Translations under genes and position numbers: made by a program
Source of the DNA: Polyangium fumosum
GTDB lineage: Bacteria; Myxococcota_A; Polyangia; Polyangiales; Polyangiaceae
Direction of reading: 5' to 3'
DNA: 64,000 nt
NCBI RefSeq assembly: GCF_005144585.1
Contig: NZ_SSMQ01000062.1
Coordinates: 1 to 64,000 of the forward strand
Notes under the pieces: generated by a model
What the model was told of the DNA's origin: nothing
What the model saw: the letters and a program-made list of their open reading frames with translations, nothing else
Database searches by the model: none
Part shown: one piece after another, positions 1-64,000 of the stretch
Position numbering within the stretch: position 1 is the stretch's first letter
How the letters are laid out: each line of letters begins with the position of its first letter

Positions 1-95
1 CCCCCGGCTCCGTCACCATCAGTCGCGGCCTGGAACGCCTAGCTCCCGCAGCAGAGATGCTGCGCGTCCTCAGGGAGAATGGGCTCGTAAGATGA
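1..95 (+). CDS. C-terminal end of an unidentified protein, cut by the window edge
   Basis: Reading from base 3 gives an uninterrupted frame of about 30 residues ending at a TGA at 93-95. The peptide contains SRGLERLAPAAEMLRVLREN, an amphipathic helical tail with GC-rich third positions. The start lies outside the window. It cannot be assigned to a family; a transposase tail is possible but unsupported. The hairpin element that begins near base 107 follows the stop almost directly. Confidence 0.35.
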   Translation, partial: PGSVTISRGLERLAPAAEMLRVLRENGLVR

Positions 96-106
96 GACCA
101 GTGCTC

Positions 107-384
107 AGGGCACGGCCTGGACCGAGGATGGAAGAACTGCGCATTGCGCAGTTCTTCCAACGGGCCGGTGGCAAGACCATGGAGGTGGGTTTCGAGCCGG
201 CGACGGGCACGCTGCCGGCTAAACCTGCAGCGCCGTGGCCGTAGTGGGCAGGATCGTCGCCAGTCTTGCCACCGGCTGTTCGATGAACTGCGCGGAGCGC
301 AGTTCATCGGGCCTGGGTCCAGCCCCTGGCTGGTCCGGGTCCAGGGGCGGACAGCCCCTGGTGGGGCCTGGGGCAAAGCCCCAG
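107..384 (+). repeat. Composite intergenic hairpin element, copy A (nearly full length)
   Basis: This element contains, in order: a 31-bp dyad (TGGAAGAACTGCGC, 3-nt loop) at 129-159; a core bounded by inverted GGTGGCAAGACC / GTCTTGCCACC ends at 163-276; a 29-bp dyad (CGATGAACTGCGC arms) at 281-309; and three further hairpins at 319-333, 341-361 (loop GGACA) and 368-384 (loop AAA). The same order appears inverted at 13955-14284, and half copies lie at 48741-48863 and 61072-61197. Beyond the first dyad this copy matches copy B only to about base 107, so its left arm is truncated. The last hairpin ends 16 bases from the stop codon of the minus-strand ATPase gene. Short ORFs inside it are not credible genes. 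Confidence 0.85.
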
Positions 385-400
385 CGCGGCGCCGCGACCG

Positions 401-2386
401 TCAGAGATCCATCTTGAGCAGCCGGCCCTCTGGCTTTGAGGCGTCGAGCAGCGGGAACAGGAGGTAGGGCTCCTTCTGCATTTCCTTTGGCGGCGGGGCT
501 GTCGTGGTCACGACGTACTGGAAGGCGAGCGACCCGTTTGCGCTCTCCTCCAGGTGGCGTGCGTAGAGGAACAGCCGTTCGTAGATGCGCCCGTCCATGT
601 CGGCTTCGCGTGGGCCGTCGTGGACGAGCAGCCCTGGGAGTTGACCGTGACCGTCCATCGAGAGCTTCATCGCGGCGAGGTCGAAGGCGAGCAGCTTGAT
701 GGTCTGCATCGCTGCGCCGTCTCGCTCACCTCGGTCCTCGACGCGTAGCTCTAGCCGCCGGCCCTTCACCTCGACGCGTGCTTCCACGTGGTCGCCGAGC
801 AGCGCGCGCACGACGTCGCGGAACCGCTCCGAGATTCGCGCTTCGGCCTCCTCCTGCTCGCGCCGCAGCGCGGCTTGCCGCTCCGAGGAGGCTTTCACCT
901 CGTCCGTCACCACGGCGAGCCGCTCCGTGTTTGCGTCGGCTTCGCGCTCGGCGGCCGTCATGTAGTCGTAGAGCCGCTCGACCTCCTCGATCGCTGCTCG
1001 TTCCCGCGCGATGCGCTTCTCCTCGGCGGACAGCGCGCTTCGCCGCCGTGTATGCTCGGCTGCCGCTTCTTTCTGCGCGGCCCGCGCCTCCGCGAGCGTC
1101 CGCTTCGCCTCCATCACCGCCTCGGCGAGCGCCTTCTTCCCCTCGCGCGTCATCGGCGCTGCTGCTGGATGCGAAGCTGCGAGCGGACATCCCTTCGCCA
1201 TCGCCACGTCGAGCGGCACGCTGCACAGGCCTGCGCGCATCGGCAGCGGCGCGGGCGCGCCTTCCTCGGCCTCGCGCTTCTTCTCGCTTGGCCGCTTTGC
1301 CTCCTCGCGACGCGCTTCTGCCTCGCGCAGCGCTTCGACCCGCGCGCCGCACGCCTCGGCCGCTTGCCGCGCGGCGTCCTCGGCTTGCTCCACCTCGAGC
1401 GCTTGCGCCGCGAGCGCCTCCTCTGCGGCCGCGAGGCTCGCCTTCCGCCTCGTCACGGTCTCGCGGAAGCGCGCGGCGAAGAGCGGTCCTGCGTCGTTCG
1501 TGTCGTCCTCGACCCCGAGCAACCGCGCGAGCCTGCGCCGATCCTCCGCGGCCCGATCTGCGAGCCTCGGCGCCCTCTCTTCGAGGCCTTGCTTCTCCAG
1601 CGCGAGATCCTCGTAGCGACGTTGCGCCTCGCTCTCCTCGTCCGACATGAGCGCGCAGAGCGCTCGCAGCACCACGTGCCGATCGTCGAGCACGAGCCGC
1701 GGGCTCTCCGACTCGCTCGATGGATCCCGCCACTCCACGAGCCCCGCGAACCGTGACTCCTGATCCCGCGTCAGCCACGGCAGCACGTGCTCCCACGCGA
1801 TGGGCTCCCGCTGGTGCGGCAGCTCCTTCACCGGCACGGGCTCCATCACCACGCGCCGGATGTCCGCGAGAAAGTCCTGGTAGCCGCCGCGCCCGCGCTC
1901 GGCGAGCGCCTCGGCGAACGAGAGCCCGCGCGCCGCGAACGGATGCAGGCCGAGGCCAAAGGGCCGCCCCACGATCCAGCGCTCGTCCCCGACGACGATC
2001 GTCGCCACGACCCAGCCCTCGGGCAGCGCCTCGCGGATCTTGTCCTGCCCGCGCGCGGTGCCGAAGCGCTGCTCGCCGAGTAGGTAGCGCAGCATGCGGC
2101 AGAACGTCGTCTTGCCGGCCGTGTGCCCCGTGATTTGCCCGTCGCCGAGCCGGTTCTCCACGTCCTCGGGCGTGGGCGGGGCCCAGAGCACGTTCAGGCC
2201 TTTGCGCAGCGTGATGTGCCGGAGGATCGAGGCCTCGGACGCGTCGTACTCGCGGAGCAGCCAGACCTCGGCCACCCAGACGAGCGGCTCGGAGCGGCCC
2301 GTCTTGATTGGCGCGGACGGAGGCGGCGGGGCGGGGGGCTCGAAACCTCCGAAGAGGTCGAGCTGTTGCATGCGGCGCTTGGTCAT
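401..2386 (-). CDS. SMC/RecN-like coiled-coil ATPase (resembles DUF2326-type ATPases)
   Basis: The 661-residue protein has a P-loop, GHTAGKTTF, near residues 86-95 and a long charged Ala/Glu/Arg-rich coiled coil from about 250 to 530. A C-terminal lobe carries HDGPREAD near residue 588, where SMC-type ATPases have Walker B and the D-loop. It is therefore probably a head-coil-head ATPase working on DNA or a partner protein. Related ATPases occur in DNA repair and in ABC-three-component conflict systems, but that assignment is inference. The start is the first ATG, preceding LDLFGGF. The acidic gene at 2475-3248 lies 88 bases upstream on the same strand and is probably co-transcribed. Hairpin element A lies directly beyond its stop. 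Confidence 0.72.
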   Translation of the reverse strand: MTKRRMQQLDLFGGFEPPAPPPPSAPIKTGRSEPLVWVAEVWLLREYDASEASILRHITLRKGLNVLWAPPTPEDVENRLGDGQITGHTAGKTTFCRMLRYLLGEQRFGTARGQDKIREALPEGWVVATIVVGDERWIVGRPFGLGLHPFAARGLSFAEALAERGRGGYQDFLADIRRVVMEPVPVKELPHQREPIAWEHVLPWLTRDQESRFAGLVEWRDPSSESESPRLVLDDRHVVLRALCALMSDEESEAQRRYEDLALEKQGLEERAPRLADRAAEDRRRLARLLGVEDDTNDAGPLFAARFRETVTRRKASLAAAEEALAAQALEVEQAEDAARQAAEACGARVEALREAEARREEAKRPSEKKREAEEGAPAPLPMRAGLCSVPLDVAMAKGCPLAASHPAAAPMTREGKKALAEAVMEAKRTLAEARAAQKEAAAEHTRRRSALSAEEKRIARERAAIEEVERLYDYMTAAEREADANTERLAVVTDEVKASSERQAALRREQEEAEARISERFRDVVRALLGDHVEARVEVKGRRLELRVEDRGERDGAAMQTIKLLAFDLAAMKLSMDGHGQLPGLLVHDGPREADMDGRIYERLFLYARHLEESANGSLAFQYVVTTTAPPPKEMQKEPYLLFPLLDASKPEGRLLKMDL

Positions 2387-2474
2387 GACTTCGAGGGCGG
2401 GTGCGCGACGCTACCCCACGTCTTCGCGACTGTCTCTCCGGAAAGGTGGTCCTCGGGCCGCGGCCGCGCGCCGG

Positions 2475-3248
2475 CTACTCCTTCAGCGCGAGCAGGGTCC
2501 GATCGAGCGCATCGGCCATCTTGGTGAGTTCCTCTACCGTCACGCCGAGCTCCTTGCTTGCCCTCGCGTCGGAGACGGCACCATCCTCCACGAGCAGGGC
2601 CGCGTACCGCTGCGCGAGCTTCGAGGACCGCTGGAGGGTCCCGCGCAGATCGAGGGAGAGCTCCGGGTCGTTCATGAGCCCTTCGAGGGAGGCGAGCACG
2701 CGGAGCGCGCGCACCTGGCCCGGCACCTCCTTCGTCTTGCCCTGGAGGGCCCCGAGCACCGGGGAATCGTCGTCGTCGTCGTCGTCCTCGTCGCCGTCGA
2801 ACCCTGGCAGCCCGCGTTTCGTCTCGATCCGGGCGAGCATCTCCTCGACGGGGACGAGCGGCACGTCGTTCGGGAAGACGAGCGCGCCTTCGCCGGCGCG
2901 CGGCAGGAGGTAACGCAAGGTCGAGACGAGTCCGCGGCAGGGGCCCACCTCGAGGTCGGACGCCTGGTCGAGGGTGATGACGGACTTGCAGGCGCGGTAG
3001 CGCGCGAGGATGGGCTTCGGGAGCGGGCGCTTGGCGAGCGCGTACGCGGCTTGGAGCTCGGCGACGGGCGGGATCTCGCCGCCGGCCGCGACCTCGGGGA
3101 CCGTCTCGTCTTCGTCGATCCGCTCGACGTGTTCGTCGATGTAGGCCTCGAGGTGACGTTCGTACTCGTCGGCGAGCGCGGAGAGCGCGCGGGGCGAGAG
3201 GGGGCTGTAGAGGAACCAGGTGGCGCTCACGAAGCCGTCCCATACCAC
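2475..3248 (-). CDS. Uncharacterised acidic protein, partner of the coiled-coil ATPase
   Basis: This 257-residue protein starts at GTG with a GGAG about 11 bases upstream. No domain was recognised. It begins with a hydrophobic, aromatic stretch (FVSATWFLYSPLS) and a helical Glu-rich segment. An Asp tract (GDEDDDDDDD) lies near residue 155, followed by a helical C-terminal region. The ATPase gene follows 88 bases downstream on the same strand, so the two are likely one unit. The acidic tract could mimic nucleic acid or bind a basic partner, but nothing in the sequence proves this. An overlapping longer frame is Arg/Ala-rich and reads as a shadow. Confidence 0.6.
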   Translation of the reverse strand: MVWDGFVSATWFLYSPLSPRALSALADEYERHLEAYIDEHVERIDEDETVPEVAAGGEIPPVAELQAAYALAKRPLPKPILARYRACKSVITLDQASDLEVGPCRGLVSTLRYLLPRAGEGALVFPNDVPLVPVEEMLARIETKRGLPGFDGDEDDDDDDDSPVLGALQGKTKEVPGQVRALRVLASLEGLMNDPELSLDLRGTLQRSSKLAQRYAALLVEDGAVSDARASKELGVTVEELTKMADALDRTLLALKE

Positions 3249-3490
3249 GGGACGGGCTCCGCGCGAGCGGAAGCGGGCGGGGAAGCGCTGCTCGGGTGGG
3301 CGGTTCCTTCCTCGGCGGGGGGGTTCGAGGCGGAGCGCGGCGCGGCGGGCAGGGCCGGGGGCTGGTTCGTCAGGACCGCCTGGCGCGCTCGTGGAGGGCC
3401 CGCCGCGGCATCCTGGATCACGCCGCCGAAACGCATGGAACGTTGCGAGGCCCCTACGCCGCGGATAGCTTGCGCACGGTGAACGAAGCG

Positions 3491-4231
3491 ATGGCCAGGT
3501 TTTGCTGGTACGAGCTCAGGACCACCGACACGGGCGCGGCGCAGGCGTTTTACGCGGACGTGCTCGGGTTTCAGATGCGAGACACCCCGGGCGGCAGCCT
3601 GTTTTTCCGTGGGGATCAGGCGGTCGCCGGATGTTCCCCCTTGCCCGAGCGCGCCGCGGCCCGGGGCGCTCCGGCGCATTGGCTCGGGCATATCGGCGTG
3701 CGGGATGTCGAGGGCCTTTCGCGTCGTATCCTCGCGCAGGGAGGGGAGCCGCTCGGACCGACGCGCACGCTGGAAGGCGGCGCGACGCGCGTGATCCTGC
3801 GGGACCCGTTCGGCTCGGTCCTCGCGCTCGTCTCGCCGGGCCACGCCGCGAGCACGGGCGTCGTCGTGTGGCATGACCTCAACACGCGGGATCATGCGCG
3901 CGCCTGGGCCCTGTATTCGGAGCTCTTCGGCTGGAGGGCGACCGAGACGGAGGAGCTCGATCCGGAGTTCGGCCTGTATGCGAAGTTCTCGTGGGACGAA
4001 GGGGGCGCGAGCGTGGGCGGCATGGTCAGCAGCGCGCGGCTGCCGCATATCCATCCGCATTGGCTCTTTGCTTTCCACGTGGAGGACCTCGACGAGGCCC
4101 TCGCCAAGGTGAACGCGCGCGGAGGCAAGGTGCTCGCCCCGCGAAAGCTCCCGAGCGGGGAGCGGATCGCGGCGTGCGAGGATGCGCAGGGCGCCGCGTT
4201 TGCCCTGCATGCGTCCGCGCCGCGCGCCTAG
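3491..4231 (+). CDS. VOC family protein with two glyoxalase-like domains
   Basis: The 246-residue protein has two VOC (vicinal oxygen chelate) half-domains. The first, about residues 1-118, begins FCWYELRTTDTGAAQAFYAD and ends PFGSVLALV. The second, about 125-245, begins VVWHDLNTRDHARAWALYSE and ends DAQGAAFALH. This tandem layout matches the CFP32/glyoxalase-like group, in which each half starts with a W-x-(E/D)-L strand and ends in a D(P/A)xG motif. The substrate is unknown. The ATG at 3491 begins the first domain; a GTG at 3479 in frame is an alternative. The frame opens upstream to 3296, but that extension is Arg/Gly-rich and unlike the family. Confidence 0.85.
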   Translation: MARFCWYELRTTDTGAAQAFYADVLGFQMRDTPGGSLFFRGDQAVAGCSPLPERAAARGAPAHWLGHIGVRDVEGLSRRILAQGGEPLGPTRTLEGGATRVILRDPFGSVLALVSPGHAASTGVVVWHDLNTRDHARAWALYSELFGWRATETEELDPEFGLYAKFSWDEGGASVGGMVSSARLPHIHPHWLFAFHVEDLDEALAKVNARGGKVLAPRKLPSGERIAACEDAQGAAFALHASAPRA

Positions 4232-4352
4232 AACATCGATAGGTTCCAGGGATCGGTCTGCGGCGGGAGGTCCGGCGCCCTGGATACGTCCGGAGACGCA
4301 GGTTTCGGGCGCGCGAGGGTGGGAAAGCGTTCGAAGGGGCGCGGGAGAACGT

Positions 4353-4610
4353 GACGCGCGGGTGTTCGAACGTTTGGAGACCCTCGCGCGACGAGGACGC
4401 GCGGGTGTTACGACGTCCCGACAGCCCGAGGCGAACGTGACGCGCGGGTGTTCGACCGTTTGGAGACCCTCGCGCGACGGTGACGCGCGGGTGTTCGACC
4501 GTTTGGAGACCCTCGCGCGACGAGGACGCGCGGGGGTTCGAACGCCTGGAGACCCTCGCGCGACGATGACGCGCGGGGGTTCGACCGTTTGGAGACCCTC
4601 GCGTCAGGGC
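4353..4610 (+). repeat. 43-bp tandem repeat array, six units
   Basis: Six consecutive 43-bp units start at 4353, 4396, 4439, 4482, 4525 and 4568, each beginning GACGCGCGGG(T/G)GTT. Five are close matches, sharing TTTGGAGACCCTCGCG in the second half; unit 2 keeps the first 14 bases but is rearranged after that. The period is not a multiple of three, so successive units fall in different frames and the array is unlikely to be coding. It lies between the VOC stop and the CusF-like start. The flank 4232-4352 contains diverged fragments of the same words (GCGCGGGAGAAC, CGTTCGAA) but no gene. Confidence 0.9.
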
Positions 4611-4682
4611 GGAAGCACACCGATGCGTCGTGCCGCACGCGGCGCAGGTGTTCGGCACCAGCCACCGAGGCTCTTCCGCCCC

Positions 4683-4772
4683 CGCTGCCGCGTCCGCCTC
4701 CGCTGCCGCGTGCGCCCCCGCTGCCGCGTCCGCCTCCGCTGCCGCGTGCGCCTCCGCTTCGGATTCCGCCTT
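4683..4772 (+). repeat. 18-bp (36-bp higher-order) tandem repeat upstream of the CusF-like gene
   Basis: Four 18-bp units start at 4683, 4701, 4719 and 4737 with the consensus CGCTGCCGCGTSCGCCTC. A fifth degenerate unit follows at 4755. Units alternate between GTCC and GTGC forms, giving a 36-bp period. In one frame they would encode a Pro/Leu/Arg repeat and in another an Ala/Ser/Cys repeat. Both precede the lipoprotein signal of the next gene, so translation is not supported. Confidence 0.8.
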
Positions 4773-4804
4773 CGCTTCTGCCTCCTCGGTGGTACAGCAT
4801 CCGC

Positions 4805-5173
4805 ATGCGCGTGATCTCCCTACATCGAACGAGCCCGGCGGTCCTCGCGACCGCCTTGGCGACGCTGCTCGCGGCCGCGCCTGCCTGTTCGCGCTCGCAG
4901 GAGCAACCCAGCGGCGGGGCTGTCCCGACCGCCGCCCCGAGCGCGACGTACACGACGCGCGGCAAGGTGCGCGCGATCGGCGAGAAGAAGGACAACATCA
5001 CGATCGCCCACGAGGACATCCCCGGCTACATGAAGGCGATGAGCATGATGTTCGAGGTCGCCAAGCCCGAGCTCCTGCGCGACGTGAAGGTCGGCGACGA
5101 GGTGTCGTTCACGTTCTCGGACCGCGACGGGCGCCTCTTCGTCGAGTCGATCTCGGCCGCAGCTCCGAAGTAG
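4805..5173 (+). CDS. CusF-like periplasmic copper-binding lipoprotein
   Basis: The 122-residue precursor begins with a signal peptide (MRVISLHRTSPAV...) ending in the lipobox LAAAPAC, so it is probably a lipid-anchored periplasmic protein. The mature part is a single small beta-barrel domain, about residues 48-118. It carries HEDIPGYMKAMSMMFEV, matching the HxxIPGxMxAMxMxF pattern of CusF/copper-binding efflux-accessory proteins, where His and Met residues hold Cu(I). The family hands copper to efflux pumps, though no pump is visible here. A multicopper oxidase lies 2 kb downstream. The start is placed at the signal peptide, not at upstream starts that would translate the 18-bp repeat. Confidence 0.8.
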   Translation: MRVISLHRTSPAVLATALATLLAAAPACSRSQEQPSGGAVPTAAPSATYTTRGKVRAIGEKKDNITIAHEDIPGYMKAMSMMFEVAKPELLRDVKVGDEVSFTFSDRDGRLFVESISAAAPK

Positions 5174-5275
5174 TCAGGGGGTGTCTCGAAGGGCCCGTTT
5201 GTCTCGGCCTTTTTCGACCCTCGACGCAACAAAACCAGCCTGTTCCCCGCCACTTCCTGTGGTATCGTCTCCTGT

Positions 5276-6043
5276 GTGAAGCTCTTCGCGCCCGGTCCTT
5301 TCCAGGCTCATCAGCTCCGCTCCGGGGATCCGTACGAGCTCTCGAAGGGTCATCCTGTCCTGTGTCTGCCGACGGGCGGGCGCGGCGCGCGGGCGAACCT
5401 GCTCGGGGGCACGGTGCTGGAGACGGATCCGGCCGTCGAGCAGGCGGGCGTGGACGCTGGATTCACGCCGGAGCCGGGAGTGATGCGGGCGCCGGACGTG
5501 GCCGTGGGCAACGTGCCGGACGTGGCCGGCTGGGTGCAGGGGGCGCCGCCGCTCGCGGTGGAGTATGCGGATCGCGGCCAGGACGAGGAGGAGCTGCAGT
5601 CGAAGATCGCCGAGCTCCTCGCGGCGGGCACGCAACACGTGTGGGTCGTGCGGCTGATGGGCCCGCGAAGGGTCGAGGTGTACACGCCGGGGCAGAAGCT
5701 TCGGACCCTGGGGCCGGGCGAGTCCCTCGTGGCGCCGGGGATTCTGAAGAACGCGGTTCCCGTCGAGGCCCTGTACGACCGCGAGGCCGCGCACGAGGTC
5801 ACGCTGCGCAACCTCTTGCAGCGCCGCGGCTACGAGAGCCTGGAGGCCGTGCGGGAGGTGGGGCGGGAGGAGGGGGAGCTCGCCCACGCGCGGGCGGTCC
5901 TCCGCCGGCAGCTCGGCAAGCGCGGGATGACGCTCGACGCAGCCCAGGACGCGCGCATCGACAGGACGGCGGACCTCGCGACCCTCGACCGCTGGCTCGA
6001 TCAGGCCCTCGTCGCGAAGACCACCGACGAAGCCCTGCGCTGA
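5276..6043 (+). CDS. Uma2 family protein (restriction-endonuclease fold, DUF820)
   Basis: The 255-residue protein starts at GTG. It has the Uma2/DUF820 layout: a conserved APDVAV segment near residue 82, LAVEYADR near 101 (catalytic Glu of the PD-(D/E)xK fold), then ELQSKIAELLAAGTQHVWVV, where the Lys and the Gly-x-x-x-V-W strand are typical. The last 70 residues are a helical tail common in myxobacterial and cyanobacterial members. Family members are predicted nucleases that occur in many copies in such genomes, and their biological role is unknown. It appears to be a single-gene unit. The convergent lectin-like gene ends 4 bases beyond its stop. Confidence 0.82.
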   Translation: MKLFAPGPFQAHQLRSGDPYELSKGHPVLCLPTGGRGARANLLGGTVLETDPAVEQAGVDAGFTPEPGVMRAPDVAVGNVPDVAGWVQGAPPLAVEYADRGQDEEELQSKIAELLAAGTQHVWVVRLMGPRRVEVYTPGQKLRTLGPGESLVAPGILKNAVPVEALYDREAAHEVTLRNLLQRRGYESLEAVREVGREEGELAHARAVLRRQLGKRGMTLDAAQDARIDRTADLATLDRWLDQALVAKTTDEALR

Positions 6044-6047
6044 CCCT

Positions 6048-7100
6048 TCACGGAAACGTCCCGCACGGCGTCGTCGATTTCCCCTCGGACCACTCGGCCG
6101 GCAGGGGTCCGGCCACCTTCACGGTGAACGTCGCGTTTCCCTCGTTGTTGCGCGGGTCCGCGTCGTTCAGCCCCACCCACACGAGCCCGGGCGTGCGGGC
6201 CACGAAACGCGCGCAGGGCGCCACGATCGCCCCCATCCGCGCGTCGCCGCCGCCCACCACGGCAATGCCGGCGCCGTGCGGCGCGGACCGGAACGGCTCG
6301 TTGTCGAAGTTCGGGTCGTGCGGCTCGTTCTCGAAATACCCGCGCGGATCGATCCATGCGCCGCGCCCCGTGCCGATCCGGTATTGCCCGCGCGCCGCGA
6401 TCTCGACCACCTCGCCCGCGCGAATCGGCCGGAGCGACACCAGCGCGCCGCCGGCTTGCGCCGTCACCGCCGCCTCGGCCGTCTCCATCGGGTTCGTATA
6501 CGCCAGCACGGCGAGATCCATCCGCATCACGCCCCCGCCGCGCATTGAAAACACGGGCCGCGTCGCCTGCGCCGCGAGCAGCTCCTGCCGGCCGAGCTTC
6601 ACCCCGCCGATGATCTCCGCAGACGCCCCGTCCCGATCCACCACCGCCAGCGTGATGCCCTCGGCCGGGATCGAATTCGTCGGGATCACGAATTCGCCGT
6701 TGAATGTGGCTTGCATGGCGTCGTGCGCGGTCGGCGTCTGGTAATGGGCCGCGCTGCCCACGCCGAGCAGCACCACGAGATCGGGCAGCCGCGGGTCGGC
6801 GTTCGCGGGCCGCGGGCGCGGCTCGATGGGGCAAAGGGCCTCGGCTCCTTTGCCCGTGATCGGATCGGTCGTGGCCATCACGCGGCCGAGCATGCCGCAG
6901 GCCGTGCCGTCGGTCGGCTGGGGCTCGATGTCGTCCCAGGGCACCTCGGTGCCCGGCCGGTACGGCGTGACTTCCACCGTGTCGACGCGGACGACGAGCC
7001 AGGGCGGCTCCTTCCAGGCACTCGGGGTCCCGGGCTCCCCCATCGGCTCGGCGCAGGCCGCGGCGAGGAGCACGAGCGAAACGAATCCGATCCGGCGCAT
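6048..7100 (-). CDS. Lipoprotein with C2-like and LecA (PA-IL)-like domains
   Basis: The 350-residue precursor has the signal MRRIGFVSLVLLAAAC, with a lipobox Cys at residue 16. Residues about 32-200 resemble a C2-like sandwich: PWLVVRVDTVEV at the start, DPRLPDLVVLLGVG, then LAVVDRDG. Residues about 225-345 resemble the galactose-binding lectin LecA of Pseudomonas: a V(V)EIAARGQYRIGTGRG start and a terminal WVGLNDADPRNNEGNATFTV. The latter parallels the LecA ligand loop with Asn/Asp and the NNxGxFxV end. It is probably a surface or periplasmic carbohydrate-binding lipoprotein. The multicopper oxidase gene lies immediately upstream on the same strand (48 bases), so they may form a unit. Confidence 0.65.
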   Translation of the reverse strand: MRRIGFVSLVLLAAACAEPMGEPGTPSAWKEPPWLVVRVDTVEVTPYRPGTEVPWDDIEPQPTDGTACGMLGRVMATTDPITGKGAEALCPIEPRPRPANADPRLPDLVVLLGVGSAAHYQTPTAHDAMQATFNGEFVIPTNSIPAEGITLAVVDRDGASAEIIGGVKLGRQELLAAQATRPVFSMRGGGVMRMDLAVLAYTNPMETAEAAVTAQAGGALVSLRPIRAGEVVEIAARGQYRIGTGRGAWIDPRGYFENEPHDPNFDNEPFRSAPHGAGIAVVGGGDARMGAIVAPCARFVARTPGLVWVGLNDADPRNNEGNATFTVKVAGPLPAEWSEGKSTTPCGTFP

Positions 7101-7148
7101 GCCCCACCGTACGCCAGAACGAGCGGGAAGGGTAGGGGACGCGCCGCC

Positions 7149-9092
7149 TCACGGCCCGCAGAGCGCGGGGTTTGGCGCGGGCGGGAGCGGGTACGCCTCC
7201 GTCGCCTCTTTGGCGAACTGGCATTGGAGATCCTCGGCCTTGCACCCGCCCTGGCTGATGCAATTGCCGTTCGCGTCCGTGCCCTGGCAAAGGCAATTGG
7301 TGTCGCCCTCGGGGCAGATCTCGACAAGCTCCATCATCCCCATGTCCTCGTGGTTCAGCTTGTGGCAATGCAGCACGAACTGGCCCGTGAACTTGCGGAA
7401 GTTCGTCAGGATCTGCCGCGGCCCGTCCTCCGCCTGCACCCAGAACGTGTCGCGCCAGTGCGGGAAGTTCGGCTCCTTGTTCGAGTCGTTCGCGCAGACG
7501 AGGTACGGATTGATGTGAATGTGGAACGGGTGCCCGTCGAACGCGCGGATCTCCCATTTCTCCGTCGTCCCCACCTCCATCACCCGGTCGCTGCGGTACC
7601 CCCAGGCGCGCCGATCGTCGAAGCGGCGGCAACTGATGTTCGGGGCGGGGCAAATACACGTCGGCGCGTCCGGATCGATGCCGTGCATGTGGTCGCCCGG
7701 ATCACACGAGCCGAGCTCGGCGGGTTTCTCCGGGTCGGGTTTTTCCCCGGGCGTGGGGACGAGCAACGCGATCTTCTGGTGGATCTTGTCGACCGATTCG
7801 CAGCTCGCCTGCACCATCTGGCCGTCGACCTTGCCCATGAACGTCGTGGGCGGGGCGAGGGCCGCGACGGCCGACGCCTCCGGCATGTTCGTCTCCGTCG
7901 GCGCTCCGTTTTCCGCATCCACGTCGAAGATCGCCACGAGGCTCCCGAGCAGATCGGACGGGCGCCGCCCCACGAGGCAAAGCGTCGTCTTCTCGGCGGG
8001 CATCTTTACGAGGGCCTCGATCCGATATCCGGGGGAGACCCACATCGTATCGCTCACGTAAAACTGCGGCAGCGTGATGCCGTCGCGGGCGATCTGCGTG
8101 ATCTCGATCGGATGCAGCACGTCGAACGATTCGCAGGTCGGATCGTCCGAGGGGTGGAGCTTCATCCCGAGCTCGTTCGGCGTACCGGCGTGCACGATCC
8201 GCAGACGCTCGACCTGGTTCGGCGAGGTCTTGATATGCGGCAAGAGCTTGCCGCTCACGAGCGTCGGCTTCGTATCGTTCTCCGCGCCCTCGAAATCGTT
8301 CGCCGAGAGCGTATCCTCGCTGCAAGCCTCGCCATCCGCGAGCGGCCGCGTCGACTCGACATTGATGGGCACGCCGCCGAGGACCATGATCCTCTCCTTT
8401 GCCTTGGCGATGCCCGGCACCTCGTCGAGATCCCCCTCGATGACGAGCGCGCCCGCGGCCCCGTTCGTCACCTGAATGGCCGTCGAGCCGTGGATGTGCG
8501 GGTGATACCAGTTGAACCCCTCGTGGTGCGGCCCGTCCTCGTCGAGATCCCAGCGGTATTGCGCCATTTCGCCGGGCGGCACCTCGTGCAGCACGTCGTC
8601 GGCGTGGTACCGCGCGTCCGGGCCGCAGCCCGATCCTTCGCAGGGGTCTCCCGCGGCGGGCGTCGCGTAGTTCGGCTGGACGTGCGTGCCGTGCGCGTGC
8701 AGGTTCGTCAGGTTGAAATCGTGGCACGTCACCGCCGACGTATTCGCGGCCCCGGCCACCAGCCGGTAATCGGAGCGCTTGAAATCGTTGTGGAGGTTGA
8801 CCCGCACCTTGCGATCGGCGCCGGCCGGCACGCGGATCGTCGGGCCCGGGATCGATCCATTGTAGGTCCGCAGGCAATACCGTTTTCCGCCGATCTTCAC
8901 CTCGCTCGGCGCGAGGCGCAGCTCGTGCACCCCCGCCGCGTTCGGGGCGAGCTCCGGCGGGTTCTCGAAGATCTCGGGCGGACCCGCGGGCGTCGCGGCT
9001 TCGTCCGAGCAGCCGCCGAGCGCCGCGCTCAGCAAGAGGAACGCGCATCGCCCTGCGTGATGCATTGGTAAGCCAAGGATCGCTTGTTTCAT
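7149..9092 (-). CDS. Multicopper oxidase, lipoprotein
   Basis: The 647-residue precursor has a signal ending in lipobox AALGGC (Cys28). All four multicopper oxidase copper motifs are visible: LHAHG (His132 and His134), WYHPHIHG, HPFHIHIN, and HCHKLNHEDMGMM, which supplies the trinuclear-cluster and type 1 His/Cys/His/Met ligands. Such enzymes oxidise metals or phenols at the expense of O2, and bilirubin- and CotA-type members have similar spacing. A Cys-rich tail (CPEGDTNCLCQ...) and a CICPAPNISC segment are unusual additions. The first ATG gives MKQAILGLPMHH; an internal ATG at residue 10 is an alternative. The divergent MoxR gene starts 167 bases away. A CusF-like gene nearby supports a copper link. 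Confidence 0.92.
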   Translation of the reverse strand: MKQAILGLPMHHAGRCAFLLLSAALGGCSDEAATPAGPPEIFENPPELAPNAAGVHELRLAPSEVKIGGKRYCLRTYNGSIPGPTIRVPAGADRKVRVNLHNDFKRSDYRLVAGAANTSAVTCHDFNLTNLHAHGTHVQPNYATPAAGDPCEGSGCGPDARYHADDVLHEVPPGEMAQYRWDLDEDGPHHEGFNWYHPHIHGSTAIQVTNGAAGALVIEGDLDEVPGIAKAKERIMVLGGVPINVESTRPLADGEACSEDTLSANDFEGAENDTKPTLVSGKLLPHIKTSPNQVERLRIVHAGTPNELGMKLHPSDDPTCESFDVLHPIEITQIARDGITLPQFYVSDTMWVSPGYRIEALVKMPAEKTTLCLVGRRPSDLLGSLVAIFDVDAENGAPTETNMPEASAVAALAPPTTFMGKVDGQMVQASCESVDKIHQKIALLVPTPGEKPDPEKPAELGSCDPGDHMHGIDPDAPTCICPAPNISCRRFDDRRAWGYRSDRVMEVGTTEKWEIRAFDGHPFHIHINPYLVCANDSNKEPNFPHWRDTFWVQAEDGPRQILTNFRKFTGQFVLHCHKLNHEDMGMMELVEICPEGDTNCLCQGTDANGNCISQGGCKAEDLQCQFAKEATEAYPLPPAPNPALCGP

Positions 9093-9182
9093 GTCATCCC
9101 TCCGCTCCCGGCTCCGCGTGCCGGTGGTTCGTTGCTTTCGAGCCGAACGAGGGGGGAGTGTAGAAGATCAGGCGTCCTTTGG

Positions 9183-9223
9183 GATGGCCAGAGGTGGTCA
9201 TGGGATGGACAGGATCTGGTCAT
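9183..9223 (+). repeat. Imperfect 20-bp direct repeat in a divergent promoter region
   Basis: GATGGCCAGAGGTGGTCAT at 9183-9201 and GATGGACAGGATCTGGTCAT at 9204-9223 are related direct copies, 35-75 bases upstream of the MoxR gene start and between divergent genes. Such a pair could be an operator, but no regulator is identified. It may be chance. Confidence 0.35.
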
Positions 9224-9258
9224 CGAGGAGGGAAACTCTGGCATAGTCGTCGTCACGC

Positions 9259-10788
9259 ATGGATCCCCATCGCCTCGTCGCATCCTGGCTCGACGGCCGC
9301 GCCCGCGTCGAAAAGGACGGCGCGCTCGTCCTCGGGCCGCCGAGGAGCGCGGGCCTCTCGGGCAAGCTCCGCCGCGCCTACACGTGGATCACCACGCAAG
9401 CCCTCGTGTGCCCGTACCTCGACATGGAGCTCGGCGAATCGACGACGCTCGGCAAAGGCGAAGCGCGCGTCGACCTCGGCCGCGCCGCGCACGCCTCGTA
9501 CGTCCTTTTGCCGCTCCTTTGCCTCGTCACCTCGCAACGCCTGCTCTTCGTCGGCGCCCCGGGCCGCGGCAAGACCACGATGGCCACGATCATGGCCGCG
9601 CTCGCCGGCATCCCCCTCGACGAGATCCGCCGCATCGTCCAGCACGGCCATCCCCAGCTCACCACGGCCGATCTGCTCGGCAGCCCCTTGCCCGCGAGCC
9701 TCGTCAAGGCCGAGGCGTCCGGCGAGATCCGCGTCGAGTGGCGCCGCTGGATCGGCAAGCGCGTCAAGATCATCGACGAGTACAACCGCATCCCCACGAA
9801 GACCCAGTCCGCGCTGCTCTCGCTCCTCGCCGAGGGCTACGCCGAAAGTTTCGAGCAGGTCGCGCTCGCCGGCAAATCCGCCTGGTATCTCACGGCGAAC
9901 GAAGACGCCGGCGGCGGCACGTTCCAGGTCATCGAGGCCCTCAAGGATCGCATCGACGCCGTCGTCCGCGCGCCGCCCTTCCATGCCCGCTCGCTCGACG
10001 CCCTCGCCGAGCGTGTCGCGACAGCCCGCCCGCCCGAGACCCGCATCCCCGCCGACGTCGTCTTCTCCGCCGACGAACTCGATCGCGCCGAGGCCGAGAT
10101 CCGCGCTGTCCCGGTCCCCGAGCGCGTGCTCGACGTGCTCGGCTTTTTCGCCGGCCAGCTCGATTTTTGCCGCCGGGCCTCGGACGTCCTCGAATACCGC
10201 AACAAGGACACGCTCCACCTCGCGGGCAAGAAGGTCGCGCACGTCTGCAACGAGGATTGCCCGCTCGACAAGAACGTCCACGTCTGCACACAGACCGAAA
10301 ATGGCGTCTCGGCCCGCGCGCTCCAGGCCATCCTGCTCTTCGCCAAGGCCCTCGCGTATTTGCGCGGCAAGAGCGAGGTCTCCGTCACCGATGTGCGCCT
10401 CGTCCTGCCGTTCACGCTCTTCGACAAGCTCCGCCCGAACCCGCAGAGCGCGTTCTTTCAAAAGGCCGAAGCCCGTGTCCTTTTGCTCGATCGCGCCACC
10501 TGGATCACGCGCCTCTTCGATCAAGCCGCCGTCCAGCACGCGGCCTACGCGCCGCTGCGCGAGGGCGTGCGCGCGCTGCAAGCCGAGGCCGAGGCGAGCG
10601 CGCTCGGCGCCACCACGGCCGAGCTCAAGCGCCGCGTGGGCAAGGTGCAGCGCGCGATGGAGGAGCTGCTGAAGCGCGCCGATCTGTCGGGGCCGATCTA
10701 CGACGACCTCGTGCTCCTGAAGAGCCTCCACGAGTCCTACCAGCGCAGGCTCACGGCCGCCGAGCGTCTGGAAGGAGGCGCCTCGTGA
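9259..10788 (+). CDS. MoxR-type AAA+ ATPase with a Cys/His cluster
   Basis: The 509-residue protein carries Walker A GAPGRGKTT at residues 99-107 and Walker B VKIIDEYNRIP, where DEYNR is the MoxR form of DExxR. Sensor region LTANEDAGGG follows, and a helical C-terminal part closes the protein. Between the AAA core and the helical part is HVCNEDCPLDKNVHVC, a possible zinc site not usual in MoxR proteins. MoxR ATPases act as chaperones for vWA-domain partners, and a vWA protein is encoded two genes downstream. The stop codon overlaps the next start (GTGA), so translation is probably coupled. The ATG is preceded by a weak Shine-Dalgarno-like sequence. Confidence 0.88.
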   Translation: MDPHRLVASWLDGRARVEKDGALVLGPPRSAGLSGKLRRAYTWITTQALVCPYLDMELGESTTLGKGEARVDLGRAAHASYVLLPLLCLVTSQRLLFVGAPGRGKTTMATIMAALAGIPLDEIRRIVQHGHPQLTTADLLGSPLPASLVKAEASGEIRVEWRRWIGKRVKIIDEYNRIPTKTQSALLSLLAEGYAESFEQVALAGKSAWYLTANEDAGGGTFQVIEALKDRIDAVVRAPPFHARSLDALAERVATARPPETRIPADVVFSADELDRAEAEIRAVPVPERVLDVLGFFAGQLDFCRRASDVLEYRNKDTLHLAGKKVAHVCNEDCPLDKNVHVCTQTENGVSARALQAILLFAKALAYLRGKSEVSVTDVRLVLPFTLFDKLRPNPQSAFFQKAEARVLLLDRATWITRLFDQAAVQHAAYAPLREGVRALQAEAEASALGATTAELKRRVGKVQRAMEELLKRADLSGPIYDDLVLLKSLHESYQRRLTAAERLEGGAS

Positions 10789-11681
10789 CGGATCTCGAAG
10801 CGCTGGCGACGCATCATCTCCGGGAAGGAGAGCGCCGTTTTTCCCGGTGGGACGGCGCGCTCTTCGAAGCGCTCGTCCTCGGTCCGGGCAAGCGACTCGC
10901 GGGGAACCTCGACGGCTCCGAAGCCTCGCTCCGCATCTTCGAGGCCTGGCTCGGGCTCGTGGTCGAGGCGATCGGGCTCGGCTACATCCGCCCCGGCCTC
11001 GTAGGCGAGGGCGAGGGCGAGACGCCGCGCGCGCGCAGGCCCGAAAACCTTGTGGAGCTCCTGTTCGTGGACGTTCTCCCGGACAAGCTCCCGGCGCTCC
11101 CCGTCGAGACGCGTTTGGGCTTGCTCGCGAAGGCGTGGAACCTCGGCGAAGGCCTCTTCGGCGAGCCGCCGTGGCTCAACCTGTGCGTGGCCGCGGCGAT
11201 GGCCGTGCCGAGTGCGTCCTCGAACCCCGGCGCGCTGCTCGACCTCGAAGGCCGGCTCCTCAAGATCCTCGACGCCGCCCTCGCGCCGCGCGCCCGCTCC
11301 ACGTGGAAAGGCCCGTTCTCGGTGCGGACCGTCGATCTGCGCGAGGTCGAGTCCGCGTTTCTGCCGGGTCGCGTGCATTTCGGCGCGCCCACGCTCGTCT
11401 GCGTCCACGATCGCAAGCGGCCCGATCTCGCCGCCGGCGTGCTCCTCGGCGCGCGTGGCGCCCCGAACCTCGCGTTCCGCTCGCCCTGCCTCGCCGACAA
11501 GATCGAGCCCGATCCGAGCTTGCCCACGGTCACGCTCGGGCAAGGCGTCGTGTACGTGAGCGACACACGCGTCCCGCTCCCGCACTGGAAACGTGGGCAC
11601 AGCGTCGCCGCCTCGCGCGCGGGCCTCGTCGTCGCGACCGCGCTCGACTCGCAGCGCCTCTGGCTCGTGGAGAGCCCTTGA
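10785..11681 (+). CDS. Unknown protein of the MoxR-vWA gene set
   Basis: The 298-residue protein starts at a GTG overlapping the MoxR stop by 4 bases and ends at a TGA overlapping the next gene's TTG start. The upstream part of the open frame lies inside the MoxR gene and is discarded. The N-terminal half is helical and Leu-rich. The C-terminal half has beta-strand-like segments (VTLGQGVVYVSDTRVPLP, AGLVVATALDSQRLWLVE). I recognise no family. MoxR-vWA ternary systems described in conflict-system surveys often include poorly conserved middle proteins, and this could be one. That is inference from position only. Confidence 0.7.
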   Translation: MTDLEALATHHLREGERRFSRWDGALFEALVLGPGKRLAGNLDGSEASLRIFEAWLGLVVEAIGLGYIRPGLVGEGEGETPRARRPENLVELLFVDVLPDKLPALPVETRLGLLAKAWNLGEGLFGEPPWLNLCVAAAMAVPSASSNPGALLDLEGRLLKILDAALAPRARSTWKGPFSVRTVDLREVESAFLPGRVHFGAPTLVCVHDRKRPDLAAGVLLGARGAPNLAFRSPCLADKIEPDPSLPTVTLGQGVVYVSDTRVPLPHWKRGHSVAASRAGLVVATALDSQRLWLVESP

Positions 11682-13339
11682 GCGCCGAGGAGCGCATCAC
11701 CTCCCTCGCGGCGCGCGCCTTCCCCCGCGCGCGCGCCCGTTACTCGCCGTATCTCCTCCTCGGCGAGCCCGTCGTGGATCCCGAGGGCGAAACCTTCGCC
11801 CGCATCGACCTCACCTCGCGCACGATCCGCCTCGGCGCGCGCCCGATCACCGAGGCCGCGCTCGAAGACGCGCTCGAAGCTTTGATCGCCCACGAGATCG
11901 GCCACCACGTCGCGTTCCCCGGCAGCCCCGTCGAGCACGCGCGCCTCCTCCTGCTCGAACGCACGTTCCTGCCGCGCCTCCCGCGCTCGCTCACGGGGCC
12001 GTTTTACGATCTGCTCGTCGACGAGCGGCTCGGGCAGGGATTGCCCTCGATCGAGGACGATCTCTGCCGCATCCTCGCGGCGCGTGGCGCGCGCTCGCCC
12101 GACGACGTGCTCTTCACGTTCCAGCGCGTCGTGATGGAAGAGCTCTGGCAACGAAGGGAAGGGGAGCTTCTCGGGACAACCGCCGCCGCATTCGAGCGCG
12201 CCTTTCCGGACCACCGCCTCGACGCAAAGCTCGTCGCGCAAAACCTCTTCGCGTTCGCGCCCGACGTCACGCTCCAGTACCTCTATTTCGCCTCGATCGC
12301 CTGGCGCTACGCCCTGGCGAGCCCCGCGCCAAAACATACCGGCGGCGGCGACTGCGCCGAAGGCGAGCTCTCCGCCGAGGACCTCGCCGCGGCGCTCGTG
12401 CCGAAAAAGGGCGAAAAAGCGGCGATCGAGCGGGCGATCCGCGAAGGATTTTTCCCGAAAGACCTGGCGGAAAAGCTCGCCGATCAGAGCCTCGAGCGCC
12501 GCGCGGGTGCGATGCCCGGCGACGGCGCGGGCAAATCCGAGCTGCTCACGACCGCAATGGCGGCCCATTACCGCCGCGAAGCCGAAAAGTATCTTTTCCG
12601 GCCGCCGCCCGCCCGCGTCTGGGCCGACGCGCTCGTGCCCACCACGCACCTCGAATGGGAGCCCGGCGATCCGGTCGCCGATATCGACTGGGTCGCCACG
12701 CTCCTCCGCCGCGGCGAGACGCTCGGCGCCGCAATGCCGCTGCTCCGCGAGCGCATCGCCGACGAAGAAGGCCAGAGCACGCCCTCCTTCCTCGGCCGCA
12801 CCGAGATCTACCTCGACGTCAGCGGCTCCATGCCCGACCCGAAGCGCGCCCTCAACGCGATGACCCTCGCCGCGCAGATCCTCGCGACCGGCACGATCCG
12901 CGCAGGCGGCGCGGCGCGCGCGCTCGTCTATTCGATGGGCCACGAAAAGGCGTGGGACTTCTGCCGCTCCGAGCGCGTGCTCTCGAAGTTCTTGATGCGT
13001 TACATCGGCGGCGGCACGCACTTCCCCTTCGACATCCTCGCCGCCTCGGTCGAGGAGACCCGCGACGAGCAGCCGATCCGCGTGGTCATCACCGACAGCG
13101 ACTTCGACACGAACTACGACGCAGCCCGGCAAAACGCGGCCATCTTCGCGCGCGCGGCCGAGCGCTCACCGGCGTTCGTGCTCCTCCTGCACGCGCCGAG
13201 CCGCGAGAAGGTGCGCCGCTACGAGCAAGCCGGAGCGCGCGTCGTCGCCGTGCGCGCGCTCGGCGATTTCCCGCGCGTCGCGGCGGAGCTCGCGTTCTCG
13301 TTGTTCGACGATCCTGGCACGACGAACCCCAGCGGATAA
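11678..13339 (+). CDS. HExxH putative metallopeptidase fused to a vWA domain
   Basis: The 553-residue protein starts at TTG, overlapping the previous stop (TTGA). Near residue 72 is ALIAHEIGHHVAFPG, an HExxH zinc-peptidase motif, followed by LVDERLGQG, a possible third-ligand helix. From about residue 375 a vWA domain begins with the MIDAS motif YLDVSGSMP and continues with IGGGTHFP and VITDSDFDT. The middle contains a Lys/Glu-rich linker. This combination resembles DUF2201-type metallopeptidase/vWA proteins that pair with MoxR ATPases. The MoxR ATPase two genes upstream probably remodels this protein. Catalytic activity is unproven, but both motifs are intact. Confidence 0.8.
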   Translation: MSAEERITSLAARAFPRARARYSPYLLLGEPVVDPEGETFARIDLTSRTIRLGARPITEAALEDALEALIAHEIGHHVAFPGSPVEHARLLLLERTFLPRLPRSLTGPFYDLLVDERLGQGLPSIEDDLCRILAARGARSPDDVLFTFQRVVMEELWQRREGELLGTTAAAFERAFPDHRLDAKLVAQNLFAFAPDVTLQYLYFASIAWRYALASPAPKHTGGGDCAEGELSAEDLAAALVPKKGEKAAIERAIREGFFPKDLAEKLADQSLERRAGAMPGDGAGKSELLTTAMAAHYRREAEKYLFRPPPARVWADALVPTTHLEWEPGDPVADIDWVATLLRRGETLGAAMPLLRERIADEEGQSTPSFLGRTEIYLDVSGSMPDPKRALNAMTLAAQILATGTIRAGGAARALVYSMGHEKAWDFCRSERVLSKFLMRYIGGGTHFPFDILAASVEETRDEQPIRVVITDSDFDTNYDAARQNAAIFARAAERSPAFVLLLHAPSREKVRRYEQAGARVVAVRALGDFPRVAAELAFSLFDDPGTTNPSG

Positions 13340-13343
13340 AGCC

Positions 13344-13934
13344 ATGTCCTTCCTGAAAAACTGGACCGCGAAGCCCACCGCCGCCGCGCCGGCCGCACAA
13401 GACGCCCGCCTCCTACCGGAGAGCGTGCCCCTCCAGCTCACGCCAATCCTCGCCGCACTCGGCCAGGTCCTCGCGGAGATCGAGCCAGCCGCGCTGGACG
13501 TCGACGTCGCGCGGGCCAAACTCGCAGACCTCTGCCGCGACCTCGCAATCGAGCCCGTCGATCCGCTGGAGCTCGACCCCATGGCCGCAGGGCTCGATCG
13601 AGGCGCAATCGAGCGGCTCGCGCTCCTCGTGCTCGTGCTCGAACGGCGCATGATCCCCGAATCCACGCTGAAACGTATCTTCGAGGGACGCGCGCGCACC
13701 GCAGCACGCGAAGGCCTTTTCGACGTCGCGCGCGGCACCAGCCTCGTGACGCTCGACCTGCTCCGCCAAAGCCCACTGCGCCGCGAGGAACTCGCGCGCA
13801 GGCTCATCCTCGGGCTCGGCGCATCCGTCGCAGGCGAGAGCCTCGCCGAGGCACGCACAGCGCTCGAGCGGCTCGATTACAGCCGGCTGATGGCCGAGGC
13901 GGAGCGGGCACGGCGGGCGGCGGGGAAGGGGTGA
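13344..13934 (+). CDS. Small helical protein ending the MoxR-vWA gene set
   Basis: The 196-residue protein starts at ATG 4 bases after the vWA gene stop, so it belongs to the same operon. The sequence is almost entirely predicted helix, with Leu/Ala/Arg-rich segments (LERLALLVLVLERRM, ELARRLILGLGASVAGE). No catalytic motif, signal peptide or membrane segment is seen. No family was recognised. Its constant tight linkage here suggests a structural or adaptor role with the AAA/vWA pair. Hairpin element B begins 20 bases after the stop. Confidence 0.72.
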   Translation: MSFLKNWTAKPTAAAPAAQDARLLPESVPLQLTPILAALGQVLAEIEPAALDVDVARAKLADLCRDLAIEPVDPLELDPMAAGLDRGAIERLALLVLVLERRMIPESTLKRIFEGRARTAAREGLFDVARGTSLVTLDLLRQSPLRREELARRLILGLGASVAGESLAEARTALERLDYSRLMAEAERARRAAGKG

Positions 13935-13954
13935 GCCTCTCTGAAGCGGTTTCG

Positions 13955-14284
13955 CTGGGGCGTTGCCCCAGGCCCCAGGAGGGGGCTGTCCGCCCCCTCC
14001 ACCCCGGACCAGCGAGGCGCTGGACCCAGGGTCGATGAACTGCGCGATGCGCAGTTCATCGAACAGCCAGTGGCAAGACCGGCGACGATCCTGCCCACGG
14101 AGGCCGCGGCGCCGCCGGCTCAACCGGCCACGTTCGCGTCGCCAGGTTGGAACCCCCTCGATGGTCTTGCCACCGGCCCGTTGGAAGAACTGCGCACCGC
14201 GCAGTTCTTCCACCTCGGTCCAGGCCGTGCCTGGTCCGGGTCGAGGGGCGGACAGCCCCCGCGGGGTCCGGGGCAGCGCCCCGG
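13955..14284 (-). repeat. Composite intergenic hairpin element, copy B (most complete)
   Basis: This is the inverted counterpart of copy A. Plus-strand order: hairpins at 13955-13971, 13978-14000 (23 bp, 9-bp stem, GGACA loop on the minus strand) and 14009-14023; dyad 14033-14061 (GATGAACTGCGC arms); a core bounded by GGCAAGACC / GGTCTTGCC; dyad 14182-14212 (GAAGAACTGCGC arms); hairpins 14220-14234, 14245-14259 and 14268-14284. Both arms are present. The outermost hairpins lie 20 bases from the stop of the plus gene at 13934 and 19 bases from the stop of the minus gene at 14304. It fills the whole convergent gap, and no gene lies within. Confidence 0.9.
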
Positions 14285-14303
14285 CGCGACGGCCCTGCCC
14301 CTC

Positions 14304-15098
14304 TTACCCCTTGACTTCCTCCCCATCCTCGTCCTCGCCGCCCTCGTCTTCCGCGCTGCTCCCGCCCTTCGATCGGTAAAGCTTGTCGAGCTTGAACGCC
14401 TCGGCCATCGCGGGGTTCCCGAGCCGCTTCGACGCGGCGATCGCGGCCCGCCGTGCTCTTCGCACGAGCTGCACGATGATCCCGTCGAGCAGGTCGAGGG
14501 TCTCCGTCTCCACGGGCGTCCCGCGCACGCCCACGTCTTCCTGATCGGCTTTTCGTAGCGCCGTGATCGACGCCTCGATCTCCACGAGCGCCTCGGGCCC
14601 GCCTTGATCCGCCGCCACCGCCGCCACCACCGGGTGCTTCAAGGTGTCGCCGAGCAGCGCGAGCTGTTGCGCCAAGGGCTCCGCCTTTTTTGCTGCTGAC
14701 CGCGTCTGCCGAAGCGCTGCCGCGACCGTCGCCGTGGCCTCCTCGGACTCCCCACTCGCTTCCAGGTCCTCCTTGACCCCCGCGAGCACCGCGCGCGTGT
14801 GGATGCGCGTCGTCGCCGCCTCGCTACAGGCCTTCACGTAGGCCTCCCCGGTCACCTTCTTTTTGCCTTTGGCCGCTTCCCGCCCCACGCCCGCGTGGAG
14901 CAGCCCGTCGCGCGCGCCTCCGAGCTCCGCCGCGTGTTTTGCGCCGAAGCCCGACGTCTTGAGCAGCGGCGCGAACTTTTCGTAAGCGGCCAGCGTCTGG
15001 TGGGCCTGATCGAGCGTGTCCTGCGAGCCGAACTGCTCGCCCAATCGAAGGAGCGTGAGCCGGCGGGTCTTCGGAATCGTTTCGAGATTCGTGGGCAT
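14304..15098 (-). CDS. Uncharacterised helical protein with acidic tail
   Basis: The 264-residue protein starts at ATG (MPTNLETIPKTRRLT). It is predicted to be nearly all helical, rich in Ala, Leu, Glu and Lys, with no signal peptide or membrane segment. It ends in an acidic low-complexity tail (SSAEDEGGEDEDGEE). Short Gly-rich turns divide it into helical blocks. No family was recognised; a structural or packaging role is possible but not shown. A 21-bp tandem array begins 125 bases upstream of its start. Hairpin element B lies 19 bases beyond its stop. Confidence 0.68.
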   Translation of the reverse strand: MPTNLETIPKTRRLTLLRLGEQFGSQDTLDQAHQTLAAYEKFAPLLKTSGFGAKHAAELGGARDGLLHAGVGREAAKGKKKVTGEAYVKACSEAATTRIHTRAVLAGVKEDLEASGESEEATATVAAALRQTRSAAKKAEPLAQQLALLGDTLKHPVVAAVAADQGGPEALVEIEASITALRKADQEDVGVRGTPVETETLDLLDGIIVQLVRRARRAAIAASKRLGNPAMAEAFKLDKLYRSKGGSSAEDEGGEDEDGEEVKG

Positions 15099-15222
15099 GC
15101 GGCGTAGCGTAACGAACCTCCGGCCCTCAGGAAACCACCTGCGCCTGTCCGTTCGTCGCCTCGTCCTGTCCCGAAACGACCGCTGCGCGCCGCAGCGCCG
15201 CCTGCGCCCGTCACGGCATCGC

Positions 15223-15348
15223 CGCTGTACGCCACGAAGCGACCGCTGTACGCCACGAAGCGACCGCTGTAGCTCGCGAAGCGACCGCTGTACGTCACAC
15301 AGCGACCGCTGGAGCTCGTGAACCGACCGCTGGAACGCGCAGAGCGAC
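15223..15348 (+). repeat. 21-bp tandem repeat array, six units
   Basis: Units start at 15223, 15244, 15265, 15286, 15307 and 15328. Each begins CGCTG and ends in (A/G)CGAC or CCGAC. The first two are identical (CGCTGTACGCCACGAAGCGAC); later units diverge progressively toward 15348. A partial unit follows at 15349 and runs into the end of the PxpA-like gene. The period is a multiple of three, giving heptad peptides in several frames, but no credible start or flanking domain supports translation. The array separates two minus-strand genes. Confidence 0.88.
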
Positions 15349-15356
15349 CGCTGCGC

Positions 15357-16052
15357 TTACCGCGACAAGAGCCCCTGGCTCTCCAGCGCCGTCCGCACCG
15401 CCCCTGCGATCTCCACCGCGAAGGGGCCTTCGCCATGCACGCCGATCGCGTCGAAGCGGCTCGTCCTCGCGAGACGCAGCGCGTTCTCCGCGGCGGCTGC
15501 GGCGCTCTCGATCCTCGCGCCCGGCTCGCCCTCCGGGATCAGGTTCCCGTCTGCGTGGTAGCCCCGATCCGCGTACGCCTCCCGCAGATAATCGAGCCCG
15601 CCCGTGCGCACGTAGTCGAGCATCGGACCCTCGAACGGGCCGATCACCGGCACGTCCATCGAGAGCCCCTCGAACGCGCCGTCGAGGATCGCGTCCGCCA
15701 CGTGCCGGTTCGCCGTCGCCGCGAGCAGGAGCGCGTCCGTCGCCTTCACCGCGAAGATCCGCGCGCCTTGCCACTCGGCCACGCGCAGCATCGCGGTACA
15801 CTGATCGCGCACCGCGCTTCGCACGTCCTCCGGCTCCACGGAAGGCCCGATCGGTCCTCCGTGCGCGGGGAACGAGACGAGCGCGACGATCTTCGCCCAC
15901 GACTCCTTCGCCTGCTGAATCGCGCGCTTGATCGACCGCTCGTCGACGCCGGGGCCTCCGCAGGTGATGCTCGCCATCGTGGCGAACTTGTAGAGCTCCC
16001 GTGGCTCGTCCTGTCGACGGCCCACGGGGATGTTGAGGCTGACCGCGCGCAT
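15357..16052 (-). CDS. LamB/YcsF (PxpA) family protein, divergent
   Basis: The 231-residue protein aligns with 5-oxoprolinase subunit A: SLNIPVGRRQDEPRELYKF at the start (cf. DLNxDxGE), ITCGGPGVDE (cf. IACGFHAGD), VSFPAHGGPIG (cf. HPSFPDxxxFG), and a well conserved AYADRGYHADGNLIPEGEPGA. The family opens 5-oxoproline together with PxpB and PxpC, but neither is nearby, and the usual KPHG motif is replaced by VKATD. It may be inactive in that reaction or have changed substrate. The start MRAVSLN at 16052 fits the family; an ATG four codons earlier (16064) is possible. It is divergent from the SDR gene at 16167. Confidence 0.75.
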   Translation of the reverse strand: MRAVSLNIPVGRRQDEPRELYKFATMASITCGGPGVDERSIKRAIQQAKESWAKIVALVSFPAHGGPIGPSVEPEDVRSAVRDQCTAMLRVAEWQGARIFAVKATDALLLAATANRHVADAILDGAFEGLSMDVPVIGPFEGPMLDYVRTGGLDYLREAYADRGYHADGNLIPEGEPGARIESAAAAAENALRLARTSRFDAIGVHGEGPFAVEIAGAVRTALESQGLLSR

Positions 16053-16166
16053 GAGGACGACCATCGTAACGCAGGGCGCCGCCGCCTGGGTAGTCTCATC
16101 GAAGCGCCCGCCGCGCCCGCCGCGTGGGTGCTTGACGCCGCCGGGCCGGCGTGGTTTCCGCGGTCG

Positions 16167-17168
16167 ATGCTCTCGAGCGGCGCCCGCGCCCGTGCCCTCG
16201 TCCTCGGCGCCACGGGGCACATCGGTCAAGCGATGGTGCGCGAGCTCCTCGCGCACGGCTACCACGTCACCGCCGCCACGCGCCGGAAGAGCCCCGCGAA
16301 CCTCGCCGGCCTCGACGTCGATCTCGCCGTCGGCGACGCCGACGCGCCGGGCCAGATCGACGCGTGGGCCCGCGGTCACGACGTCCTCGTCGACGCCGCA
16401 GCGCCCTATCCGGTGAACCGGTTCGCCCCGCAATCCTCGGCCGAACGAGATCCGCTCCGGTATGCCGTGACGCGCACCCGCGTGGTCCTCGACGCCGCCT
16501 TCCGCAGCGGCGCGCGCCTCGTGTACATCGGCTCGTTCACGACCCTGCCGCGGAAGGAAGGGGGCCTCGCCGCGCTCGAGACGAGCTTTCGCCGGCAGAG
16601 CCATCCTTACTTCGCTGTCAAGGCGCACATGGAGGGGATGGTCCTCGATGCCGCGCGCCACGGCCTGCCCGCCGTCCTCGCCAATCCCACGGCCTTCCTC
16701 GGCCCCTGGGACGACAAACCCGCGGAGCTCGCGCTCGTCCCGCAGCTCCTCGCGGGCGCCGTCCCGGCCACGGTGCGGCGGGTCGTGAACATCGTCGACG
16801 TCCGCGACGCGGCCGCGGCGATCCGCGGCGCGCTCGAGGCCGAGGCGTTCGGCGCGCCCCTGCCGATCACGGGCCACGACGTCCCGACGGACGTGCTCGC
16901 CGCGCGCATTTGCGAGCTCGCGGGCGTGAGGCCGCCGCTCTTGCGCGCCTCGGCCCGGCTCTCCGCCACGGGGGCTTTTTGGATGGAGGCGGCGCTCTCG
17001 CTCGGCGGCCGGCCTTCGCCGCTCCCGTCGCTCGCGCTCTTGCTCGTGCTCGACGCGTACGGCATGGGCGCCCCGCGCACCACGCTGCGCTTCGGGGAAG
17101 GCGTCCGCCCGCTTGACGAAACGTTGCGTGATGCGATTGCGTGGTACCGCTCGCAGCGGCGCGCCTGA
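16167..17168 (+). CDS. NAD-dependent epimerase/dehydratase-like SDR (extended type)
   Basis: The 333-residue protein starts at ATG 16167 (MLSSGARARALVLG). The nucleotide-binding motif GATGHIG lies near residues 14-20. An active-site YFAVK (YxxxK) sits near residue 154, following SHP. IGSF before it is the usual catalytic Ser strand. The C-terminal part has NIVDVRDAAAAI, the substrate-domain entry typical of extended SDRs. The substrate is unknown. The longer frame reaching upstream to 15318 covers the repeat array and the PxpA gene, and was rejected. The next gene, also an SDR, follows 107 bases later on the same strand. Confidence 0.82.
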   Translation: MLSSGARARALVLGATGHIGQAMVRELLAHGYHVTAATRRKSPANLAGLDVDLAVGDADAPGQIDAWARGHDVLVDAAAPYPVNRFAPQSSAERDPLRYAVTRTRVVLDAAFRSGARLVYIGSFTTLPRKEGGLAALETSFRRQSHPYFAVKAHMEGMVLDAARHGLPAVLANPTAFLGPWDDKPAELALVPQLLAGAVPATVRRVVNIVDVRDAAAAIRGALEAEAFGAPLPITGHDVPTDVLAARICELAGVRPPLLRASARLSATGAFWMEAALSLGGRPSPLPSLALLLVLDAYGMGAPRTTLRFGEGVRPLDETLRDAIAWYRSQRRA

Positions 17169-17275
17169 TCGGCCGCGCGCCGTCGTCCTGCTGTTTCCAA
17201 AGCGAGGCGGATGGGCATAGACTCGGGCAAACGCGGTTTTTCCGGGTGGATCCGCAAACGGAGGAGGTCGTCCCC

Positions 17276-18040
17276 ATGGGTCGAATCGAGGGCAAGGTGG
17301 CGCTCGTCACGGGCGCCACGGGCGGGATTGGCAGAGCAACGATCGACAAGTTCGTACGGGAGGGAGCGCGGGTCTTCGCGTTCGCTCGCCAGGAAGCGCC
17401 GCTGCGCGACGCCGTGGCGCAATACGGCGCGTCCGTCGCCATGGCGACCGGCGACGTCACCGAGGAGGCGGACGTGGCGCGCGCGGTCGCGGCGTGCCTC
17501 GACGCATTCGGGCGGCTCGACATCGTCTTCGCCAATGCCGGCGTCGAGGGCGTGGTCAAGCCGATCACCGACGTCACGGCGGAGGAGCTCGACGAGGTCT
17601 ATCGGGTGAACGTGCGCGGGACGTTCTTCACGCTGAAGCACAGCGCCCCGCCGATGGTGAAGCAGGGCAAGGGCAGCATCATCGTGAACTCGTCGATCCT
17701 CGGGCTCTCGGGGATGGCCGGGCTCAGCGCGTATGCGATGAGCAAACACGCGGTGACCGGCCTCATGCGCTCGGCCGCGCTCGAGCTCGCGCCCGTCGGC
17801 GTGCGCGTCAACTCGATTCACCCCGCCGCCGTCGACAACCGCATGATGCGCTCGATCGAGCGATTGGCGGCCCCGGACGCGCCGAACTCCGTGAAGGACA
17901 AGTTCACGAGCATGATCCCCCTCGGTCGTTATGGCACGAACGAGGAGATCGCCGACCTCGTGCTTTTCCTCGGCAGCGACGAGTCCTCGTTCTGCAGCGG
18001 CTCCACGTTCGCGGCCGACGGGGCGTTCGGCGCCCTTTGA
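17276..18040 (+). CDS. Short-chain dehydrogenase/reductase (classical SDR)
   Basis: The 254-residue protein has all classical SDR marks: TGATGGIG (cofactor loop) at about residues 13-20, FANAGVEG, VNVRGTF, NSSILG, YAMSK (YxxxK) near 158-162, and a C-terminal GSTFAADGAF, the form of (D)GG seen in reductases. The family length is about 250. The ATG at 17276 is preceded by GGAGGAGG, 9 bases away, a strong ribosome binding site that fixes this start. The substrate cannot be predicted. The stop is 22 bases from the convergent end of the ADC-like gene. Confidence 0.92.
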   Translation: MGRIEGKVALVTGATGGIGRATIDKFVREGARVFAFARQEAPLRDAVAQYGASVAMATGDVTEEADVARAVAACLDAFGRLDIVFANAGVEGVVKPITDVTAEELDEVYRVNVRGTFFTLKHSAPPMVKQGKGSIIVNSSILGLSGMAGLSAYAMSKHAVTGLMRSAALELAPVGVRVNSIHPAAVDNRMMRSIERLAAPDAPNSVKDKFTSMIPLGRYGTNEEIADLVLFLGSDESSFCSGSTFAADGAFGAL

Positions 18041-18062
18041 GCGCCGGCGCGCCCCGCCTTCG

Positions 18063-20918
18063 TCAGGGCTCCACGAAATCGGCCTTCTGCCAGGCCTTCG
18101 CGAGGATCAGGATCACCCCGTCGAGCGCCTTCGCGTAATCCTCGGGCGTCGCCCCGAAGGACGCCGAGGGGTCCGGCGCGAAGAAGGCGACCTTTGCCTC
18201 CGGCGCGAACGCCTTCGCCGAGCCGCCGGCCGTGGCCGCAGCGGTCGCGAGCTGCTGGAGCGCCGCCTCCGCGTACGGGCGGAGCCGGCTCTCCTTGGGG
18301 ATACGCCGATCCACTTCGACGGTGAGGGAGGTGAGCTCCCCGGCGCGCGCCGCCGCTTCGTCGGCCCCGGCCTCGGCGCGAATCGCGTCGAGGGTCTGGA
18401 CGATCTCGGCCTTGCCTCGTTCCCAGCGCGTCGGCCCCTGGTCCTCCCATTCTCCGCTCAGGATCGTCTCGACGACCATCTGGGGATCGATCGTCGCGAG
18501 CACCTGCGCGCGGTTCGGCTGCGACAGGGCCTCCCCCATCGAGGTGGCGATGTCCCGCGCGCGCGGCCCGATTTGCCGCGGCACCCCGGCGTCCACGTCG
18601 GCGAGCATTTCCATGCCGAGGCTCGGCGATTCGAGGAGGGACGCGAGCAGTTGTTCCTGGGGCGGGATGATCCACTGCGTGCAGCCCGCGCGCATCGCGA
18701 GGTTTCGGCCGAGGTGCTGCCGCATCGCGACGCGGGCCCAGAAGGGCCGCACGGGCTCGATGACGTACACCTCGGCCGGGCCGCTCACGTCCACGGCCTT
18801 CCAGGAGAGCCCCAGCGTCTTCACGATGGGCTGGCTCGGATATTCGTGCAGCCGGATCTCCAGGGGCCGCTCGAACTCGTCGAGCTCGAACACGTTCTCG
18901 AGCACGCGCTCGATGAGGACGACGCTCTGGTAGCAGGCGGCGATCGGATCCTGGGCGTCGCGGAATTGTTTCAAGGTGAGGATGTCGAGCGAAGCCCTCA
19001 TCACGAGGGGCCCGAGCGCGAGGGCGCGCGCCATTTCGAGCTCCGTGCGCAGCTCGTTCGCCGTCGACACCTTCCGCTTGTGTTCCTTCTGCAGGAGGTG
19101 CGGGAGGTTCTCGTTCAGGAGGAACGAGTTCGTCGGGGCGGGCGGCGTCGTTGCGCCCTGGATGATTTCGATGACCGGCTGCTGCTCGGCCTTCTGGCCA
19201 TACCCGACCGCGGGGAGCACCTCGGCCACGACCGTGAGCAGGGGCTGCGGCGTCTTCGGCGAGGGCCCGGCGTGGTCCATCCATCGATCGGGCGGGCTCG
19301 CGAGGGTGGCGGGCAAGGTGGGAATGCCGCTCACCTCGGAGGCCGAGATCGCGGCCGTGGCGCGATTCGCGTAGGAGAAGATCGGGATCATCGCCCCGCC
19401 GCGCAGCTCGCCGTTGAAATACCAGAGCACCGGCAGGAGGATCTCGATGTCGCGGTCCGTCCAGACGCCCACGTTGTTCGTCTCGGATCCGACCTCGTCG
19501 ACGCTCGACACCATCATGTACACGTGTGTGCCCCAGGCGTCGATTTGATACCCGGTGCCCTGGAGCATCCCGTTGAGGTAAGCGTCGCAGAAGGCCTGGA
19601 GTTTTCCCCGGTCGGCGAGCATCGGGAGCACGCGGAGCGTCGCGTCCGGGAAATAAAAGGGCCCCGGGATGGGGTCGACCGGGACGCCTCGCGCGGTGTT
19701 GAAGAGCGGGATGGGCTCCGGGTCCGGCGCCGTGAGCGAATCGGGCACCCAGCCGTCGCTCTTCCAGCCGCCCGAGAAGGGCGTGCGCCACGCGAGCACC
19801 TCGCCCCAGGGGTATTTCACGTCGAAATCGAGCCAGAACGGGAACACGGGCTCGAGCACGTCCACCGGCTCGCCGTGCGGGCCGCGTGAGGGCGCGCCCG
19901 AGACCTGGAGCCCGAGCGTGTCGACGAGGGGGAAATCCGAATACCCGTGGATGTGGACGCGATATCCGCCCGTGATGTCGCCGAGCAGGAGGTGGCTGTT
20001 GCCGAAGAAGCCGACCTGGTTCATGCCGTCGATGAGGAGCTTCGTCGTGACGAACCCCTGGTAATCGGCGAGGTGTGGCTTCGTGGCGCTCGGGAACTGC
20101 TTGAGGTTGAGCGCAGTCCAGGAGGGGTTCGAGGTGTAGAGCCCGACGATGAGCTGCGCGAGCTGCTGGGCCATTTTTACGGCATTCGCGGGCGTCGCGC
20201 CGGGCTGCTTGTGCAGGATCCCCATTCCGTAGAGGATGTCGAGGCAACTCGACATCCAGCGGCTCGCGCTGTTCACCACGTTCTGCGCCGCGGCCCAGGG
20301 GTAAAACGCTTGCGTGAGGTCCGGGGGGCACTCGAACGGCGTGAGCGGCGGCGCCTGCACGAATTCGAGGAGCGCGCGCTCTTCGAGCTTCTCGCCCGCG
20401 TACGTCCGCGGAAAGAGCTGCGCGGCGACCTTGGCGAGGAGCCGCGGGGCCATGGGATCGTCGACCCACCCGCTCAGGGTCGGCACGAGATACCCGGGGG
20501 ATTTCGGCCACCCGTAGACCTCGCGCCCCGTCGTCATCGAGAGCGGGTTGTTCACGAAGATGTACGGCGTGAGGTAGATCCAGTCCTTGAAGACGAGGTT
20601 CGACCCTTGCTCCTCGTACCACGCGAGCGGGATCGTGAAATTGACCTCGTGCTGCGCGATCCAGCCGAGGTTCGCGGCGTCGATCGACATCTTGCCGTAA
20701 TGCACGAGCTGGAGGTACACGTACGGCAGGAACACCCGGAACTGGCCGACCTTGTCCGGGGCGATGTGGTTGAGGTACTGGTCGACGAACCGCTGCACCC
20801 GCTCCATGTCGGCGAGGAGCGGGAAGACCCGCATCGTCACCCCCTTGAATGAAAAAGGAGGGATGAGCTGCATCGCGGGATACAGGCCCCGTGCCACGTT
20901 GAAGGGCGGTTTTGCCAT
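18063..20918 (-). CDS. Tandem acetoacetate-decarboxylase-like protein (two ADC-fold domains)
   Basis: The 951-residue protein has two related halves. The first (about 10-370) contains VTMRVFPLLADMERVQRFVD, NNPLSMTTGREVYGWPKSPG and HIHGYSDFPLVDTLGLQV. The GREVYGWPK piece matches the GRExxGxPK motif of acetoacetate decarboxylases, where the catalytic Lys lies. The second half restarts ATLRVLPMLADRGKLQAFCD near residue 395 and has FSYANRATAAISASEVSGIP in the corresponding place, without the PK motif. About 300 extra residues follow. ADC-fold enzymes decarboxylate or hydrate small keto acids by a Schiff base. The GGAG at -10 supports the start. It is the last gene of a four-gene isoprenoid-type operon. 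Confidence 0.7.
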   Translation of the reverse strand: MAKPPFNVARGLYPAMQLIPPFSFKGVTMRVFPLLADMERVQRFVDQYLNHIAPDKVGQFRVFLPYVYLQLVHYGKMSIDAANLGWIAQHEVNFTIPLAWYEEQGSNLVFKDWIYLTPYIFVNNPLSMTTGREVYGWPKSPGYLVPTLSGWVDDPMAPRLLAKVAAQLFPRTYAGEKLEERALLEFVQAPPLTPFECPPDLTQAFYPWAAAQNVVNSASRWMSSCLDILYGMGILHKQPGATPANAVKMAQQLAQLIVGLYTSNPSWTALNLKQFPSATKPHLADYQGFVTTKLLIDGMNQVGFFGNSHLLLGDITGGYRVHIHGYSDFPLVDTLGLQVSGAPSRGPHGEPVDVLEPVFPFWLDFDVKYPWGEVLAWRTPFSGGWKSDGWVPDSLTAPDPEPIPLFNTARGVPVDPIPGPFYFPDATLRVLPMLADRGKLQAFCDAYLNGMLQGTGYQIDAWGTHVYMMVSSVDEVGSETNNVGVWTDRDIEILLPVLWYFNGELRGGAMIPIFSYANRATAAISASEVSGIPTLPATLASPPDRWMDHAGPSPKTPQPLLTVVAEVLPAVGYGQKAEQQPVIEIIQGATTPPAPTNSFLLNENLPHLLQKEHKRKVSTANELRTELEMARALALGPLVMRASLDILTLKQFRDAQDPIAACYQSVVLIERVLENVFELDEFERPLEIRLHEYPSQPIVKTLGLSWKAVDVSGPAEVYVIEPVRPFWARVAMRQHLGRNLAMRAGCTQWIIPPQEQLLASLLESPSLGMEMLADVDAGVPRQIGPRARDIATSMGEALSQPNRAQVLATIDPQMVVETILSGEWEDQGPTRWERGKAEIVQTLDAIRAEAGADEAAARAGELTSLTVEVDRRIPKESRLRPYAEAALQQLATAAATAGGSAKAFAPEAKVAFFAPDPSASFGATPEDYAKALDGVILILAKAWQKADFVEP

Positions 20919-20960
20919 GGTTCGACTCCGACGACGTTGTCGTATTGCCGCGCCCGCTCG

Positions 20961-21986
20961 TCAAGCCCGCTCGATGACCCAGCGGGGGAGGGCCTCGAGG
21001 AACCGTTTGTCCTTGGAGTCCGGCAGCGCGCCGAACAGGAGGGAAAACTCGTGCGAGGCCGCGCCGGCGAGCCCCTGCGCGACCTCACGCGCGTACGCGA
21101 TGCACCCGTAATGGTCCATCCGCTCGCGCACCCAGGTGATCTCCTCGCGGGTGCGCTCGGCGCGCGGGAGCGCGAGCAGGCGGCCGAGGCGCGCGCGCTC
21201 CTCCGCCGTCCCCGCCTCGAAGAGGCGGATCAGCATCATCGTGCGTTTGCCCTCGTGGATGTCGCCGCCGAGCTCCTTGCCGTAATCGTTCTCGTCGCCG
21301 GTCAGGTTCAAGAGATCGTCCTGGATCTGGAAGGCCGCGCCGAGGAAAAAGCCGAACCGGATGAACGAGTCGGGATCGACCGAGTCGAACGTGGCGATCA
21401 TCGCGCCGACGCGGATCGGGTGGATCATCCCGAGCCAGCACGTCTTCTTGAGGACCATTTCGAGGTAATCGGATTCGCGTACGCTCGTCGAGTTCTCGTG
21501 GCGCCAGCCGAGCTCCATGGCCTGCCCTTCGGCCGACTCCGAGGCCATTCGCTCGGTCTCTTCGAGGATACGCAGCGCGAGGCGCGGGCCGAGGGTCCGA
21601 AAATTCACGAGCAGCGGGCGGAGGCCCAGGAGCCCGAGCATGTCGCCGACGTTGATGGCGATGGGGACGCCGTGCGTCGTGTGCAGCGTGGGTTTGCCCC
21701 GGCGGCGCTCGCTCTCGTCCTCGATGTCGTCGTGGACGAGCATGGCGTTGTGCAAGAGCTCGATGGACGCGGCCGTGTCGAGGGCGTCCTCGGGCGGGCA
21801 GCCAAAGGCGCGGGCCGTGGCGATGCAGAGGCTCGGCCGGAAGCCACGGCCGCCGCGCTGCGGATACTCCGCCACGAGGTCGTAGAGCCAGCGCCTCGGC
21901 TCGCGCGCCGGGATGTATTGAAAGAGCCGCGAGCGCGCGGCCGCACCGTATTCTTGCAAGACGGCGGGGACGATCTCGGCGAGCAT
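20961..21986 (-). CDS. Polyprenyl (isoprenoid diphosphate) synthase
   Basis: The 341-residue trans-isoprenyl diphosphate synthase has GGRGFRPSL near residue 45 and a first aspartate-rich motif VHDDIED (Asp86-Asp90). The second motif is QIQDDLLNLTGD near residue 215, with the usual GKELGGDIHEGKRT loop afterwards. Such enzymes condense IPP with allylic diphosphates to make geranyl to longer chains. The residues before the first motif (IELLHNAML) suggest a geranylgeranyl or longer product, but length cannot be read safely. It is in operon with the ADC-like gene downstream (42 bases) and the Pro/Tyr-rich gene upstream (17 bases). Confidence 0.92.
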   Translation of the reverse strand: MLAEIVPAVLQEYGAAARSRLFQYIPAREPRRWLYDLVAEYPQRGGRGFRPSLCIATARAFGCPPEDALDTAASIELLHNAMLVHDDIEDESERRRGKPTLHTTHGVPIAINVGDMLGLLGLRPLLVNFRTLGPRLALRILEETERMASESAEGQAMELGWRHENSTSVRESDYLEMVLKKTCWLGMIHPIRVGAMIATFDSVDPDSFIRFGFFLGAAFQIQDDLLNLTGDENDYGKELGGDIHEGKRTMMLIRLFEAGTAEERARLGRLLALPRAERTREEITWVRERMDHYGCIAYAREVAQGLAGAASHEFSLLFGALPDSKDKRFLEALPRWVIERA

Positions 21987-22003
21987 GGCGTCCTCGGCCT
22001 TCG

Positions 22004-23002
22004 TCAGGCCTTCAAGGTGACGGTCACGCGACCGACGGGGGAGCGGCTCGCCTCGTCGATCACCACGCCGCTGTACGTGCCGGCAGGCTGCTCGGGCGGG
22101 ATTTGCAGCGTGATCCCGATGGCGCCGTCATTCGACAAGCGGACCCCTTCGAGCGGCGGCGCGCCCTCGACGTCGAGCGCGGCGAGCGCCGGGGCGACGA
22201 GGGGTTTTCCGGCGGCGCCGGGCCCGAGGTGGAGGCGCACCTCGGCGGCGCGGCCGAGGTGCACGTCGAAGCGCAATGCAATGCCCGGTTCCCGCGCCGA
22301 AGGCTCGAGCGGCGGGCGCGGAGGGGGCGCGGGGGCCGCGGGACCCGGCCCACGGCTGGTCCACGGCGGGGCGCGGGGCCCCTCGAACGGCGGCGGCTCG
22401 TAGCGCTCGCGCGGCGGCGGCGCATACGCGCCTTGCGGCGGAGGCTCGTAACGCTCGCGCGGCGGCGGCTCGTAGCGGCCGTACGGGGGCGGGGGCTCGG
22501 GCCTTCCATACGGCGGAGGCGGCTCGTATCGGCTTTGTGATGCATAGGCCGCGCGCGGATCGTATCCGCCGTAGGGCGGTGCATAGGGCGATTGCGGCGC
22601 GCGTCCCTGGGGCATGAAGCCCATGGGGCCGGCGAAATCGAACATCATGCCAAGGGCGTCCGACCAGTACCGCATCGCCCTGCGCGCCATGTCGCCATAC
22701 GAGAGCGGCCCGACCTCGTTCCACGAGCCGCCGAATCCACGCGCCGCGTCCCTGCCGCGGCGCATGTATTCGTCGTACACGCGATACGCCGTGGACACGC
22801 CCGTTTCGAGCGAAGGGCGGCCGTTCGGCGTCGAAAAACCATTCGGCGCGGGGCTGGGTTCGGGGCGGCGCTCTGGCGGGGAGCGGAAGATCAAGGGCAT
22901 GTCCCGAATGGGCTGCGTGCGCGCGGGAGGATCCCGCCGCAGGCGGTCGTGCACGGGCGCGTCGTGGGGGGGAGGGCGATCATGCGGATTCCATTGGCTC
23001 AT
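22004..23002 (-). CDS. Pro/Tyr-rich protein of the isoprenoid-type operon
   Basis: The 332-residue protein starts at an ATG overlapping the FAD oxidoreductase stop (ATGA). The N-terminal 90 residues are Pro-rich and polar; a helical segment follows (GGSWNEVGPLSYGDMARRAM). Residues about 150-245 are a repetitive RYEPPP/PYGR low-complexity stretch, probably disordered. The last 85 residues look like a small beta-sandwich (LRFDVHLGRAAEVRLHLGPG, then GTYSGVVIDEAS and a Leu/Val end), as in domains that wrap polyhydroxyalkanoate-type granule or surface proteins. No family is firmly recognised. Tight coupling suggests it assists the pathway enzymes. Confidence 0.7.
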   Translation of the reverse strand: MSQWNPHDRPPPHDAPVHDRLRRDPPARTQPIRDMPLIFRSPPERRPEPSPAPNGFSTPNGRPSLETGVSTAYRVYDEYMRRGRDAARGFGGSWNEVGPLSYGDMARRAMRYWSDALGMMFDFAGPMGFMPQGRAPQSPYAPPYGGYDPRAAYASQSRYEPPPPYGRPEPPPPYGRYEPPPRERYEPPPQGAYAPPPRERYEPPPFEGPRAPPWTSRGPGPAAPAPPPRPPLEPSAREPGIALRFDVHLGRAAEVRLHLGPGAAGKPLVAPALAALDVEGAPPLEGVRLSNDGAIGITLQIPPEQPAGTYSGVVIDEASRSPVGRVTVTLKA

Positions 23003-25167
23003 GGGTGATCGTATCCGATGATTTCGTCGAGGGGAGGGTGATGGCTGATGGCGTGCGCGGCGAGCAGCCCCGACATCACGGCCGACTCGACGCAGCCCGT
23101 ATCGAGCCCGGAGCGCGTCCAATCGCCGGCGATGGTCAGGTTGTCGAAGGTCATGTCGAGCGGCGAGATGCGGTACTTGATGCTCCCGGGCATCGAGAGG
23201 ACGTACCGATCCGAAGGATTCACGTTGGCGGTCCAGAACTGCGAGTCGAACCGCGCCGGGCCCGTGCTCCGCGGCGCGCCGGAGCGCGCCTCCTCGGGGT
23301 CGACGAGCAGATCCCAGCGGAATTCGCCCGGCCTGCGGACGGCCGCGGGCCAGAGCCAGCCCACGTCCCAATCGAGGAAACGCACGATGTTGTCGCGCAC
23401 GTAGGCGCGCGCGATGCCCGGCAGATCCGGGCCCTCGGGCGCGACGTCCGGCAAGACGCTGCAAAAATACGCGATGGACCGGACCGGCTCCTCGAAGCTC
23501 TCCACGCGTTCGAGGTGTGTCATGTCCGCCCATGTATCGAACGGCTCGACGAACCCCGACAGGTTCACCGGCCCGGGGCGGTACCAGCCGAGCTCCCGCG
23601 CGTCCGCCCGGAGCCACACCTGGAACGCCTGCGTCGCGACGCTTTTCACGTTCTGTACCATCGCGCGCCACGACGGCGCCCGCTCGACGAGCTCGGGGGC
23701 GACGTGCGGAATGGCGCCGATGCTCACGCCGAGCACGACGAAATCGAAATCGTCGCCCACGCGGACCGTCTTTTCACGCGCGCGGCGCGTCTCCCAGTGC
23801 GATTCGAAGGCCCAGCCCTCGCGCTCCAGGCGCTCGCCGTCCACGAGCTGCCGGGGGTCGGCCTTCGCGGGCCAGCAGGGCAGCCCCTTGACGTCGACGA
23901 GCGGCGCGTACTCGCCGCCGCCCACGATCTCGGCCTGTACGTCGAATTCGAGCGCCGTGACGTGCGCGGGCCCTGCCTCGGGCGGCGCGAGTTTCACGTT
24001 GCGCAGGCGGTGGAAAAACTCGAAACGCGCGCCCCGCTGCTTCAAGACCTCGTACATCGGGGCGAACACGATGTCGCCCATGCCGGCCTGCATGCGGAAA
24101 AACAGCGATCCGCGGTACGTGAAAAACATCCGGAGCGCGCCGCGAAGCGCGACGCCCGCCGCGAGGGCCGGGCGCCGCACGTCGCCCTCCTCGTACGCGA
24201 ACGCGAGATCGTAGAGCGCGCGGATGAACCCGGAGTCGAGCGAGCGCTCGGACGCGCCATTTCGGCGCAGCCAATCCGTCCATTCGTACTCGTTGATCGC
24301 GTCGAACCCATCCGGGTGGAACGCGAGCCCGTACCGGAGCGAGCCCCGCACGATGCAGAGGATGAGCTCGACGACCTCCCACACGCGCCGCAGCCCCATG
24401 TCCCCGCCGACGATCGCGTCGAGCTCCCGCCGCACGACCACGCCGATCGCGTCGAGGAGCCGCAGGAGCGTCGCCTGCACGCTGTCCCGCGGCGACAGGG
24501 CGAACAGCGATTGCAGCGCCGTGCGCAGGAGGTCCACGGCCTCGAACACCGCCGCCGTCGTGGCGAGCTGCCCGTACCGCAGGATCCGCTCGATCATCCC
24601 GAGCACGTCGCCCGGCGACGCCCCGGCGCGGCGCGCGCCTTCGGAGGCGGGCCAGCCAGGCGCAGGGCGCCCCGCATTCGCCGAACGCAAGAGCTCAGGG
24701 ACGAGCGCGAGCGCCTTCTCCAGGTATCCCGCGACGCTGAAGGGGTTGCGCTCCTCCAGCGGATCGCCGGGCATGCCCTTGCCAGGCGGGAAATGGGCGA
24801 CCCAGGGCTCCCAGGCGCCGCTCGGCAGGCGATCGGTCACGCCGACGACGGGCGCGGGCGCGAACGCGTCCTCGAACGTCGCGATGGGGCAGGCGCGCGG
24901 ATTCCGCCCGAGCTCGGCATAACACGAGCGCATCAGGCGGAACGCATTCTCGTAAAACCCCATCCAGAGGTGCAGCCCGTGCTCCTCGATGCGGCCCGAG
25001 GGCCCGCGGCCCGAGGCGCCTTTGCCGCCGAGCCGGAAGCCCATCTGGTAGACCGTGACGTCGTAGAGGCCGCGATGCTCGGGCCGTGTCAGCTCGAAGG
25101 CGGCCGCCATCGATGCGCACCCGCCTCCGATGATTGCCACCCGAATGGGGCGTCCGGGAACGTGCAT
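22999..25167 (-). CDS. FAD-dependent amine-oxidase/phytoene-desaturase-type oxidoreductase
   Basis: The protein of about 722 residues opens with the dinucleotide-binding motif VAIIGGGCASMAAAFEL and the second FAD motif VTVYQMGFRLGGKGAS. It ends with NLTIAGDWTRSGLDTGCVESAVMSG, the FAD-binding C-terminal motif of the amine oxidase/carotenoid desaturase family (cf. phytoene desaturase and HpnE). It is longer than usual (about 480) because of a 200-residue helical insertion. The substrate is probably an isoprenoid, given the polyprenyl synthase two genes downstream. The ATG at 25167 starts MHVPGRPIRV; a TTG at 25182, five codons upstream, is an alternative. It is the first gene of the operon, 104 bases after the upstream kinase stop. 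Confidence 0.8.
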   Translation of the reverse strand: MHVPGRPIRVAIIGGGCASMAAAFELTRPEHRGLYDVTVYQMGFRLGGKGASGRGPSGRIEEHGLHLWMGFYENAFRLMRSCYAELGRNPRACPIATFEDAFAPAPVVGVTDRLPSGAWEPWVAHFPPGKGMPGDPLEERNPFSVAGYLEKALALVPELLRSANAGRPAPGWPASEGARRAGASPGDVLGMIERILRYGQLATTAAVFEAVDLLRTALQSLFALSPRDSVQATLLRLLDAIGVVVRRELDAIVGGDMGLRRVWEVVELILCIVRGSLRYGLAFHPDGFDAINEYEWTDWLRRNGASERSLDSGFIRALYDLAFAYEEGDVRRPALAAGVALRGALRMFFTYRGSLFFRMQAGMGDIVFAPMYEVLKQRGARFEFFHRLRNVKLAPPEAGPAHVTALEFDVQAEIVGGGEYAPLVDVKGLPCWPAKADPRQLVDGERLEREGWAFESHWETRRAREKTVRVGDDFDFVVLGVSIGAIPHVAPELVERAPSWRAMVQNVKSVATQAFQVWLRADARELGWYRPGPVNLSGFVEPFDTWADMTHLERVESFEEPVRSIAYFCSVLPDVAPEGPDLPGIARAYVRDNIVRFLDWDVGWLWPAAVRRPGEFRWDLLVDPEEARSGAPRSTGPARFDSQFWTANVNPSDRYVLSMPGSIKYRISPLDMTFDNLTIAGDWTRSGLDTGCVESAVMSGLLAAHAISHHPPLDEIIGYDHP

Positions 25168-25286
25168 GTCCGTTATGGACAATGCAGCAGGTCTCTTCCT
25201 TCTTCAAGGACGAACGGCACGAGATGGGTGATCCCACTACGTTTTTTTGACTTGCTCGCGGGCCGTCCGCGGAACCTTCCCTAGCG

Positions 25287-28200
25287 TCAGCTTATGGTTT
25301 TTCGTGAGTCCACGCCGCTTGAAGACGCGGGCCCGGCGGCGCCGCCCGGCTGCTTCTGGCGTTTGGGCAGCGTTATGACGAACTCGGTGTACTCTCCCTG
25401 CGCGGTGTGCACCTGCATCGAACCGCGGTGCCCCTGGACCACGGTGTCGTAGCAGATCGAGAGCCCGAGCCCGGTGCCCTCGCCGGGCGGTTTCGTCGTG
25501 AAGAACGGATTGAAGACTTTTCCGAGGATCTCGTCCTGGATGCCCGTCCCGTTGTCCCGGATGCGCACCTCGACCAGGCTGCCGTCGCTGCGCGTGCGGA
25601 TCCCGAGCGTCGGCGCGAAGCCGGGGCCGGCCGTTCGTTGCTTCTCCTGCATTGCGTAGCAGGCGTTGTTGATCACGTTGATGAATACGCGGACCATGTC
25701 CTGGACCGCGATCTCCACGAGGCCGATCGAGGCATCGCAGTCGTTCTCGATCTTCAGGTGGAACCCCGGCAGCTTGCCGCGATAGCCGTGGTAGGCGAGA
25801 TCGAGCCCCTCGGCGAGGGCGGCGTTCAGATCCGCCGGCTCGTGTTTTCCGCCTCCCGCGCGCGAATGCAGGAGCATCCCGTTCACGATGTGGTTCGCGC
25901 GCACGCCGTGCTCGCCGATCTTCGCGACGTTCTGGCGCAAGAGGGAGAGCGTCTCCTGGATCTCCTCGAGCGCGACCGGCTCCGACGCGCCGTCGAGCTG
26001 CGTGAGCCCCTCGTCGAGCTCCGTGACGAGCCCGGAGGAGAGCTCGGCGAAGTTGATGATGAAGTTCAACGGGTTCTTCATCTCGTGCGCGATGCCGGCC
26101 GTCAGCGCGCCGAGGCTCGCGAGCTTCTCCTGCATCACGAGCTGCTGCTGCGTGTCGCGGAGCTGTTCGAGCGTCGATCCGAGCTCGGCGTTCTTCACGG
26201 AGAGCTCCCGCGTCCGCTCGTCGACCTTCTGCTCCAGCGTGCGGCTGTACTCTTCGAGCAGATCGTTCGAGGCCCGCAGGCGCGTGGAGGTCTTTTCGAG
26301 GTCGGCGAAGAGGCGCGCGTTGTGGAGCGAGAGCGCAGCTTGCGAGAGCAGGAGGCGCAGGACGTCGAGCCTCGACGCCGTGAAGGCGCCCGCGATGAGG
26401 TTGTTTTCGAGGTAGATGATGGCCGTCACGGCGCCGCGATCGAGGAGCGGCGCGCAGAGCACGGACTTCGGCCGCGCCGACGCGATGTACGGATCGGCGG
26501 TGAAGCGGCCTTCACGCGCCGCGTCACGGAGCACGACGCTCTCGCGCGTGCGGCTCACGTACTTCACGATCGCAGCCGAGAGGCGCTTCTCCTGATCGAG
26601 CGGCGTCGCGTCGTGCGTGATGACGTCGGCCTGATCGATCGTGTGCTCGACGGCGACGACGTGCTGGCCCTCGCGCTCCAGGATCAAAAAGCCGCGCTGC
26701 GCGCCTGCGTTCTCCAGGAGGATCCGCATGAGCGTGGAGCTCAGCCGTTCGAGGACGATCTCGCCGGAGATCGCGCGGGCGGCCTTCATCACGGTCGCGA
26801 GATCGATCGACTCGCCGCCGCTGCCGGTCGTGGACTCGACGCCGAGGTTCACCGTGGCGGGGCCTTGCGCGGTGCTCGGCGGCGGGGGGGCCGCCGATCC
26901 GAGCAGCTCCGCGTGCTCCTTGTTCAGCGACGCGACCTTGGCCGACGCGCCCCAGCGCACGTAGCCGTAGCGCGCCTCGCCCATGTACGTCGCGGCGATC
27001 TTCGTGCGCCCGAGCTCCAGGTAATGCTCCGCCGCGAGCTCGTAGGCGAGCGCCTCCTCCTGCACGAACCCGTGCTTCGCGGCGCCCTTGATCGCCCGCT
27101 CGAAGAGGTCCATCGCCTCGGCCGCGCGGTCGAGCAGCCGCGCGCGCACCGCCTCGACGAGCTCGTGCTTGTGCAGGTAGTTCGCCGGCGCCTGATCGGC
27201 CCAGCGCTTCACGAGGGCCTGGTTCTCGTCCACCTGGGCGAAGAGCCCCGCGCGCTTCTCGGGCGTCGCCACGCGCGCGGCCCGCAGGAGCGCGAGCGAG
27301 TGGTAGAGCGGGAGCTGCCCTGCCGTCATGTGCCCCGTGAGCGCGTTCAGGTAGGGCTTCGCCGCGTCGGCGGCCTCGATCGCGAGCGCCGTGTCCCCGA
27401 AGAGATACGCGAGCATGCACTTCGAGATGTGCAGGAGGCCGAGCGCGTTCTCGCTCTTCACCTCGAGGAAGTGCGGGATCGCCGTCCGCTCGTCGAGGCT
27501 CTCGCCCACGAGCAGGACCGGATCCTTCGACTTGCCCATGAGGTTCAGCACGGTCTGCCGGACGATGCGCGCGAAGGAGAGGCCGTGCTCCTGCTTGACG
27601 CGCGAAAGCACGTCGATGTGCTGGGCCACGTCCGCGACCACGACGTCGAGCGGCTCGCCCGCGTAAAAGATCGCCGCGGCGTGGATGGCCGCCGAGTACC
27701 CGACGAACTCGTGATCCCCGACGTCGAGGCCCGTCGTGACGGCCTCGCGCAGGAAGTCGAAGGAGACACGCAGGTGCTCCTTCCAGATCTTGATGAAGCT
27801 GCCGACGAGCGTGTAGACCTTCGCCTTGAGGGCCCGCGCGTCGAAGCGATTCATGAGGCGGATCGCGAGGTCGCCGTAGACGTTGCCGGCGTCCGGATCC
27901 CCGAAGGCGCTGCGCACGACGCCGTACTCGGCGAAGGCGAACGGCGAGAGCGGCGAGTGCCCGTGCTCGACGCAGAGCTTGACCATCTCGCAGACGATGG
28001 GCACGAAGAGCATGGGCTTGCCGATGTAGACCGGGGCCGTGAGCGTCACGAGCAGCCGGAGCCGCGCGACCTGGGTCGGATCCGCCATGTCGGGCAGATC
28101 CGCGAGCGACTCCACAGGCCTGTCGCCGATGAGCGCCGCCGTCTCGGCGTACCGCGCGAGCATGCCGTTCGTGTCGATGTCCTCGGGCAGCGGCGCGCCG

Positions 28201-30776
28201 AGCAGCTCGAGCGCCTGGAGGCCTACGCGGATCGTCGCGTCGAACTCGATACGCGCGGTGTGGAAGAGCATCCGCAGCTCGTGGATCCGCACCTTGTCGA
28301 GCGCCGTCCGCGCGTGCTCCAGGGCGCCCTGCGAGAGGCGCTGCGCGCGCTCGAAGTCGCCGTTCAAGTACGCGGCGCCCGTGGCCTCGATGTAGAGCTC
28401 GAACGTGAGCTCGTACCGCTCCGAAAAACTCCCCGGCGGCAAGAGGCGGATGCCGACGTCGAGGTAATGCAGCGCGGGTTCGTACGCGGCCGAAGCTTTG
28501 GCCTTCTTCCCGGCGATGAGGTTCAGCCGCGCGACCTCGGCGCGCTCCTCGGGGCTCTCGATGCGCTCGCTGCCTTGATCGAGCTGGCTGATGACGTCGA
28601 AGAGGCGCTCGTCGAGCTTCTCGGGCGGCGTGCGTTCGAGCAGGAGGCGGCCGATCTGCAGGTGGATGTCGGCGCGCCGGTGCTTCTCGATGAGCGAGTA
28701 GGCGGCCTGCTGCACGCGGTCGTGCAGGAACTTGTAGTGCGCGTCGGGGATCCCGTCCGTGCTCTCCAGCACCGCGGGCTCGGCGAGCTGGTAGGCGTCG
28801 CCGATCGGCACGACGAGCCCCTCGCGCAGCGCGTCCCAGAGCCCCGTCGCCGTCTCGATCAGCGGGTGATCGTGCACCTTCGCGAGCGTCGCGAGCTCGA
28901 AGCGCGCGCCGATGCAGGCCGCGAGCTCGAGCACGCGCTGGGCCCGCTCGGGGAGCCGCTGGATCTTCGCCGCCATGAGCTCGACCACGTTGTCGGTCAT
29001 GTCGCGGCGCCGGATTTCGCCGAGATCCCACCGCCACTGCGCGGCCGACGGATCGAAGCGGAGCAGGCGCTCGTCGGCGAGCGAACGCAAAAATTGGCCG
29101 AGGAAGAAGGGGTTTCCGCCCGTCTTTTCGAGCGCGATCTCCGCGAGCGGCAGCGTGCCCTCGCCGCTGCGCACCGCGTCGTCGACGAGCTGCTCGACGT
29201 GCTCGATCGAGAGCGGCGAGAGCGAGAGCTCGGTCACGGGCGCGCCGGCCTTCTCCAGCGCCTCCAGCGTCAATCGCAGCGGATGCCCGGAGCCGACCTC
29301 GTTGTCGCGGTACGCGCCGATCACGAGCAGGTGCTTCATGTCGGGATCGGTCACGAGCAGGTGCAGGAGCTTCAGGGACGGCGCGTCGGCCCACTGCAGA
29401 TCGTCGAGGAAAATGACGAGCGGATGCCCGCCGGCCGTCAGGGCGCGGACGAAGCTCTGGAATACGAAATGGAAGCGGTTCTGCGCTTCGTTCGCAGGCA
29501 GCGGCGAGATCGGCGGCTGGGCGCCGACGATGAGCTCGACCTCGGGGAGGACGTCGAGGATCACCTGTCCGTTCGGACCAAGCGCGGCCGAGAGCCGCTT
29601 CTGCCAGAGCACGAGGTGTCCCTCGCTCTCGGTGAGGAACTGCCGGACGAGGTCGCGGAAGGCCTGGATCAGCGAGCTGTAGGGGACGTCGCGGTTGAGC
29701 TGATCGAACTTGCCGGAGACGAAGTAGCCGCGCTTGGCGAGGATGGGCTCGTGCACCTCGTTGACGAGGGCGCTCTTGCCGACGCCCGAGTAGCCGGCGA
29801 CGAGGACGATCTCGGCTTTGCCCTCGCTCACGCGGTCGAACGTGGAGAGCAGCTTTCCGATCTCCGCCTCGCGGCCATAGAGCTTCTGCGGGATCTGGAG
29901 TTTGTCCGGCACATCGCGCCGGCCGAGGGGGAACCGCTCGATCGGGCGGCCCTCTTCGAGCGCCGCGACGCACGCTTCGAGATCGGCCGCGAGCCCGAAG
30001 GCCGTCTGGTATCGATCCTCCGGGGACTTCGCGAGCAGCTTGCGCGTGATGTCGGAGACGGCGGCGGGGATCTGCGGGGCGCGCTCGTGCGGGGGCACGG
30101 GCTCGCGCGCGATGTGCTGGTGCACGAGCTCCACCACGTCGGAGGACTCGAACGGCACGTGGCCCGTGAGGAGCTCATAGAACGTGATGCCGAGCGAATA
30201 GAGATCCGCGCGGTGATCGACGGCGCGGTTCGTACGGCCGGTCTGCTCCGGGGACACGTAACGCAGCGTGCCTTCGAGCACGTTGAGATCCCGCATCGGC
30301 GCGCTCTCGCGCGAGAGCGCCGTCGCGATGCCGAAGTCGATGAGCTTGATCTCGCGGGTCTCGGGGTGGATGACGATGTTGGACGGGTTCACGTCCTTGT
30401 GGATGATGTTGCGCCCGTGGACCTCGCCGAGGATGCGGGCGAGCTCGGCCATGATCGGCAAGAGCTCCTCGATCGGCAGCCGCGCGCGGCCCCGGAACGC
30501 GCTGAGGGGCTCGGCCCCGAAGTCCTCGAGCACGATCGCGAGGCGGCCGTCGTGGCGCAGGAGTTCGTGCGTGCGAATGACGCCGTCGAGCTTGAGGCCG
30601 CTCGTGATCTCGTATTCACGGCGGAATCGCGCGAGCTCCTCGGGCCTCGGCCGGTCGAGGCGCAGCACCTTCAGCACCACGGGCAGCCCGTCGTGCGCGC
30701 GGCGGCCCCGGTACACGAGCGTCCGCGTGGTCTCGTGCAGCTTCGTCGTGATCTCGTAGCCGGGAAAGAGACTCAT
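25287..30776 (-). CDS. Hybrid Ser/Thr kinase - AAA - GAF - histidine kinase (HstK type)
   Basis: This sensor of about 1829 residues has five parts. A protein kinase lies at about 8-270 (VVLKVLR lysine; [10 protein letters not shown] catalytic loop near 127; LIDFGIA; SPEQTG). A predicted ATPase follows at 320-570 (YGREAEI; P-loop AGYSGVGKS near 332; FLDDLQWAD). Helical TPR-like repeats extend to about 1270. A GAF domain spans 1322-1495. A coiled coil and histidine kinase core end the protein ([12 protein letters not shown] near 1564, [22 protein letters not shown]). This is the HstK-type layout of cyanobacteria and myxobacteria. The kinase loop has HKD for HRD and Asn for the catalytic-loop Lys. 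The ATG at 30776 precedes the kinase; a TTG 14 codons earlier is possible. Confidence 0.9.
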
Positions 30777-30831
30777 GGATCCCAAAACGAGGGGAGACGA
30801 GGTGCCTCCCCTTGTCAAGGATCCGGTCGCT

Positions 30832-31524
30832 TCACGCGGCTTCGGCGATCACCTCGGCCGGCGGGCCGAAGGCCGCCACGCGCCCTTTGTCGAGCACGAA
30901 GACGAGATCCGAGGCCTCGCGCGCCACGGGCAGATCGTGCGTCACGACGATCTGCGTGACGCCCGTGCCGGCCACGCGCCGCAGCGTCCGACCGACCTCA
31001 TGCTTCAGCGCCGGATCGAGCGCGCTCGTGGGCTCGTCGTAGAGCAGCACCGAAGGCTCCATGGCGAGGGCGCGGGCGATCGCCACGCGTTGCTTCTGCC
31101 CGCCGGAGAGTGCCTCCGGGTACGCCTTCGCCTTGTCCTCGATGCCGAGCTCCGCGAGTAGCTCCTTGACCCGCGCCTCCGCGCGGGATCGCGCCTCGCC
31201 GCGCACGACGCGTGGCGCCAGCGTGCAGTTGTCGAGCACCGAGAGGTGCGGGAAGAGCTCGAACGTCTGGAAGACGAGCCCGATTCTCCCGCCGAAGGAG
31301 CCGTGCTTCGCGCCCGCGCCGAACGTCACGCCGCCGACGTCGATCGTCCCGTCGTCGAACGGATCGAGCCCCGACAAGCAGCGCAGCAGCGTGGTCTTTC
31401 CAGCGCCGCTGCGGCCGAGGACGCTGGCGATCTTGCCCGTCGGCACCTTCATGCAGAGCCCCGCGAGCGCGGGCGCCGCGGCGCCGGGATGTCGCTTGAC
31501 CAGATCGGTGACGCAGATCGACAT
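30832..31524 (-). CDS. Amino-acid-type ABC transporter ATP-binding protein
   Basis: The 230-residue ATPase has Walker A GRSGAGKTT near residue 38, the signature LSGGQKQRVAIARA, Walker B VLLYDEPTSALD and the switch His in VVTHD. Spacing is as in GlnQ/HisP polar amino-acid importers (FQTFELFPHLSVLDNCTLAP). It supplies energy to the permease fused to a receptor in the gene immediately upstream (stop 31536, 11 bases away). The start has AAAGGAGGG 6 bases upstream, an excellent ribosome binding site. The longer upstream frame is a shadow of the permease gene. Confidence 0.93.
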   Translation of the reverse strand: MSICVTDLVKRHPGAAAPALAGLCMKVPTGKIASVLGRSGAGKTTLLRCLSGLDPFDDGTIDVGGVTFGAGAKHGSFGGRIGLVFQTFELFPHLSVLDNCTLAPRVVRGEARSRAEARVKELLAELGIEDKAKAYPEALSGGQKQRVAIARALAMEPSVLLYDEPTSALDPALKHEVGRTLRRVAGTGVTQIVVTHDLPVAREASDLVFVLDKGRVAAFGPPAEVIAEAA

Positions 31525-31535
31525 CGTTCCCTCCT

Positions 31536-33125
31536 TTAAGCAGAAGCCGGCCGCCGGACCTTCGATCCGAGCCGCTCCTCCACGCTGCGCGACAGGCGCG
31601 CGAACGGGAGGCTCAAGCCAAGGTAAAACAGCGCCACCACGAGGCCGAGGCCCAGGTGATCCCGCATGGCGCTGGCGAGGCTCGTGTACGTCTTCGTGAG
31701 CTCGGTCAACGTGACGACCGAGATGAGCGAGCTGTCCTTGAGCAGCGCGATGAAGTCGTTCGTCGTCGGCGGCAAGGCCACGCGGATCGCCTGCGGCAGC
31801 GCGACGTGGCGGAGCGACGCGAGCTTTGAAAGGCCGAGCGTCCGCGCCGCGTCCATCTGCCCCGCCGGCACGCTCCCGAGCCCCGCCCGGTAGTTCTCCG
31901 CCTCGGCCGCGGCGTAGTTCAGTCCGAGCGCGATCACGCCCGCGACGAAGGGCGAGAGCGTCACGCCGAGCTCGGGCAGGCCGAAGTACACCATCGTGAG
32001 CTGCACGAGCAGCGGCGTGCCGCGGAAGATCTCGATGTAGCCCACGGCGAGCCACTGGAGCGGCTTCGGCCCGTAGACCCGCGCGAGCGCGAGCGCCATG
32101 CCGAGCGTGACGGCCACGGTCATCGCGAGCAGCGAGACCACGAGCGAGAGCAGCGCGCCCCGCGCGAACAGGCCGAGCGTGGCCGGGTACCGGTCCGTCA
32201 CGCGCGACCAGAAGGGCAGGGGTTTTCCGACGGCGGCGCGCCACGCGTCGTGCGCCTCGGCGACGGCCGTGGACGGGGGCTTCGGCCCGCCGAGCAATCG
32301 TTCCGTAGGCTCGTTCCAGAGGCCCCAGCGCGCATACAGCGCGGCGAGCGTGCCCTCCTTCGCGAGCGCCTCGATCGCCCCATTCACCGCGGCGAGCGTC
32401 TCGGCATCCCCCTTCGGGACGCCCACCGCATACGAGACCTCGCCAAACGAGCCGTCGACGACCTCCAGCGCGGGATCGATCGCCCCGTAATAAAGCGTGA
32501 TCGGATCGTCGAGCAGCACCGCGTCGGTGCGCCCGATGCGCAGGTCGTCGTAGATGTCGTTTTGCCCGCCGTCGTACGTCTTCACCTCGGCGCCTTCGCG
32601 CTCCGAGAGCCGCGCGGCGAGCGAGCCGGGCAAGGTGCCGACCTTGCGCCCGCGGAGCGCGCCGAGCGTACGCGGCGCGCCCGCGTCGCCCTTGCGCACG
32701 GTGAGCCGCATGGCGGCGACGTAATAAGGGCGCGATAGATCGGCGACGCGCTTCTTCTCCTCGGCGACCTCGATGCCGTTGATGACCAGGTCGAAATCGC
32801 CGCGATCGAGCAGCGCGAGCAGCCCGTCCCACGCTCCTTGCACGGGCCTCGCGCGCACGCCGAGCTTCTTCGCGAGCGCGGCGGCGAAATCCACCTCGAA
32901 GCCGATGAGGTGGTTTGGATCCATCGGATCCTGGAAGACGTACGGTGCGCCGCCTTGTGAATCGTTCCCCCAGCGGAGCTCTCCGCGGGCGCGCGCCTCG
33001 GCGATGGAGTTCCTCGCCGTCGCGGGCGCAGTCGCGGGCTCCTCGGCGAGCGCCCTTCCGGGGGCTACGAGCGCGAGCAGCGGGAGCAAAAGGAGAAGCG
33101 TGACCGCGAGGCGACGCTTGCGCAT
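31536..33125 (-). CDS. Fused substrate-binding protein and permease of a polar amino-acid ABC transporter
   Basis: The 529-residue protein starts with a signal sequence ([20 protein letters not shown]). Residues about 40-280 form an SBP family 3 receptor domain: [43 protein letters not shown]. Residues about 305-525 form a HisM/GlnP-type permease: [19 protein letters not shown], then the EAA-type loop [20 protein letters not shown]. Fusions of this kind occur in some Gram-positive and myxobacterial importers. If the first helix remains as an anchor, the receptor would face the periplasm. It is in operon with the ATPase downstream. The solute is probably an amino acid, but the specificity is not readable. 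Confidence 0.9.
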
Positions 33126-33214
33126 CGTTTTCTTCGAGCACCTCCTACCGGGAAGGATCCCGAACGAGCGCGAAGGATGCGGGACGGGCGGGACGAACGC
33201 AAGACCTTTGGAGG

Positions 33215-33661
33215 TCATCCGACCGCGCTCGGGGGCACGACGAGCCGCTCGAGCGCGGCGCGGATCCGATCGGGGATCGGCGTCGGCTTGCGGTTTGCCC
33301 GATCCACGAAGACGTGGACGAAATAACCCTCCGCGGCCACGAGCGCCTCGCCGCGCGGGAAGAGCCCGATCTCGTACCGCACGCTGGAGCGGCCGAGCTT
33401 GCCCACGCGGAGCCCCGCGTCGATGTCCGTCGGGAACGATACGCCGCGCAGGTACCGGCAATGCGACTCCGCGGCCACGCCGATCACGTCGCCCCGCTCG
33501 ATGTCGAGCCCGCCTTCGCCGATGAGCCAGCGATTGATGACGGTGTCGAAATACGAGTAATAAACGACGTTGTTGACGTGGCCGTAGATGTCGTTGTCCA
33601 TCCACCGCGTCGGAATGACCAGGAAGTGCGGGTAGCCGTCGCGCGAGGCCGGTTCGCTCAT
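33215..33661 (-). CDS. Acyl-CoA thioesterase (4-hydroxybenzoyl-CoA thioesterase type hotdog)
   Basis: The 148-residue hotdog protein carries [20 protein letters not shown], the active-site motif of 4-hydroxybenzoyl-CoA/YbgC thioesterases (Asp of DNDxxGHVNN). [20 protein letters not shown] and the strand [16 protein letters not shown] follow, as in the family. Such enzymes hydrolyse acyl-CoA or acyl-ACP thioesters. The ATG at 33661 ([13 protein letters not shown]) gives the standard length; a longer reading frame (to 33829) adds a basic, Arg-rich stretch not seen in the family. The gene is divergent from the small membrane protein at 33829. Confidence 0.88.
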
Positions 33662-33828
33662 GGCGAACCCATACACGAAACGGGCGCGGAGGCGGAAGCG
33701 GAGGCGCGGGGGCAAGCGTGCCGCGGCCTCCATCGAAGCCTTCGAAGCGTTCCCGCAGAAAAACCTCAGCGTCGCGCGCTTTGTCCTTGAGTTCGGGCGC
33801 GGCCCGCCGTTAGAACCTGTGAGGTCCA

Positions 33829-34374
33829 ATGATTTGCGCCCCTTCTCTTCCCTCGGGCATCGTGGATGCCGGCCGCGCGAGGCGGCGGGGGAGAACGCGC
33901 GCGGGCGTCGTGGTCACCGTGCTTTCGGTCCTCGTGCTCCTCGGCGTCTTTTTCGGCGTCGAGGGAGGCTGCTTTGCCGCGGTCCTCACGCGAGGGATGC
34001 ACGGCGGGCGCGGGGCCGTGCCGCAGGCGGCGCAATTCGTGTCGTCGGGCGGGCGTCGCTTCGAGGCCTCGCCTCTGGCCTCGAGCGGGCTGCATCGACA
34101 TCCGCCGCCGGGCGCGGTGCACGAGCGGGGAGATCACCCTTCGCAATCGTCCCTGTCGACCCGCTCCCGCGCCTCGGAAGCGAACGCCCCCGCGATCGAC
34201 CCTCCCACCGGCGCGCTGCCATGGGCGTCCACCCGCATCGAAGGCGAGCGCCTCCTCGCGGAGGATCGCGCCCAAGCGCTTTCGCATCGCCGGGCAGAGG
34301 CGGGCGGGTTTCTCGAGCGCCGCACGCCGCATCCTGCCCGAGCCCCGCCGCGCCCGTCGCGGGGCTCGACCTGA
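33829..34374 (+). CDS. Small single-pass membrane protein, uncharacterised
   Basis: The 181-residue protein has an Arg-rich N-terminus ([12 protein letters not shown]) followed by one clear transmembrane helix, [21 protein letters not shown], at about residues 26-46. The rest is polar and Pro/Ser/Arg-rich without recognisable domains. Third codon positions are GC-rich throughout, which supports coding, although overlapping frames on both strands are also open. It may be an anchored regulatory or secreted-fragment protein. Divergent from the thioesterase, with 167 bases between starts. Confidence 0.5.
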
Positions 34375-34503
34375 GCCCAACGGCTGCGGTTTCCACCGTT
34401 GAAAGGCGCGCGACGAGCGCCACGTGAGCCCCCCGGCCCCTGCGCCGCGTGCGGCGCCGATGGTCCTCGTCGTGCTCCGCTGGCATTGGCTCGGAGTGGA
34501 ACA

Positions 34504-34719
34504 TTGCACGTGCTCGTCCAAATCGATGGTTTGACCGTCCGCTGCCCGGAGGACGAGGTGGAGCGGGTGCGCTCGCTCATCCGCGCGGTCGACAAGAGCG
34601 GCGAGGTCTCTGGGAAGGCCCTCGTCCTCTTGTTTTCGTGGCATCGGGAGCGCCATCGGACGACGCCCCTCACCACCGCGCTCGGGTGGCTCGGGGCCGA
34701 GATCGTCGAGAAAACGTAG
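34504..34719 (+). CDS. Short uncharacterised protein
   Basis: A frame of 71 residues (LHVLVQIDGLTVRC start) shows typical codon use and an ordered fold-like pattern, with strand VLVQIDGLTVRC, helix DEVERVRSLIRAV and strand ALVLLFSWH. It ends AEIVEKT. The start is uncertain: TTG at 34504 or GTG at 34510 begin at the conserved-looking part, and the frame is open to 34399. No family is recognised. The next gene starts 114 bases downstream. Confidence 0.45.
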   Translation: MHVLVQIDGLTVRCPEDEVERVRSLIRAVDKSGEVSGKALVLLFSWHRERHRTTPLTTALGWLGAEIVEKT

Positions 34720-34832
34720 CGCTCCCGCTTTGATTGGTGCCCGCAGGAGAACAGTGTGTCTCTCCCGCGTGCTCTGGTGCGAACGAGGGCGGACGTGCAT
34801 CCTTCCTCGGTCCCACGCGAGGAGAAGAGTCG

Positions 34833-35774
34833 ATGAGCCACGAACGAGAAGAAGGCCTCACGCGCCGCCAGGCGATCGTCGCGGGTATCGCCGGAGCGGC
34901 GACGATCGCGGCGCTCCCGGGCGCCTTGGGCGGCGCCGCCGAGCCTTCGGCGGACGAGCCCCGGAAGCCTTCGGCGGCGGGGCGTTTGCCCGTTGTGTTC
35001 CTGCCGCACGGCGGGGGGCCGTGGCCGTTCGTCGACGTCGGGATGGGCAAGGCGGAGCACGACGAGCTCGCGGGGTACCTGCGCTCGATCCGCGCGCTGC
35101 CGGCGGCGCCGCCGAAGGCGTTGCTCGTGATCTCGGCGCACTGGGAGGAGCCGGTGCCGACGGTGATGACGGCCGAGCGGCCGCCCATGTTTTACGATTA
35201 TTACGGCTTCCCGCCCGCGTCGTACACGCTGCAATGGCCCGCGCCCGGCGCCCCGGCGCTCGCGGCGCGCGTGCGTGAGCTCCTCGGCGCGGCGGGGTTT
35301 GCGACGGCGGAGAACGCGAAGCGCGGCTTCGATCACGGCACGTTCGTGCCGCTCATGCTCACGTATCCGGGCGCGGACGTGCCGACGATCCAGCTCTCGC
35401 TCAAGCTCGGCCTCGACCCGGCCGAGCACCTCGCGATGGGCCGCGCGCTCGCGCCGCTGCGGGATGAGGGCGTGTTCCTCCTCGGCAGCGGCATGACGTA
35501 CCACAACATGCGGGGCTTCCGGGATCCGGGCGCCGGCGAGGTCTCGGAGGCGTTCGACGCTTGGCTCCGCGAGACGATGGCGCTCGCCGCGGAGGAGCGA
35601 GATGCGCGACTCGCCGCGTGGTCGAGCGCGCCGTCCGCGCGCCTCGCGCACCCGCGGGAGGAGCACCTCTTGCCGCTGATGGTCATCGCCGGCGCGGCGG
35701 GCGCCGATCGGGGCACGACGGCGTACAATGGCGCGGTGTGGGGGAAACGTTTGTCGGCGTATCACTTCGGCTGA
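34833..35774 (+). CDS. LigB/DODA-type extradiol dioxygenase with a Tat-like signal
   Basis: The 313-residue protein begins MSHEREEGLTRRQAIVAG followed by a hydrophobic stretch, a Tat-like twin-arginine signal. The body matches class III extradiol (LigB/DODA) dioxygenases: FLPHGGGPWPF, VISAHWEEP, KRGFDHGTFVPL and GSGMTYHNMR, which carry the metal-binding His and Glu residues. Family members open catechols or DOPA, and the substrate here is unknown. GAGGAGAAG lies 8 bases before the ATG at 34833, fixing the start; the upstream extension to 34734 lacks one. The export signal is unusual for a cytosolic family. Confidence 0.82.
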   Translation: MSHEREEGLTRRQAIVAGIAGAATIAALPGALGGAAEPSADEPRKPSAAGRLPVVFLPHGGGPWPFVDVGMGKAEHDELAGYLRSIRALPAAPPKALLVISAHWEEPVPTVMTAERPPMFYDYYGFPPASYTLQWPAPGAPALAARVRELLGAAGFATAENAKRGFDHGTFVPLMLTYPGADVPTIQLSLKLGLDPAEHLAMGRALAPLRDEGVFLLGSGMTYHNMRGFRDPGAGEVSEAFDAWLRETMALAAEERDARLAAWSSAPSARLAHPREEHLLPLMVIAGAAGADRGTTAYNGAVWGKRLSAYHFG

Positions 35775-35845
35775 GGCGAAAGGCGCGGGCGGCGGGCGGC
35801 GGGCGGTTCCTTTTTTTCCGCCTCGTGCGGAGGTATCCGCGTAGG

Positions 35846-37888
35846 ATGCCTCTCATGAAGCGTCTCTTCGTCGGCATTTCTCTTGGTGGTCTCCTCCTCG
35901 TCGGTTGCAGCGACGGCTCCAGTCCAAACACGAGCACGAGCTCGAGCTCCGGTTCGGGCTCCGGCGGCTTCGGCGGCACCGGGGGCTCCGGCGGCTTCGG
36001 CGGCACCGGGGGCGACGGCGGCCTCGGCGGTACCGGGGGCGACGGCGGTCTTGGCGGTGGCGGAGGCATGGGGGGCGGCGGCGCCGGAGGAATGGGCGGC
36101 GTGGGCGGCACCGGTGGAATGGGCGGCGTGGGCGGCGCTGGTGGCATGGGCGGCGCCGGTGGCATGGGCGGCGCCGGTGGGGCAGGGGGCATGGGCGGCG
36201 CGGGCGGCGCGCCTGCGTGCGTCGTCGATGGCGTCGTAAAGCCCCCGGAGCAGTGCGACGACGGCAACCTCGTCGACGGGGACGGCTGCGATCAGGATTG
36301 CACGTTTTCGTGCGTCAACCCCGCAACCGATTGCCCCGCGGCGCCGCCTTGCCAGCAAAGCGCGTGCATCGCGAACCATACCTGCGTCACCCTCGCCGAT
36401 CCCGCGCAGAACGGCACCTCGTGTGGCCCGAACGCGATCTGCAAGGACGGCGTCTGCGCGGCCGCCGTCTGCGGCGACGGCGTCGTGCAGAACGGGGAGC
36501 AATGCGATTTCGGCGCGGCGAACGGCCCCAATGCGGGCTGCGAGGCGAACTGCACGTTCTCGTGCACCAAGGGGCCGGACTCCTGCCCCGACGCCGAGAC
36601 GTGCAACGGCGTCGAGTCGTGCACGACCGTGATGAGCGGCGCGAACGTCGGGCAGAAATGCATGCCGGGCGTGCAGGTCCTCGATTGCACGGCGTGCGCC
36701 TCGGGCGTCTGCGCCTCCGGCGTGTGCAAGGCGTCTACGTGCGGCGACGGCTGCGTCGACCCCACGATGGGCGAGCAATGCGAACCGCCGAGCACCCCCC
36801 TCTGCGACGCGATGTGCAAGACCGTCCCCTCGGCCATGTGCGGCAATGCCATCCGGGAAGTCGGCGAGGACTGCGACGACGGCAACCAGGTCAACCTCGA
36901 CGGCTGCGACGGGTCCTGCAAGTTTGAGCAGGATCTGCGATCGAACTACCTCGTCATGCAGTTCGGCACCGACACCTTCTGCGGGACGGTGAACCAGCTC
37001 GGCCAAGCAATCACGGCGGGCGTGGCCGGAAATCAGCTCCAGATCAACATCGATCAGGGCATCAGCGCCGGGACGACGGGCTTCCTCGCCAAGATGTTCG
37101 GCCTCGCGAGCCTCGTCGGTGTCGACGATCCCTCGGTCGAGGTCGGCGTCGTGCGCGGCACGCCCGTGGCGGGCGCGGCCTACAACGGATCGAGCGATCT
37201 CGATTGGTGGTACAACACGAACACGGCGACGCTCGACGCGTCCCGGAACCCGCTCGACAAACTCGCAGGCAACATCACCGGCGGCGTTTTGCAGGCGGGG
37301 CCGGGCTCGATGAGCCTCCCCCTCAATTTCTTCCCGGGCAACGCGACGCTCCTCCGCCTATCGAGCGCCAAGTTCCGCGTCTCCGTCAACGCGGGCTCGG
37401 TGCCGCTCGTCTCGAATGGAACGCCCCCCGGCCACCTCGCCTCCGAGCACCTGAACCCCGCGTTGCAGAGCTTCGCGAGCGTGGGGCAAAAAGACGCGAC
37501 GTTCTCCGGTCTGCTCTGCGGCAACATCAGCGCGAGGTCGCTCGCGCAGGCCCCCATTCCGTCGGAGTTCCTCCCCGGCGGCCAGCTCGCGTGCACACAG
37601 GGCTACAGCGCCGCGAATTCGCTCCTCGACGTGATCACGTCCGGCTGTTCGATCAGCCCCTTTGGGTTCCCGATTGTAGCCATCAACGCGACGCAGCCGG
37701 ATGAGGCCGATCCGGCCGCGCCCGTCGGCGGCGCCGGCGCGCCCTACAAGCTGACCGTGAATGCGCAGAAGGTCGTGGCGAGCTGCACCGACAAGAACAA
37801 CACGGCGGTGAACGTCTCCACCTGCCTCGACGCGGCCGCATATTCGAGTTTCTTCCGCTTCGCGATGGGCCGCGTCATCCTCAAGTGA
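35846..37888 (+). CDS. Gly-rich lipoprotein with Cys-rich DUF4215-type repeats
   Basis: The 680-residue precursor has the lipobox LLLVGC after a short signal (MKRLFVGISLGG). Residues about 35-122 are a Gly-rich GGxGG repeat, probably a flexible linker. Cys-rich repeats follow, including EQCDDGNLVDGDGC, EQCDFGAANGPNAGC and EDCDDGNQVNLDGCDGSC, which fit the myxobacterial DUF4215/Cys-rich-repeat pattern. The last 320 residues (from about 360) form an unrecognised domain with few Cys. It is probably displayed on the cell surface. GGAGG 12 bases before ATG 35846 supports the start (ATG 35855 is possible). Such multi-copy proteins are typical of Polyangiales. Confidence 0.82.
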   Translation: MPLMKRLFVGISLGGLLLVGCSDGSSPNTSTSSSSGSGSGGFGGTGGSGGFGGTGGDGGLGGTGGDGGLGGGGGMGGGGAGGMGGVGGTGGMGGVGGAGGMGGAGGMGGAGGAGGMGGAGGAPACVVDGVVKPPEQCDDGNLVDGDGCDQDCTFSCVNPATDCPAAPPCQQSACIANHTCVTLADPAQNGTSCGPNAICKDGVCAAAVCGDGVVQNGEQCDFGAANGPNAGCEANCTFSCTKGPDSCPDAETCNGVESCTTVMSGANVGQKCMPGVQVLDCTACASGVCASGVCKASTCGDGCVDPTMGEQCEPPSTPLCDAMCKTVPSAMCGNAIREVGEDCDDGNQVNLDGCDGSCKFEQDLRSNYLVMQFGTDTFCGTVNQLGQAITAGVAGNQLQINIDQGISAGTTGFLAKMFGLASLVGVDDPSVEVGVVRGTPVAGAAYNGSSDLDWWYNTNTATLDASRNPLDKLAGNITGGVLQAGPGSMSLPLNFFPGNATLLRLSSAKFRVSVNAGSVPLVSNGTPPGHLASEHLNPALQSFASVGQKDATFSGLLCGNISARSLAQAPIPSEFLPGGQLACTQGYSAANSLLDVITSGCSISPFGFPIVAINATQPDEADPAAPVGGAGAPYKLTVNAQKVVASCTDKNNTAVNVSTCLDAAAYSSFFRFAMGRVILK

Positions 37889-38007
37889 GGCGGACACCAC
37901 CACCCTCGGGGGGATTGTCACGGGCATCCGTGCGTAACTGCACTGCACGACAGGTGGCCAAGATTGGGCTTGGCAGCTACCGAGCGAACGTGGTCTGTTG
38001 ACACGTT

Positions 38008-41000
38008 ATGGCCTACCGTATCGTCGGAGCTGCGATCCACGAAGGCTCGAACTCCGTCATTTTTCGCGGGCGGCGAGATGACGACCTCACGCCCGTTGTC
38101 CTCAAGCTCCCACGCGGAGACGTGTCCTCGCGGGACATCGAGCGGCTCCGGCACGAATATACGATCCTGAAGACCCTCGACGCGCCAGGGGTTGTCAAGG
38201 CCCTGGCGCTCGAGCCCTCCGAGCGCGGCGTCGCGCTCGTGCTGGAGGCGCTCCCGGGCGAGACGCTCGCCGCGCTCCTCCGCGCGCGGCGCCTCGACGT
38301 GACGACGGCGCTCAGGATTGCCTGCGGCATCGCGGGCATTCTCGGGAGCGTCCACCAGCGCGGGATCGTCCACCGCGACGTGAAGCCGCAAAATATCCTT
38401 CATCAACCGGAGACGGGGAGCCTTCACCTCCTCGATTTTGGTTTGGCCATGCGAATGTCGGAGGCGCCCGAGCGCCTCGGCGTGGAAGGTCTGGCGGGGA
38501 CGCTCGCCTATCTCGCGCCCGAGCAGACGGGCCGCATGAATCGGCCGGTGGATCACCGCGCCGACCTTTATGCCTTCGGCGTCACCCTCTACCACATGCT
38601 CACCGCGGCGCTGCCCTTCACGACGACCGACCCCGTCGAGCTCGTGCACAGCCACATCGCCCGTGTCCCCGTCGCGCCGCGGGAGGTCGACGGGCGTATC
38701 CCCGAGGTCGTCTCCGCGCTGGTCATGAAGCTCCTCGCCAAGGCGCCGGAGGATCGATACCAGACCGCTCGTGGCGTCGAGCTCGACCTCGCCGCGTGCC
38801 TTCGCCAGATCGAGGCCACGGGCACTGCCTTGGTATTTCCGCTCGGCCGCCACGACAGCGCCGCGGAGCTGCATCTGCCGGAGAGGCTTTATGGTCGCGC
38901 GGACGAGGAAAGAGCTTTGCGTGACGCATTCGATCGGGCGCGCCTCGGGCCCCCGGAGCTCGTCCTCCTCGCGGGCCCGTCCGGCGTCGGCAAATCGGCG
39001 CTCGTCCAGGAGTTCCGCCGCAGCCTCCCTCGCGACGGCGCGCGCTTCATCGCCGGCAAATTCGATCTCCTGAGCCGCGGCGTCCCGTACGGCCCCGTCA
39101 TTCACGCATTTCGCGATCTCGCGCAGCAGCTCCTCGGCGAGAGCGCCGCCGAGCTCGCGTCCTTGCAGGCGCGGCTGTCGCGGGCCCTCGCTGGCAAGGG
39201 TCGGCTCCTCATGGATCTCGTCCCGGAGTTCGCGACGATCCTGGGCCCGCAGCCCGCGCTCCCGGCCCTCGGGCCGACCGAGTCGCAGAATCGCATGCGC
39301 CTCGTGCTCGAGAGCTTCGTGCAGGTCTTCACGACCCCGGAGAGGCCCCTCGTCCTTTTCCTCGACGATCTTCAATGGGCCGACCCGGGCACCCTCAAGC
39401 TCCTTTGGGTCCTGCTCGCCGATCGGGAGAACCCCGGCCTCTTGATCCTCGGCGCGTACCGCGACAACGAGGTGGACGCGGCGCATCCCTTGACGGCGAT
39501 CCTCGCTGCGCTGCGGAACGAGGGCGTCGCGGTGCGCGAGATCGGGCTCGGCTCGCTCGGCGTCGAGGATCTCGCGCATTTGCTCGGCGACGCGCTCGCC
39601 GTGGAACCGCTCCGCGCAAGGCCACTCGCCATGGCCGTCCAGGCGAAGACCCAGGGAAATCCGTTTTTCGTGGGCCAGTTCCTGCACGCATTGCACGAAG
39701 GCCGGCAGATTCGCTACGACGCCGAGCAGAGTGCCTGGCGCTGGGACCTCGAGGCCATCGAGGCGCGCGAGGTCACCGACAACGTCGTGGATCTGATCGT
39801 CGGAAACCTCGCGCTTCTCGGCAGCGAAACGCAGCACGTCCTCCGCCTCGCGGCGTGCATCGGGCACGGCTTCACGCTGCAAACCCTCTCCACGATCGAC
39901 GAGTTATCGCCCGACCGGACCGCCGATGCGCTCTTGCCTGCGATCCGCGAGGGGCTCGTGGTGCAGGAAGCGTCCGAGCGATATCGCTTCCTGCACAACC
40001 GCGTGCAGCAGGCCGCGTATGCCATGATCGAGGAGGCCGACCGGGCCTCGACACACCTGCGCATCGGGCGGCTCCTCGTCGCAGGCATGGAGCCTGGCGC
40101 GCCGGATCGGGCCCACTTCGAGATCGCCTTCCACCTCAATCGAGGCGAGGCGCAGATGCAGGACCCTGCCGAAAGGATCTCGCTCGCCGAGCGGAACCTC
40201 GACGTCGGTCGCAAAGCCAAGGCGTCGAATGCGTACGAGGCGGCGGCCTACCATTTCCGCCTCGGGACGACCCTGCTCCCGGAATCGTCCTGGCAAGACC
40301 TCTACGCGCTCACGTTCGCCCTGCACAAGGAGCTCGCGGAGTGTGATTACCTCTGCGGCCACTTCGATCGGGCCGAGGGCTCGTTCGAGCGCCTCGTGGA
40401 ACGAGCCCGGTGCAAGGCCGATCTGGCGAATGTATTCGCCCTGGAGCTTCGGCTCTACCAGGTCGCGGGCAAGTACGCCGAGGCCGTGGATGTCGGCTTT
40501 CGGGCGCTGCGACGCTTCGGCCTCGAGATCCCCGAGACCGACGAAGCCCTGCAGGCGGCGACGACGCGCGAGATGCAGGAGGTCCAGGCGCTCCTCGGCG
40601 AAAGGCCCATCGACACGCTCCTCGACGCGCCGGTGATGGACCATCCCGAGCCGATCGCGGTGATGTGCATCCTGAACGAGCTCCTGTCCTGCTCGTACAT
40701 CGGACGCCCCGCGGTGTTTCCGCTCAGCGTCATGCGGGCCGTCCGCCATTCGCTCCGCCACGGCAATTCGCCCGAGTCGAGCTACGCGTATAGTTGCTAC
40801 GCCGTCCTCCTCGTCACATGGGATCAAATCCCGACCGCCGTCGCGGTCTCCGAGATGGCGATGGCGTTGAACGAGCGCTTCGGCGACGCCGCGTCGCTCG
40901 GCCGCGTGCTGCACGTGCACGGCAACCACATCCATTTCTGGGTCCATCCTTACCGCACGTGTTTCCCCATCGTCGAGCGCGCGTTCGACGCCTGCCTCGC

Positions 41001-42972
41001 CGTCGGGGAGTTCGTCAACGCGGGCTTCATCGCCCACGCGGTGACATGGCTCGCCCTGGAGCGGGGGGATGCGCTCGACGACGTCGTCCAGTTTTCCGAG
41101 CGCTTTGCTACCTTCGCGAAGCGGAGCCGGAACGAGCTTATCCTGCTCGCCATTCGGATCACGCAGCAGTTTGCCCAGAGCCTCACGCGCGCCTGGCTCC
41201 CGGATCGTCCCCTCGACGACGATCGATTCTGCGGGGACGCCGTCCTCGCGACCTTCACGCGCGCGGGCTTCCGCACAGGCATCGCCTTCTACCACATCAC
41301 CTTGCTCCTGCTGCATTACACCGTGGGGCATTACGAAGAGGCGGTGGCCTCGGCCGACCGCGCGCGCGAGGTCCTCGACGCCGTGCCGACCCTGCCCATC
41401 GAGCCGACGTTTTACCTGTACGAGGCGCTCGCCCTGCTCGCGCGTGGCCCCGTGGGGGACGCGGAGGCCGCGCGGCGGGACCAAGCGCGGATCGATACGA
41501 GCCTCCACAAACTCGCGCGGTATGCCGAATTCGGCCCCGAGAACTACGAGCACAAACATCTCCTCGTGCGCGCCGAGGCGGCGCGCGTCGCAGGGCTGCA
41601 CCTCGAAGCGGACGACCTTTACGATCGGGCGATCCTCTCCGCGCGGACCCACGGGTTCACGCCGTACGAGGCGCTCGCGAACGAGCTCGCCGGCCGAGCG
41701 CTCCTCGCGCGCGGCAGGCAACTCCTCGCGCCCGTGTATCTACGCGAGGCGCACGCCGCCTACCTTCGCTGGGGCGCGACGCACAAGGCCGAGCGCCTCG
41801 TGAACGAGCACCCGCACATCGTGGCCCACGGCCTCGCACGTGTGCCGGTCGCACACGCCTCGGCCAGCACGAGCACCTCCGCGGGCCGGGGCGTGGGCGG
41901 AATGGTCGACATGGCCACGGTCCTGCGCCTCGGGCAAACCCTCGCCGGGGAAATGGAGCTGTCCAAGGTGATCGAGCAGCTCATGCACATCGTGCTGAGC
42001 AATGCAGGCGCCACGCGAGGAGCCCTGATCCTCGACCGGGAAGGCGTGCTGCGGAACGAGGCGACGATCACCCTCGGGCCCGATGTCGTCACGGTATGCG
42101 ATCGTGGCCCCATGGAGGCTTGCACCGACCTGCCGATCTCGGTGATCCGATATGCGGCGCGCACCCGGGAGGTCGTGGTGCTCGGCGACGTGGCGGCTGA
42201 TCCGCGCTTCGCGAAGGACAACACGTTGCGCGGCCGCGGGGCCCTGTCGATCGTATGCATCCCGCTCATGCACCGGCGCCACCTCGTCGGCTTGCTCTCG
42301 CTGGAGAATGGGCTCGTCCGCGACGCCTTCAGCCCCGATCGGGTGGAGTTTCTGGATCTGCTGTGCGCGCAGGCCGCGACCGCGCTGGAGAATGCGCTCC
42401 TCGTCGGGCGCCTCCAGGAGGCGAGCCAGGCGCTCCGGCAATCGAACGAGCGGCTCGAAGCAGAGGTCGCCGAGCGAACCCACGAGCTGCTCGAGGCCAA
42501 CACGCAGCTCACGCGCGAGTTCTCGGAGCGAGAGCGCGCCGAGCAGGAGCGCAGAGCTCTTCAGGAGGAAATCATTCGCGTGCAGACCGACCTCCTCGTC
42601 GAGCTCTCCACGCCCCTGATTCCCATCACGGATGACATCCTCGTGATGCCGCTCATCGGCGCGATGGACGCGCGGCGCGCCGAGCGGGTCATGGACACGG
42701 TCCTGTCCGGTGCATCCGGGAGCGGGGCCCGGGTGGTGATCATCGATATCACGGGGATGAAGACGGTCGACGAGGCGGCCGCGTCCGCGCTGATCCGCAC
42801 GGCCTCCGCGTTACGCCTGCTCGGGATGCAGGCGTGGCTGACGGGCGTGCGTCAGGAGGTGGCCCAGACGCTGATTGCCATGGGGATCGAGCTCGGAGGG
42901 ATTCGCACGTTCGGGAGCTTGAAGCGAGGCGTCGCGCACGCCGCGCGCCTCGCGCGGGTCACTTCTCGTTGA
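38008..42972 (+). CDS. Hybrid Ser/Thr kinase - AAA - GAF - STAS regulator (HstK-like)
   Basis: The 1654-residue protein has an N-terminal protein kinase (about 5-265; VVLKLPR lysine, GIVHRDVKPQN canonical loop near residue 120, LLDFGLA, APEQTG). A predicted ATPase follows (290-545; LYGRADE, P-loop AGPSGVGKS near 321, [10 protein letters not shown]). Helical repeats run to about 1270, then a GAF domain at 1298-1460 and a coiled coil. An RsbR-like STAS domain ends the protein at about 1531-1650 (DDILVMPLIGAMD, VVIIDITGMKTVDEAAASAL). It is a paralogue of the hybrid kinase at 25287-30776, but ends in STAS rather than a histidine kinase. The STAS Thr positions suggest a stressosome-like phosphorylation output. 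Its end overlaps the convergent beta-lactamase-like gene by 14 bases. Confidence 0.9.
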   Translation: MAYRIVGAAIHEGSNSVIFRGRRDDDLTPVVLKLPRGDVSSRDIERLRHEYTILKTLDAPGVVKALALEPSERGVALVLEALPGETLAALLRARRLDVTTALRIACGIAGILGSVHQRGIVHRDVKPQNILHQPETGSLHLLDFGLAMRMSEAPERLGVEGLAGTLAYLAPEQTGRMNRPVDHRADLYAFGVTLYHMLTAALPFTTTDPVELVHSHIARVPVAPREVDGRIPEVVSALVMKLLAKAPEDRYQTARGVELDLAACLRQIEATGTALVFPLGRHDSAAELHLPERLYGRADEERALRDAFDRARLGPPELVLLAGPSGVGKSALVQEFRRSLPRDGARFIAGKFDLLSRGVPYGPVIHAFRDLAQQLLGESAAELASLQARLSRALAGKGRLLMDLVPEFATILGPQPALPALGPTESQNRMRLVLESFVQVFTTPERPLVLFLDDLQWADPGTLKLLWVLLADRENPGLLILGAYRDNEVDAAHPLTAILAALRNEGVAVREIGLGSLGVEDLAHLLGDALAVEPLRARPLAMAVQAKTQGNPFFVGQFLHALHEGRQIRYDAEQSAWRWDLEAIEAREVTDNVVDLIVGNLALLGSETQHVLRLAACIGHGFTLQTLSTIDELSPDRTADALLPAIREGLVVQEASERYRFLHNRVQQAAYAMIEEADRASTHLRIGRLLVAGMEPGAPDRAHFEIAFHLNRGEAQMQDPAERISLAERNLDVGRKAKASNAYEAAAYHFRLGTTLLPESSWQDLYALTFALHKELAECDYLCGHFDRAEGSFERLVERARCKADLANVFALELRLYQVAGKYAEAVDVGFRALRRFGLEIPETDEALQAATTREMQEVQALLGERPIDTLLDAPVMDHPEPIAVMCILNELLSCSYIGRPAVFPLSVMRAVRHSLRHGNSPESSYAYSCYAVLLVTWDQIPTAVAVSEMAMALNERFGDAASLGRVLHVHGNHIHFWVHPYRTCFPIVERAFDACLAVGEFVNAGFIAHAVTWLALERGDALDDVVQFSERFATFAKRSRNELILLAIRITQQFAQSLTRAWLPDRPLDDDRFCGDAVLATFTRAGFRTGIAFYHITLLLLHYTVGHYEEAVASADRAREVLDAVPTLPIEPTFYLYEALALLARGPVGDAEAARRDQARIDTSLHKLARYAEFGPENYEHKHLLVRAEAARVAGLHLEADDLYDRAILSARTHGFTPYEALANELAGRALLARGRQLLAPVYLREAHAAYLRWGATHKAERLVNEHPHIVAHGLARVPVAHASASTSTSAGRGVGGMVDMATVLRLGQTLAGEMELSKVIEQLMHIVLSNAGATRGALILDREGVLRNEATITLGPDVVTVCDRGPMEACTDLPISVIRYAARTREVVVLGDVAADPRFAKDNTLRGRGALSIVCIPLMHRRHLVGLLSLENGLVRDAFSPDRVEFLDLLCAQAATALENALLVGRLQEASQALRQSNERLEAEVAERTHELLEANTQLTREFSERERAEQERRALQEEIIRVQTDLLVELSTPLIPITDDILVMPLIGAMDARRAERVMDTVLSGASGSGARVVIIDITGMKTVDEAAASALIRTASALRLLGMQAWLTGVRQEVAQTLIAMGIELGGIRTFGSLKRGVAHAARLARVTSR

Positions 42973-45013
42973 ACACGTACTCGTGCTGGGCGTCGCGGAT
43001 GGTCAGCGTCCGCTTGGCCGCGCTGCCGACCACGAGCTCCACCCCCATCATACCCGGCACCGTCGTGACGAACGAGATCGTCCCGTCCGGGTTCTCTTTC
43101 GAGGCGACCTCGCTCTTCCACTCGCCGAAATCGAAGATCGTCGCGGCGCCCGCGCGGGACACCTTGATCTCGCCGAGCGCCGCGTTCGTGTAATGGGCCG
43201 CGAGCTTCGCGGACTCCGCGGCGTCGGCCGGGGACGTGAGCAGCTTGCGCTCGGTGGCCCTGTGCTCGAAGTACATCTTGCCCATCGTCGCGATCTCCGT
43301 GTCTGCCTCGGGGCGACCGTCGAAGAGCACTTCGAGCAGCTTGCGCTGGAAGACCGAACGAATGTACCAGCCCGGGTCGCCGTTCGTCAGCACCACGGCG
43401 CCGACCCCGTACTCGGGCAGCCACATCATGTCGCTGTGGAACCCGATCATGTCGCCGCCGTGATGCACCACCGTCACGCCCCATTTCTTGTCGACCATCA
43501 GGCCCATGCCATAGGTCGCGTCCGGACTGATGGAGACCTGGGGCGCGCGGCGCGCGAGGAGGACGTCTTTTTCAAGGTACTGTTTTCCGTCCGGCAGCTT
43601 GCCCTCGGCGAGCTCCATTTGAACGTATTTGAGCACGTCATTCACCGTGGCCCAGGCGCCGCCCGCGGGGCGCACCGGGATGACGGCGTCGTTCACCGCA
43701 GCGAGGGCCCGCGCCGGCTTGTCGTCGAGGTCCGGCGCGTGCGGCACCGCGTAATTGCCCGTCTGCGCGCGCTTGAAATCGAGCGTGGCCCCCTTCATGC
43801 CGAGTGGCTCGAACACGCGCGTGCGCATCGCCTCGTCGTAGGCTTTGCCGAGCTCGAGCTTCGGGAACGCCACGTGCCCGCCGATGAACCCTGCTGCGGC
43901 GGCCAGCGGATTCGAATACTGGAAGAGCTCGCCGAATTTGCTGGTCGGCTGCATCGTCCCGAGCGTGGCGAGCGCGCCGTCGGGCGTCAATCCCTGGAAC
44001 TGCAAGATCCATTCGAGATCCTGCCGCGGCAGCCCCGTGCACGCGCAGATCAAATGTTTCACGAGCACGCGGTTCGTCGTGTCCTGATCCCCGAGCTTGA
44101 ACGAAGGCAAGAGCCCCGTCGCCGCCGTCTCCCACGTGAGCTTCTTTTCCTCGACGAGCTTTGCGAGCATCAGCGTCGTCAGCGCTTTCGTGTTCGACGC
44201 GATGATGTACTTCGTGTCCGCGTCCACGGCCGGCTTCTTGCCGAGCTCGCGCACGCCGAACCCGCCGGCGAACACCACCTTGCCCCCCTGGATGAGGCCG
44301 ACCGAGACGCCCGGCACGCCGAGCTTTTGCTGCGCGGTCTCGACGAACTTCCCGAGCGCGGCGATACGCGCCGGATCGAGCGTATTTGCCTTCTTGCCCG
44401 CGAACGACTCGCGCGCCTGCCCCTTGGGGAGCAGGCGCCCATAAATCTGCGAGACCTGCGCGCCGCGTTTGTCGCCGACGGCGTCCTCCATGTCGTAGAT
44501 CACGACGGTCCACGTGTCGTTCGCGAACCGGGTCATCACGCTGACGCCGCGCTTCTCGTTGGGCGAGGTCTGGTAGTCGTAGATGCGAACGCGCGTCCAG
44601 CCGTCCTTGTCGGGGGCGTCGATCGTCGGCCTGAGCGGCCATTTCACCTCGGCGCCATAAGCGGCCCACGCGAGCGCGACGGCGGCGTCCGCGTCCTTCG
44701 CCTGCACGTCGACGAGCACGATCCGGGAGCCCGCCTCGGGGGCTTCGAGGATCGTGGCTTTTCCCTTCACGGTCATCGTCCAGCCGCCCGGCGCGATGAA
44801 CGAGTTTCCGGCCACCGTGGTTTTCGGCGTATCCGCGGCGAGCCGCTCGCCCGCGACGGCCTGCGGGGCCGGGGTTTCGGGCGCAGGCGCGGCCGAGGCG
44901 GCGGGCGCGGACGAAGGGGCCGGCTCCGCGGGCGGCGTCGGGATCGTGGGCTCGGGGGAAGACGCACACGCGGCGAGCGTGACGAGCGCAAAGGCGGGTA
45001 GGAACGAACGCAT
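42959..45013 (-). CDS. Serine beta-lactamase-fold lipoprotein (class C/PBP-like hydrolase)
   Basis: The 684-residue precursor has a lipobox (LAAC) near residue 16 and a Pro/Ala-rich linker. Residues about 70-200 form an unknown N-terminal domain (TMTVKGKATILEAPEAGSRI). The beta-lactamase-type domain shows SNTK (SxxK) in YIIASNTKALTTLML, YSN (YxN) in LFQYSNPLAAAAG, and HHGGD as the third motif, all intact. The family includes carboxypeptidases, esterases and class C beta-lactamases. A further 90-residue C-terminal domain follows. The ATG at 45013 begins the signal; a TTG three codons upstream was not preferred. Convergent overlap of 14 bases with the kinase gene. Confidence 0.88.
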   Translation of the reverse strand: MRSFLPAFALVTLAACASSPEPTIPTPPAEPAPSSAPAASAAPAPETPAPQAVAGERLAADTPKTTVAGNSFIAPGGWTMTVKGKATILEAPEAGSRIVLVDVQAKDADAAVALAWAAYGAEVKWPLRPTIDAPDKDGWTRVRIYDYQTSPNEKRGVSVMTRFANDTWTVVIYDMEDAVGDKRGAQVSQIYGRLLPKGQARESFAGKKANTLDPARIAALGKFVETAQQKLGVPGVSVGLIQGGKVVFAGGFGVRELGKKPAVDADTKYIIASNTKALTTLMLAKLVEEKKLTWETAATGLLPSFKLGDQDTTNRVLVKHLICACTGLPRQDLEWILQFQGLTPDGALATLGTMQPTSKFGELFQYSNPLAAAAGFIGGHVAFPKLELGKAYDEAMRTRVFEPLGMKGATLDFKRAQTGNYAVPHAPDLDDKPARALAAVNDAVIPVRPAGGAWATVNDVLKYVQMELAEGKLPDGKQYLEKDVLLARRAPQVSISPDATYGMGLMVDKKWGVTVVHHGGDMIGFHSDMMWLPEYGVGAVVLTNGDPGWYIRSVFQRKLLEVLFDGRPEADTEIATMGKMYFEHRATERKLLTSPADAAESAKLAAHYTNAALGEIKVSRAGAATIFDFGEWKSEVASKENPDGTISFVTTVPGMMGVELVVGSAAKRTLTIRDAQHEYVFNEK

Positions 45014-45052
45014 GGCGCGCAACCTACACGCGCGTGCTGGGCGGGGAAAGTC

Positions 45053-46606
45053 CTATTCTCCGCGCGTCTCGGGCAACGCGTATTCGAGCAAGATTGCGCC
45101 GCCCGCCTCGGTGAAGAACAACGTCTTCAGATCGATCAGGCTCCGCGTGGGCTGCGCTCCGGCCTCCGTCGTGACGCCATAGGTGCGCACGAGTTCGGCG
45201 CCGAGATCCTGCACGAGCGCGCCGACGTTGAAATCGTAGGCGACGGGCGTCACGAGGTAATCGAACGCCTCGAAGTAGCGGAGCATGTCCTTGCCCGATT
45301 GCACGAACATGTAATTGCCGCCCCGGCTGTTCGAGATCGCGTGGATCACCGACTGGTGGAAGTTTTCCCCGAGCCCGAGGGCGGTCAGGCCGATGCGCCG
45401 GCCGGCCTGCTCGGTCACGAGCCGCTGGAGCGAGGCGGTATCCGTCACGCCCGTGTTGAGCCCCGCGTCCGAGATGAGGAGCACGCGGTGCTCGTAGCCC
45501 GCCAGGCGGTCCACGTTTTCTCCGACGAGCTTGAATCCATCACGCAGGCCGGCTTCCAGGTTCGTCGAGCCGCGCGTCTGGAGCGCCTTCACCTTCGCGA
45601 TGAGCACTTGCTTGTCGCGCACGGGCGCCGGCCGGACGAGGATCTCGCTGTTCGTATCGAACAGGACGATCGACAGCATATCGGCCTCGTCGAGCTCGTG
45701 GATGGTCTGCACGAGCGCGTCCTTGGCCCATTCGAGCCGCGACTTTTCGGTGGCGTCCGTGGCGCTCATCGAGCCGCTGACGTCGAGCACGACCGCGAGG
45801 TTCAGCGGATCACGCTGGAAGGCCTCGGCCGTCATCGAAGAGCTCATGCCGAGCTGCACGTAGAGCCTGCGCTTCTCGGAATCGACGGCGACGGCCGGAT
45901 CGACACAAACGAGGGCGTGGCAAGCCGCGGCGCCCGTGAGCGGCAGGGAAAACTCGCGCAAGAACCCCTCGACGGTGAGCACGTCGGCCTTGGGCACGCT
46001 TCCATCCCCCACGATCTTTCGGAAATACCCGTACCCCTGCGCGCCGCCGCCGCCCAGGGCGAGCCCACCCCCAGGCGCCGCCGCGCGCGCCAACACCCGC
46101 ACCCCGTGCCACGGGAGCGGGGTCGGAGGCGAATACCCGCCCACAGGGGGCTCCGCCTTCTGCATGTTCGCCGCAAGCCTGCGCATGAGTTCCAGGACTT
46201 CCGTGACGTCCTGATCCGCGCGGAGACGCGGATTCGCCAGGATCCGGGCGTCCAGGGTCTGGATTTCGGTGCGCAACGCGGAAGCGACGGCCCGGCGGGG
46301 AGCCGCGCAAACCGGGAAGATGCTTCGCTCGCGGGGGCGAACGGGCTCGGTGCAGGCTTCCTGATATCGACCGAGGAAATCCACGAGGGTCTGCGCGGTC
46401 TGCGCCAGGAAAATCGTCTTTTCGATGCCGGGATCGGTCGCGGTGAGCCCGGGGGCGCCGAGCGCCGGAATATCGAGGGAGCGGGATCCGGACTCGGTGC
46501 GTGCATTGTCTGCGCGCTCGTAACGCCAGGAGACGTCGACACGCGGCGCGGCGAGGGCGGGGCGCGCAAAAAGGATGAGCGTGGCGAGGAGCAAGAGGAT
46601 TTGCAT
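45053..46606 (-). CDS. Secreted vWA-domain protein
   Basis: The 517-residue precursor has a signal peptide MQILLLLATLILFARPALAA. Residues about 30-260 are uncharacterised, with a Gly-rich GGGLALGGGGAQGYG loop. A vWA domain (about 270-445) opens with LAVVLDVSGSMSATD (complete MIDAS), continues TRGSTNLEAG and LLISDAGLN, and is followed by 70 residues of C-terminal beta structure. The layout resembles TadG/YfbK-type periplasmic vWA proteins whose ligands are unknown. AAGGAGGT 6 bases before the ATG at 46606 fixes the start. Same strand as the beta-lactamase gene 39 bases downstream. Confidence 0.85.
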   Translation of the reverse strand: MQILLLLATLILFARPALAAPRVDVSWRYERADNARTESGSRSLDIPALGAPGLTATDPGIEKTIFLAQTAQTLVDFLGRYQEACTEPVRPRERSIFPVCAAPRRAVASALRTEIQTLDARILANPRLRADQDVTEVLELMRRLAANMQKAEPPVGGYSPPTPLPWHGVRVLARAAAPGGGLALGGGGAQGYGYFRKIVGDGSVPKADVLTVEGFLREFSLPLTGAAACHALVCVDPAVAVDSEKRRLYVQLGMSSSMTAEAFQRDPLNLAVVLDVSGSMSATDATEKSRLEWAKDALVQTIHELDEADMLSIVLFDTNSEILVRPAPVRDKQVLIAKVKALQTRGSTNLEAGLRDGFKLVGENVDRLAGYEHRVLLISDAGLNTGVTDTASLQRLVTEQAGRRIGLTALGLGENFHQSVIHAISNSRGGNYMFVQSGKDMLRYFEAFDYLVTPVAYDFNVGALVQDLGAELVRTYGVTTEAGAQPTRSLIDLKTLFFTEAGGAILLEYALPETRGE

Positions 46607-46791
46607 GGAAACCTCCTTCCCGGGCCGAGCCCGGGCGCGGGGAGGAAGCAAGAGGGACGCCCGCGGGGAATGAGAACGGAGGCGGATTCCAGCAGGAAGC
46701 CTTTGCCTGAAGAATCGATCCCGCGCGGCGACGGCTCAAGCGAGCGCGCTGCGGACGTTCGAGGTCCCGTGGGCGGCCCGGCGCGCGGGGC

Positions 46792-48027
46792 TCAATGCGA
46801 GGACGCCGCGAGGATCTCGAGCGCGCGCGCCAGGATCGTGTCCTCGCCCGGCGCGTCGTGGCCGACGAGATCGACGCGTTCGGGCGGGAGCCAGCGGTGC
46901 CGCGGGGTGCCATCGATGTGAAAGAGCCGCTCGACCGGGATCGCAAAACGAATTCCGCTTTGGTTCAGGGTGGACGACGTGATGGCGCCCTTGAGCCCCG
47001 CCATGGCCGTGCCGACCACCACGCCGCGCCGCATCCCATCGACGCCGATGGCCATGCCCTCGCCCATGCTCCCCGTCCAGTGATCGACGAGCACGACGAG
47101 CGGTTTTTCGTACGTGAAGGGGCCGCGGGGGAGCACGTATTGGACCCACACCCGGCTCCGCCCCTGCCAGCCGACGCCCGGCAATTCGTGTTTCTGGTAG
47201 GGCAGGGGCTCCCGCACGAAGCGCCCGAGCAATGCCTCCGCGATGGCGGAGTTTCCGCCGCTCGGGGTGTCGCGCAAGTCCAGCACGAGCGCGCGGCAAT
47301 CGGCGAGCGCGGCGAGCGCGGCGTCGAATGCAGGGACGAGCGCGTCGTCGCCGAGGGAATTGTGGATCCGGAGATACCCGACGCCGCCCGCGAGCCTTCG
47401 CTCTTCGAGCGGCCCGTCGCCGGACGGGACTTCGGGGGCGGCGAGGTCGATATCACGCGGACCTTCGGCGGTCACGATACGAAGCCGGCGCCGTTCGTCA
47501 TGGCGTCCGGCCAGAAGGCTACGCAGCGCCCATCCCTGCGCCGCGGGATCGACGCTTGCCGTCGTCCCCAGCCGCTCCGCCATGGCCCGCGCGACGGGGA
47601 CGCCGCCGATCGCAAGGACCTCCTGGCCCGCCCGCAGGCCCGCCCGCGCCGCAGCGCTGCCCGGCCGGACCTGCGTGACGATCACGCGTGTTCCATCGAG
47701 CTCGGCCCACAGATCCGCGCCGCTCGGCACGAGGCGATACGAATGCTTCGTATTGGTGCCGAGGTGCGCGTGGGCGTCATGCAGCTCATCGAGCACGACC
47801 TCGAAGAGGGCGACCTGCTCCGCTTTGGTGCGGACCTCGGCGGCGCGCGCGGCGTGCCGCCGGCGCACGGTGTCCCAGTCGATCGATTGCTCCGCAAAAT
47901 AGCCGTAGTTCTCGCCGATCTCCTTCACGAGCTGATCGACGTCCGCCGCGACCCCACGCGGCGCCGAGGCGCAACCGGAGAGCGCCGCGAGGAGGGCGAT
48001 GGCGAATGGGCCGGCAACACCGCGCAT
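46792..48027 (-). CDS. S41-family serine protease (C-terminal processing peptidase), lipoprotein
   Basis: The 411-residue precursor starts with a signal whose lipobox is LSGC. An N-terminal helical region (residues 28-80), a PDZ-like segment (DLWAELDGTRVIVTQVRPGSAAARAGLRAGQEVLAIGG, near 105-145) and a tail-specific-protease core follow. The catalytic Ser lies in WTGSMGEGMAIG, and a downstream Lys in AGLKGA would be the general base (Ser/Lys dyad of S41). The protein is probably periplasmic. It is on the same strand as the vWA gene, with 185 bases between, so coupling is weak. Confidence 0.88.
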   Translation of the reverse strand: MRGVAGPFAIALLAALSGCASAPRGVAADVDQLVKEIGENYGYFAEQSIDWDTVRRRHAARAAEVRTKAEQVALFEVVLDELHDAHAHLGTNTKHSYRLVPSGADLWAELDGTRVIVTQVRPGSAAARAGLRAGQEVLAIGGVPVARAMAERLGTTASVDPAAQGWALRSLLAGRHDERRRLRIVTAEGPRDIDLAAPEVPSGDGPLEERRLAGGVGYLRIHNSLGDDALVPAFDAALAALADCRALVLDLRDTPSGGNSAIAEALLGRFVREPLPYQKHELPGVGWQGRSRVWVQYVLPRGPFTYEKPLVVLVDHWTGSMGEGMAIGVDGMRRGVVVGTAMAGLKGAITSSTLNQSGIRFAIPVERLFHIDGTPRHRWLPPERVDLVGHDAPGEDTILARALEILAASSH

Positions 48028-48115
48028 ACCGGCGCGAACCTAGCCGAGCGTCCGTCCCCCTGCAACGGACCCTGGGGAAACCACCGCTCGGGAGCACGTT
48101 TTCGCTGCGCGATAG

Positions 48116-48658
48116 ATGGACCCCGACCCATACCTCTGGGGAGGAAGCGAGGCCGGGGGGCGCCGGCGCATGCGGTGGGTTCGCGGAGAGGTCGGGTTTT
48201 CTCTTGTCGACCTGTACGAGGTATGCGATTCGTGGATCGCCTTTGGTGATGGCCTTCCGACGTTCCAACGGTCGTGTTATGGATCCTCCGCTGGACCCTT
48301 CCTTCACGCAGTCGAGATGCGCATTCTATCCCTCAGTGACCTCGCGACCGCCGATCCGAGCACGGGCCCGCAGGCGATTGTGTTCCCCTTCGATTGCGCG
48401 CGCGCGAGCGGACCAGGGGACCCGGCGATGCTTGTGGGTCCTGCGGCGATGGATCTCTTCGTGCTCGCCTTGTTGACGCTCGTTCGACGTTTTGGAGAGC
48501 CCGACGTGCCGACCGTCAGAGGTCCCCCGCCCTCGATGTCGACCGCGCCGGACCTGTGCAGCGCGGCGTGGGACTTCGACTACCACCGTGTGGTTTTGCG
48601 CGTCGTCCCGGATCCGGCAGGATCCGGATCGTTCACGGTACAATTCTTTCGCGTCTGA
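48116..48658 (+). CDS. Uncharacterised protein
   Basis: The 180-residue frame starts at ATG 48116 and has GC-rich third positions. It has no signal peptide. Short segments with ordered patterns include VGFSLVDLYEVCDSWIAFG and LVGPAAMDLFVLALLTLV; the latter is hydrophobic but short for a membrane helix. The end (FDYHRVVLRVVPDPAGSG) looks like beta strands. No family is recognised. It is preceded by no clear operon partner and followed by hairpin element C. Confidence 0.5.
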   Translation: MDPDPYLWGGSEAGGRRRMRWVRGEVGFSLVDLYEVCDSWIAFGDGLPTFQRSCYGSSAGPFLHAVEMRILSLSDLATADPSTGPQAIVFPFDCARASGPGDPAMLVGPAAMDLFVLALLTLVRRFGEPDVPTVRGPPPSMSTAPDLCSAAWDFDYHRVVLRVVPDPAGSGSFTVQFFRV

Positions 48659-48740
48659 CAGAACGCGGGCAGAGCTGAGGGGGTGCCGTGCGCCTCCGGG
48701 GGGACGCGCCTTCGCATATCCCGTTGCTTCGTGGCAACAC

Positions 48741-48863
48741 GGTCTTGCCACCGGCCCGTTGGAAGAACTGCGCGTTGCGCAGTTCTTCCACCTTCGGTCC
48801 AGGCCGTGCCTGGTCCGGGTCGAGGGGCGGACAGCCCCCGCGGGGTCCGGGGCAGCGCCCCGG
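48741..48863 (+). repeat. Hairpin element, half copy C (GAAGAACTGCGC type)
   Basis: One arm of the composite element: inverted-end word GGTCTTGCCACCGGCCC, dyad 48760-48790, hairpins 48799-48813 (CCAGGC stem), 48824-48838 (GGGGC stem, GGACA loop) and 48847-48863 (CCGGGGC stem). The 3 hairpins match the right arm of copy B. It stands between two plus-strand genes, 82 bases after the first stop and 63 before the next start. Confidence 0.85.
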
Positions 48864-48926
48864 CGCGACGCCCCTTGCCGCGTCCTTCCGCGGCAGGCTG
48901 GGCCAGCCCGTGGTATCCTCACGGCC

Positions 48927-49442
48927 ATGAGCTTGCTTCGACCATGGTCAAACCCTCGCATTCGGCAGCTTGGGCGCCTCGCTCTGCTGCCGATCATCAT
49001 CTTTGCCGGCTCGTGCTACCAGGCGCCGAGCTGCAACCTGAATTTCGACAACTGCCACGGGGACGGCGAGTGCGGGCCGGGGTTCATCTGTGCCCAGGAG
49101 ACGTTTTCGATTGGCCTCGCGTGTATCGCTGCGACCGAGTGCCAGAGCAACACGGATTGCCCGGGCGGGGCGATTTGCATCCAGCGCGCGACGATGCCCC
49201 CCGACAACCCCTTCGGGGCCGAATCGCCTGGCAAGAAGGTCTGTAACTGCGGCTCGTTCTGCAACGGCGGCGTCGGAGGCTTCGGCGGCACGGGAGGCTT
49301 CGGGGGCGCCGGAGGGGAAGGCGGTGTCGGAGGCGAAGGCGGGATCGGAGGCGCGGGCGGCAGCGGGGGCGCTGGTGGAATCGGGGGCGCGGGCGGAATC
49401 GGGGGCGTCGGTGGCGTCGGTGGAATGGGAGGTGGGAATTGA
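48927..49442 (+). CDS. Cys-rich, Gly-rich-tailed lipoprotein
   Basis: The 171-residue precursor starts at ATG 48927 (MSLLRPWSNPRIRQ), with a hydrophobic stretch LALLPIIIFAGSC ending in a lipobox. A Cys-rich domain (about residues 30-112) includes CHGDGECGPGFIC and ECQSNTDCPGGAIC. The last 57 residues are an almost pure GGxGGxGG repeat ending GGMGGGN, an unusual place for such a linker. It probably belongs to the same group of surface lipoproteins as the DUF4215-type gene. The following gene overlaps its stop (TTGA), so the two are translationally coupled. Confidence 0.75.
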   Translation: MSLLRPWSNPRIRQLGRLALLPIIIFAGSCYQAPSCNLNFDNCHGDGECGPGFICAQETFSIGLACIAATECQSNTDCPGGAICIQRATMPPDNPFGAESPGKKVCNCGSFCNGGVGGFGGTGGFGGAGGEGGVGGEGGIGGAGGSGGAGGIGGAGGIGGVGGVGGMGGGN

Positions 49443-49720
49443 AGCGCGTTCTTTTCGTGGCGCTCGGCCTCGTGATGCTGAGCTTGGGTTGTCAGAACAC
49501 GGTCGAGGACGTCTGCGAGGACCTCGGGCAATGCCCCGACGTGGTCCCGGACCGTTGCCTCTCCGATGGCCGTGCGCTTCAGTCGGCGGCGGAGTCCCGC
49601 GGCTGTGATGATCCGTTCGAGGACTACATCGATTGCGTGGCGGGCGCGACTTGCTCGTGGGGGCAGTCCTGCGCGTCCCAGCGCTCCGCCCTGGAGGCTT
49701 GCGCCGGCTCCTTCCCGTAG
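49439..49720 (+). CDS. Small Cys-rich lipoprotein
   Basis: The 93-residue precursor starts at TTG overlapping the preceding stop by 4 bases. Its signal MKRVLFVALGLVMLSLGC has a lipobox Cys at residue 18. The mature part has eight Cys residues in a compact arrangement (VCEDLGQCPDVVPDRC, GCDD..., CVAGATCSWGQSC...C), typical of the small myxobacterial Cys-rich lipoproteins. Function unknown; probably a partner of the Gly-rich lipoprotein gene it is coupled to. No promoter was seen between them. Confidence 0.7.
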   Translation: MKRVLFVALGLVMLSLGCQNTVEDVCEDLGQCPDVVPDRCLSDGRALQSAAESRGCDDPFEDYIDCVAGATCSWGQSCASQRSALEACAGSFP

Positions 49721-49723
49721 CCG

Positions 49724-50200
49724 TCAGAGCGCTTTGGGCGCGAGCACGCGGCAGAGCTTGGCGACCTGATCCCGCCGCTCGGGCTTCGCCGCCTTGATCG
49801 TGCAATGCAGCCAGTCCTTGCCGATCGGATAGGCGTACTCCGCCACGTAAAAGCTCTGGATGTCGGTCTTGTACGAGCCCTCGCGCGCCACGGAGCCGTC
49901 GGGGTTCTTCTCGTCCTTGTCGAGCTTGACGTCCTTGGAGCCGGGGGGCGCGATATCGCCCATCGGCGCGACGGGCGTCACGGCGAGCAGCGTCCCGTCG
50001 AACTTCGCGTTTTTGCCCTTCTCGACAACGTAAAAACCCCCTGCGCTCGCATCCGCGATCGTCATGTTCCCCGGGATCGCGACCTCGCACTTCGCCTCCG
50101 GCACCTGCACGCGGACGAGGGCCTCTTCGCCTTTGCCACACCCCGTGAGGGCAGCGGCGACGACGAACATGGATGCGGCGGCATGGATCGAGCTCTTCAT
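49724..50200 (-). CDS. Small lipoprotein of unknown function
   Basis: The 158-residue precursor has a signal MKSSIHAAASMFVVAAALTGC with a lipobox Cys. The mature protein shows alternating beta strands (VRVQVPEAKCEVAIPGNM, GGFYVVEKGKNAKFDG) and three Cys residues, including CTIKAAKPERRDQVAKLC. No family was recognised. It is convergent with the small Cys-rich lipoprotein gene, the two stops being 4 bases apart. GGAAAGGGAACCAC is upstream but no strong ribosome binding site is obvious. Confidence 0.7.
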   Translation of the reverse strand: MKSSIHAAASMFVVAAALTGCGKGEEALVRVQVPEAKCEVAIPGNMTIADASAGGFYVVEKGKNAKFDGTLLAVTPVAPMGDIAPPGSKDVKLDKDEKNPDGSVAREGSYKTDIQSFYVAEYAYPIGKDWLHCTIKAAKPERRDQVAKLCRVLAPKAL

Positions 50201-50312
50201 GGAGGTAGTGGTTCCTTTCCCTGATCGGGCGTGACGCGGCGGCCTCGTAGCAGACCCCCACGAGCAAGGGAACAGGAATTTTGCGGTCCAGGTGCGACGC
50301 GCCGCCGCTGCG

Positions 50313-50813
50313 CTACGGCTCGCCATCCCAGTAATCGACCGACGCCTCCTTGCGCTGCACCACACGGAATGCCCCGGGCTTCGCCTCGGCCTTCGCGAGG
50401 TACTTGCCCGAATCGGGGTACTCGCAGATCTCGGGGTACTCCATCGTGCTGAGCGACAGGTATTTGAGCGGCGCTTTCGAGGTATTGAGGATCTGGTGCG
50501 GGTATTCGGGGCCCGGCGGGATGAAGATCACGTCGCCGGCCACGATCGGCAAATGCTCGCCCGCCACGCGCAGCGTGCCTTCCCCTTCGAGGACGATGAA
50601 CATCTCCTCCTGCGTGTAGTGGTAATGGTAGGGACAGCCGCGGCCGCCCGGCGGCATGATGTCGATCGAGGCGCCGAGCTTCTTCGCCGCCGTGCCCGGG
50701 GCGAGGGCGGCAAACGAGGTGTCGTAGAGCGGCTCGCGCTGGAAACGCTCGAGGGGCGCCGTGTTGAAGTTGCGAATCAGGCGCTGTCGCAGGTCCGTGG
50801 CTTGAACACTCAT
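50313..50813 (-). CDS. Cupin-domain protein
   Basis: The 166-residue protein has a single cupin fold. The first motif GCPYHYHYTQEEMFIVLEGEG gives two His (HxH) and a Glu; the second motif YPHQILN gives the last His, so the metal-binding set is complete. GDVIFIPPG precedes the second motif as usual. Substrate and reaction are unknown; such proteins include dioxygenases, isomerases and binding proteins. The ATG at 50813 follows no strong ribosome binding site. The next upstream gene on the same strand ends 29 bases before it. Confidence 0.85.
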   Translation of the reverse strand: MSVQATDLRQRLIRNFNTAPLERFQREPLYDTSFAALAPGTAAKKLGASIDIMPPGGRGCPYHYHYTQEEMFIVLEGEGTLRVAGEHLPIVAGDVIFIPPGPEYPHQILNTSKAPLKYLSLSTMEYPEICEYPDSGKYLAKAEAKPGAFRVVQRKEASVDYWDGEP

Positions 50814-50842
50814 GGCAGCGCCGAGGCTAGCACGCCGCGGCC

Positions 50843-52150
50843 TCACCAATAAGCAAACGCCCCCCGGAAGAGCCCCCGCAGCACGTCCTCGTCCACTGCG
50901 CACGGCGCATTCGACACGAGCCGCGCCTGCACGATCGTCCCGGCCGCAAGCGCGTCCACGTCCGTCTCCCCATATCCCACCCCGGAGAGCCCATTCGGCA
51001 CGCCGGCGGCCCGCATCATCCCGCCGAGGTGCGTCGCCAGCACCTCGCCCGCGTTCTCCAGGCCCGCGCCGCGTACGTCCGCGCCGAGCCGCGCCGCCGC
51101 GTCGAGGTGCCGCGCCGGGCTCGTCTTCGCGAGCGCGCGGAACACCGCCGGCGCATTCACCACGACGGACACCCCGTGCGGCACGAGCGGCTCGCCCTCG
51201 GGATACCCCGGCATCATGAACGAGCGGCACAGGCCCGAGACCGCGTACGACATCGCATGCGGCAAATGCACGCCCGCATTGCCGAACGCGATGCCCGCGA
51301 GCGTCGCGGCCCACGCCATTCCCTCGCGCGCCTCCTCGTCCTCCGGATCGGAGACGGCGCGGAGCAAATACCGGCCCGCGAGCTCCAGCGCGCTCTTGCA
51401 GCCCATGTCGCTCCACGGGTTCGCCCCCTGGCTCATCGGCCGCTTGCTCGCTTCCGGCGCCCGCGGCCGCGTCGAATAAGGCCGCGCCGTGTACGATTCG
51501 AGCGCGTGCGTGACGACGTCGAACCCGCTCGCCGCGACCACGCTCTTCGGCATCGTCCGCGTGGCCAAAGGATCCACGATCGCCCGGGTCGGGCGGAGCC
51601 TCCGCGAGGCAATGCCCGTCTTCGCCTTGCGGCCCGTGTCGTCGAAGACCGCGATGCCCGTGCATTCGGCGCCCGTGCCCGTCGTCGTCGGGCAAGCGAT
51701 GTGCGGGGGCAGGGGACCCGGGACCTCGCGGCCCTCGCCGATCGGGCGGTTCACGTACGCATAAAAATCGGCCGGGTACGTGGCATACAGCAAGGCGGCC
51801 TTGCACGTATCGATGACCGAGCCGCCGCCGACCGAGACGTACCCGTCGAAGCGGCCCTCCGCGGCGAACCGCGTGGCCTCGGCGAACGAACGATCCGTCG
51901 GCTCGACGTGCACCTCATCGTACACCACGACGTCCACGCCCGCGCGCCCGAGCGAGCGCCGCGCAGCGTCGACGGGCGCGAGCTGTGCGAGCCGCGCATC
52001 CGTGAAGAGCGCGACGCGACGCAGGCCGAGCGCCGCGGCCTCCTCGCCGACCTCCGCGAGCGCGCCCGGGCCGAACGTGACGGCCGACGCGTCCATCGAG
52101 AAGGCCGCGTCGCCGCCCTCGATCAGCGCATACCCGAGGCAATACCCCAT
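50843..52150 (-). CDS. Hydroxyacid-oxoacid transhydrogenase-like iron-dependent alcohol dehydrogenase
   Basis: The 435-residue protein aligns well with the mitochondrial ADHFE1/HOT group of iron-dependent dehydrogenases: [58 protein letters not shown], the inserted QGANPWSDM segment and [14 protein letters not shown]. The conserved metal His/Asp residues are present. HOT couples oxidation of gamma-hydroxybutyrate to reduction of 2-oxoglutarate. Activity here is inferred from sequence, not proven. An NAD-dependent epimerase gene ends 4 bases upstream, so the two form an operon. The ATG at 52150 begins [13 protein letters not shown]. Confidence 0.88.
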
Positions 52151-52154
52151 CGCC

Positions 52155-53153
52155 TCAGATCCATTTCTCGCGGCGGTACCATTCGAGCGCGAGGCGCACG
52201 CCCTCCTGGACCCCGACCTTCGAGCGCCAGCCTGTCGCCTCGCGCAGCGCGTCGCTCTTGCACGTCCACGCCTCCTGCGCGCCCATCTTCGCCTTCTGCC
52301 GGTTGAAGAGGCGTGGCTTCTTGTCGAACCGCGTCGCGATCTCGCCGCCGAACGCCGCCACGTCGACCAGCATCTCGGGCAGGTCCATGGTGAGCACGCG
52401 CCGGCCGCTCGCCTCGACGATCGCCCCCTGGAACCGCTCCCAGGTGACGGGCTCGTTGTCGCACACGAAAAACGCGCGGCCCTTCGCGCCGTCGTGCGAG
52501 GCCGCGACGAGCGTCGCCGTGACGAGGTCGTCGACGTAGATGCCCGAGAACCAGCGCTTCTTGTTGCCGAAGAAGACGTTCCGGCCGCGCTCGACCTCGC
52601 GGAACAGGTTGAAGTAGTCGACGTCGCCGGGGCCGTACACGCCGCCCGGCCGCAGGACCGTCCAGGGGATCACGTCGCCGGCGCGCTCGACCACACGCTC
52701 GGCTTCGAGCTTGCTTTGCCCGTAGAACTCGATGGGGCGCGCCGTGTCCGTCTCGACGTGCGGGCGCGCGGCGCTCGAAGGGCCGTAACTCGCGAGCGAG
52801 CTGACGAGGACGAAGCGGCGCACCTCGGGGTGCTTCTTGCGCAGCGCTTCGAGCAGGTTCTCCGTGGGCATCACGTTCGCGCGCTGGAAATCGGCGTATG
52901 CGACGCCCTTCGTCGCGCCCGCGACGTGCAGCACGTAGTCCGGCTTCTCCTCGCCGATCAAGCGCTCGAGGCCCGCGCGATCGTCGTACTCGACCTCGAC
53001 CGAGCGCCCCTGCTTCGCGGGCGGCGAGCCGCGCCGCCGCAAGGAGACGACGTCCACGCCGCGCGCGGCGAGCGCGCCTTGCAGGCGCCCGCCGATGAAA
53101 CCACTCGCGCCCGTGAGGAGGACTTTTCCGGTTGAAATTCCGAGCTCTTCCAC
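52155..53153 (-). CDS. NAD-dependent epimerase/dehydratase
   Basis: The extended-SDR protein of about 332 residues has [11 protein letters not shown] at its start, SSLASYGP before the active site, and [12 protein letters not shown] (YxxxK), then [11 protein letters not shown]. These fit UDP-sugar or dTDP-sugar epimerases/dehydratases. The start is uncertain: GTG at 53153 ([15 protein letters not shown]) is preferred, with TTG at 53171 an alternative. The HOT-like gene starts 4 bases after its stop, so they are co-transcribed. The joint role is not known. Confidence 0.85.
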
Positions 53154-53195
53154 GTCGCCGCTTTGCCTCAACTGGCGCGGGGCGGCAAGAGCCGA

Positions 53196-54800
53196 TCAGA
53201 GGGGCGCGAGCGTCTGGAGGATCTTGAAGGCCTCCTCGCACACCACGTCGGTCTGGCAGCGCGCCGTGACGTGCAGATACCCGACGTTGCCTTCGTCGCT
53301 GCCGAAGCCCCCGAAGCCCGGGAGGCAAAACGGAGGGCAGGTGGCCTCCTTCTCGTCGAATGCCACGATGAAGCCTCGCGTGACGTCCGGGCCGGCCATC
53401 GCGAGATCGAGCCCCTCCATCCACTTCGCGACCGCGCCGTAGCGCCCGATTCGAATGGGCGTCGTCGGCCCGTCGAGCGCGACGCCATATCCATCGAGGA
53501 GGAAGGTCACGTTGAAATCGAACCGATGAAGCGTGAGGATCGCGCCCGGGCCACACTGGAGGCCGTTGCGGAGCGTGGTGTCGACGTCGGGCGGCGCGAA
53601 GAACGTGAACTGCCGCGCGAAGGTTTTCCGGACCCACGCCTCGGGCACGCCGCTCGGCGGGCGCTCGACGCAGTGGCCCTTCCGGCACATCGAGGAGGGC
53701 TGCACGCTGCACACCTCGTAGCTCGATACGCACTTTGCTTCGAGCCACTCGCGCGCGATGCGATCCGCCTCCTCGGTCGAGGCGTGGCGATTCTCGAACC
53801 GGAAGCAGCCGTCGAGGTCGTACCATTGCTCGCCGCGCAACGTGGTGCGGCAGTCGTTGTCGTGCGTGCAGGTGGAGGCGCGATCCATCGCGATCGTGTA
53901 CTGATCCGCGAACTCCTTGCAGTACGCGGGAGGCCCGCGCTGCGCCGCGGCCTTTTTCCGCGCCACAGCCTCGGCCGCGGCCTCGGCCTCGGCCCGCGCC
54001 GCGAGCACGTGCACGTCGTACGTGGCCTTCCCGACGCCGAGCGCTGCTCCAAACGCCGCCGCCTGCAAGGCATACGGCGCGATCTTTCGCAGGCGCCACC
54101 GCGAGAACGCCGTCCGCATCACGCCCGACACCACGGGCACCCCTGCGAACGCGATTCGTAGGACCTCGGACGATCGATCCGTCGAGGCCGGCGCCTCCAG
54201 CGTCCACGGCGCGCCGCCCTCGCGATACCCCGCGGCTCCGGAGGCCTGCTCCGCCCGCACGATCTTGCCCGCGACGACGACCCGATCTCCGTGCGCGACC
54301 GATCGCATGCGGAGCGGCCCGGCGGGGAGGGGATCATGATCTCCGCACGCCGCGCGAATCCGCGCCGCTGCCTCCTCGGAGAGCACGTCGAGCGCGCCGT
54401 CCCGCGCCTCGCGGGAGCCCGCCACGACCTGCGTTTTCCCGCGTAGCTCCACCGTCCCATCCCGCATCACGAGGCGGAGCCGGGGCGCGCGTGCATTCGC
54501 CGCGCAAAACGGACCCGCGGCCGTGGCGGCCGCGGCGGCCGCGCCGTCCTCGAACCGGGCCCCCGGTTCACCGACGACCTCGAGCACACCTTCGAGCGTG
54601 ACCTTCGTCTCCGGATCGAGCCCCGCGAGCGCGGCCCGCGCCTTGCCGAGCGCGCGCCGCGCCGCCCGCGCCTCGCGCCGGGCCGACAACGTGGTCCCGA
54701 GCGCCCAGGCGCCCATTCCCACGACGAACGCAGCCGCGCCGCCGAGGGCCCCGACGATCGCCGCCGTCTCGGGGCGCTGAAAGGGAGTCTCGGTGAACAT
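53196..54800 (-). CDS. Membrane-anchored protein of unknown function with a Cys-rich C-terminal region
   Basis: The 534-residue protein has a hydrophobic N-terminal segment (IVGALGGAAAFVVGMGAWALG) at about residues 15-35, probably an anchor. A second hydrophobic stretch (APYALQAAAFGAALGVG) appears near residue 250. The middle domain resembles E3-ligase/GIDE-type proteins (FEDGAAAA...VMRDGTVELRG). From about residue 290 a Cys-rich region begins (YCKEFADQYTIAMDRASTC, CRTTL, CVSSYEVCSVQ, CRKGHC). No family was firmly assigned. It is 44 bases downstream of nrdB on the same strand and could be read from the same transcript. Confidence 0.65.
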   Translation of the reverse strand: MFTETPFQRPETAAIVGALGGAAAFVVGMGAWALGTTLSARREARAARRALGKARAALAGLDPETKVTLEGVLEVVGEPGARFEDGAAAAAATAAGPFCAANARAPRLRLVMRDGTVELRGKTQVVAGSREARDGALDVLSEEAAARIRAACGDHDPLPAGPLRMRSVAHGDRVVVAGKIVRAEQASGAAGYREGGAPWTLEAPASTDRSSEVLRIAFAGVPVVSGVMRTAFSRWRLRKIAPYALQAAAFGAALGVGKATYDVHVLAARAEAEAAAEAVARKKAAAQRGPPAYCKEFADQYTIAMDRASTCTHDNDCRTTLRGEQWYDLDGCFRFENRHASTEEADRIAREWLEAKCVSSYEVCSVQPSSMCRKGHCVERPPSGVPEAWVRKTFARQFTFFAPPDVDTTLRNGLQCGPGAILTLHRFDFNVTFLLDGYGVALDGPTTPIRIGRYGAVAKWMEGLDLAMAGPDVTRGFIVAFDEKEATCPPFCLPGFGGFGSDEGNVGYLHVTARCQTDVVCEEAFKILQTLAPL

Positions 54801-54844
54801 CGCAGGAGGCGTGAGGCTACCACGCCTGCGGGCGGGCAGGCGCG

Positions 54845-55867
54845 TCAGAACGCGGCGTCGAGCACGACCTCGCCCGACACGCCGACCTGGTAGGCCGAGG
54901 CGCGCCGCTCGAAGAAGTTCGTGACCTCTTGCACGTCCTGGAGGTCCATGAACGAAAACGGGTTTTTTGTCTTGTAGCGCCTCGGGAGATCCAGCGTCGC
55001 GAGGCGCTGATCCGCGCAGAATTCGAGGTAACGGCGGACGTCGCGCGTCGACATCCCGGCGATGCCCTCCCCGAGCAGGTCCTCGGCGAACTGCATCTCG
55101 CAATCGATCGCCTCCTCGATCATCGCGACCACCGCGCTGGACAGCACGTCATCGAAGAGCTCCGGCTCCTCGCGCCGCACCGTCTTCACCACCTCGAAGG
55201 CGAAGGCCATGTGCGCGCTCTCGTCGCGGAAGACCCAGTTGGTCCCCGCCGCGAGCCCGTGGAGGAGCCCCCGGGAGCGAAGGAAATACACGTACGCGAA
55301 TGCGCCGAAGAAGAAGAGGCCCTCGATGCAAGCCGCGAAGCAGATGAGGTTCAGGAGGAAGGCGCGTCGCTCGGCGCGCGCATCGAGCCGTTCGAGCCCG
55401 CGCGTGGCGTCGAGCCATTTCATGCAGAACGCGGCCTTCTTCCGGATGGACGGGATGTTCTCGACCGCGGCGAACGCGCGGTGGCGGTCCTCCGGGTCGG
55501 GGACGTACGTGTCGAGCAGCGTCAGATAAAACTGCACGTGGAGCGCTTCCTCGTAGAGCTGCCGCGAGAGGTACATCCGCGCCTCGGGCGCGTTGAGGTG
55601 CTTGTACAGGTTCAGGACGACGTTGTTCGCGACGATGGAATCGCCGGTCGCGAAGAAGGCGACGAGGCGCTGCACGAGGTGCTTCTCGGCGTCGTTCATC
55701 TTCTTCTTGAGATCGCCGACGTCGGTCGAGAAATCGACCTCCTCGACGGTCCACGTGTTCTTGATAGCCGCGCGGTACATCTCGAAGAATTTCGGGTACG
55801 TCATCGGCCGGAGCGTCAGGCAGAGGCCCGGGTCGAGCAGGCGGGCGGGACGGGCAGCGGCGCTCAT
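54845..55867 (-). CDS. nrdB: Ribonucleotide reductase class I, beta subunit
   Basis: The 340-residue R2 protein supplies the radical for ribonucleotide reduction to deoxyribonucleotides. Diiron ligands are recognisable: Asp76 in ATGDSIV, Glu107/His110 in YEEALH, Glu in AACIEGLFF and Glu/His in RDESAHMAF. The radical Tyr is Tyr114 (HVQFY, four residues after His110), so this is a tyrosyl-radical enzyme. The ATG at 55867 overlaps the nrdA stop (ATGA), so translation is coupled. Expression is probably controlled by the cobalamin riboswitch upstream of nrdA. Confidence 0.94.
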   Translation of the reverse strand: MSAAARPARLLDPGLCLTLRPMTYPKFFEMYRAAIKNTWTVEEVDFSTDVGDLKKKMNDAEKHLVQRLVAFFATGDSIVANNVVLNLYKHLNAPEARMYLSRQLYEEALHVQFYLTLLDTYVPDPEDRHRAFAAVENIPSIRKKAAFCMKWLDATRGLERLDARAERRAFLLNLICFAACIEGLFFFGAFAYVYFLRSRGLLHGLAAGTNWVFRDESAHMAFAFEVVKTVRREEPELFDDVLSSAVVAMIEEAIDCEMQFAEDLLGEGIAGMSTRDVRRYLEFCADQRLATLDLPRRYKTKNPFSFMDLQDVQEVTNFFERRASAYQVGVSGEVVLDAAF

Positions 55868-58296
55868 TGGCACGCCTCGCAGCTCTCGGGGTTTTCGAGG
55901 GAGCACGCCACGGCGGCGTCGTCCGTCGTCGCTTTGGGCTCCTCGACCGTGGCCTTCGCGATACGCGTCGCGGGGCGCGAGCGCAGGTAATAGGTCGTCT
56001 TCAGGCCCTTTTTCCAGGCATAGAAGTACATCGACGAGAGCTGGCCGATGTTGGGGCTCTCGATGAAGAGGTTGAGGGATTGGCTCTGGTCGAGGAAGGC
56101 CCCCCGATCGGCGGCCATGTCGATGAGCGAGCGCATCGGGATCTCCCACGCCGTGCGGTAGACGGCGCGCAGCTCCTCCGGCAGCTCGTCGAGCCGCTGC
56201 ACGGAGCCCTCCGCGAGCTTGAGGCGCGAGCGAATGGCCTCCGTCCAGAGCCCGAGCGCCTTGAGCTCGCGGGCGAGGTAACGGTTCACCTGGAGGAAGT
56301 CGCCGGAGAGGGTCTCCCGCTTGAAGAGGTTGCTCACCTGCGGCTCGATGCACTCGTAGCAGCCGGCGATGGAGGCGATCGTCGCGGTCGGCGCAATGGC
56401 GCAAAGCAGCGAGTTGCGCATGCCGTGTTCGACGATCCGGGCGCGGAGCAGCTCCCAGCGCCCGAGGTCGTCCGGCGTCACGCCCCACGCGTCGAATTGA
56501 AGCTCGCCCCGCGCGGCCCGCGTCTCTTCGAATGCCGGGTGGCGCCCTTTCTCCTCCGCGAGCTCGACGGACGCCGTGAGCGCGTGGAAATAGATCTCCT
56601 CCGAGATCTGCTTCGAGAGCGCGCGGGCCTCGGGCGCGTCGAATGCGAGGCGCATCTGGAAGAAGACGTCCTGGAGCCCCATGAGACCAAGCCCGATCGG
56701 TCGCCACCGCAGGTTCGACCCCCGCGTGATGGCGATGGGGTAATAATTCAGGTCGATGACGCGGTCGAGCTGCCGGACCGCGGTCCGCACGGTGCGGCCG
56801 AGCTTCTCGAAGTCGACCCCGACGACGCGGCCTTCGGCCTGAAACGTGTGTCGCGCGAGGTTGATCGAGCCGAGGTTGCAGACCGCCGCCTCGTCGCTCG
56901 ACGTCACCTCGATGATCTCCGTGCAGAGGTTCGAGAGGTGCACGACGCGGCCCGGGAGGGCGGTCTGGTTGCAGGCGCGGTTCGACTTGTCCTTGAACGT
57001 CATCCAGCCGTTCCCGGTCTGCGCGAGTGTGCGCATCATCCGCGCATAGAGGTGACGTGCTTTGATGGTGCTCAGCGAAAGGCCCGCTCGTTCTGCCTCC
57101 TCGTAGCGGCGCTCGAAGGCTTCGCCGTAGAGATCGGGGAGGTCCGGCACGGTCTTCGGGTCGAAGAGGCTCCAGTTCGCGTCGGCCTCGACGCGCTTCA
57201 TGAAGAGATCCGGGACCCAGTTGGCGAGGTTCAAGTTGTGCGTGCGGCTCGCCTCGTCGCCGGTGTTGTCGCGCAATTCGAGGAAGGCCTCGATGTCCGC
57301 GTGCCACGGCTCGAGATACACGCAGCACGCGCCCTTGCGCTTGCCGCCCTGGTTGACGGCGGCGACGGAGGCGTCGAGCGTCTTGAGCCAGGGCACGATG
57401 CCATTGGAGTATCCATTCGTGCTCTCGATGAGGGAGCCACGCGAGCGGACACGGTGGTACGCGAGGCCGATGCCGCCCGAGAACTTCGAGAGCATCGCGA
57501 CGTCGGTGTAACTCCGGTAGATGGTCTCGAGGTGATCCTCGGGGGAGTCGAGGAGGAAGCAACTCGAGAGCTGCTCGTGGCGCGTCCCTGCATTGAAGAG
57601 CGTCGGCGAGCTCGGCAGGTATTCGAGCGACGAGAACAGGTGGTAGAGCCCGAGCGCGTCCTGGACCGTCTCCGACAGGGCGCACGCGATGCGCAGGAAG
57701 AACTGCTGCGGCGTTTCGAGGACGAGGCGCGAGGCGGGGTGCTTGAGCAGGTAGCGGTCGTAGACCGTCCGGAGGCCGAAATACTCGAACTCACGATCAC
57801 GCTCCGGGACGAGCGCGTCGTTCAGCTTGCGGGCGTTCGCCGCGACGAATGATTGCAGGCGATCGTTGACGAGGCCGAGGCGATGCCCCGCGGCGATTGA
57901 CTGCGAGAAGGCGTGGATCTCCTGGTTGCGGACTTCCTTCTCGATGTACGTCGAGAGGAGGCGAGCCGCGAGCCGCGCGTATTGTGGCTCCTCGACGATG
58001 AGCCCGGCCGCGGTCTGGATCGAGAGCTGATCGAGCTCGCGGGTCGTCGCGCCGTCGTAAAGGCCGCTGATGGTCTTGGTCGCGATGCGCAGGGCATCGA
58101 CGTCCGAGAGCCCCACGCAGCATCGGCCCACGGCGCGTACGATCTTGTTGACGTCGACAGGCTCGCTCGATCCATTGCGCTTCGTCACGCGCATGGTCGT
58201 TTGTGGATAGATCTCGCCAGCCGTCGAGCTCGTCGTCCGTGGGGTCGCGCGCGACGGCGCCGCGCCATTGCTGTTCGGGCTCGTATCGTTATGCAT
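55864..58296 (-). CDS. nrdA: Ribonucleotide reductase class I, alpha subunit
   Basis: The 810-residue R1 protein has an N-terminal ATP-cone (MRVTKRNGSSEPVDVNKIVR to about residue 125), the allosteric activity site. Catalytic residues are in place: LSSCFLL and AVCNLGS (redox Cys pair), SNLCTEI (Asn/Cys/Glu of the active site), and KGLKTTYYLRS (radical-transfer Tyr pair). A C-terminal CEAC (SCEACQ) provides the thiol shuttle. It makes dNDPs with NrdB. The ATG (MHNDTSPN) follows GAGGAGGC. The 5' leader carries a cobalamin riboswitch, implying that a B12-dependent reductase also exists in the genome; none is in this window. Confidence 0.95.
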   Translation of the reverse strand: MHNDTSPNSNGAAPSRATPRTTSSTAGEIYPQTTMRVTKRNGSSEPVDVNKIVRAVGRCCVGLSDVDALRIATKTISGLYDGATTRELDQLSIQTAAGLIVEEPQYARLAARLLSTYIEKEVRNQEIHAFSQSIAAGHRLGLVNDRLQSFVAANARKLNDALVPERDREFEYFGLRTVYDRYLLKHPASRLVLETPQQFFLRIACALSETVQDALGLYHLFSSLEYLPSSPTLFNAGTRHEQLSSCFLLDSPEDHLETIYRSYTDVAMLSKFSGGIGLAYHRVRSRGSLIESTNGYSNGIVPWLKTLDASVAAVNQGGKRKGACCVYLEPWHADIEAFLELRDNTGDEASRTHNLNLANWVPDLFMKRVEADANWSLFDPKTVPDLPDLYGEAFERRYEEAERAGLSLSTIKARHLYARMMRTLAQTGNGWMTFKDKSNRACNQTALPGRVVHLSNLCTEIIEVTSSDEAAVCNLGSINLARHTFQAEGRVVGVDFEKLGRTVRTAVRQLDRVIDLNYYPIAITRGSNLRWRPIGLGLMGLQDVFFQMRLAFDAPEARALSKQISEEIYFHALTASVELAEEKGRHPAFEETRAARGELQFDAWGVTPDDLGRWELLRARIVEHGMRNSLLCAIAPTATIASIAGCYECIEPQVSNLFKRETLSGDFLQVNRYLARELKALGLWTEAIRSRLKLAEGSVQRLDELPEELRAVYRTAWEIPMRSLIDMAADRGAFLDQSQSLNLFIESPNIGQLSSMYFYAWKKGLKTTYYLRSRPATRIAKATVEEPKATTDDAAVACSLENPESCEACQ

Positions 58297-58325
58297 CAGG
58301 CTGCCTCCTCTCCGGCCTCCGGATT

Positions 58326-58348
58326 CCGAGCGGGACCAGACCGCTCGG
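58326..58348 (-). promoter_or_regulatory. Leader hairpin between the riboswitch and nrdA, possible expression platform
   Basis: Minus-strand reading gives an inverted repeat of CCGAGCGG and CCGCTCGG around a 7-nt loop, 30-50 bases upstream of the nrdA start. No T-tract follows, so it is not an obvious intrinsic terminator. It lies between the riboswitch and the GAGGAGG ribosome binding site, so control at translation is the more likely mechanism. The rest of the leader (58349-58559) has no gene. Confidence 0.4.
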
Positions 58349-58559
58349 GTGGAAACCCGCGAGAGAGAGAGGAAGCCGGCCGACGTGCACCCGCGCTGGA
58401 AACGTGGGGAGCCTTCAGACCGACCTTCGCTCCCGCGGGCGACTGGAACACCAGCACGAGGGGACAGGTCGAGACCGGGACGCGCTGTACGAGGGGGCGC
58501 GGCTCGGACCTTCTTGCCCTCCCACGAGGCTCCCAGGTCGAAACCGACGCCGAATGTCT

Positions 58560-58735
58560 CCTCGGTGTCGGGTGCAGGCAGGTCTTCGGACTCACGAGCG
58601 CTTCGGCGATTGCCGGGTTCCTACTTTTCGCCGCTTCCCAGGCCCCAAAGGTCCCAGTGCATGAGGCGAATTTCGTTCTCGTTTACCGCTGCGGGGCAGT
58701 CCCGGAGTTTCACCGGGTTCCCTTTTTAAGGCCGG
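58560..58735 (-). promoter_or_regulatory. Cobalamin (B12) riboswitch in the nrdAB leader
   Basis: On the minus strand the leader shows the cobalamin riboswitch core in order: GGTGAAACTCCGGGACTGCC (plus 58694-58713), CCCCGCAGCGGTAA (58682-58695), then CACTGGGACC, GGGAAG, and the B12 box GAGTCCGAAGACCTGCC (58577-58593). The 5' part near 58720 (GGGAACCC) would form P2. Binding of adenosylcobalamin usually represses the downstream gene, so the class I reductase would be off when B12 is available. The Streptomyces nrdABS operon is a known precedent. Confidence 0.9.
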
Positions 58736-58763
58736 GCCGAGGCCCAACCACCAGCACGGGCGC

Positions 58764-58793
58764 ACCCTATGGTCGTGTCGGGCGGGATGTCAA
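58764..58793 (-). promoter_or_regulatory. Sigma-70-type promoter of nrdAB
   Basis: Minus-strand TTGACA (plus 58788-58793) is followed, 18 bases on, by TAGGGT (plus 58764-58769) as a weak -10 element. A transcript starting near 58757 would include the whole riboswitch. The -35 is a perfect match, the -10 only a partial one. No other candidate in the 240-base divergent gap is as good. Confidence 0.55.
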
Positions 58794-58977
58794 CGGGGAT
58801 GTTGGGACGAGGCGTAAGTCGTTGAATGTACGTGTGAACTTCGGGCCGTACGTCGACGGGGAGGCCTCGAGGTCGCGGGGCGGGGAGGTCGTCCTCTCCA
58901 GACGCGAGCCGTCGAGGATGTGCTCGTCTGAAAACCGTGGAGTGCATCGGGGCGTGATGGAGGTAAGGAGCGTCGGC

Positions 58978-59871
58978 ATGACACGCGCAATGCAGGGAGC
59001 CGTAGGCCTGATGGCGATGGGGTTGATCCATTGCGCACAGGCCCCTGCGGAGGGAGAGATCACGTATGCTGAAGCCCCGACGCCCCAGGGCAAGCATCCG
59101 CTGACGCTCGACATCCGCGTCCCGGAAGGGCCGGGCCCGTTCCCCGCGCTTGTCTTCATCCACGGCGGCGGCTGGATGTTCGGGGATCTGAGCACGTACC
59201 GCGGCGCCATCGAGAATGCAGCCAGCCGGGGTTTCGTGGGCGTCTCGATCAATTACCGGCTCGCGAACGAATCCAAGGACGAGGGCGGCGCGCTCTCCCC
59301 CTGGCCCGCGCAGATAGAAGATGTGCGTTGCGCGCTTCGATGGCTTTCGGCCAATGCCTCGACCTTCAAGATCGACACGGACCGCGTCGCCACGGCGGGC
59401 GGGTCGGCCGGCGGGCACCTCGCGATGATGGCGGGGTATGCGCAGAACGAGCCCAGGTTCGAGCCTACGTGGTGTCCCCACGAAGAGAGCGTCGCGGTGC
59501 GGGCGGTCGTGTCGTTTTACGGCGCGAATGACCTCGCCGCCGTGTACGACACGTCGGAGGAGTGGTGGGTCAGGGCGTACATGACCCGCTGGCTCGATCT
59601 TCCGGACGGCGCCAGCACGACGGACGACGCGGCGCGGTTCGCGGATGCAAACCCGGCGAGTTATCTGCGGACGGGGCCGAAGATCCCGTCGCTCATCCTG
59701 CAAGGGACCGCCGACACGATCGTCCCGCCGCAGACGCAGCGCGGGTTCCGCGCTGCCGCGGAGGGGGCGGGCCAAGACGTCTCGATCACGTTCCTGGAAG
59801 GCGTCGGCCACGGTATCGACGCGATCGAGGAGAGCAACCGCGCCATTGACTGGCTGTCGACGAGGCTCTGA
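58978..59871 (+). CDS. Alpha/beta-hydrolase (acetyl-esterase/BD-FAE type), probable lipoprotein
   Basis: The 297-residue precursor has a short signal MTRAMQGAVGLMAMGLIHC with a possible lipobox Cys at residue 19. The hydrolase core has FIHGGGWMFGD (oxyanion hole) near residue 60, TAGGSAGGHLA (nucleophile Ser) near 140, a catalytic Asp in QGTADTIVPP and a His in GVGHGID. This fits the carboxylesterase family that removes acyl groups from polysaccharides or xenobiotics. AAGGAG 8 bases before the ATG supports the start. The following OMP-like gene starts 4 bases after the stop, forming an operon. Divergent from nrdA. Confidence 0.88.
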   Translation: MTRAMQGAVGLMAMGLIHCAQAPAEGEITYAEAPTPQGKHPLTLDIRVPEGPGPFPALVFIHGGGWMFGDLSTYRGAIENAASRGFVGVSINYRLANESKDEGGALSPWPAQIEDVRCALRWLSANASTFKIDTDRVATAGGSAGGHLAMMAGYAQNEPRFEPTWCPHEESVAVRAVVSFYGANDLAAVYDTSEEWWVRAYMTRWLDLPDGASTTDDAARFADANPASYLRTGPKIPSLILQGTADTIVPPQTQRGFRAAAEGAGQDVSITFLEGVGHGIDAIEESNRAIDWLSTRL

Positions 59872-59874
59872 CCA

Positions 59875-60495
59875 ATGCGCATTCGAAAGACACTTCCCGC
59901 GTGGGTGGCGGCGTCCACGGTCGTCCTGCTCGGCGCTGGGCGCTTGGCGGCAGAGGAGGCCGCCCCTGCGCCGGAGACGCCTCCCGCGCCGGCGCGTGCT
60001 GCGACACCGGCCCCCGAGCTTCGTCCGCCCCCCGGCATCTCCTTTCCTTTCCGTATCGGCGTCGGCGTCACGCCTGTCGTCGGATACAGCATGGTCACGC
60101 TCGGGTATGGCGAGGTTCACTCCTTGGACAATGGCGGCTGGGTTCCGATCGACCTCGCGCCTGCGATCCGGGTGTGGAGGTCCCTCGCCTTCGAGCTCGC
60201 GGTTTCGGGGATGATTCCGATCAAGGACGCGTGGGGGTTTCCAGGGTTCCGCCTCGCGGTGACGCCAGCCGTCCGCATCGACGGTTCCCTCCTTTATGCG
60301 CGCTTCGGTCCGCAGTTCATGTTTGGGGACAACATGCGGGTCGGGGTTCAGGCTGCGGTGGGCGCGAAGGTTTATGGGCCGCTTTATGTCGGCGTCCAGG
60401 GTCTGGCCAGCCTGACCGACATCATCTTCGGCATCGGTCCGGAGATCGGCGTGCGGTTCGATGACTGGCGCATCGTGACCTCGCGGAAACCCTAG
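59875..60495 (+). CDS. Outer-membrane-type beta-barrel protein, uncharacterised
   Basis: The 206-residue precursor starts MRIRKTLPAWVAASTVV with a signal peptide and a Pro/Ala-rich mature N-terminus (residues 28-55). From about residue 57, alternating strand patterns (FRIGVGVTPVVGYSMVTLGYG, VRIDGSLLYARFGPQFMFG, IIFGIGPEIGVRF) fit a small outer-membrane beta-barrel. It ends in a basic tail (TSRKP), without the usual terminal Phe. It is the second gene after the esterase, probably localised to the same compartment. No family name can be given. Confidence 0.65.
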   Translation: MRIRKTLPAWVAASTVVLLGAGRLAAEEAAPAPETPPAPARAATPAPELRPPPGISFPFRIGVGVTPVVGYSMVTLGYGEVHSLDNGGWVPIDLAPAIRVWRSLAFELAVSGMIPIKDAWGFPGFRLAVTPAVRIDGSLLYARFGPQFMFGDNMRVGVQAAVGAKVYGPLYVGVQGLASLTDIIFGIGPEIGVRFDDWRIVTSRKP

Positions 60496-61071
60496 AACGG
60501 ATCGGGTGCGACGCGACGCCCTATGAGGAGATCCACGCTCCGCCACGCGGCGGAGACGGAGGAAGGGGCCTGGAATCCGGCTGAACACGTGCCCTCTGCC
60601 GTCGACGGTGCTTGTTCGGCGGCGCGACAAACGCCTCCGCCGGACGACGGCCCGAGGGACGCGGCGCGCTTCCTGCCGTTGGCCTGGGCGCTTTCGGGTT
60701 GTCCCCTGTGACAAGCTCCGGCGAGGTCCGACAGCGCGTGTTTCGCGGCTCGACAAGGACCGTCGGCCGGCTCCGGCCTTTGTCTTTATGCTTGACCTTC
60801 CCCCGGGTCCACGCGTCGCACCGTGTCCGGCGCCGAGACACGTTCCCTTTCGCGCCGACGCGCCTTGTTCCGCTCCGTGCTTGATGCTGGGCGGTGGAGC
60901 GGTGACACGTCACGGCGCGGAACAAACAAGGACGAGGGCTGACGTCGTTTGTCGAGCCTCTGCGGGGGGCGACGGCTCGGGCGCGCTGATTGCTACCAAG
61001 CCCCTGGCAGATCTCGTCCTCTCCCACCGGGACTTGTCTACGCTGCGGCCTTGCTTGGCAGACTCGCCACG
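60496..61071. other. Intergenic region without a supported gene
   Basis: No open frame here has a convincing start, domain or codon pattern; ORFs on both strands are Arg/Pro-rich and overlap each other. The words TTGT(C/T) and GACAA recur (for instance GTTGTCCCCTGTGACAAG), and TTGTTCCGC at 60865-60873 is inverted as GCGGAACAA at 60917-60925. A regulatory RNA or remnants of former repeats are possible. No hairpin with a T-tract was found. Confidence 0.5.
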
Positions 61072-61197
61072 GACCTTGCCTCGGCCCGTTCGATGAACTG
61101 CGCATTGCGCAGTTCATCGATCCTGGGTCCAGCGCCTCGCTGGTCCGGGGTGGAGGGGGCGGACAGCCCCCTCCTGGGGCCTGGGGCGACGCCTCAG
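61072..61197 (+). repeat. Hairpin element, half copy D (GATGAACTGCGC type)
   Basis: One arm of the composite element: CTTGCCTCGGCCCGTTCG, dyad 61091-61119, hairpins 61129-61143 (CCAGCG stem), 61152-61174 (GGAGGGGGC stem, GGACA loop) and 61181-61197 (CTGGGGC stem with a G-T pair). It matches the left arm of copy B. The outermost hairpin ends 1 base from the stop codon of the minus-strand GST gene at 61199. Confidence 0.85.
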
Positions 61198-61198
61198 C

Positions 61199-61801
61199 TC
61201 AGGCGCGCTTTTCGAGATAAGCGGCGACGCTCGGGAGGGCGCGGAGGCGCTCGTGGAGGGCGCGGAGCTTGGGGAAGTCGGCGAGGCTCTCGGGCTTTGT
61301 GCTGAGGTGGTTGTCGAGCGTGTCGAAGGCGAGCACGTCGGCGTAGGTTGGCGACTCTCCGCCGCCGAACCAGGTACAGCTTCCGAGCAGACCTTCCACG
61401 GTGCGCAGCGTTGCGGGCAGGTCGGCCCAGTACTTTTCGATCACGGCCTGATCGGTTTGCATGAATGCGGCGAACTGCACGGGGGCGAACTTGGTTCGCC
61501 AGTCGTTGAGGGTCTCGGCTGCGACGTCTGCGTTCGTCTTTTCGGCTTCGTCCTTGCCGGCGAGGTCGAAGACGCGCGCGAGGTGACGCATGATGGCCAT
61601 GCTTTGCGCGATCTTGCGCTCGCCGGCGTCGCTGCGCTCGACGAGCACGGGGAGCTGGCCGAGGGGCATCTTTGGCTTGAGCTCGGGCCAGTTTGTGACG
61701 GGGGTGTTGGTGAAGGGGACGTTTGCCGTGGCGAACATGAGCCGGAGGGGCTCGGCGCGGCCACGGAGGGGGAAATAGAGCAGCTCGTAGGAAGTGGACA
61801 T
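61199..61801 (-). CDS. Glutathione S-transferase (sigma/prostaglandin-D-synthase-like)
   Basis: The 200-residue protein has a thioredoxin-fold N-terminus: YELLYFPLRGRAEPLRLMF, with a catalytic Tyr near residue 9, then GQLPVLVE (cis-Pro loop) and SMAIMRHLAR. The C-terminal all-helical domain includes FGGGESPTYADVLAFDTLDN, the usual substrate-site helix with the conserved Asp. It conjugates glutathione to electrophiles or detoxifies peroxides. The length is typical (about 200). The ATG at 61801 is the first. Hairpin element D lies directly beyond its stop. Confidence 0.92.
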   Translation of the reverse strand: MSTSYELLYFPLRGRAEPLRLMFATANVPFTNTPVTNWPELKPKMPLGQLPVLVERSDAGERKIAQSMAIMRHLARVFDLAGKDEAEKTNADVAAETLNDWRTKFAPVQFAAFMQTDQAVIEKYWADLPATLRTVEGLLGSCTWFGGGESPTYADVLAFDTLDNHLSTKPESLADFPKLRALHERLRALPSVAAYLEKRA

Positions 61802-61947
61802 GGCCGAGCTTTTACCAGGAAGGCCCGAGCCCGAGAAGCCCTGCGGGTCTCGAGACGAAGACCTGGGCGGAGGGGGGCGTTGCCCCTCGATTTCTCCCGT
61901 GCGAAGCCGCGCGAACTCCTCTACCGTTCGCCGCCCGGAGGAGTCGA

Positions 61948-62685
61948 ATGAGCGACGAAGATACGGACGAGTTCGAGGACGAAGGCGAAGGCGACGAGGG
62001 CGGCGACGACGAGGCGGAGAGCCCGCATGAGGTGTCGTTCGACGAGGACACGGAGGGCGTGCTCGTTGCGGGCAAGCGCTTCTCTTCGAGCCGTATGACG
62101 CGCAAGCAGATCGGCGAGTTTGCGCAGCATGTCCAGGCGGTCGCGGAGAAGACGGGGCATGCGGTCACGATCGTGGCTTCGGGCGACTTGACGGATACGG
62201 GGCCTGCGCCGGATGACACGGCCTATACGGACGTGCACATCGGCTTCGAGGGCGGGCGTGGCGGCACGTATGGGCCGGATACGATCTCGCGTGACGTGGC
62301 GCTGCACGCGCTTGAAAAGGCGAAGGCGGTGCCGGCGGAGGTGTGGGCGGCGATCGGCGAGAAGCTCGAAGGGGACGCGCGCGAGGCGTGGGACGAGGCG
62401 GCCGTGTCCATGCACTTCACGTGCGTAGGACCTCTTGCGGCTGCGACGCTCGCGTTTGGCGTGCTCGGGACCGAGGACGGCGCGGGGCCCGGCGAGTACA
62501 TGCACGGCGTGGACATGGAGCAGATGGCCCACGAGGAGGGCGTGTGGGGCTTGAAGGTCACGTACGTGCAGTACGAGAGCCCGGAGAGCGAGGAGGTTGA
62601 TCTTGGCGAGGCGGCGCATGCCGAGCGCGTGAAGGAGCTCGGCGACGAGAACGCGCGTTACTTCATCCTCGCTCGTTACGACTGA
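61948..62685 (+). CDS. Uncharacterised acidic protein
   Basis: The 245-residue protein starts at ATG with GGAGGAG 5 bases upstream. The first 40 residues are nearly all Asp and Glu (DEDTDEFEDEGEGDEGGDD). Then follows an ordered domain: SSRMTRKQIGEFAQHVQAVAEK, VTIVASGD, VHIGFEGG and a helix-rich end with GLKVTYVQYES. No signal peptide, membrane segment or known motif was found. The acidic head could give solubility or mimic a nucleic acid, but no function is supported. It is divergent from the GST gene. Confidence 0.72.
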   Translation: MSDEDTDEFEDEGEGDEGGDDEAESPHEVSFDEDTEGVLVAGKRFSSSRMTRKQIGEFAQHVQAVAEKTGHAVTIVASGDLTDTGPAPDDTAYTDVHIGFEGGRGGTYGPDTISRDVALHALEKAKAVPAEVWAAIGEKLEGDAREAWDEAAVSMHFTCVGPLAAATLAFGVLGTEDGAGPGEYMHGVDMEQMAHEEGVWGLKVTYVQYESPESEEVDLGEAAHAERVKELGDENARYFILARYD

Positions 62686-62728
62686 GGGGTCGTCGTTTCG
62701 CGGGAGAACGGCTCGGCGCGTTTGGAGG

Positions 62729-64000
62729 TCACGGCTTCAGGAGGGACTGCTCGAACGCGGCCGAGTCGCTCTCGTGTTGCCACTGGATGCGCGCCTTGTC
62801 GTTCGCCGCGAGGAACGCGTCGCAGGCGGCGGACAGCGTTGCCCCCGGGACGTCGGCTGCGCATTCGTCGACGCGCGTGGTGAAGTCGTCGCGCGTCTTC
62901 CAGAGGCTCTTGCCCTCGACGAAGGCGTGCTCGAGGCTCGTCCGGGCGAGCTTCTTCAGCGCGAGGTAGTCGAGGCCGTGCTCTTCCACGGCGCGCACGT
63001 ACTCGTCGGTGATCTCGATCCGGAGGATGCCTTGGTCGTCGGTCGACGGCGCCACGGGCACGTTCTTCGCCATGTAGGCGCTGAGCGGGTGCTTGTCGCC
63101 TGCGACGCCGAGCAGCGTGTCATTGGATGTCAAACAGATCTCCACCATCACGCCCTTCTGGGCCATGGTCGCGAGGAGCTGGTCGGGGCCGTCGCCGGCC
63201 GTCTCGCCGAGCACATCGACTCCGTGGCCGATGCGCTCGGCGCCTGCGATGTCCACGGCATTGCGGATGTGATAGGTCAGCTCTGCCTGGCCTGCTTGCG
63301 TCATGGGCAGGACCTCGGGGATGAGCTCGCCGGCGTGCAGGCCGATGTGGACCTTCTTCCGGCTCGGATCCTGGTCGTTGAAGGTGCGGAGGACGTTCAC
63401 GGCGAGCATCTCGTCGTTGTAATAGAGGAGGGAGTTTGCATCTTCCTCCGGCGAGACGAGGTTCACGCCGACGAGCTCGGGGACGACCTGCGCGAGTTCG
63501 AAGGCGAAGACCCACTGGCCGAAGACGTAGGCGCGCGTTCGCGTGCGGGTGCCGGCGACCATGAAACGCACCTCGACGTTGCAGCCGGGATCGGCCATGG
63601 GGGTGCCGCAGTTGAGCAGCGTGTCGGAGCCGGAGAGCGCGTTCGCGATGCTCGCCTTTGCATTGTTGATCGCGGTCTGGAAGCCGGGGTCCGCGATGAT
63701 TTGGGTGCGCTTTTGCAGGAGGTAGGGCTCGTCCCAGCCGTCGCCGGGCATGACCTTGGTCTCGGCGATGTTGCCGACGGTGCCCGAGCCGAAGCCCTGC
63801 ATCAGCTCGATGTACACCTGGTTGTTGTGGCCTGCGGTCGAGCGGACCTGCGCGAGCATGTCGTCGCCGCGGGACTCGTTGAGGACGGCGCCGAATTTGC
63901 CGAACGCGTCGAAGAAGTGCTGGTGGCCTTGGAGCAGGGTGCCCATGAAGCCTTCCATGGACCACGCCATCAGGATGCTGTCGTAGAGGGCCTGGTCATT
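62729..64000 (-). CDS. Adenosine-deaminase-like metal-dependent hydrolase, partial at the window edge
   Basis: The visible 423 residues lack the N-terminus, including the usual HxH metal site. The frame continues to base 64000 without a stop. Later motifs fit adenosine deaminases: GLHAGEL (Glu of the active site), RIGHGVDVL, VEICLTSNDT and STDDQGI (metal-binding Asp). It deaminates adenosine or a related purine, if complete. The protein is longer than bacterial Add enzymes (about 330) and may be secreted, as in ADGF-type enzymes, but the missing end prevents a decision. No neighbour beyond it is visible. Confidence 0.85.
   Translation of the reverse strand, partial: NDQALYDSILMAWSMEGFMGTLLQGHQHFFDAFGKFGAVLNESRGDDMLAQVRSTAGHNNQVYIELMQGFGSGTVGNIAETKVMPGDGWDEPYLLQKRTQIIADPGFQTAINNAKASIANALSGSDTLLNCGTPMADPGCNVEVRFMVAGTRTRTRAYVFGQWVFAFELAQVVPELVGVNLVSPEEDANSLLYYNDEMLAVNVLRTFNDQDPSRKKVHIGLHAGELIPEVLPMTQAGQAELTYHIRNAVDIAGAERIGHGVDVLGETAGDGPDQLLATMAQKGVMVEICLTSNDTLLGVAGDKHPLSAYMAKNVPVAPSTDDQGILRIEITDEYVRAVEEHGLDYLALKKLARTSLEHAFVEGKSLWKTRDDFTTRVDECAADVPGATLSAACDAFLAANDKARIQWQHESDSAAFEQSLLKP

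What the first reader, a model, noticed from the sequence alone, without database searches (positions are those of the whole stretch)
13955..14284. Dispersed four-hairpin intergenic element with compensating base changes
Copies at 107-384, 13955-14284, 48741-48863 and 61072-61197 share a long dyad (GATGAACTGCGC or GAAGAACTGCGC arms) followed by three hairpins. The stems differ but stay paired: the second is CCAGCC/GGCTGG, CCAGCG/CGCTGG or CCAGGC/GCCTGG; the third is CCAGGGGC, GGAGGGGGC or GGGGC around a constant GGACA loop; the fourth is CTGGGGC or CCGGGGC. Covariation means selection for the folded form, as RNA or single-stranded DNA. No cut-and-paste enzyme is nearby. This looks like an unnamed REP- or MITE-like family.
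Basis: seen in the sequence. Interest (0 to 1): 0.78.

Follow-up and report, generated by a model that had tools for sequence, protein, structure and literature searches.

The report
Folded repeats of an IS4-type transposon
Polyangium soil bacteria carry hundreds of folded, roughly 350-base repeats lodged behind gene ends; they share their outermost letters with a jumping gene found in the same genomes, keep their folded shape while their letters change, and look like old relics of that jumping gene that each genome keeps alike.

Summary
The two long copies are inverted pairs of unlike halves; the short ones are single halves. The genome has 385 palindrome sites (control 5); the 6 Polyangium genomes searched have 41-490 (stricter match), 53 others 0-1. 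Covariation is real (95 halves, 99.4% of cells paired), and the 'constant' loop pairs with an upstream triplet (356 of 357 complementary; probable pseudoknot). Complete copies lie mostly between convergent genes (76 of 115; background 48 of 292). 'No cut-and-paste enzyme nearby' is wrong: window 1-108 is the end of an IS4-family transposon inserted in copy 1. That IS (1,503 bp, 9-bp duplications) shares a 19-bp end with 20 element ends, 12-13 bases outside the last hairpin; the end occurs nowhere else in the loci read. Most copies have lost this end, none of 128 is intact with a duplication, and occupied junctions are shared between species while copies resemble paralogs more than orthologs. 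Best reading: an old MITE-like family of this IS, inherited, homogenised within genomes by gene conversion, lost by deletion, and now itself a target of the IS. REP membership fails (no tag, no RAYT). A role at RNA 3' ends is inferred only.

The parts
13943..14294 (.). complete element (inverted pair of halves), between convergent genes ending at 13934 (+) and 14304 (-); its outermost IS-type ends are not recognisable
13955..13971 (-). outer hairpin H4 of the A half
   Evidence: profile of 370 ends; A1 columns 104-120
13978..14000 (-). H3 of the A half (loop pairs with 14006-14008)
14009..14023 (-). H2 of the A half
14032..14062 (.). central palindrome P, A arm (TCGATGAACTGCGC)
14070..14080 (.). 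inner inverted repeat, left arm GTGGCAAGACC (partner 14163-14173)
   Evidence: fold
14163..14173 (.). inner inverted repeat, right arm GGTCTTGCCAC
   Evidence: fold
14182..14212 (.). central palindrome P, B arm (TGGAAGAACTGCGC)
14220..14234 (+). H2 of the B half; the same hairpin is the IS insertion site in other copies
14235..14237 (+). TCC that pairs with the H3 loop GGA at 14250-14252 (proposed pseudoknot)
   Evidence: complementary in 356 of 357 parsed halves
14245..14259 (+). H3 of the B half (GGGGC GGACA GCCCC)
14268..14284 (+). outer hairpin H4 of the B half
1..108 (+). right end of an IS4-family IS (last 30 codons of its transposase and stop in about 3-95, terminal repeat GATGAGACCAGTGCTCAG to 108), inserted in H2 of the next element
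109..394 (.). element 1 from the IS insertion point: rest of B half (duplication GGCACGGCC 109-117, P 129-159) and full A half (P 280-310, H2 319-333, H3 341-361, H4 368-384)
48741..48873 (+). single B half (P 48760-48790, H2 48799-48813, H3 48824-48838, H4 48847-48863)
61041..61205 (+). single A half with part of the inner region (P 61090-61120, H2 61129-61143, H3 61152-61174, H4 61181-61197)

Best explanation
An old, Polyangium-specific MITE-like family of an IS4-family (Tn5-type) insertion sequence. Each copy is two unlike halves facing each other; each half folds as four hairpins, one probably pseudoknotted, and at the outside it once carried the 19-base terminal repeat of the IS, so the IS transposase in trans could have spread it. 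Shown: shared end, high copy number in all six genomes searched, structure kept by compensating change, placement just after stop codons (mostly between convergent genes), presence/absence differences between species, copies clustering by genome although their sites are shared, and the IS itself inserting into the repeats' H2 hairpin with 9-base duplications. Inferred: most insertions are ancient and inherited; their ends have eroded; the halves are kept alike within each genome by gene conversion, with occasional inversion between the inverted halves; copies are lost by deletion, at times down to one outer hairpin; convergent gene ends are where such insertions are tolerated. Any benefit (3'-end protection or insulation) is a guess.
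For: Shared end: CTGAGCAYTGGTCTCATCT (up to 3 errors) occurs in the loci read 26 times, 6 at IS ends and 20 with the outer hairpin 12-13 bases inside, never elsewhere; within 60 bases of the outer hairpin the tail is found at 20 of 256 ends with at most 2 errors, 0 in both controls, at a fixed distance of 30-33 bases. IS: 475-residue protein, NF033590 240.6 bits against cut-off 160, Pfam Tnp_DNA_bind, Dimer_Tnp_Tn5, DDE_Tnp_1; intact in G002 (1) and G004 (4); 1,503-1,504 bp with exact 9-base duplications at G002's copy (also held as L131) and at two of G004's four (L291, L301), all three in H2 of an element; L297 also lies in an element, L300 does not. Inheritance: at the L028 junction G000, G005 and G003 carry the tail at the same place before the same gene, read by eye, while the copies are only 0.67 and 0.73 alike to G000's. 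Conversion: in 24 ortholog pairs mean identity 0.76, best paralog 0.87 and 0.86. Fold. Placement. Site sharing.
Against: No copy among 128 has both ends and a 9-base duplication; the 3 with both tails match at 3, 2 and 0 of 9 bases, so transposition by the IS is not demonstrated. The IS is absent from G003 (no match at E 1e-30) and only in pieces in G000, G001 and G005 (in G000 the pieces end at contig ends, so intact copies may be unassembled), though G000, G003 and G005 hold 276, 190 and 490 palindrome sites. L016 is empty in all three relatives yet has no tail, unlike a fresh insertion. Of the 20 element tails none is in a G000 locus at that stringency.
Confidence: 0.62

Rival explanations
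1. Continued turnover by re-insertion: the same junctions are hot spots that are emptied and refilled by mobile copies, through a folded intermediate or an unknown enzyme, rather than inherited and converted.
For: 10 of 21 scored sites are empty in G004; opposite orientation in 9 of 24 ortholog pairs; unlike filler between stop and element at many sites; orthologs less alike than paralogs.
Against: Shared tail at the same base in three species at L028, and partly at L027; no copy with fresh ends among 128; empty sites L002, L012, L028 are filled in the more distant G003 and G005, which fits loss; in 7 of 9 G004 pairs the ortholog is within 0.035 of the best G004 paralog.
Confidence: 0.25
2. 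A host 3'-end RNA element kept by selection between convergent genes as mRNA 3' stabiliser or insulator; the transposon origin is only history.
For: Occupied junctions are occupied in relatives at 11 of 21 (G004), 11 of 14 (G003) and 11 of 12 (G005), against no palindrome site at any of the 39 unoccupied window junctions in the matching G004 stretch. In 27 of 31 tandem gaps the copy is nearer the upstream stop. Loop-upstream covariation.
Against: 10 of 21 sites are empty in G004; of the window's own four copies only the first has a palindrome site in the matching G004 stretch; one copy sits behind a terminator-like hairpin with a T run (L013); no T run follows its own hairpins.
Confidence: 0.22
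3. A REPIN family whose RAYT has been lost or is unrecognised.
For: Inverted doublets in extragenic 3' positions (passages of PMC3116915 and PMC3733652). Sub-threshold NF047646 matches in 3 of 6 genomes and partial Y1 matches in G005 with open frames of 248 and 260 residues, which I did not study.
Against: NF047646 over cut-off in 0 of 6; PF01797 absent in 3 of 6 including two-contig G004; no palindrome or outer hairpin in the roughly 3 kb loci around the Y1 matches; G000's 152-residue Y1 gene has part of a copy 2.7 kb away and a palindrome 7.7 kb away, not flanking it; no GTAG at 338 palindrome feet; an IS4-type end fits better.
Confidence: 0.06
4. The long palindromes stay perfect because template-switch repair or conversion copies arms, so their covariation reports a DNA process and not selection on a fold.
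For: 9 of 4,706 stem cells not Watson-Crick (halves with badly broken palindromes were filtered out beforehand); loop triplets occur in both orientations (ATC 184, GAT 27 over the two main arm types); copies are homogenised within genomes.
Against: Does not readily explain the loop-upstream triplet covariation, 356 of 357 in three versions, or compensation in the short stems.
Confidence: 0.3

Closest known systems
MITEs of IS4-family insertion sequences (IS4/IS10/Tn5 type; general class recalled, IS assignment)
   Same: Non-autonomous, inverted ends, terminal repeat shared with an IS of the same genomes
   Different: No copy with intact ends and duplication; very large folded halves; copies homogenised; the IS inserts into the repeats
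REPIN / RAYT-linked REP (PMC3116915, PMC3733652; passages read)
   Same: Inverted doublets, hundreds of extragenic copies at 3' ends
   Different: Four-hairpin halves of about 115 bases, no GTAG, no RAYT over cut-off, IS4-type ends
CGTC REPs (PMC3733652; passages read)
   Same: Palindromic extragenic repeats without a dedicated RAYT
   Different: No conserved CGTC tag; much larger; IS4-type ends
ISPpu9 in Pseudomonas REPs (PMC8450116; search listing and start of abstract only)
   Same: An IS that sits in copies of an extragenic palindromic repeat
   Different: Here the repeat also shares the IS's terminal repeat
Repeat of about 100 copies in another genus of the family (G028)
   Same: Similar outer hairpins, found by the covariance model (57 hits; 101 at E 0.1)
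   Different: 0 of 30 motif copies have an inverted partner within 400 bases; 4 of 22 between convergent genes

Membership tests
MITE of an IS4-family IS | terminal inverted repeat shared with an autonomous IS | tested here: met
   26 occurrences of the 19-base end: 6 IS, 20 element, 0 other; only 20 of 256 element ends still show it at 2 errors
MITE of an IS4-family IS | 9-base target duplication at the element's own ends | tested here: inconclusive
   only 3 of 128 copies have both tails, none duplicated; the test at the hairpin-near ends found nothing in 121 copies but those are not the true ends
MITE of an IS4-family IS | autonomous IS with intact transposase in the same genomes | tested here: met
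   intact in 2 of 6 Polyangium genomes, pieces in 3, none in 1; model hits
RAYT-linked REP / REPIN | GTAG at the foot of the palindrome | tested here: not met
   0 of 338 palindrome feet on either strand; at outer ends GTAG 2 and CTAC 34 of 370
RAYT-linked REP / REPIN | RAYT gene flanked by the repeats | tested here: not met
   0 of 6 genomes over cut-off; Y1 genes not flanked
RAYT-linked REP / REPIN | inverted doublets in extragenic space | tested here: met
   350 of 387 palindrome sites paired; 1 of 121 copies overlaps a called gene
CGTC REP | CGTC tag at one end | tested here: not met
   GACG 74 and CGTC 13 of 370 ends
Intrinsic terminator | GC hairpin followed by a T run | tested here: not met
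   no T run in the 370-end profile; none called inside the element at 13955-14284
Known Rfam RNA family | gathering score | tested here: not met
   no family over gathering score at the four copies; at E up to 1 one sub-threshold match in 441 bases

The most novel reading that the evidence does not exclude
A two-part system: the IS spread the repeats, and the repeats now serve as gene-free landing pads into whose H2 hairpin the IS homes, while gene conversion keeps hundreds of pseudoknotted copies alike in each genome because the fold itself is recognised (by the transposase as DNA, or at RNA 3' ends).
Probability: 0.2. Interest if true: 0.75.

Novelty: new variant of a known kind. Interest (0 to 1): 0.57.

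Why it matters
It links a REP-like, 3'-end repeat family to an IS4-type enzyme instead of a RAYT, in a group of bacteria where the paper searches found no such repeats. It offers a natural case for two testable questions: how repeats in one bacterial genome are kept alike at inherited sites, and whether an IS can use its own MITEs as safe landing sites. The loop-upstream covariation is a concrete structural prediction.

Tried and rejected
Chance: rejected (control 5 against 385). Phage or plasmid vehicle: no match at distant sensitivity; the one viral-contig hit is a lone palindrome followed by a T-rich stretch without the rest. Target duplication: one search tested ends next to the hairpins (offsets 0-21; longest repeats as in shuffled pairs; best single offset 6 against 1.0 expected at length 3 among 484 offsets), which are not the true ends. 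Idea that the tail's CTGAG supplies the neighbour's stop codon: only 2 of 20 tail ends; CTGAG stop context 31 of 170 beside elements, 33 of 299 in general. Master element with cargo: 4 inverted pairs with 352-741 bases between halves held no called gene. Other inserts at the same junctions look like ordinary variable genes, judged by eye. Strand of action from G-T against A-C mismatches: 5 against 1, too few. G028 repeat as a member: rejected on pairing and context. Print: searches listed no paper on such repeats in Polyangium or other myxobacteria and none on a pseudoknotted repeat of this kind; the library holds only part of the literature, and IS4-family MITEs were not searched for in papers.

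Weak points: gene context uses my own GC-codon-bias caller. G000 copies were chosen by similarity to one half (40 of 341 candidates scored) plus the first pattern hits, so they are biased to alike copies. A1 holds 95 of the 174 halves left by a redundancy filter from 366. In one search, 26 ortholog pairs were tried and 24 scored (the two L008 pairs gave no element); sampling is uneven (G002 68, G005 49, G000 35, G003 23, G004 15 copies); for 7 of 9 G004 pairs ortholog and best G004 paralog differ by less than 0.035. 'Filled' means at least one half-element hit. The junction control (0 of 39) rests on one window and one genome. Copies are not independent, so the p-values are indicative. IS loci in G000 were mostly met through element searches, so 'inside an element' is biased there.

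Full report
What is there. The window is contig C159, from its first base, of a 12.98 Mb genome in 201 contigs, taken to be Polyangium because the carriers found by name are Polyangium sp. 15x6, 6x1 and y55x31 and the other carriers are of the same genus. Contig lengths indicate that handles G005, G002 and G003 are those three. The four places contain the hairpins described. 107-384 and 13955-14284 are inverted pairs of a GAAGAAC half (B) and a GATGAAC half (A); 48741-48863 and 61072-61197 are single halves. From the centre outwards a half reads palindrome P, hairpins H2, H3, H4, then a tail. Of 387 P sites in the Polyangium loci 350 have a partner 80-200 bases away, 37 do not.

Abundance. The P core occurs 385 times (up to 2 mismatches) against 5 for the reversed control. 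With at most 1 mismatch 8 of 59 genomes have it: six Polyangium genomes with 41, 190, 203, 276, 448 and 490, and two others with one each. A covariance model of the half hits the same six and one other genus of 59. Plasmids and phages: no match.

Covariation. On a MAFFT alignment of 95 halves the stated structure has 99.4% of 3,544 cells paired, 19 of 38 pairs with both-side changes and 308 such cells. Of 500 shuffles none reached these or the covariation score, and 1 reached the number of pair types; sliding partners by 1-3 columns leaves 34-43% paired. RNAalifold finds the four hairpins and a few weaker pairs. The loop covaries: in 357 parsed halves (5 did not parse) the bases before H3 and the first loop bases are TCC/GGA 275, TTC/GAA 80, CGC/GCG 1, TCA/GGA 1. 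This predicts a loop-upstream pseudoknot, though the number of independent changes is small, since TTC/GAA goes mostly with one H3 type. In the P stem 9 of 4,706 cells are not Watson-Crick, which a DNA process could also give.

Placement. Of 115 complete copies with both neighbours called, 76 lie between convergent, 31 between tandem and 8 between divergent genes; all gene pairs in the large stretches give 48, 190 and 54 of 292 (odds ratio 9.9). One of 121 overlaps a called gene. Space left in convergent gaps outside the element has median 20 bases, like 22 in empty convergent gaps (n 75 and 38). In tandem gaps 27 of 31 copies are nearer the upstream stop, median 6% of the gap.

The transposon. 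Checking the ends of the contigs showed that window 1-108 is the right end of an IS: its reading frame gives the last residues of the transposase intact in L131, and its last bases are ...GATGAGACCAGTGCTCAG. The IS is 1,503-1,504 bp with 9-base duplications; the 475-residue protein is IS4 family (NF033590, 240.6 bits, cut-off 160; Tn5-type domains). Of 39 genomes searched at E 1e-30, it is intact in G002 (1) and G004 (4); pieces occur in G000, G001 and G005; G003 has none; more distant matches occur in G019 and G024. Three intact copies lie in H2 of an element with exact duplications (L290, L291, L301); L297 lies in an element without one; L300 lies outside. In G000 the IS ends met at C159, C165, C16, C20 and C160 all adjoin element sequence, some found through element searches; the duplication GGCACGGCC at window 109-117 is the one seen at L291 and L301.

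Shared end. The end CTGAGCAYTGGTCTCATCT (3 errors allowed) occurs 26 times in the loci held: 6 at IS ends and 20 with H4 12-13 bases inside, never elsewhere. Counted from the elements, 20 of 256 outer ends of 128 complete copies show the tail with at most 2 errors within 60 bases, none in the reversed or reverse-complement controls; with 3 errors 35 against 3 and 2; with 4 errors 71 against 37 and 35. Distances are 30-33 bases. Most ends have lost it. Only 3 copies have both tails, with 3, 2 and 0 of 9 flanking bases matching. So the family looks like an old MITE of this IS, without a fresh insertion in the sample.

Sites and copies. For 27 G000 sites I located the junctions in relatives. With both flanks aligned, G004 is filled at 11 and empty at 10 of 21, G003 11 and 3 of 14, G005 11 and 1 of 12. 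Of the window's own copies only the first has a palindrome site in the matching G004 stretch; at 13939 the other four species compared carry 2-3.5 kb of other sequence. In that stretch no palindrome site lies at any of the 39 junctions unoccupied in the window. At L002, L012 and L028 G004 is empty but G003 and G005 filled, which suggests loss; L208 and L189 keep one H4 hairpin. L016 is empty in all three relatives. At L028 G000, G005 and G003 have the tail at the same base before the same gene (by eye), so that insertion is shared. Yet copies follow the genome, not the site: in 24 ortholog pairs mean identity is 0.76 (G004 0.80 for 9, G003/G005 0.74 for 15), the best paralog 0.87 and 0.86, and the ortholog wins in 1 and 0 of 24; several G004 differences are small. 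Orientation is opposite in 9 of 24 (2 of 9 for G004, 7 of 15 for the others). The nearest copy is in the same genome for 147 of 190 (shuffled mean 46.7, maximum 67), although for G000 it is 17 own against 12 G004 of 35. Inheritance with gene conversion and occasional inversion fits this best; re-insertion at hot spots remains possible because filler beside the copies differs at many sites.

Known kinds. REPs and REPINs are also inverted, extragenic and downstream of genes (passages of PMC3733652 and PMC3116915), but the GTAG/CGTC tag and the RAYT are not met. PF01797 aligns only partly to RAYT classes (passages of PMC6006769), hence the second model. No Rfam family matches. The MITE test is met for the shared end and the IS, open for the duplication. 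I rate it a new variant of a known kind.

Noticed in passing
window 1-108; L131 569-2071; L291, L297, L300, L301: IS4-family insertion sequence whose copies sit mostly inside the repeats, at the same spot of hairpin H2 in L291 and L301. It became part of the explanation.
   Followed up: yes
window 58560-58770 (-): Cobalamin riboswitch (RF00174, 100 bits).
   Followed up: no
window 4312-4612 and 4677-4766: Five overlapping 129-base matches at 43-base steps, then four 36-base matches at 18-base steps: two tandem repeats.
   Followed up: no
window 35972-36220 and 49266-49427: Similar glycine-rich-looking repeats 13 kb apart.
   Followed up: no
window junctions near 7149, 9232 and 13939: The same junctions hold nothing, an element, or 1-3.5 kb of other genes in different species.
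   Followed up: partly
G028 loci L249, L256, L258-L285: Another genus of the family has its own multi-hairpin repeat of about 100 copies with similar outer hairpins but no inverted pairing.
   Followed up: partly
L030, L031, L043, L167, L172-L174: Further palindrome arm types (TTGAAAAACTGCGC, CGCATCGACTGCGC) occur, usually beside an A or B half, and some arrays have three palindromes.
   Followed up: partly
L183, L185, L192: Empty convergent junctions in G004 hold other hairpin sequences such as CCCCTCTCCC..GGGAGAGGGG.
   Followed up: no
L181 (G005:C74) and L288 (G005:C54): Partial Y1-type matches with open frames of 248 and 260 residues, not studied.
   Followed up: no
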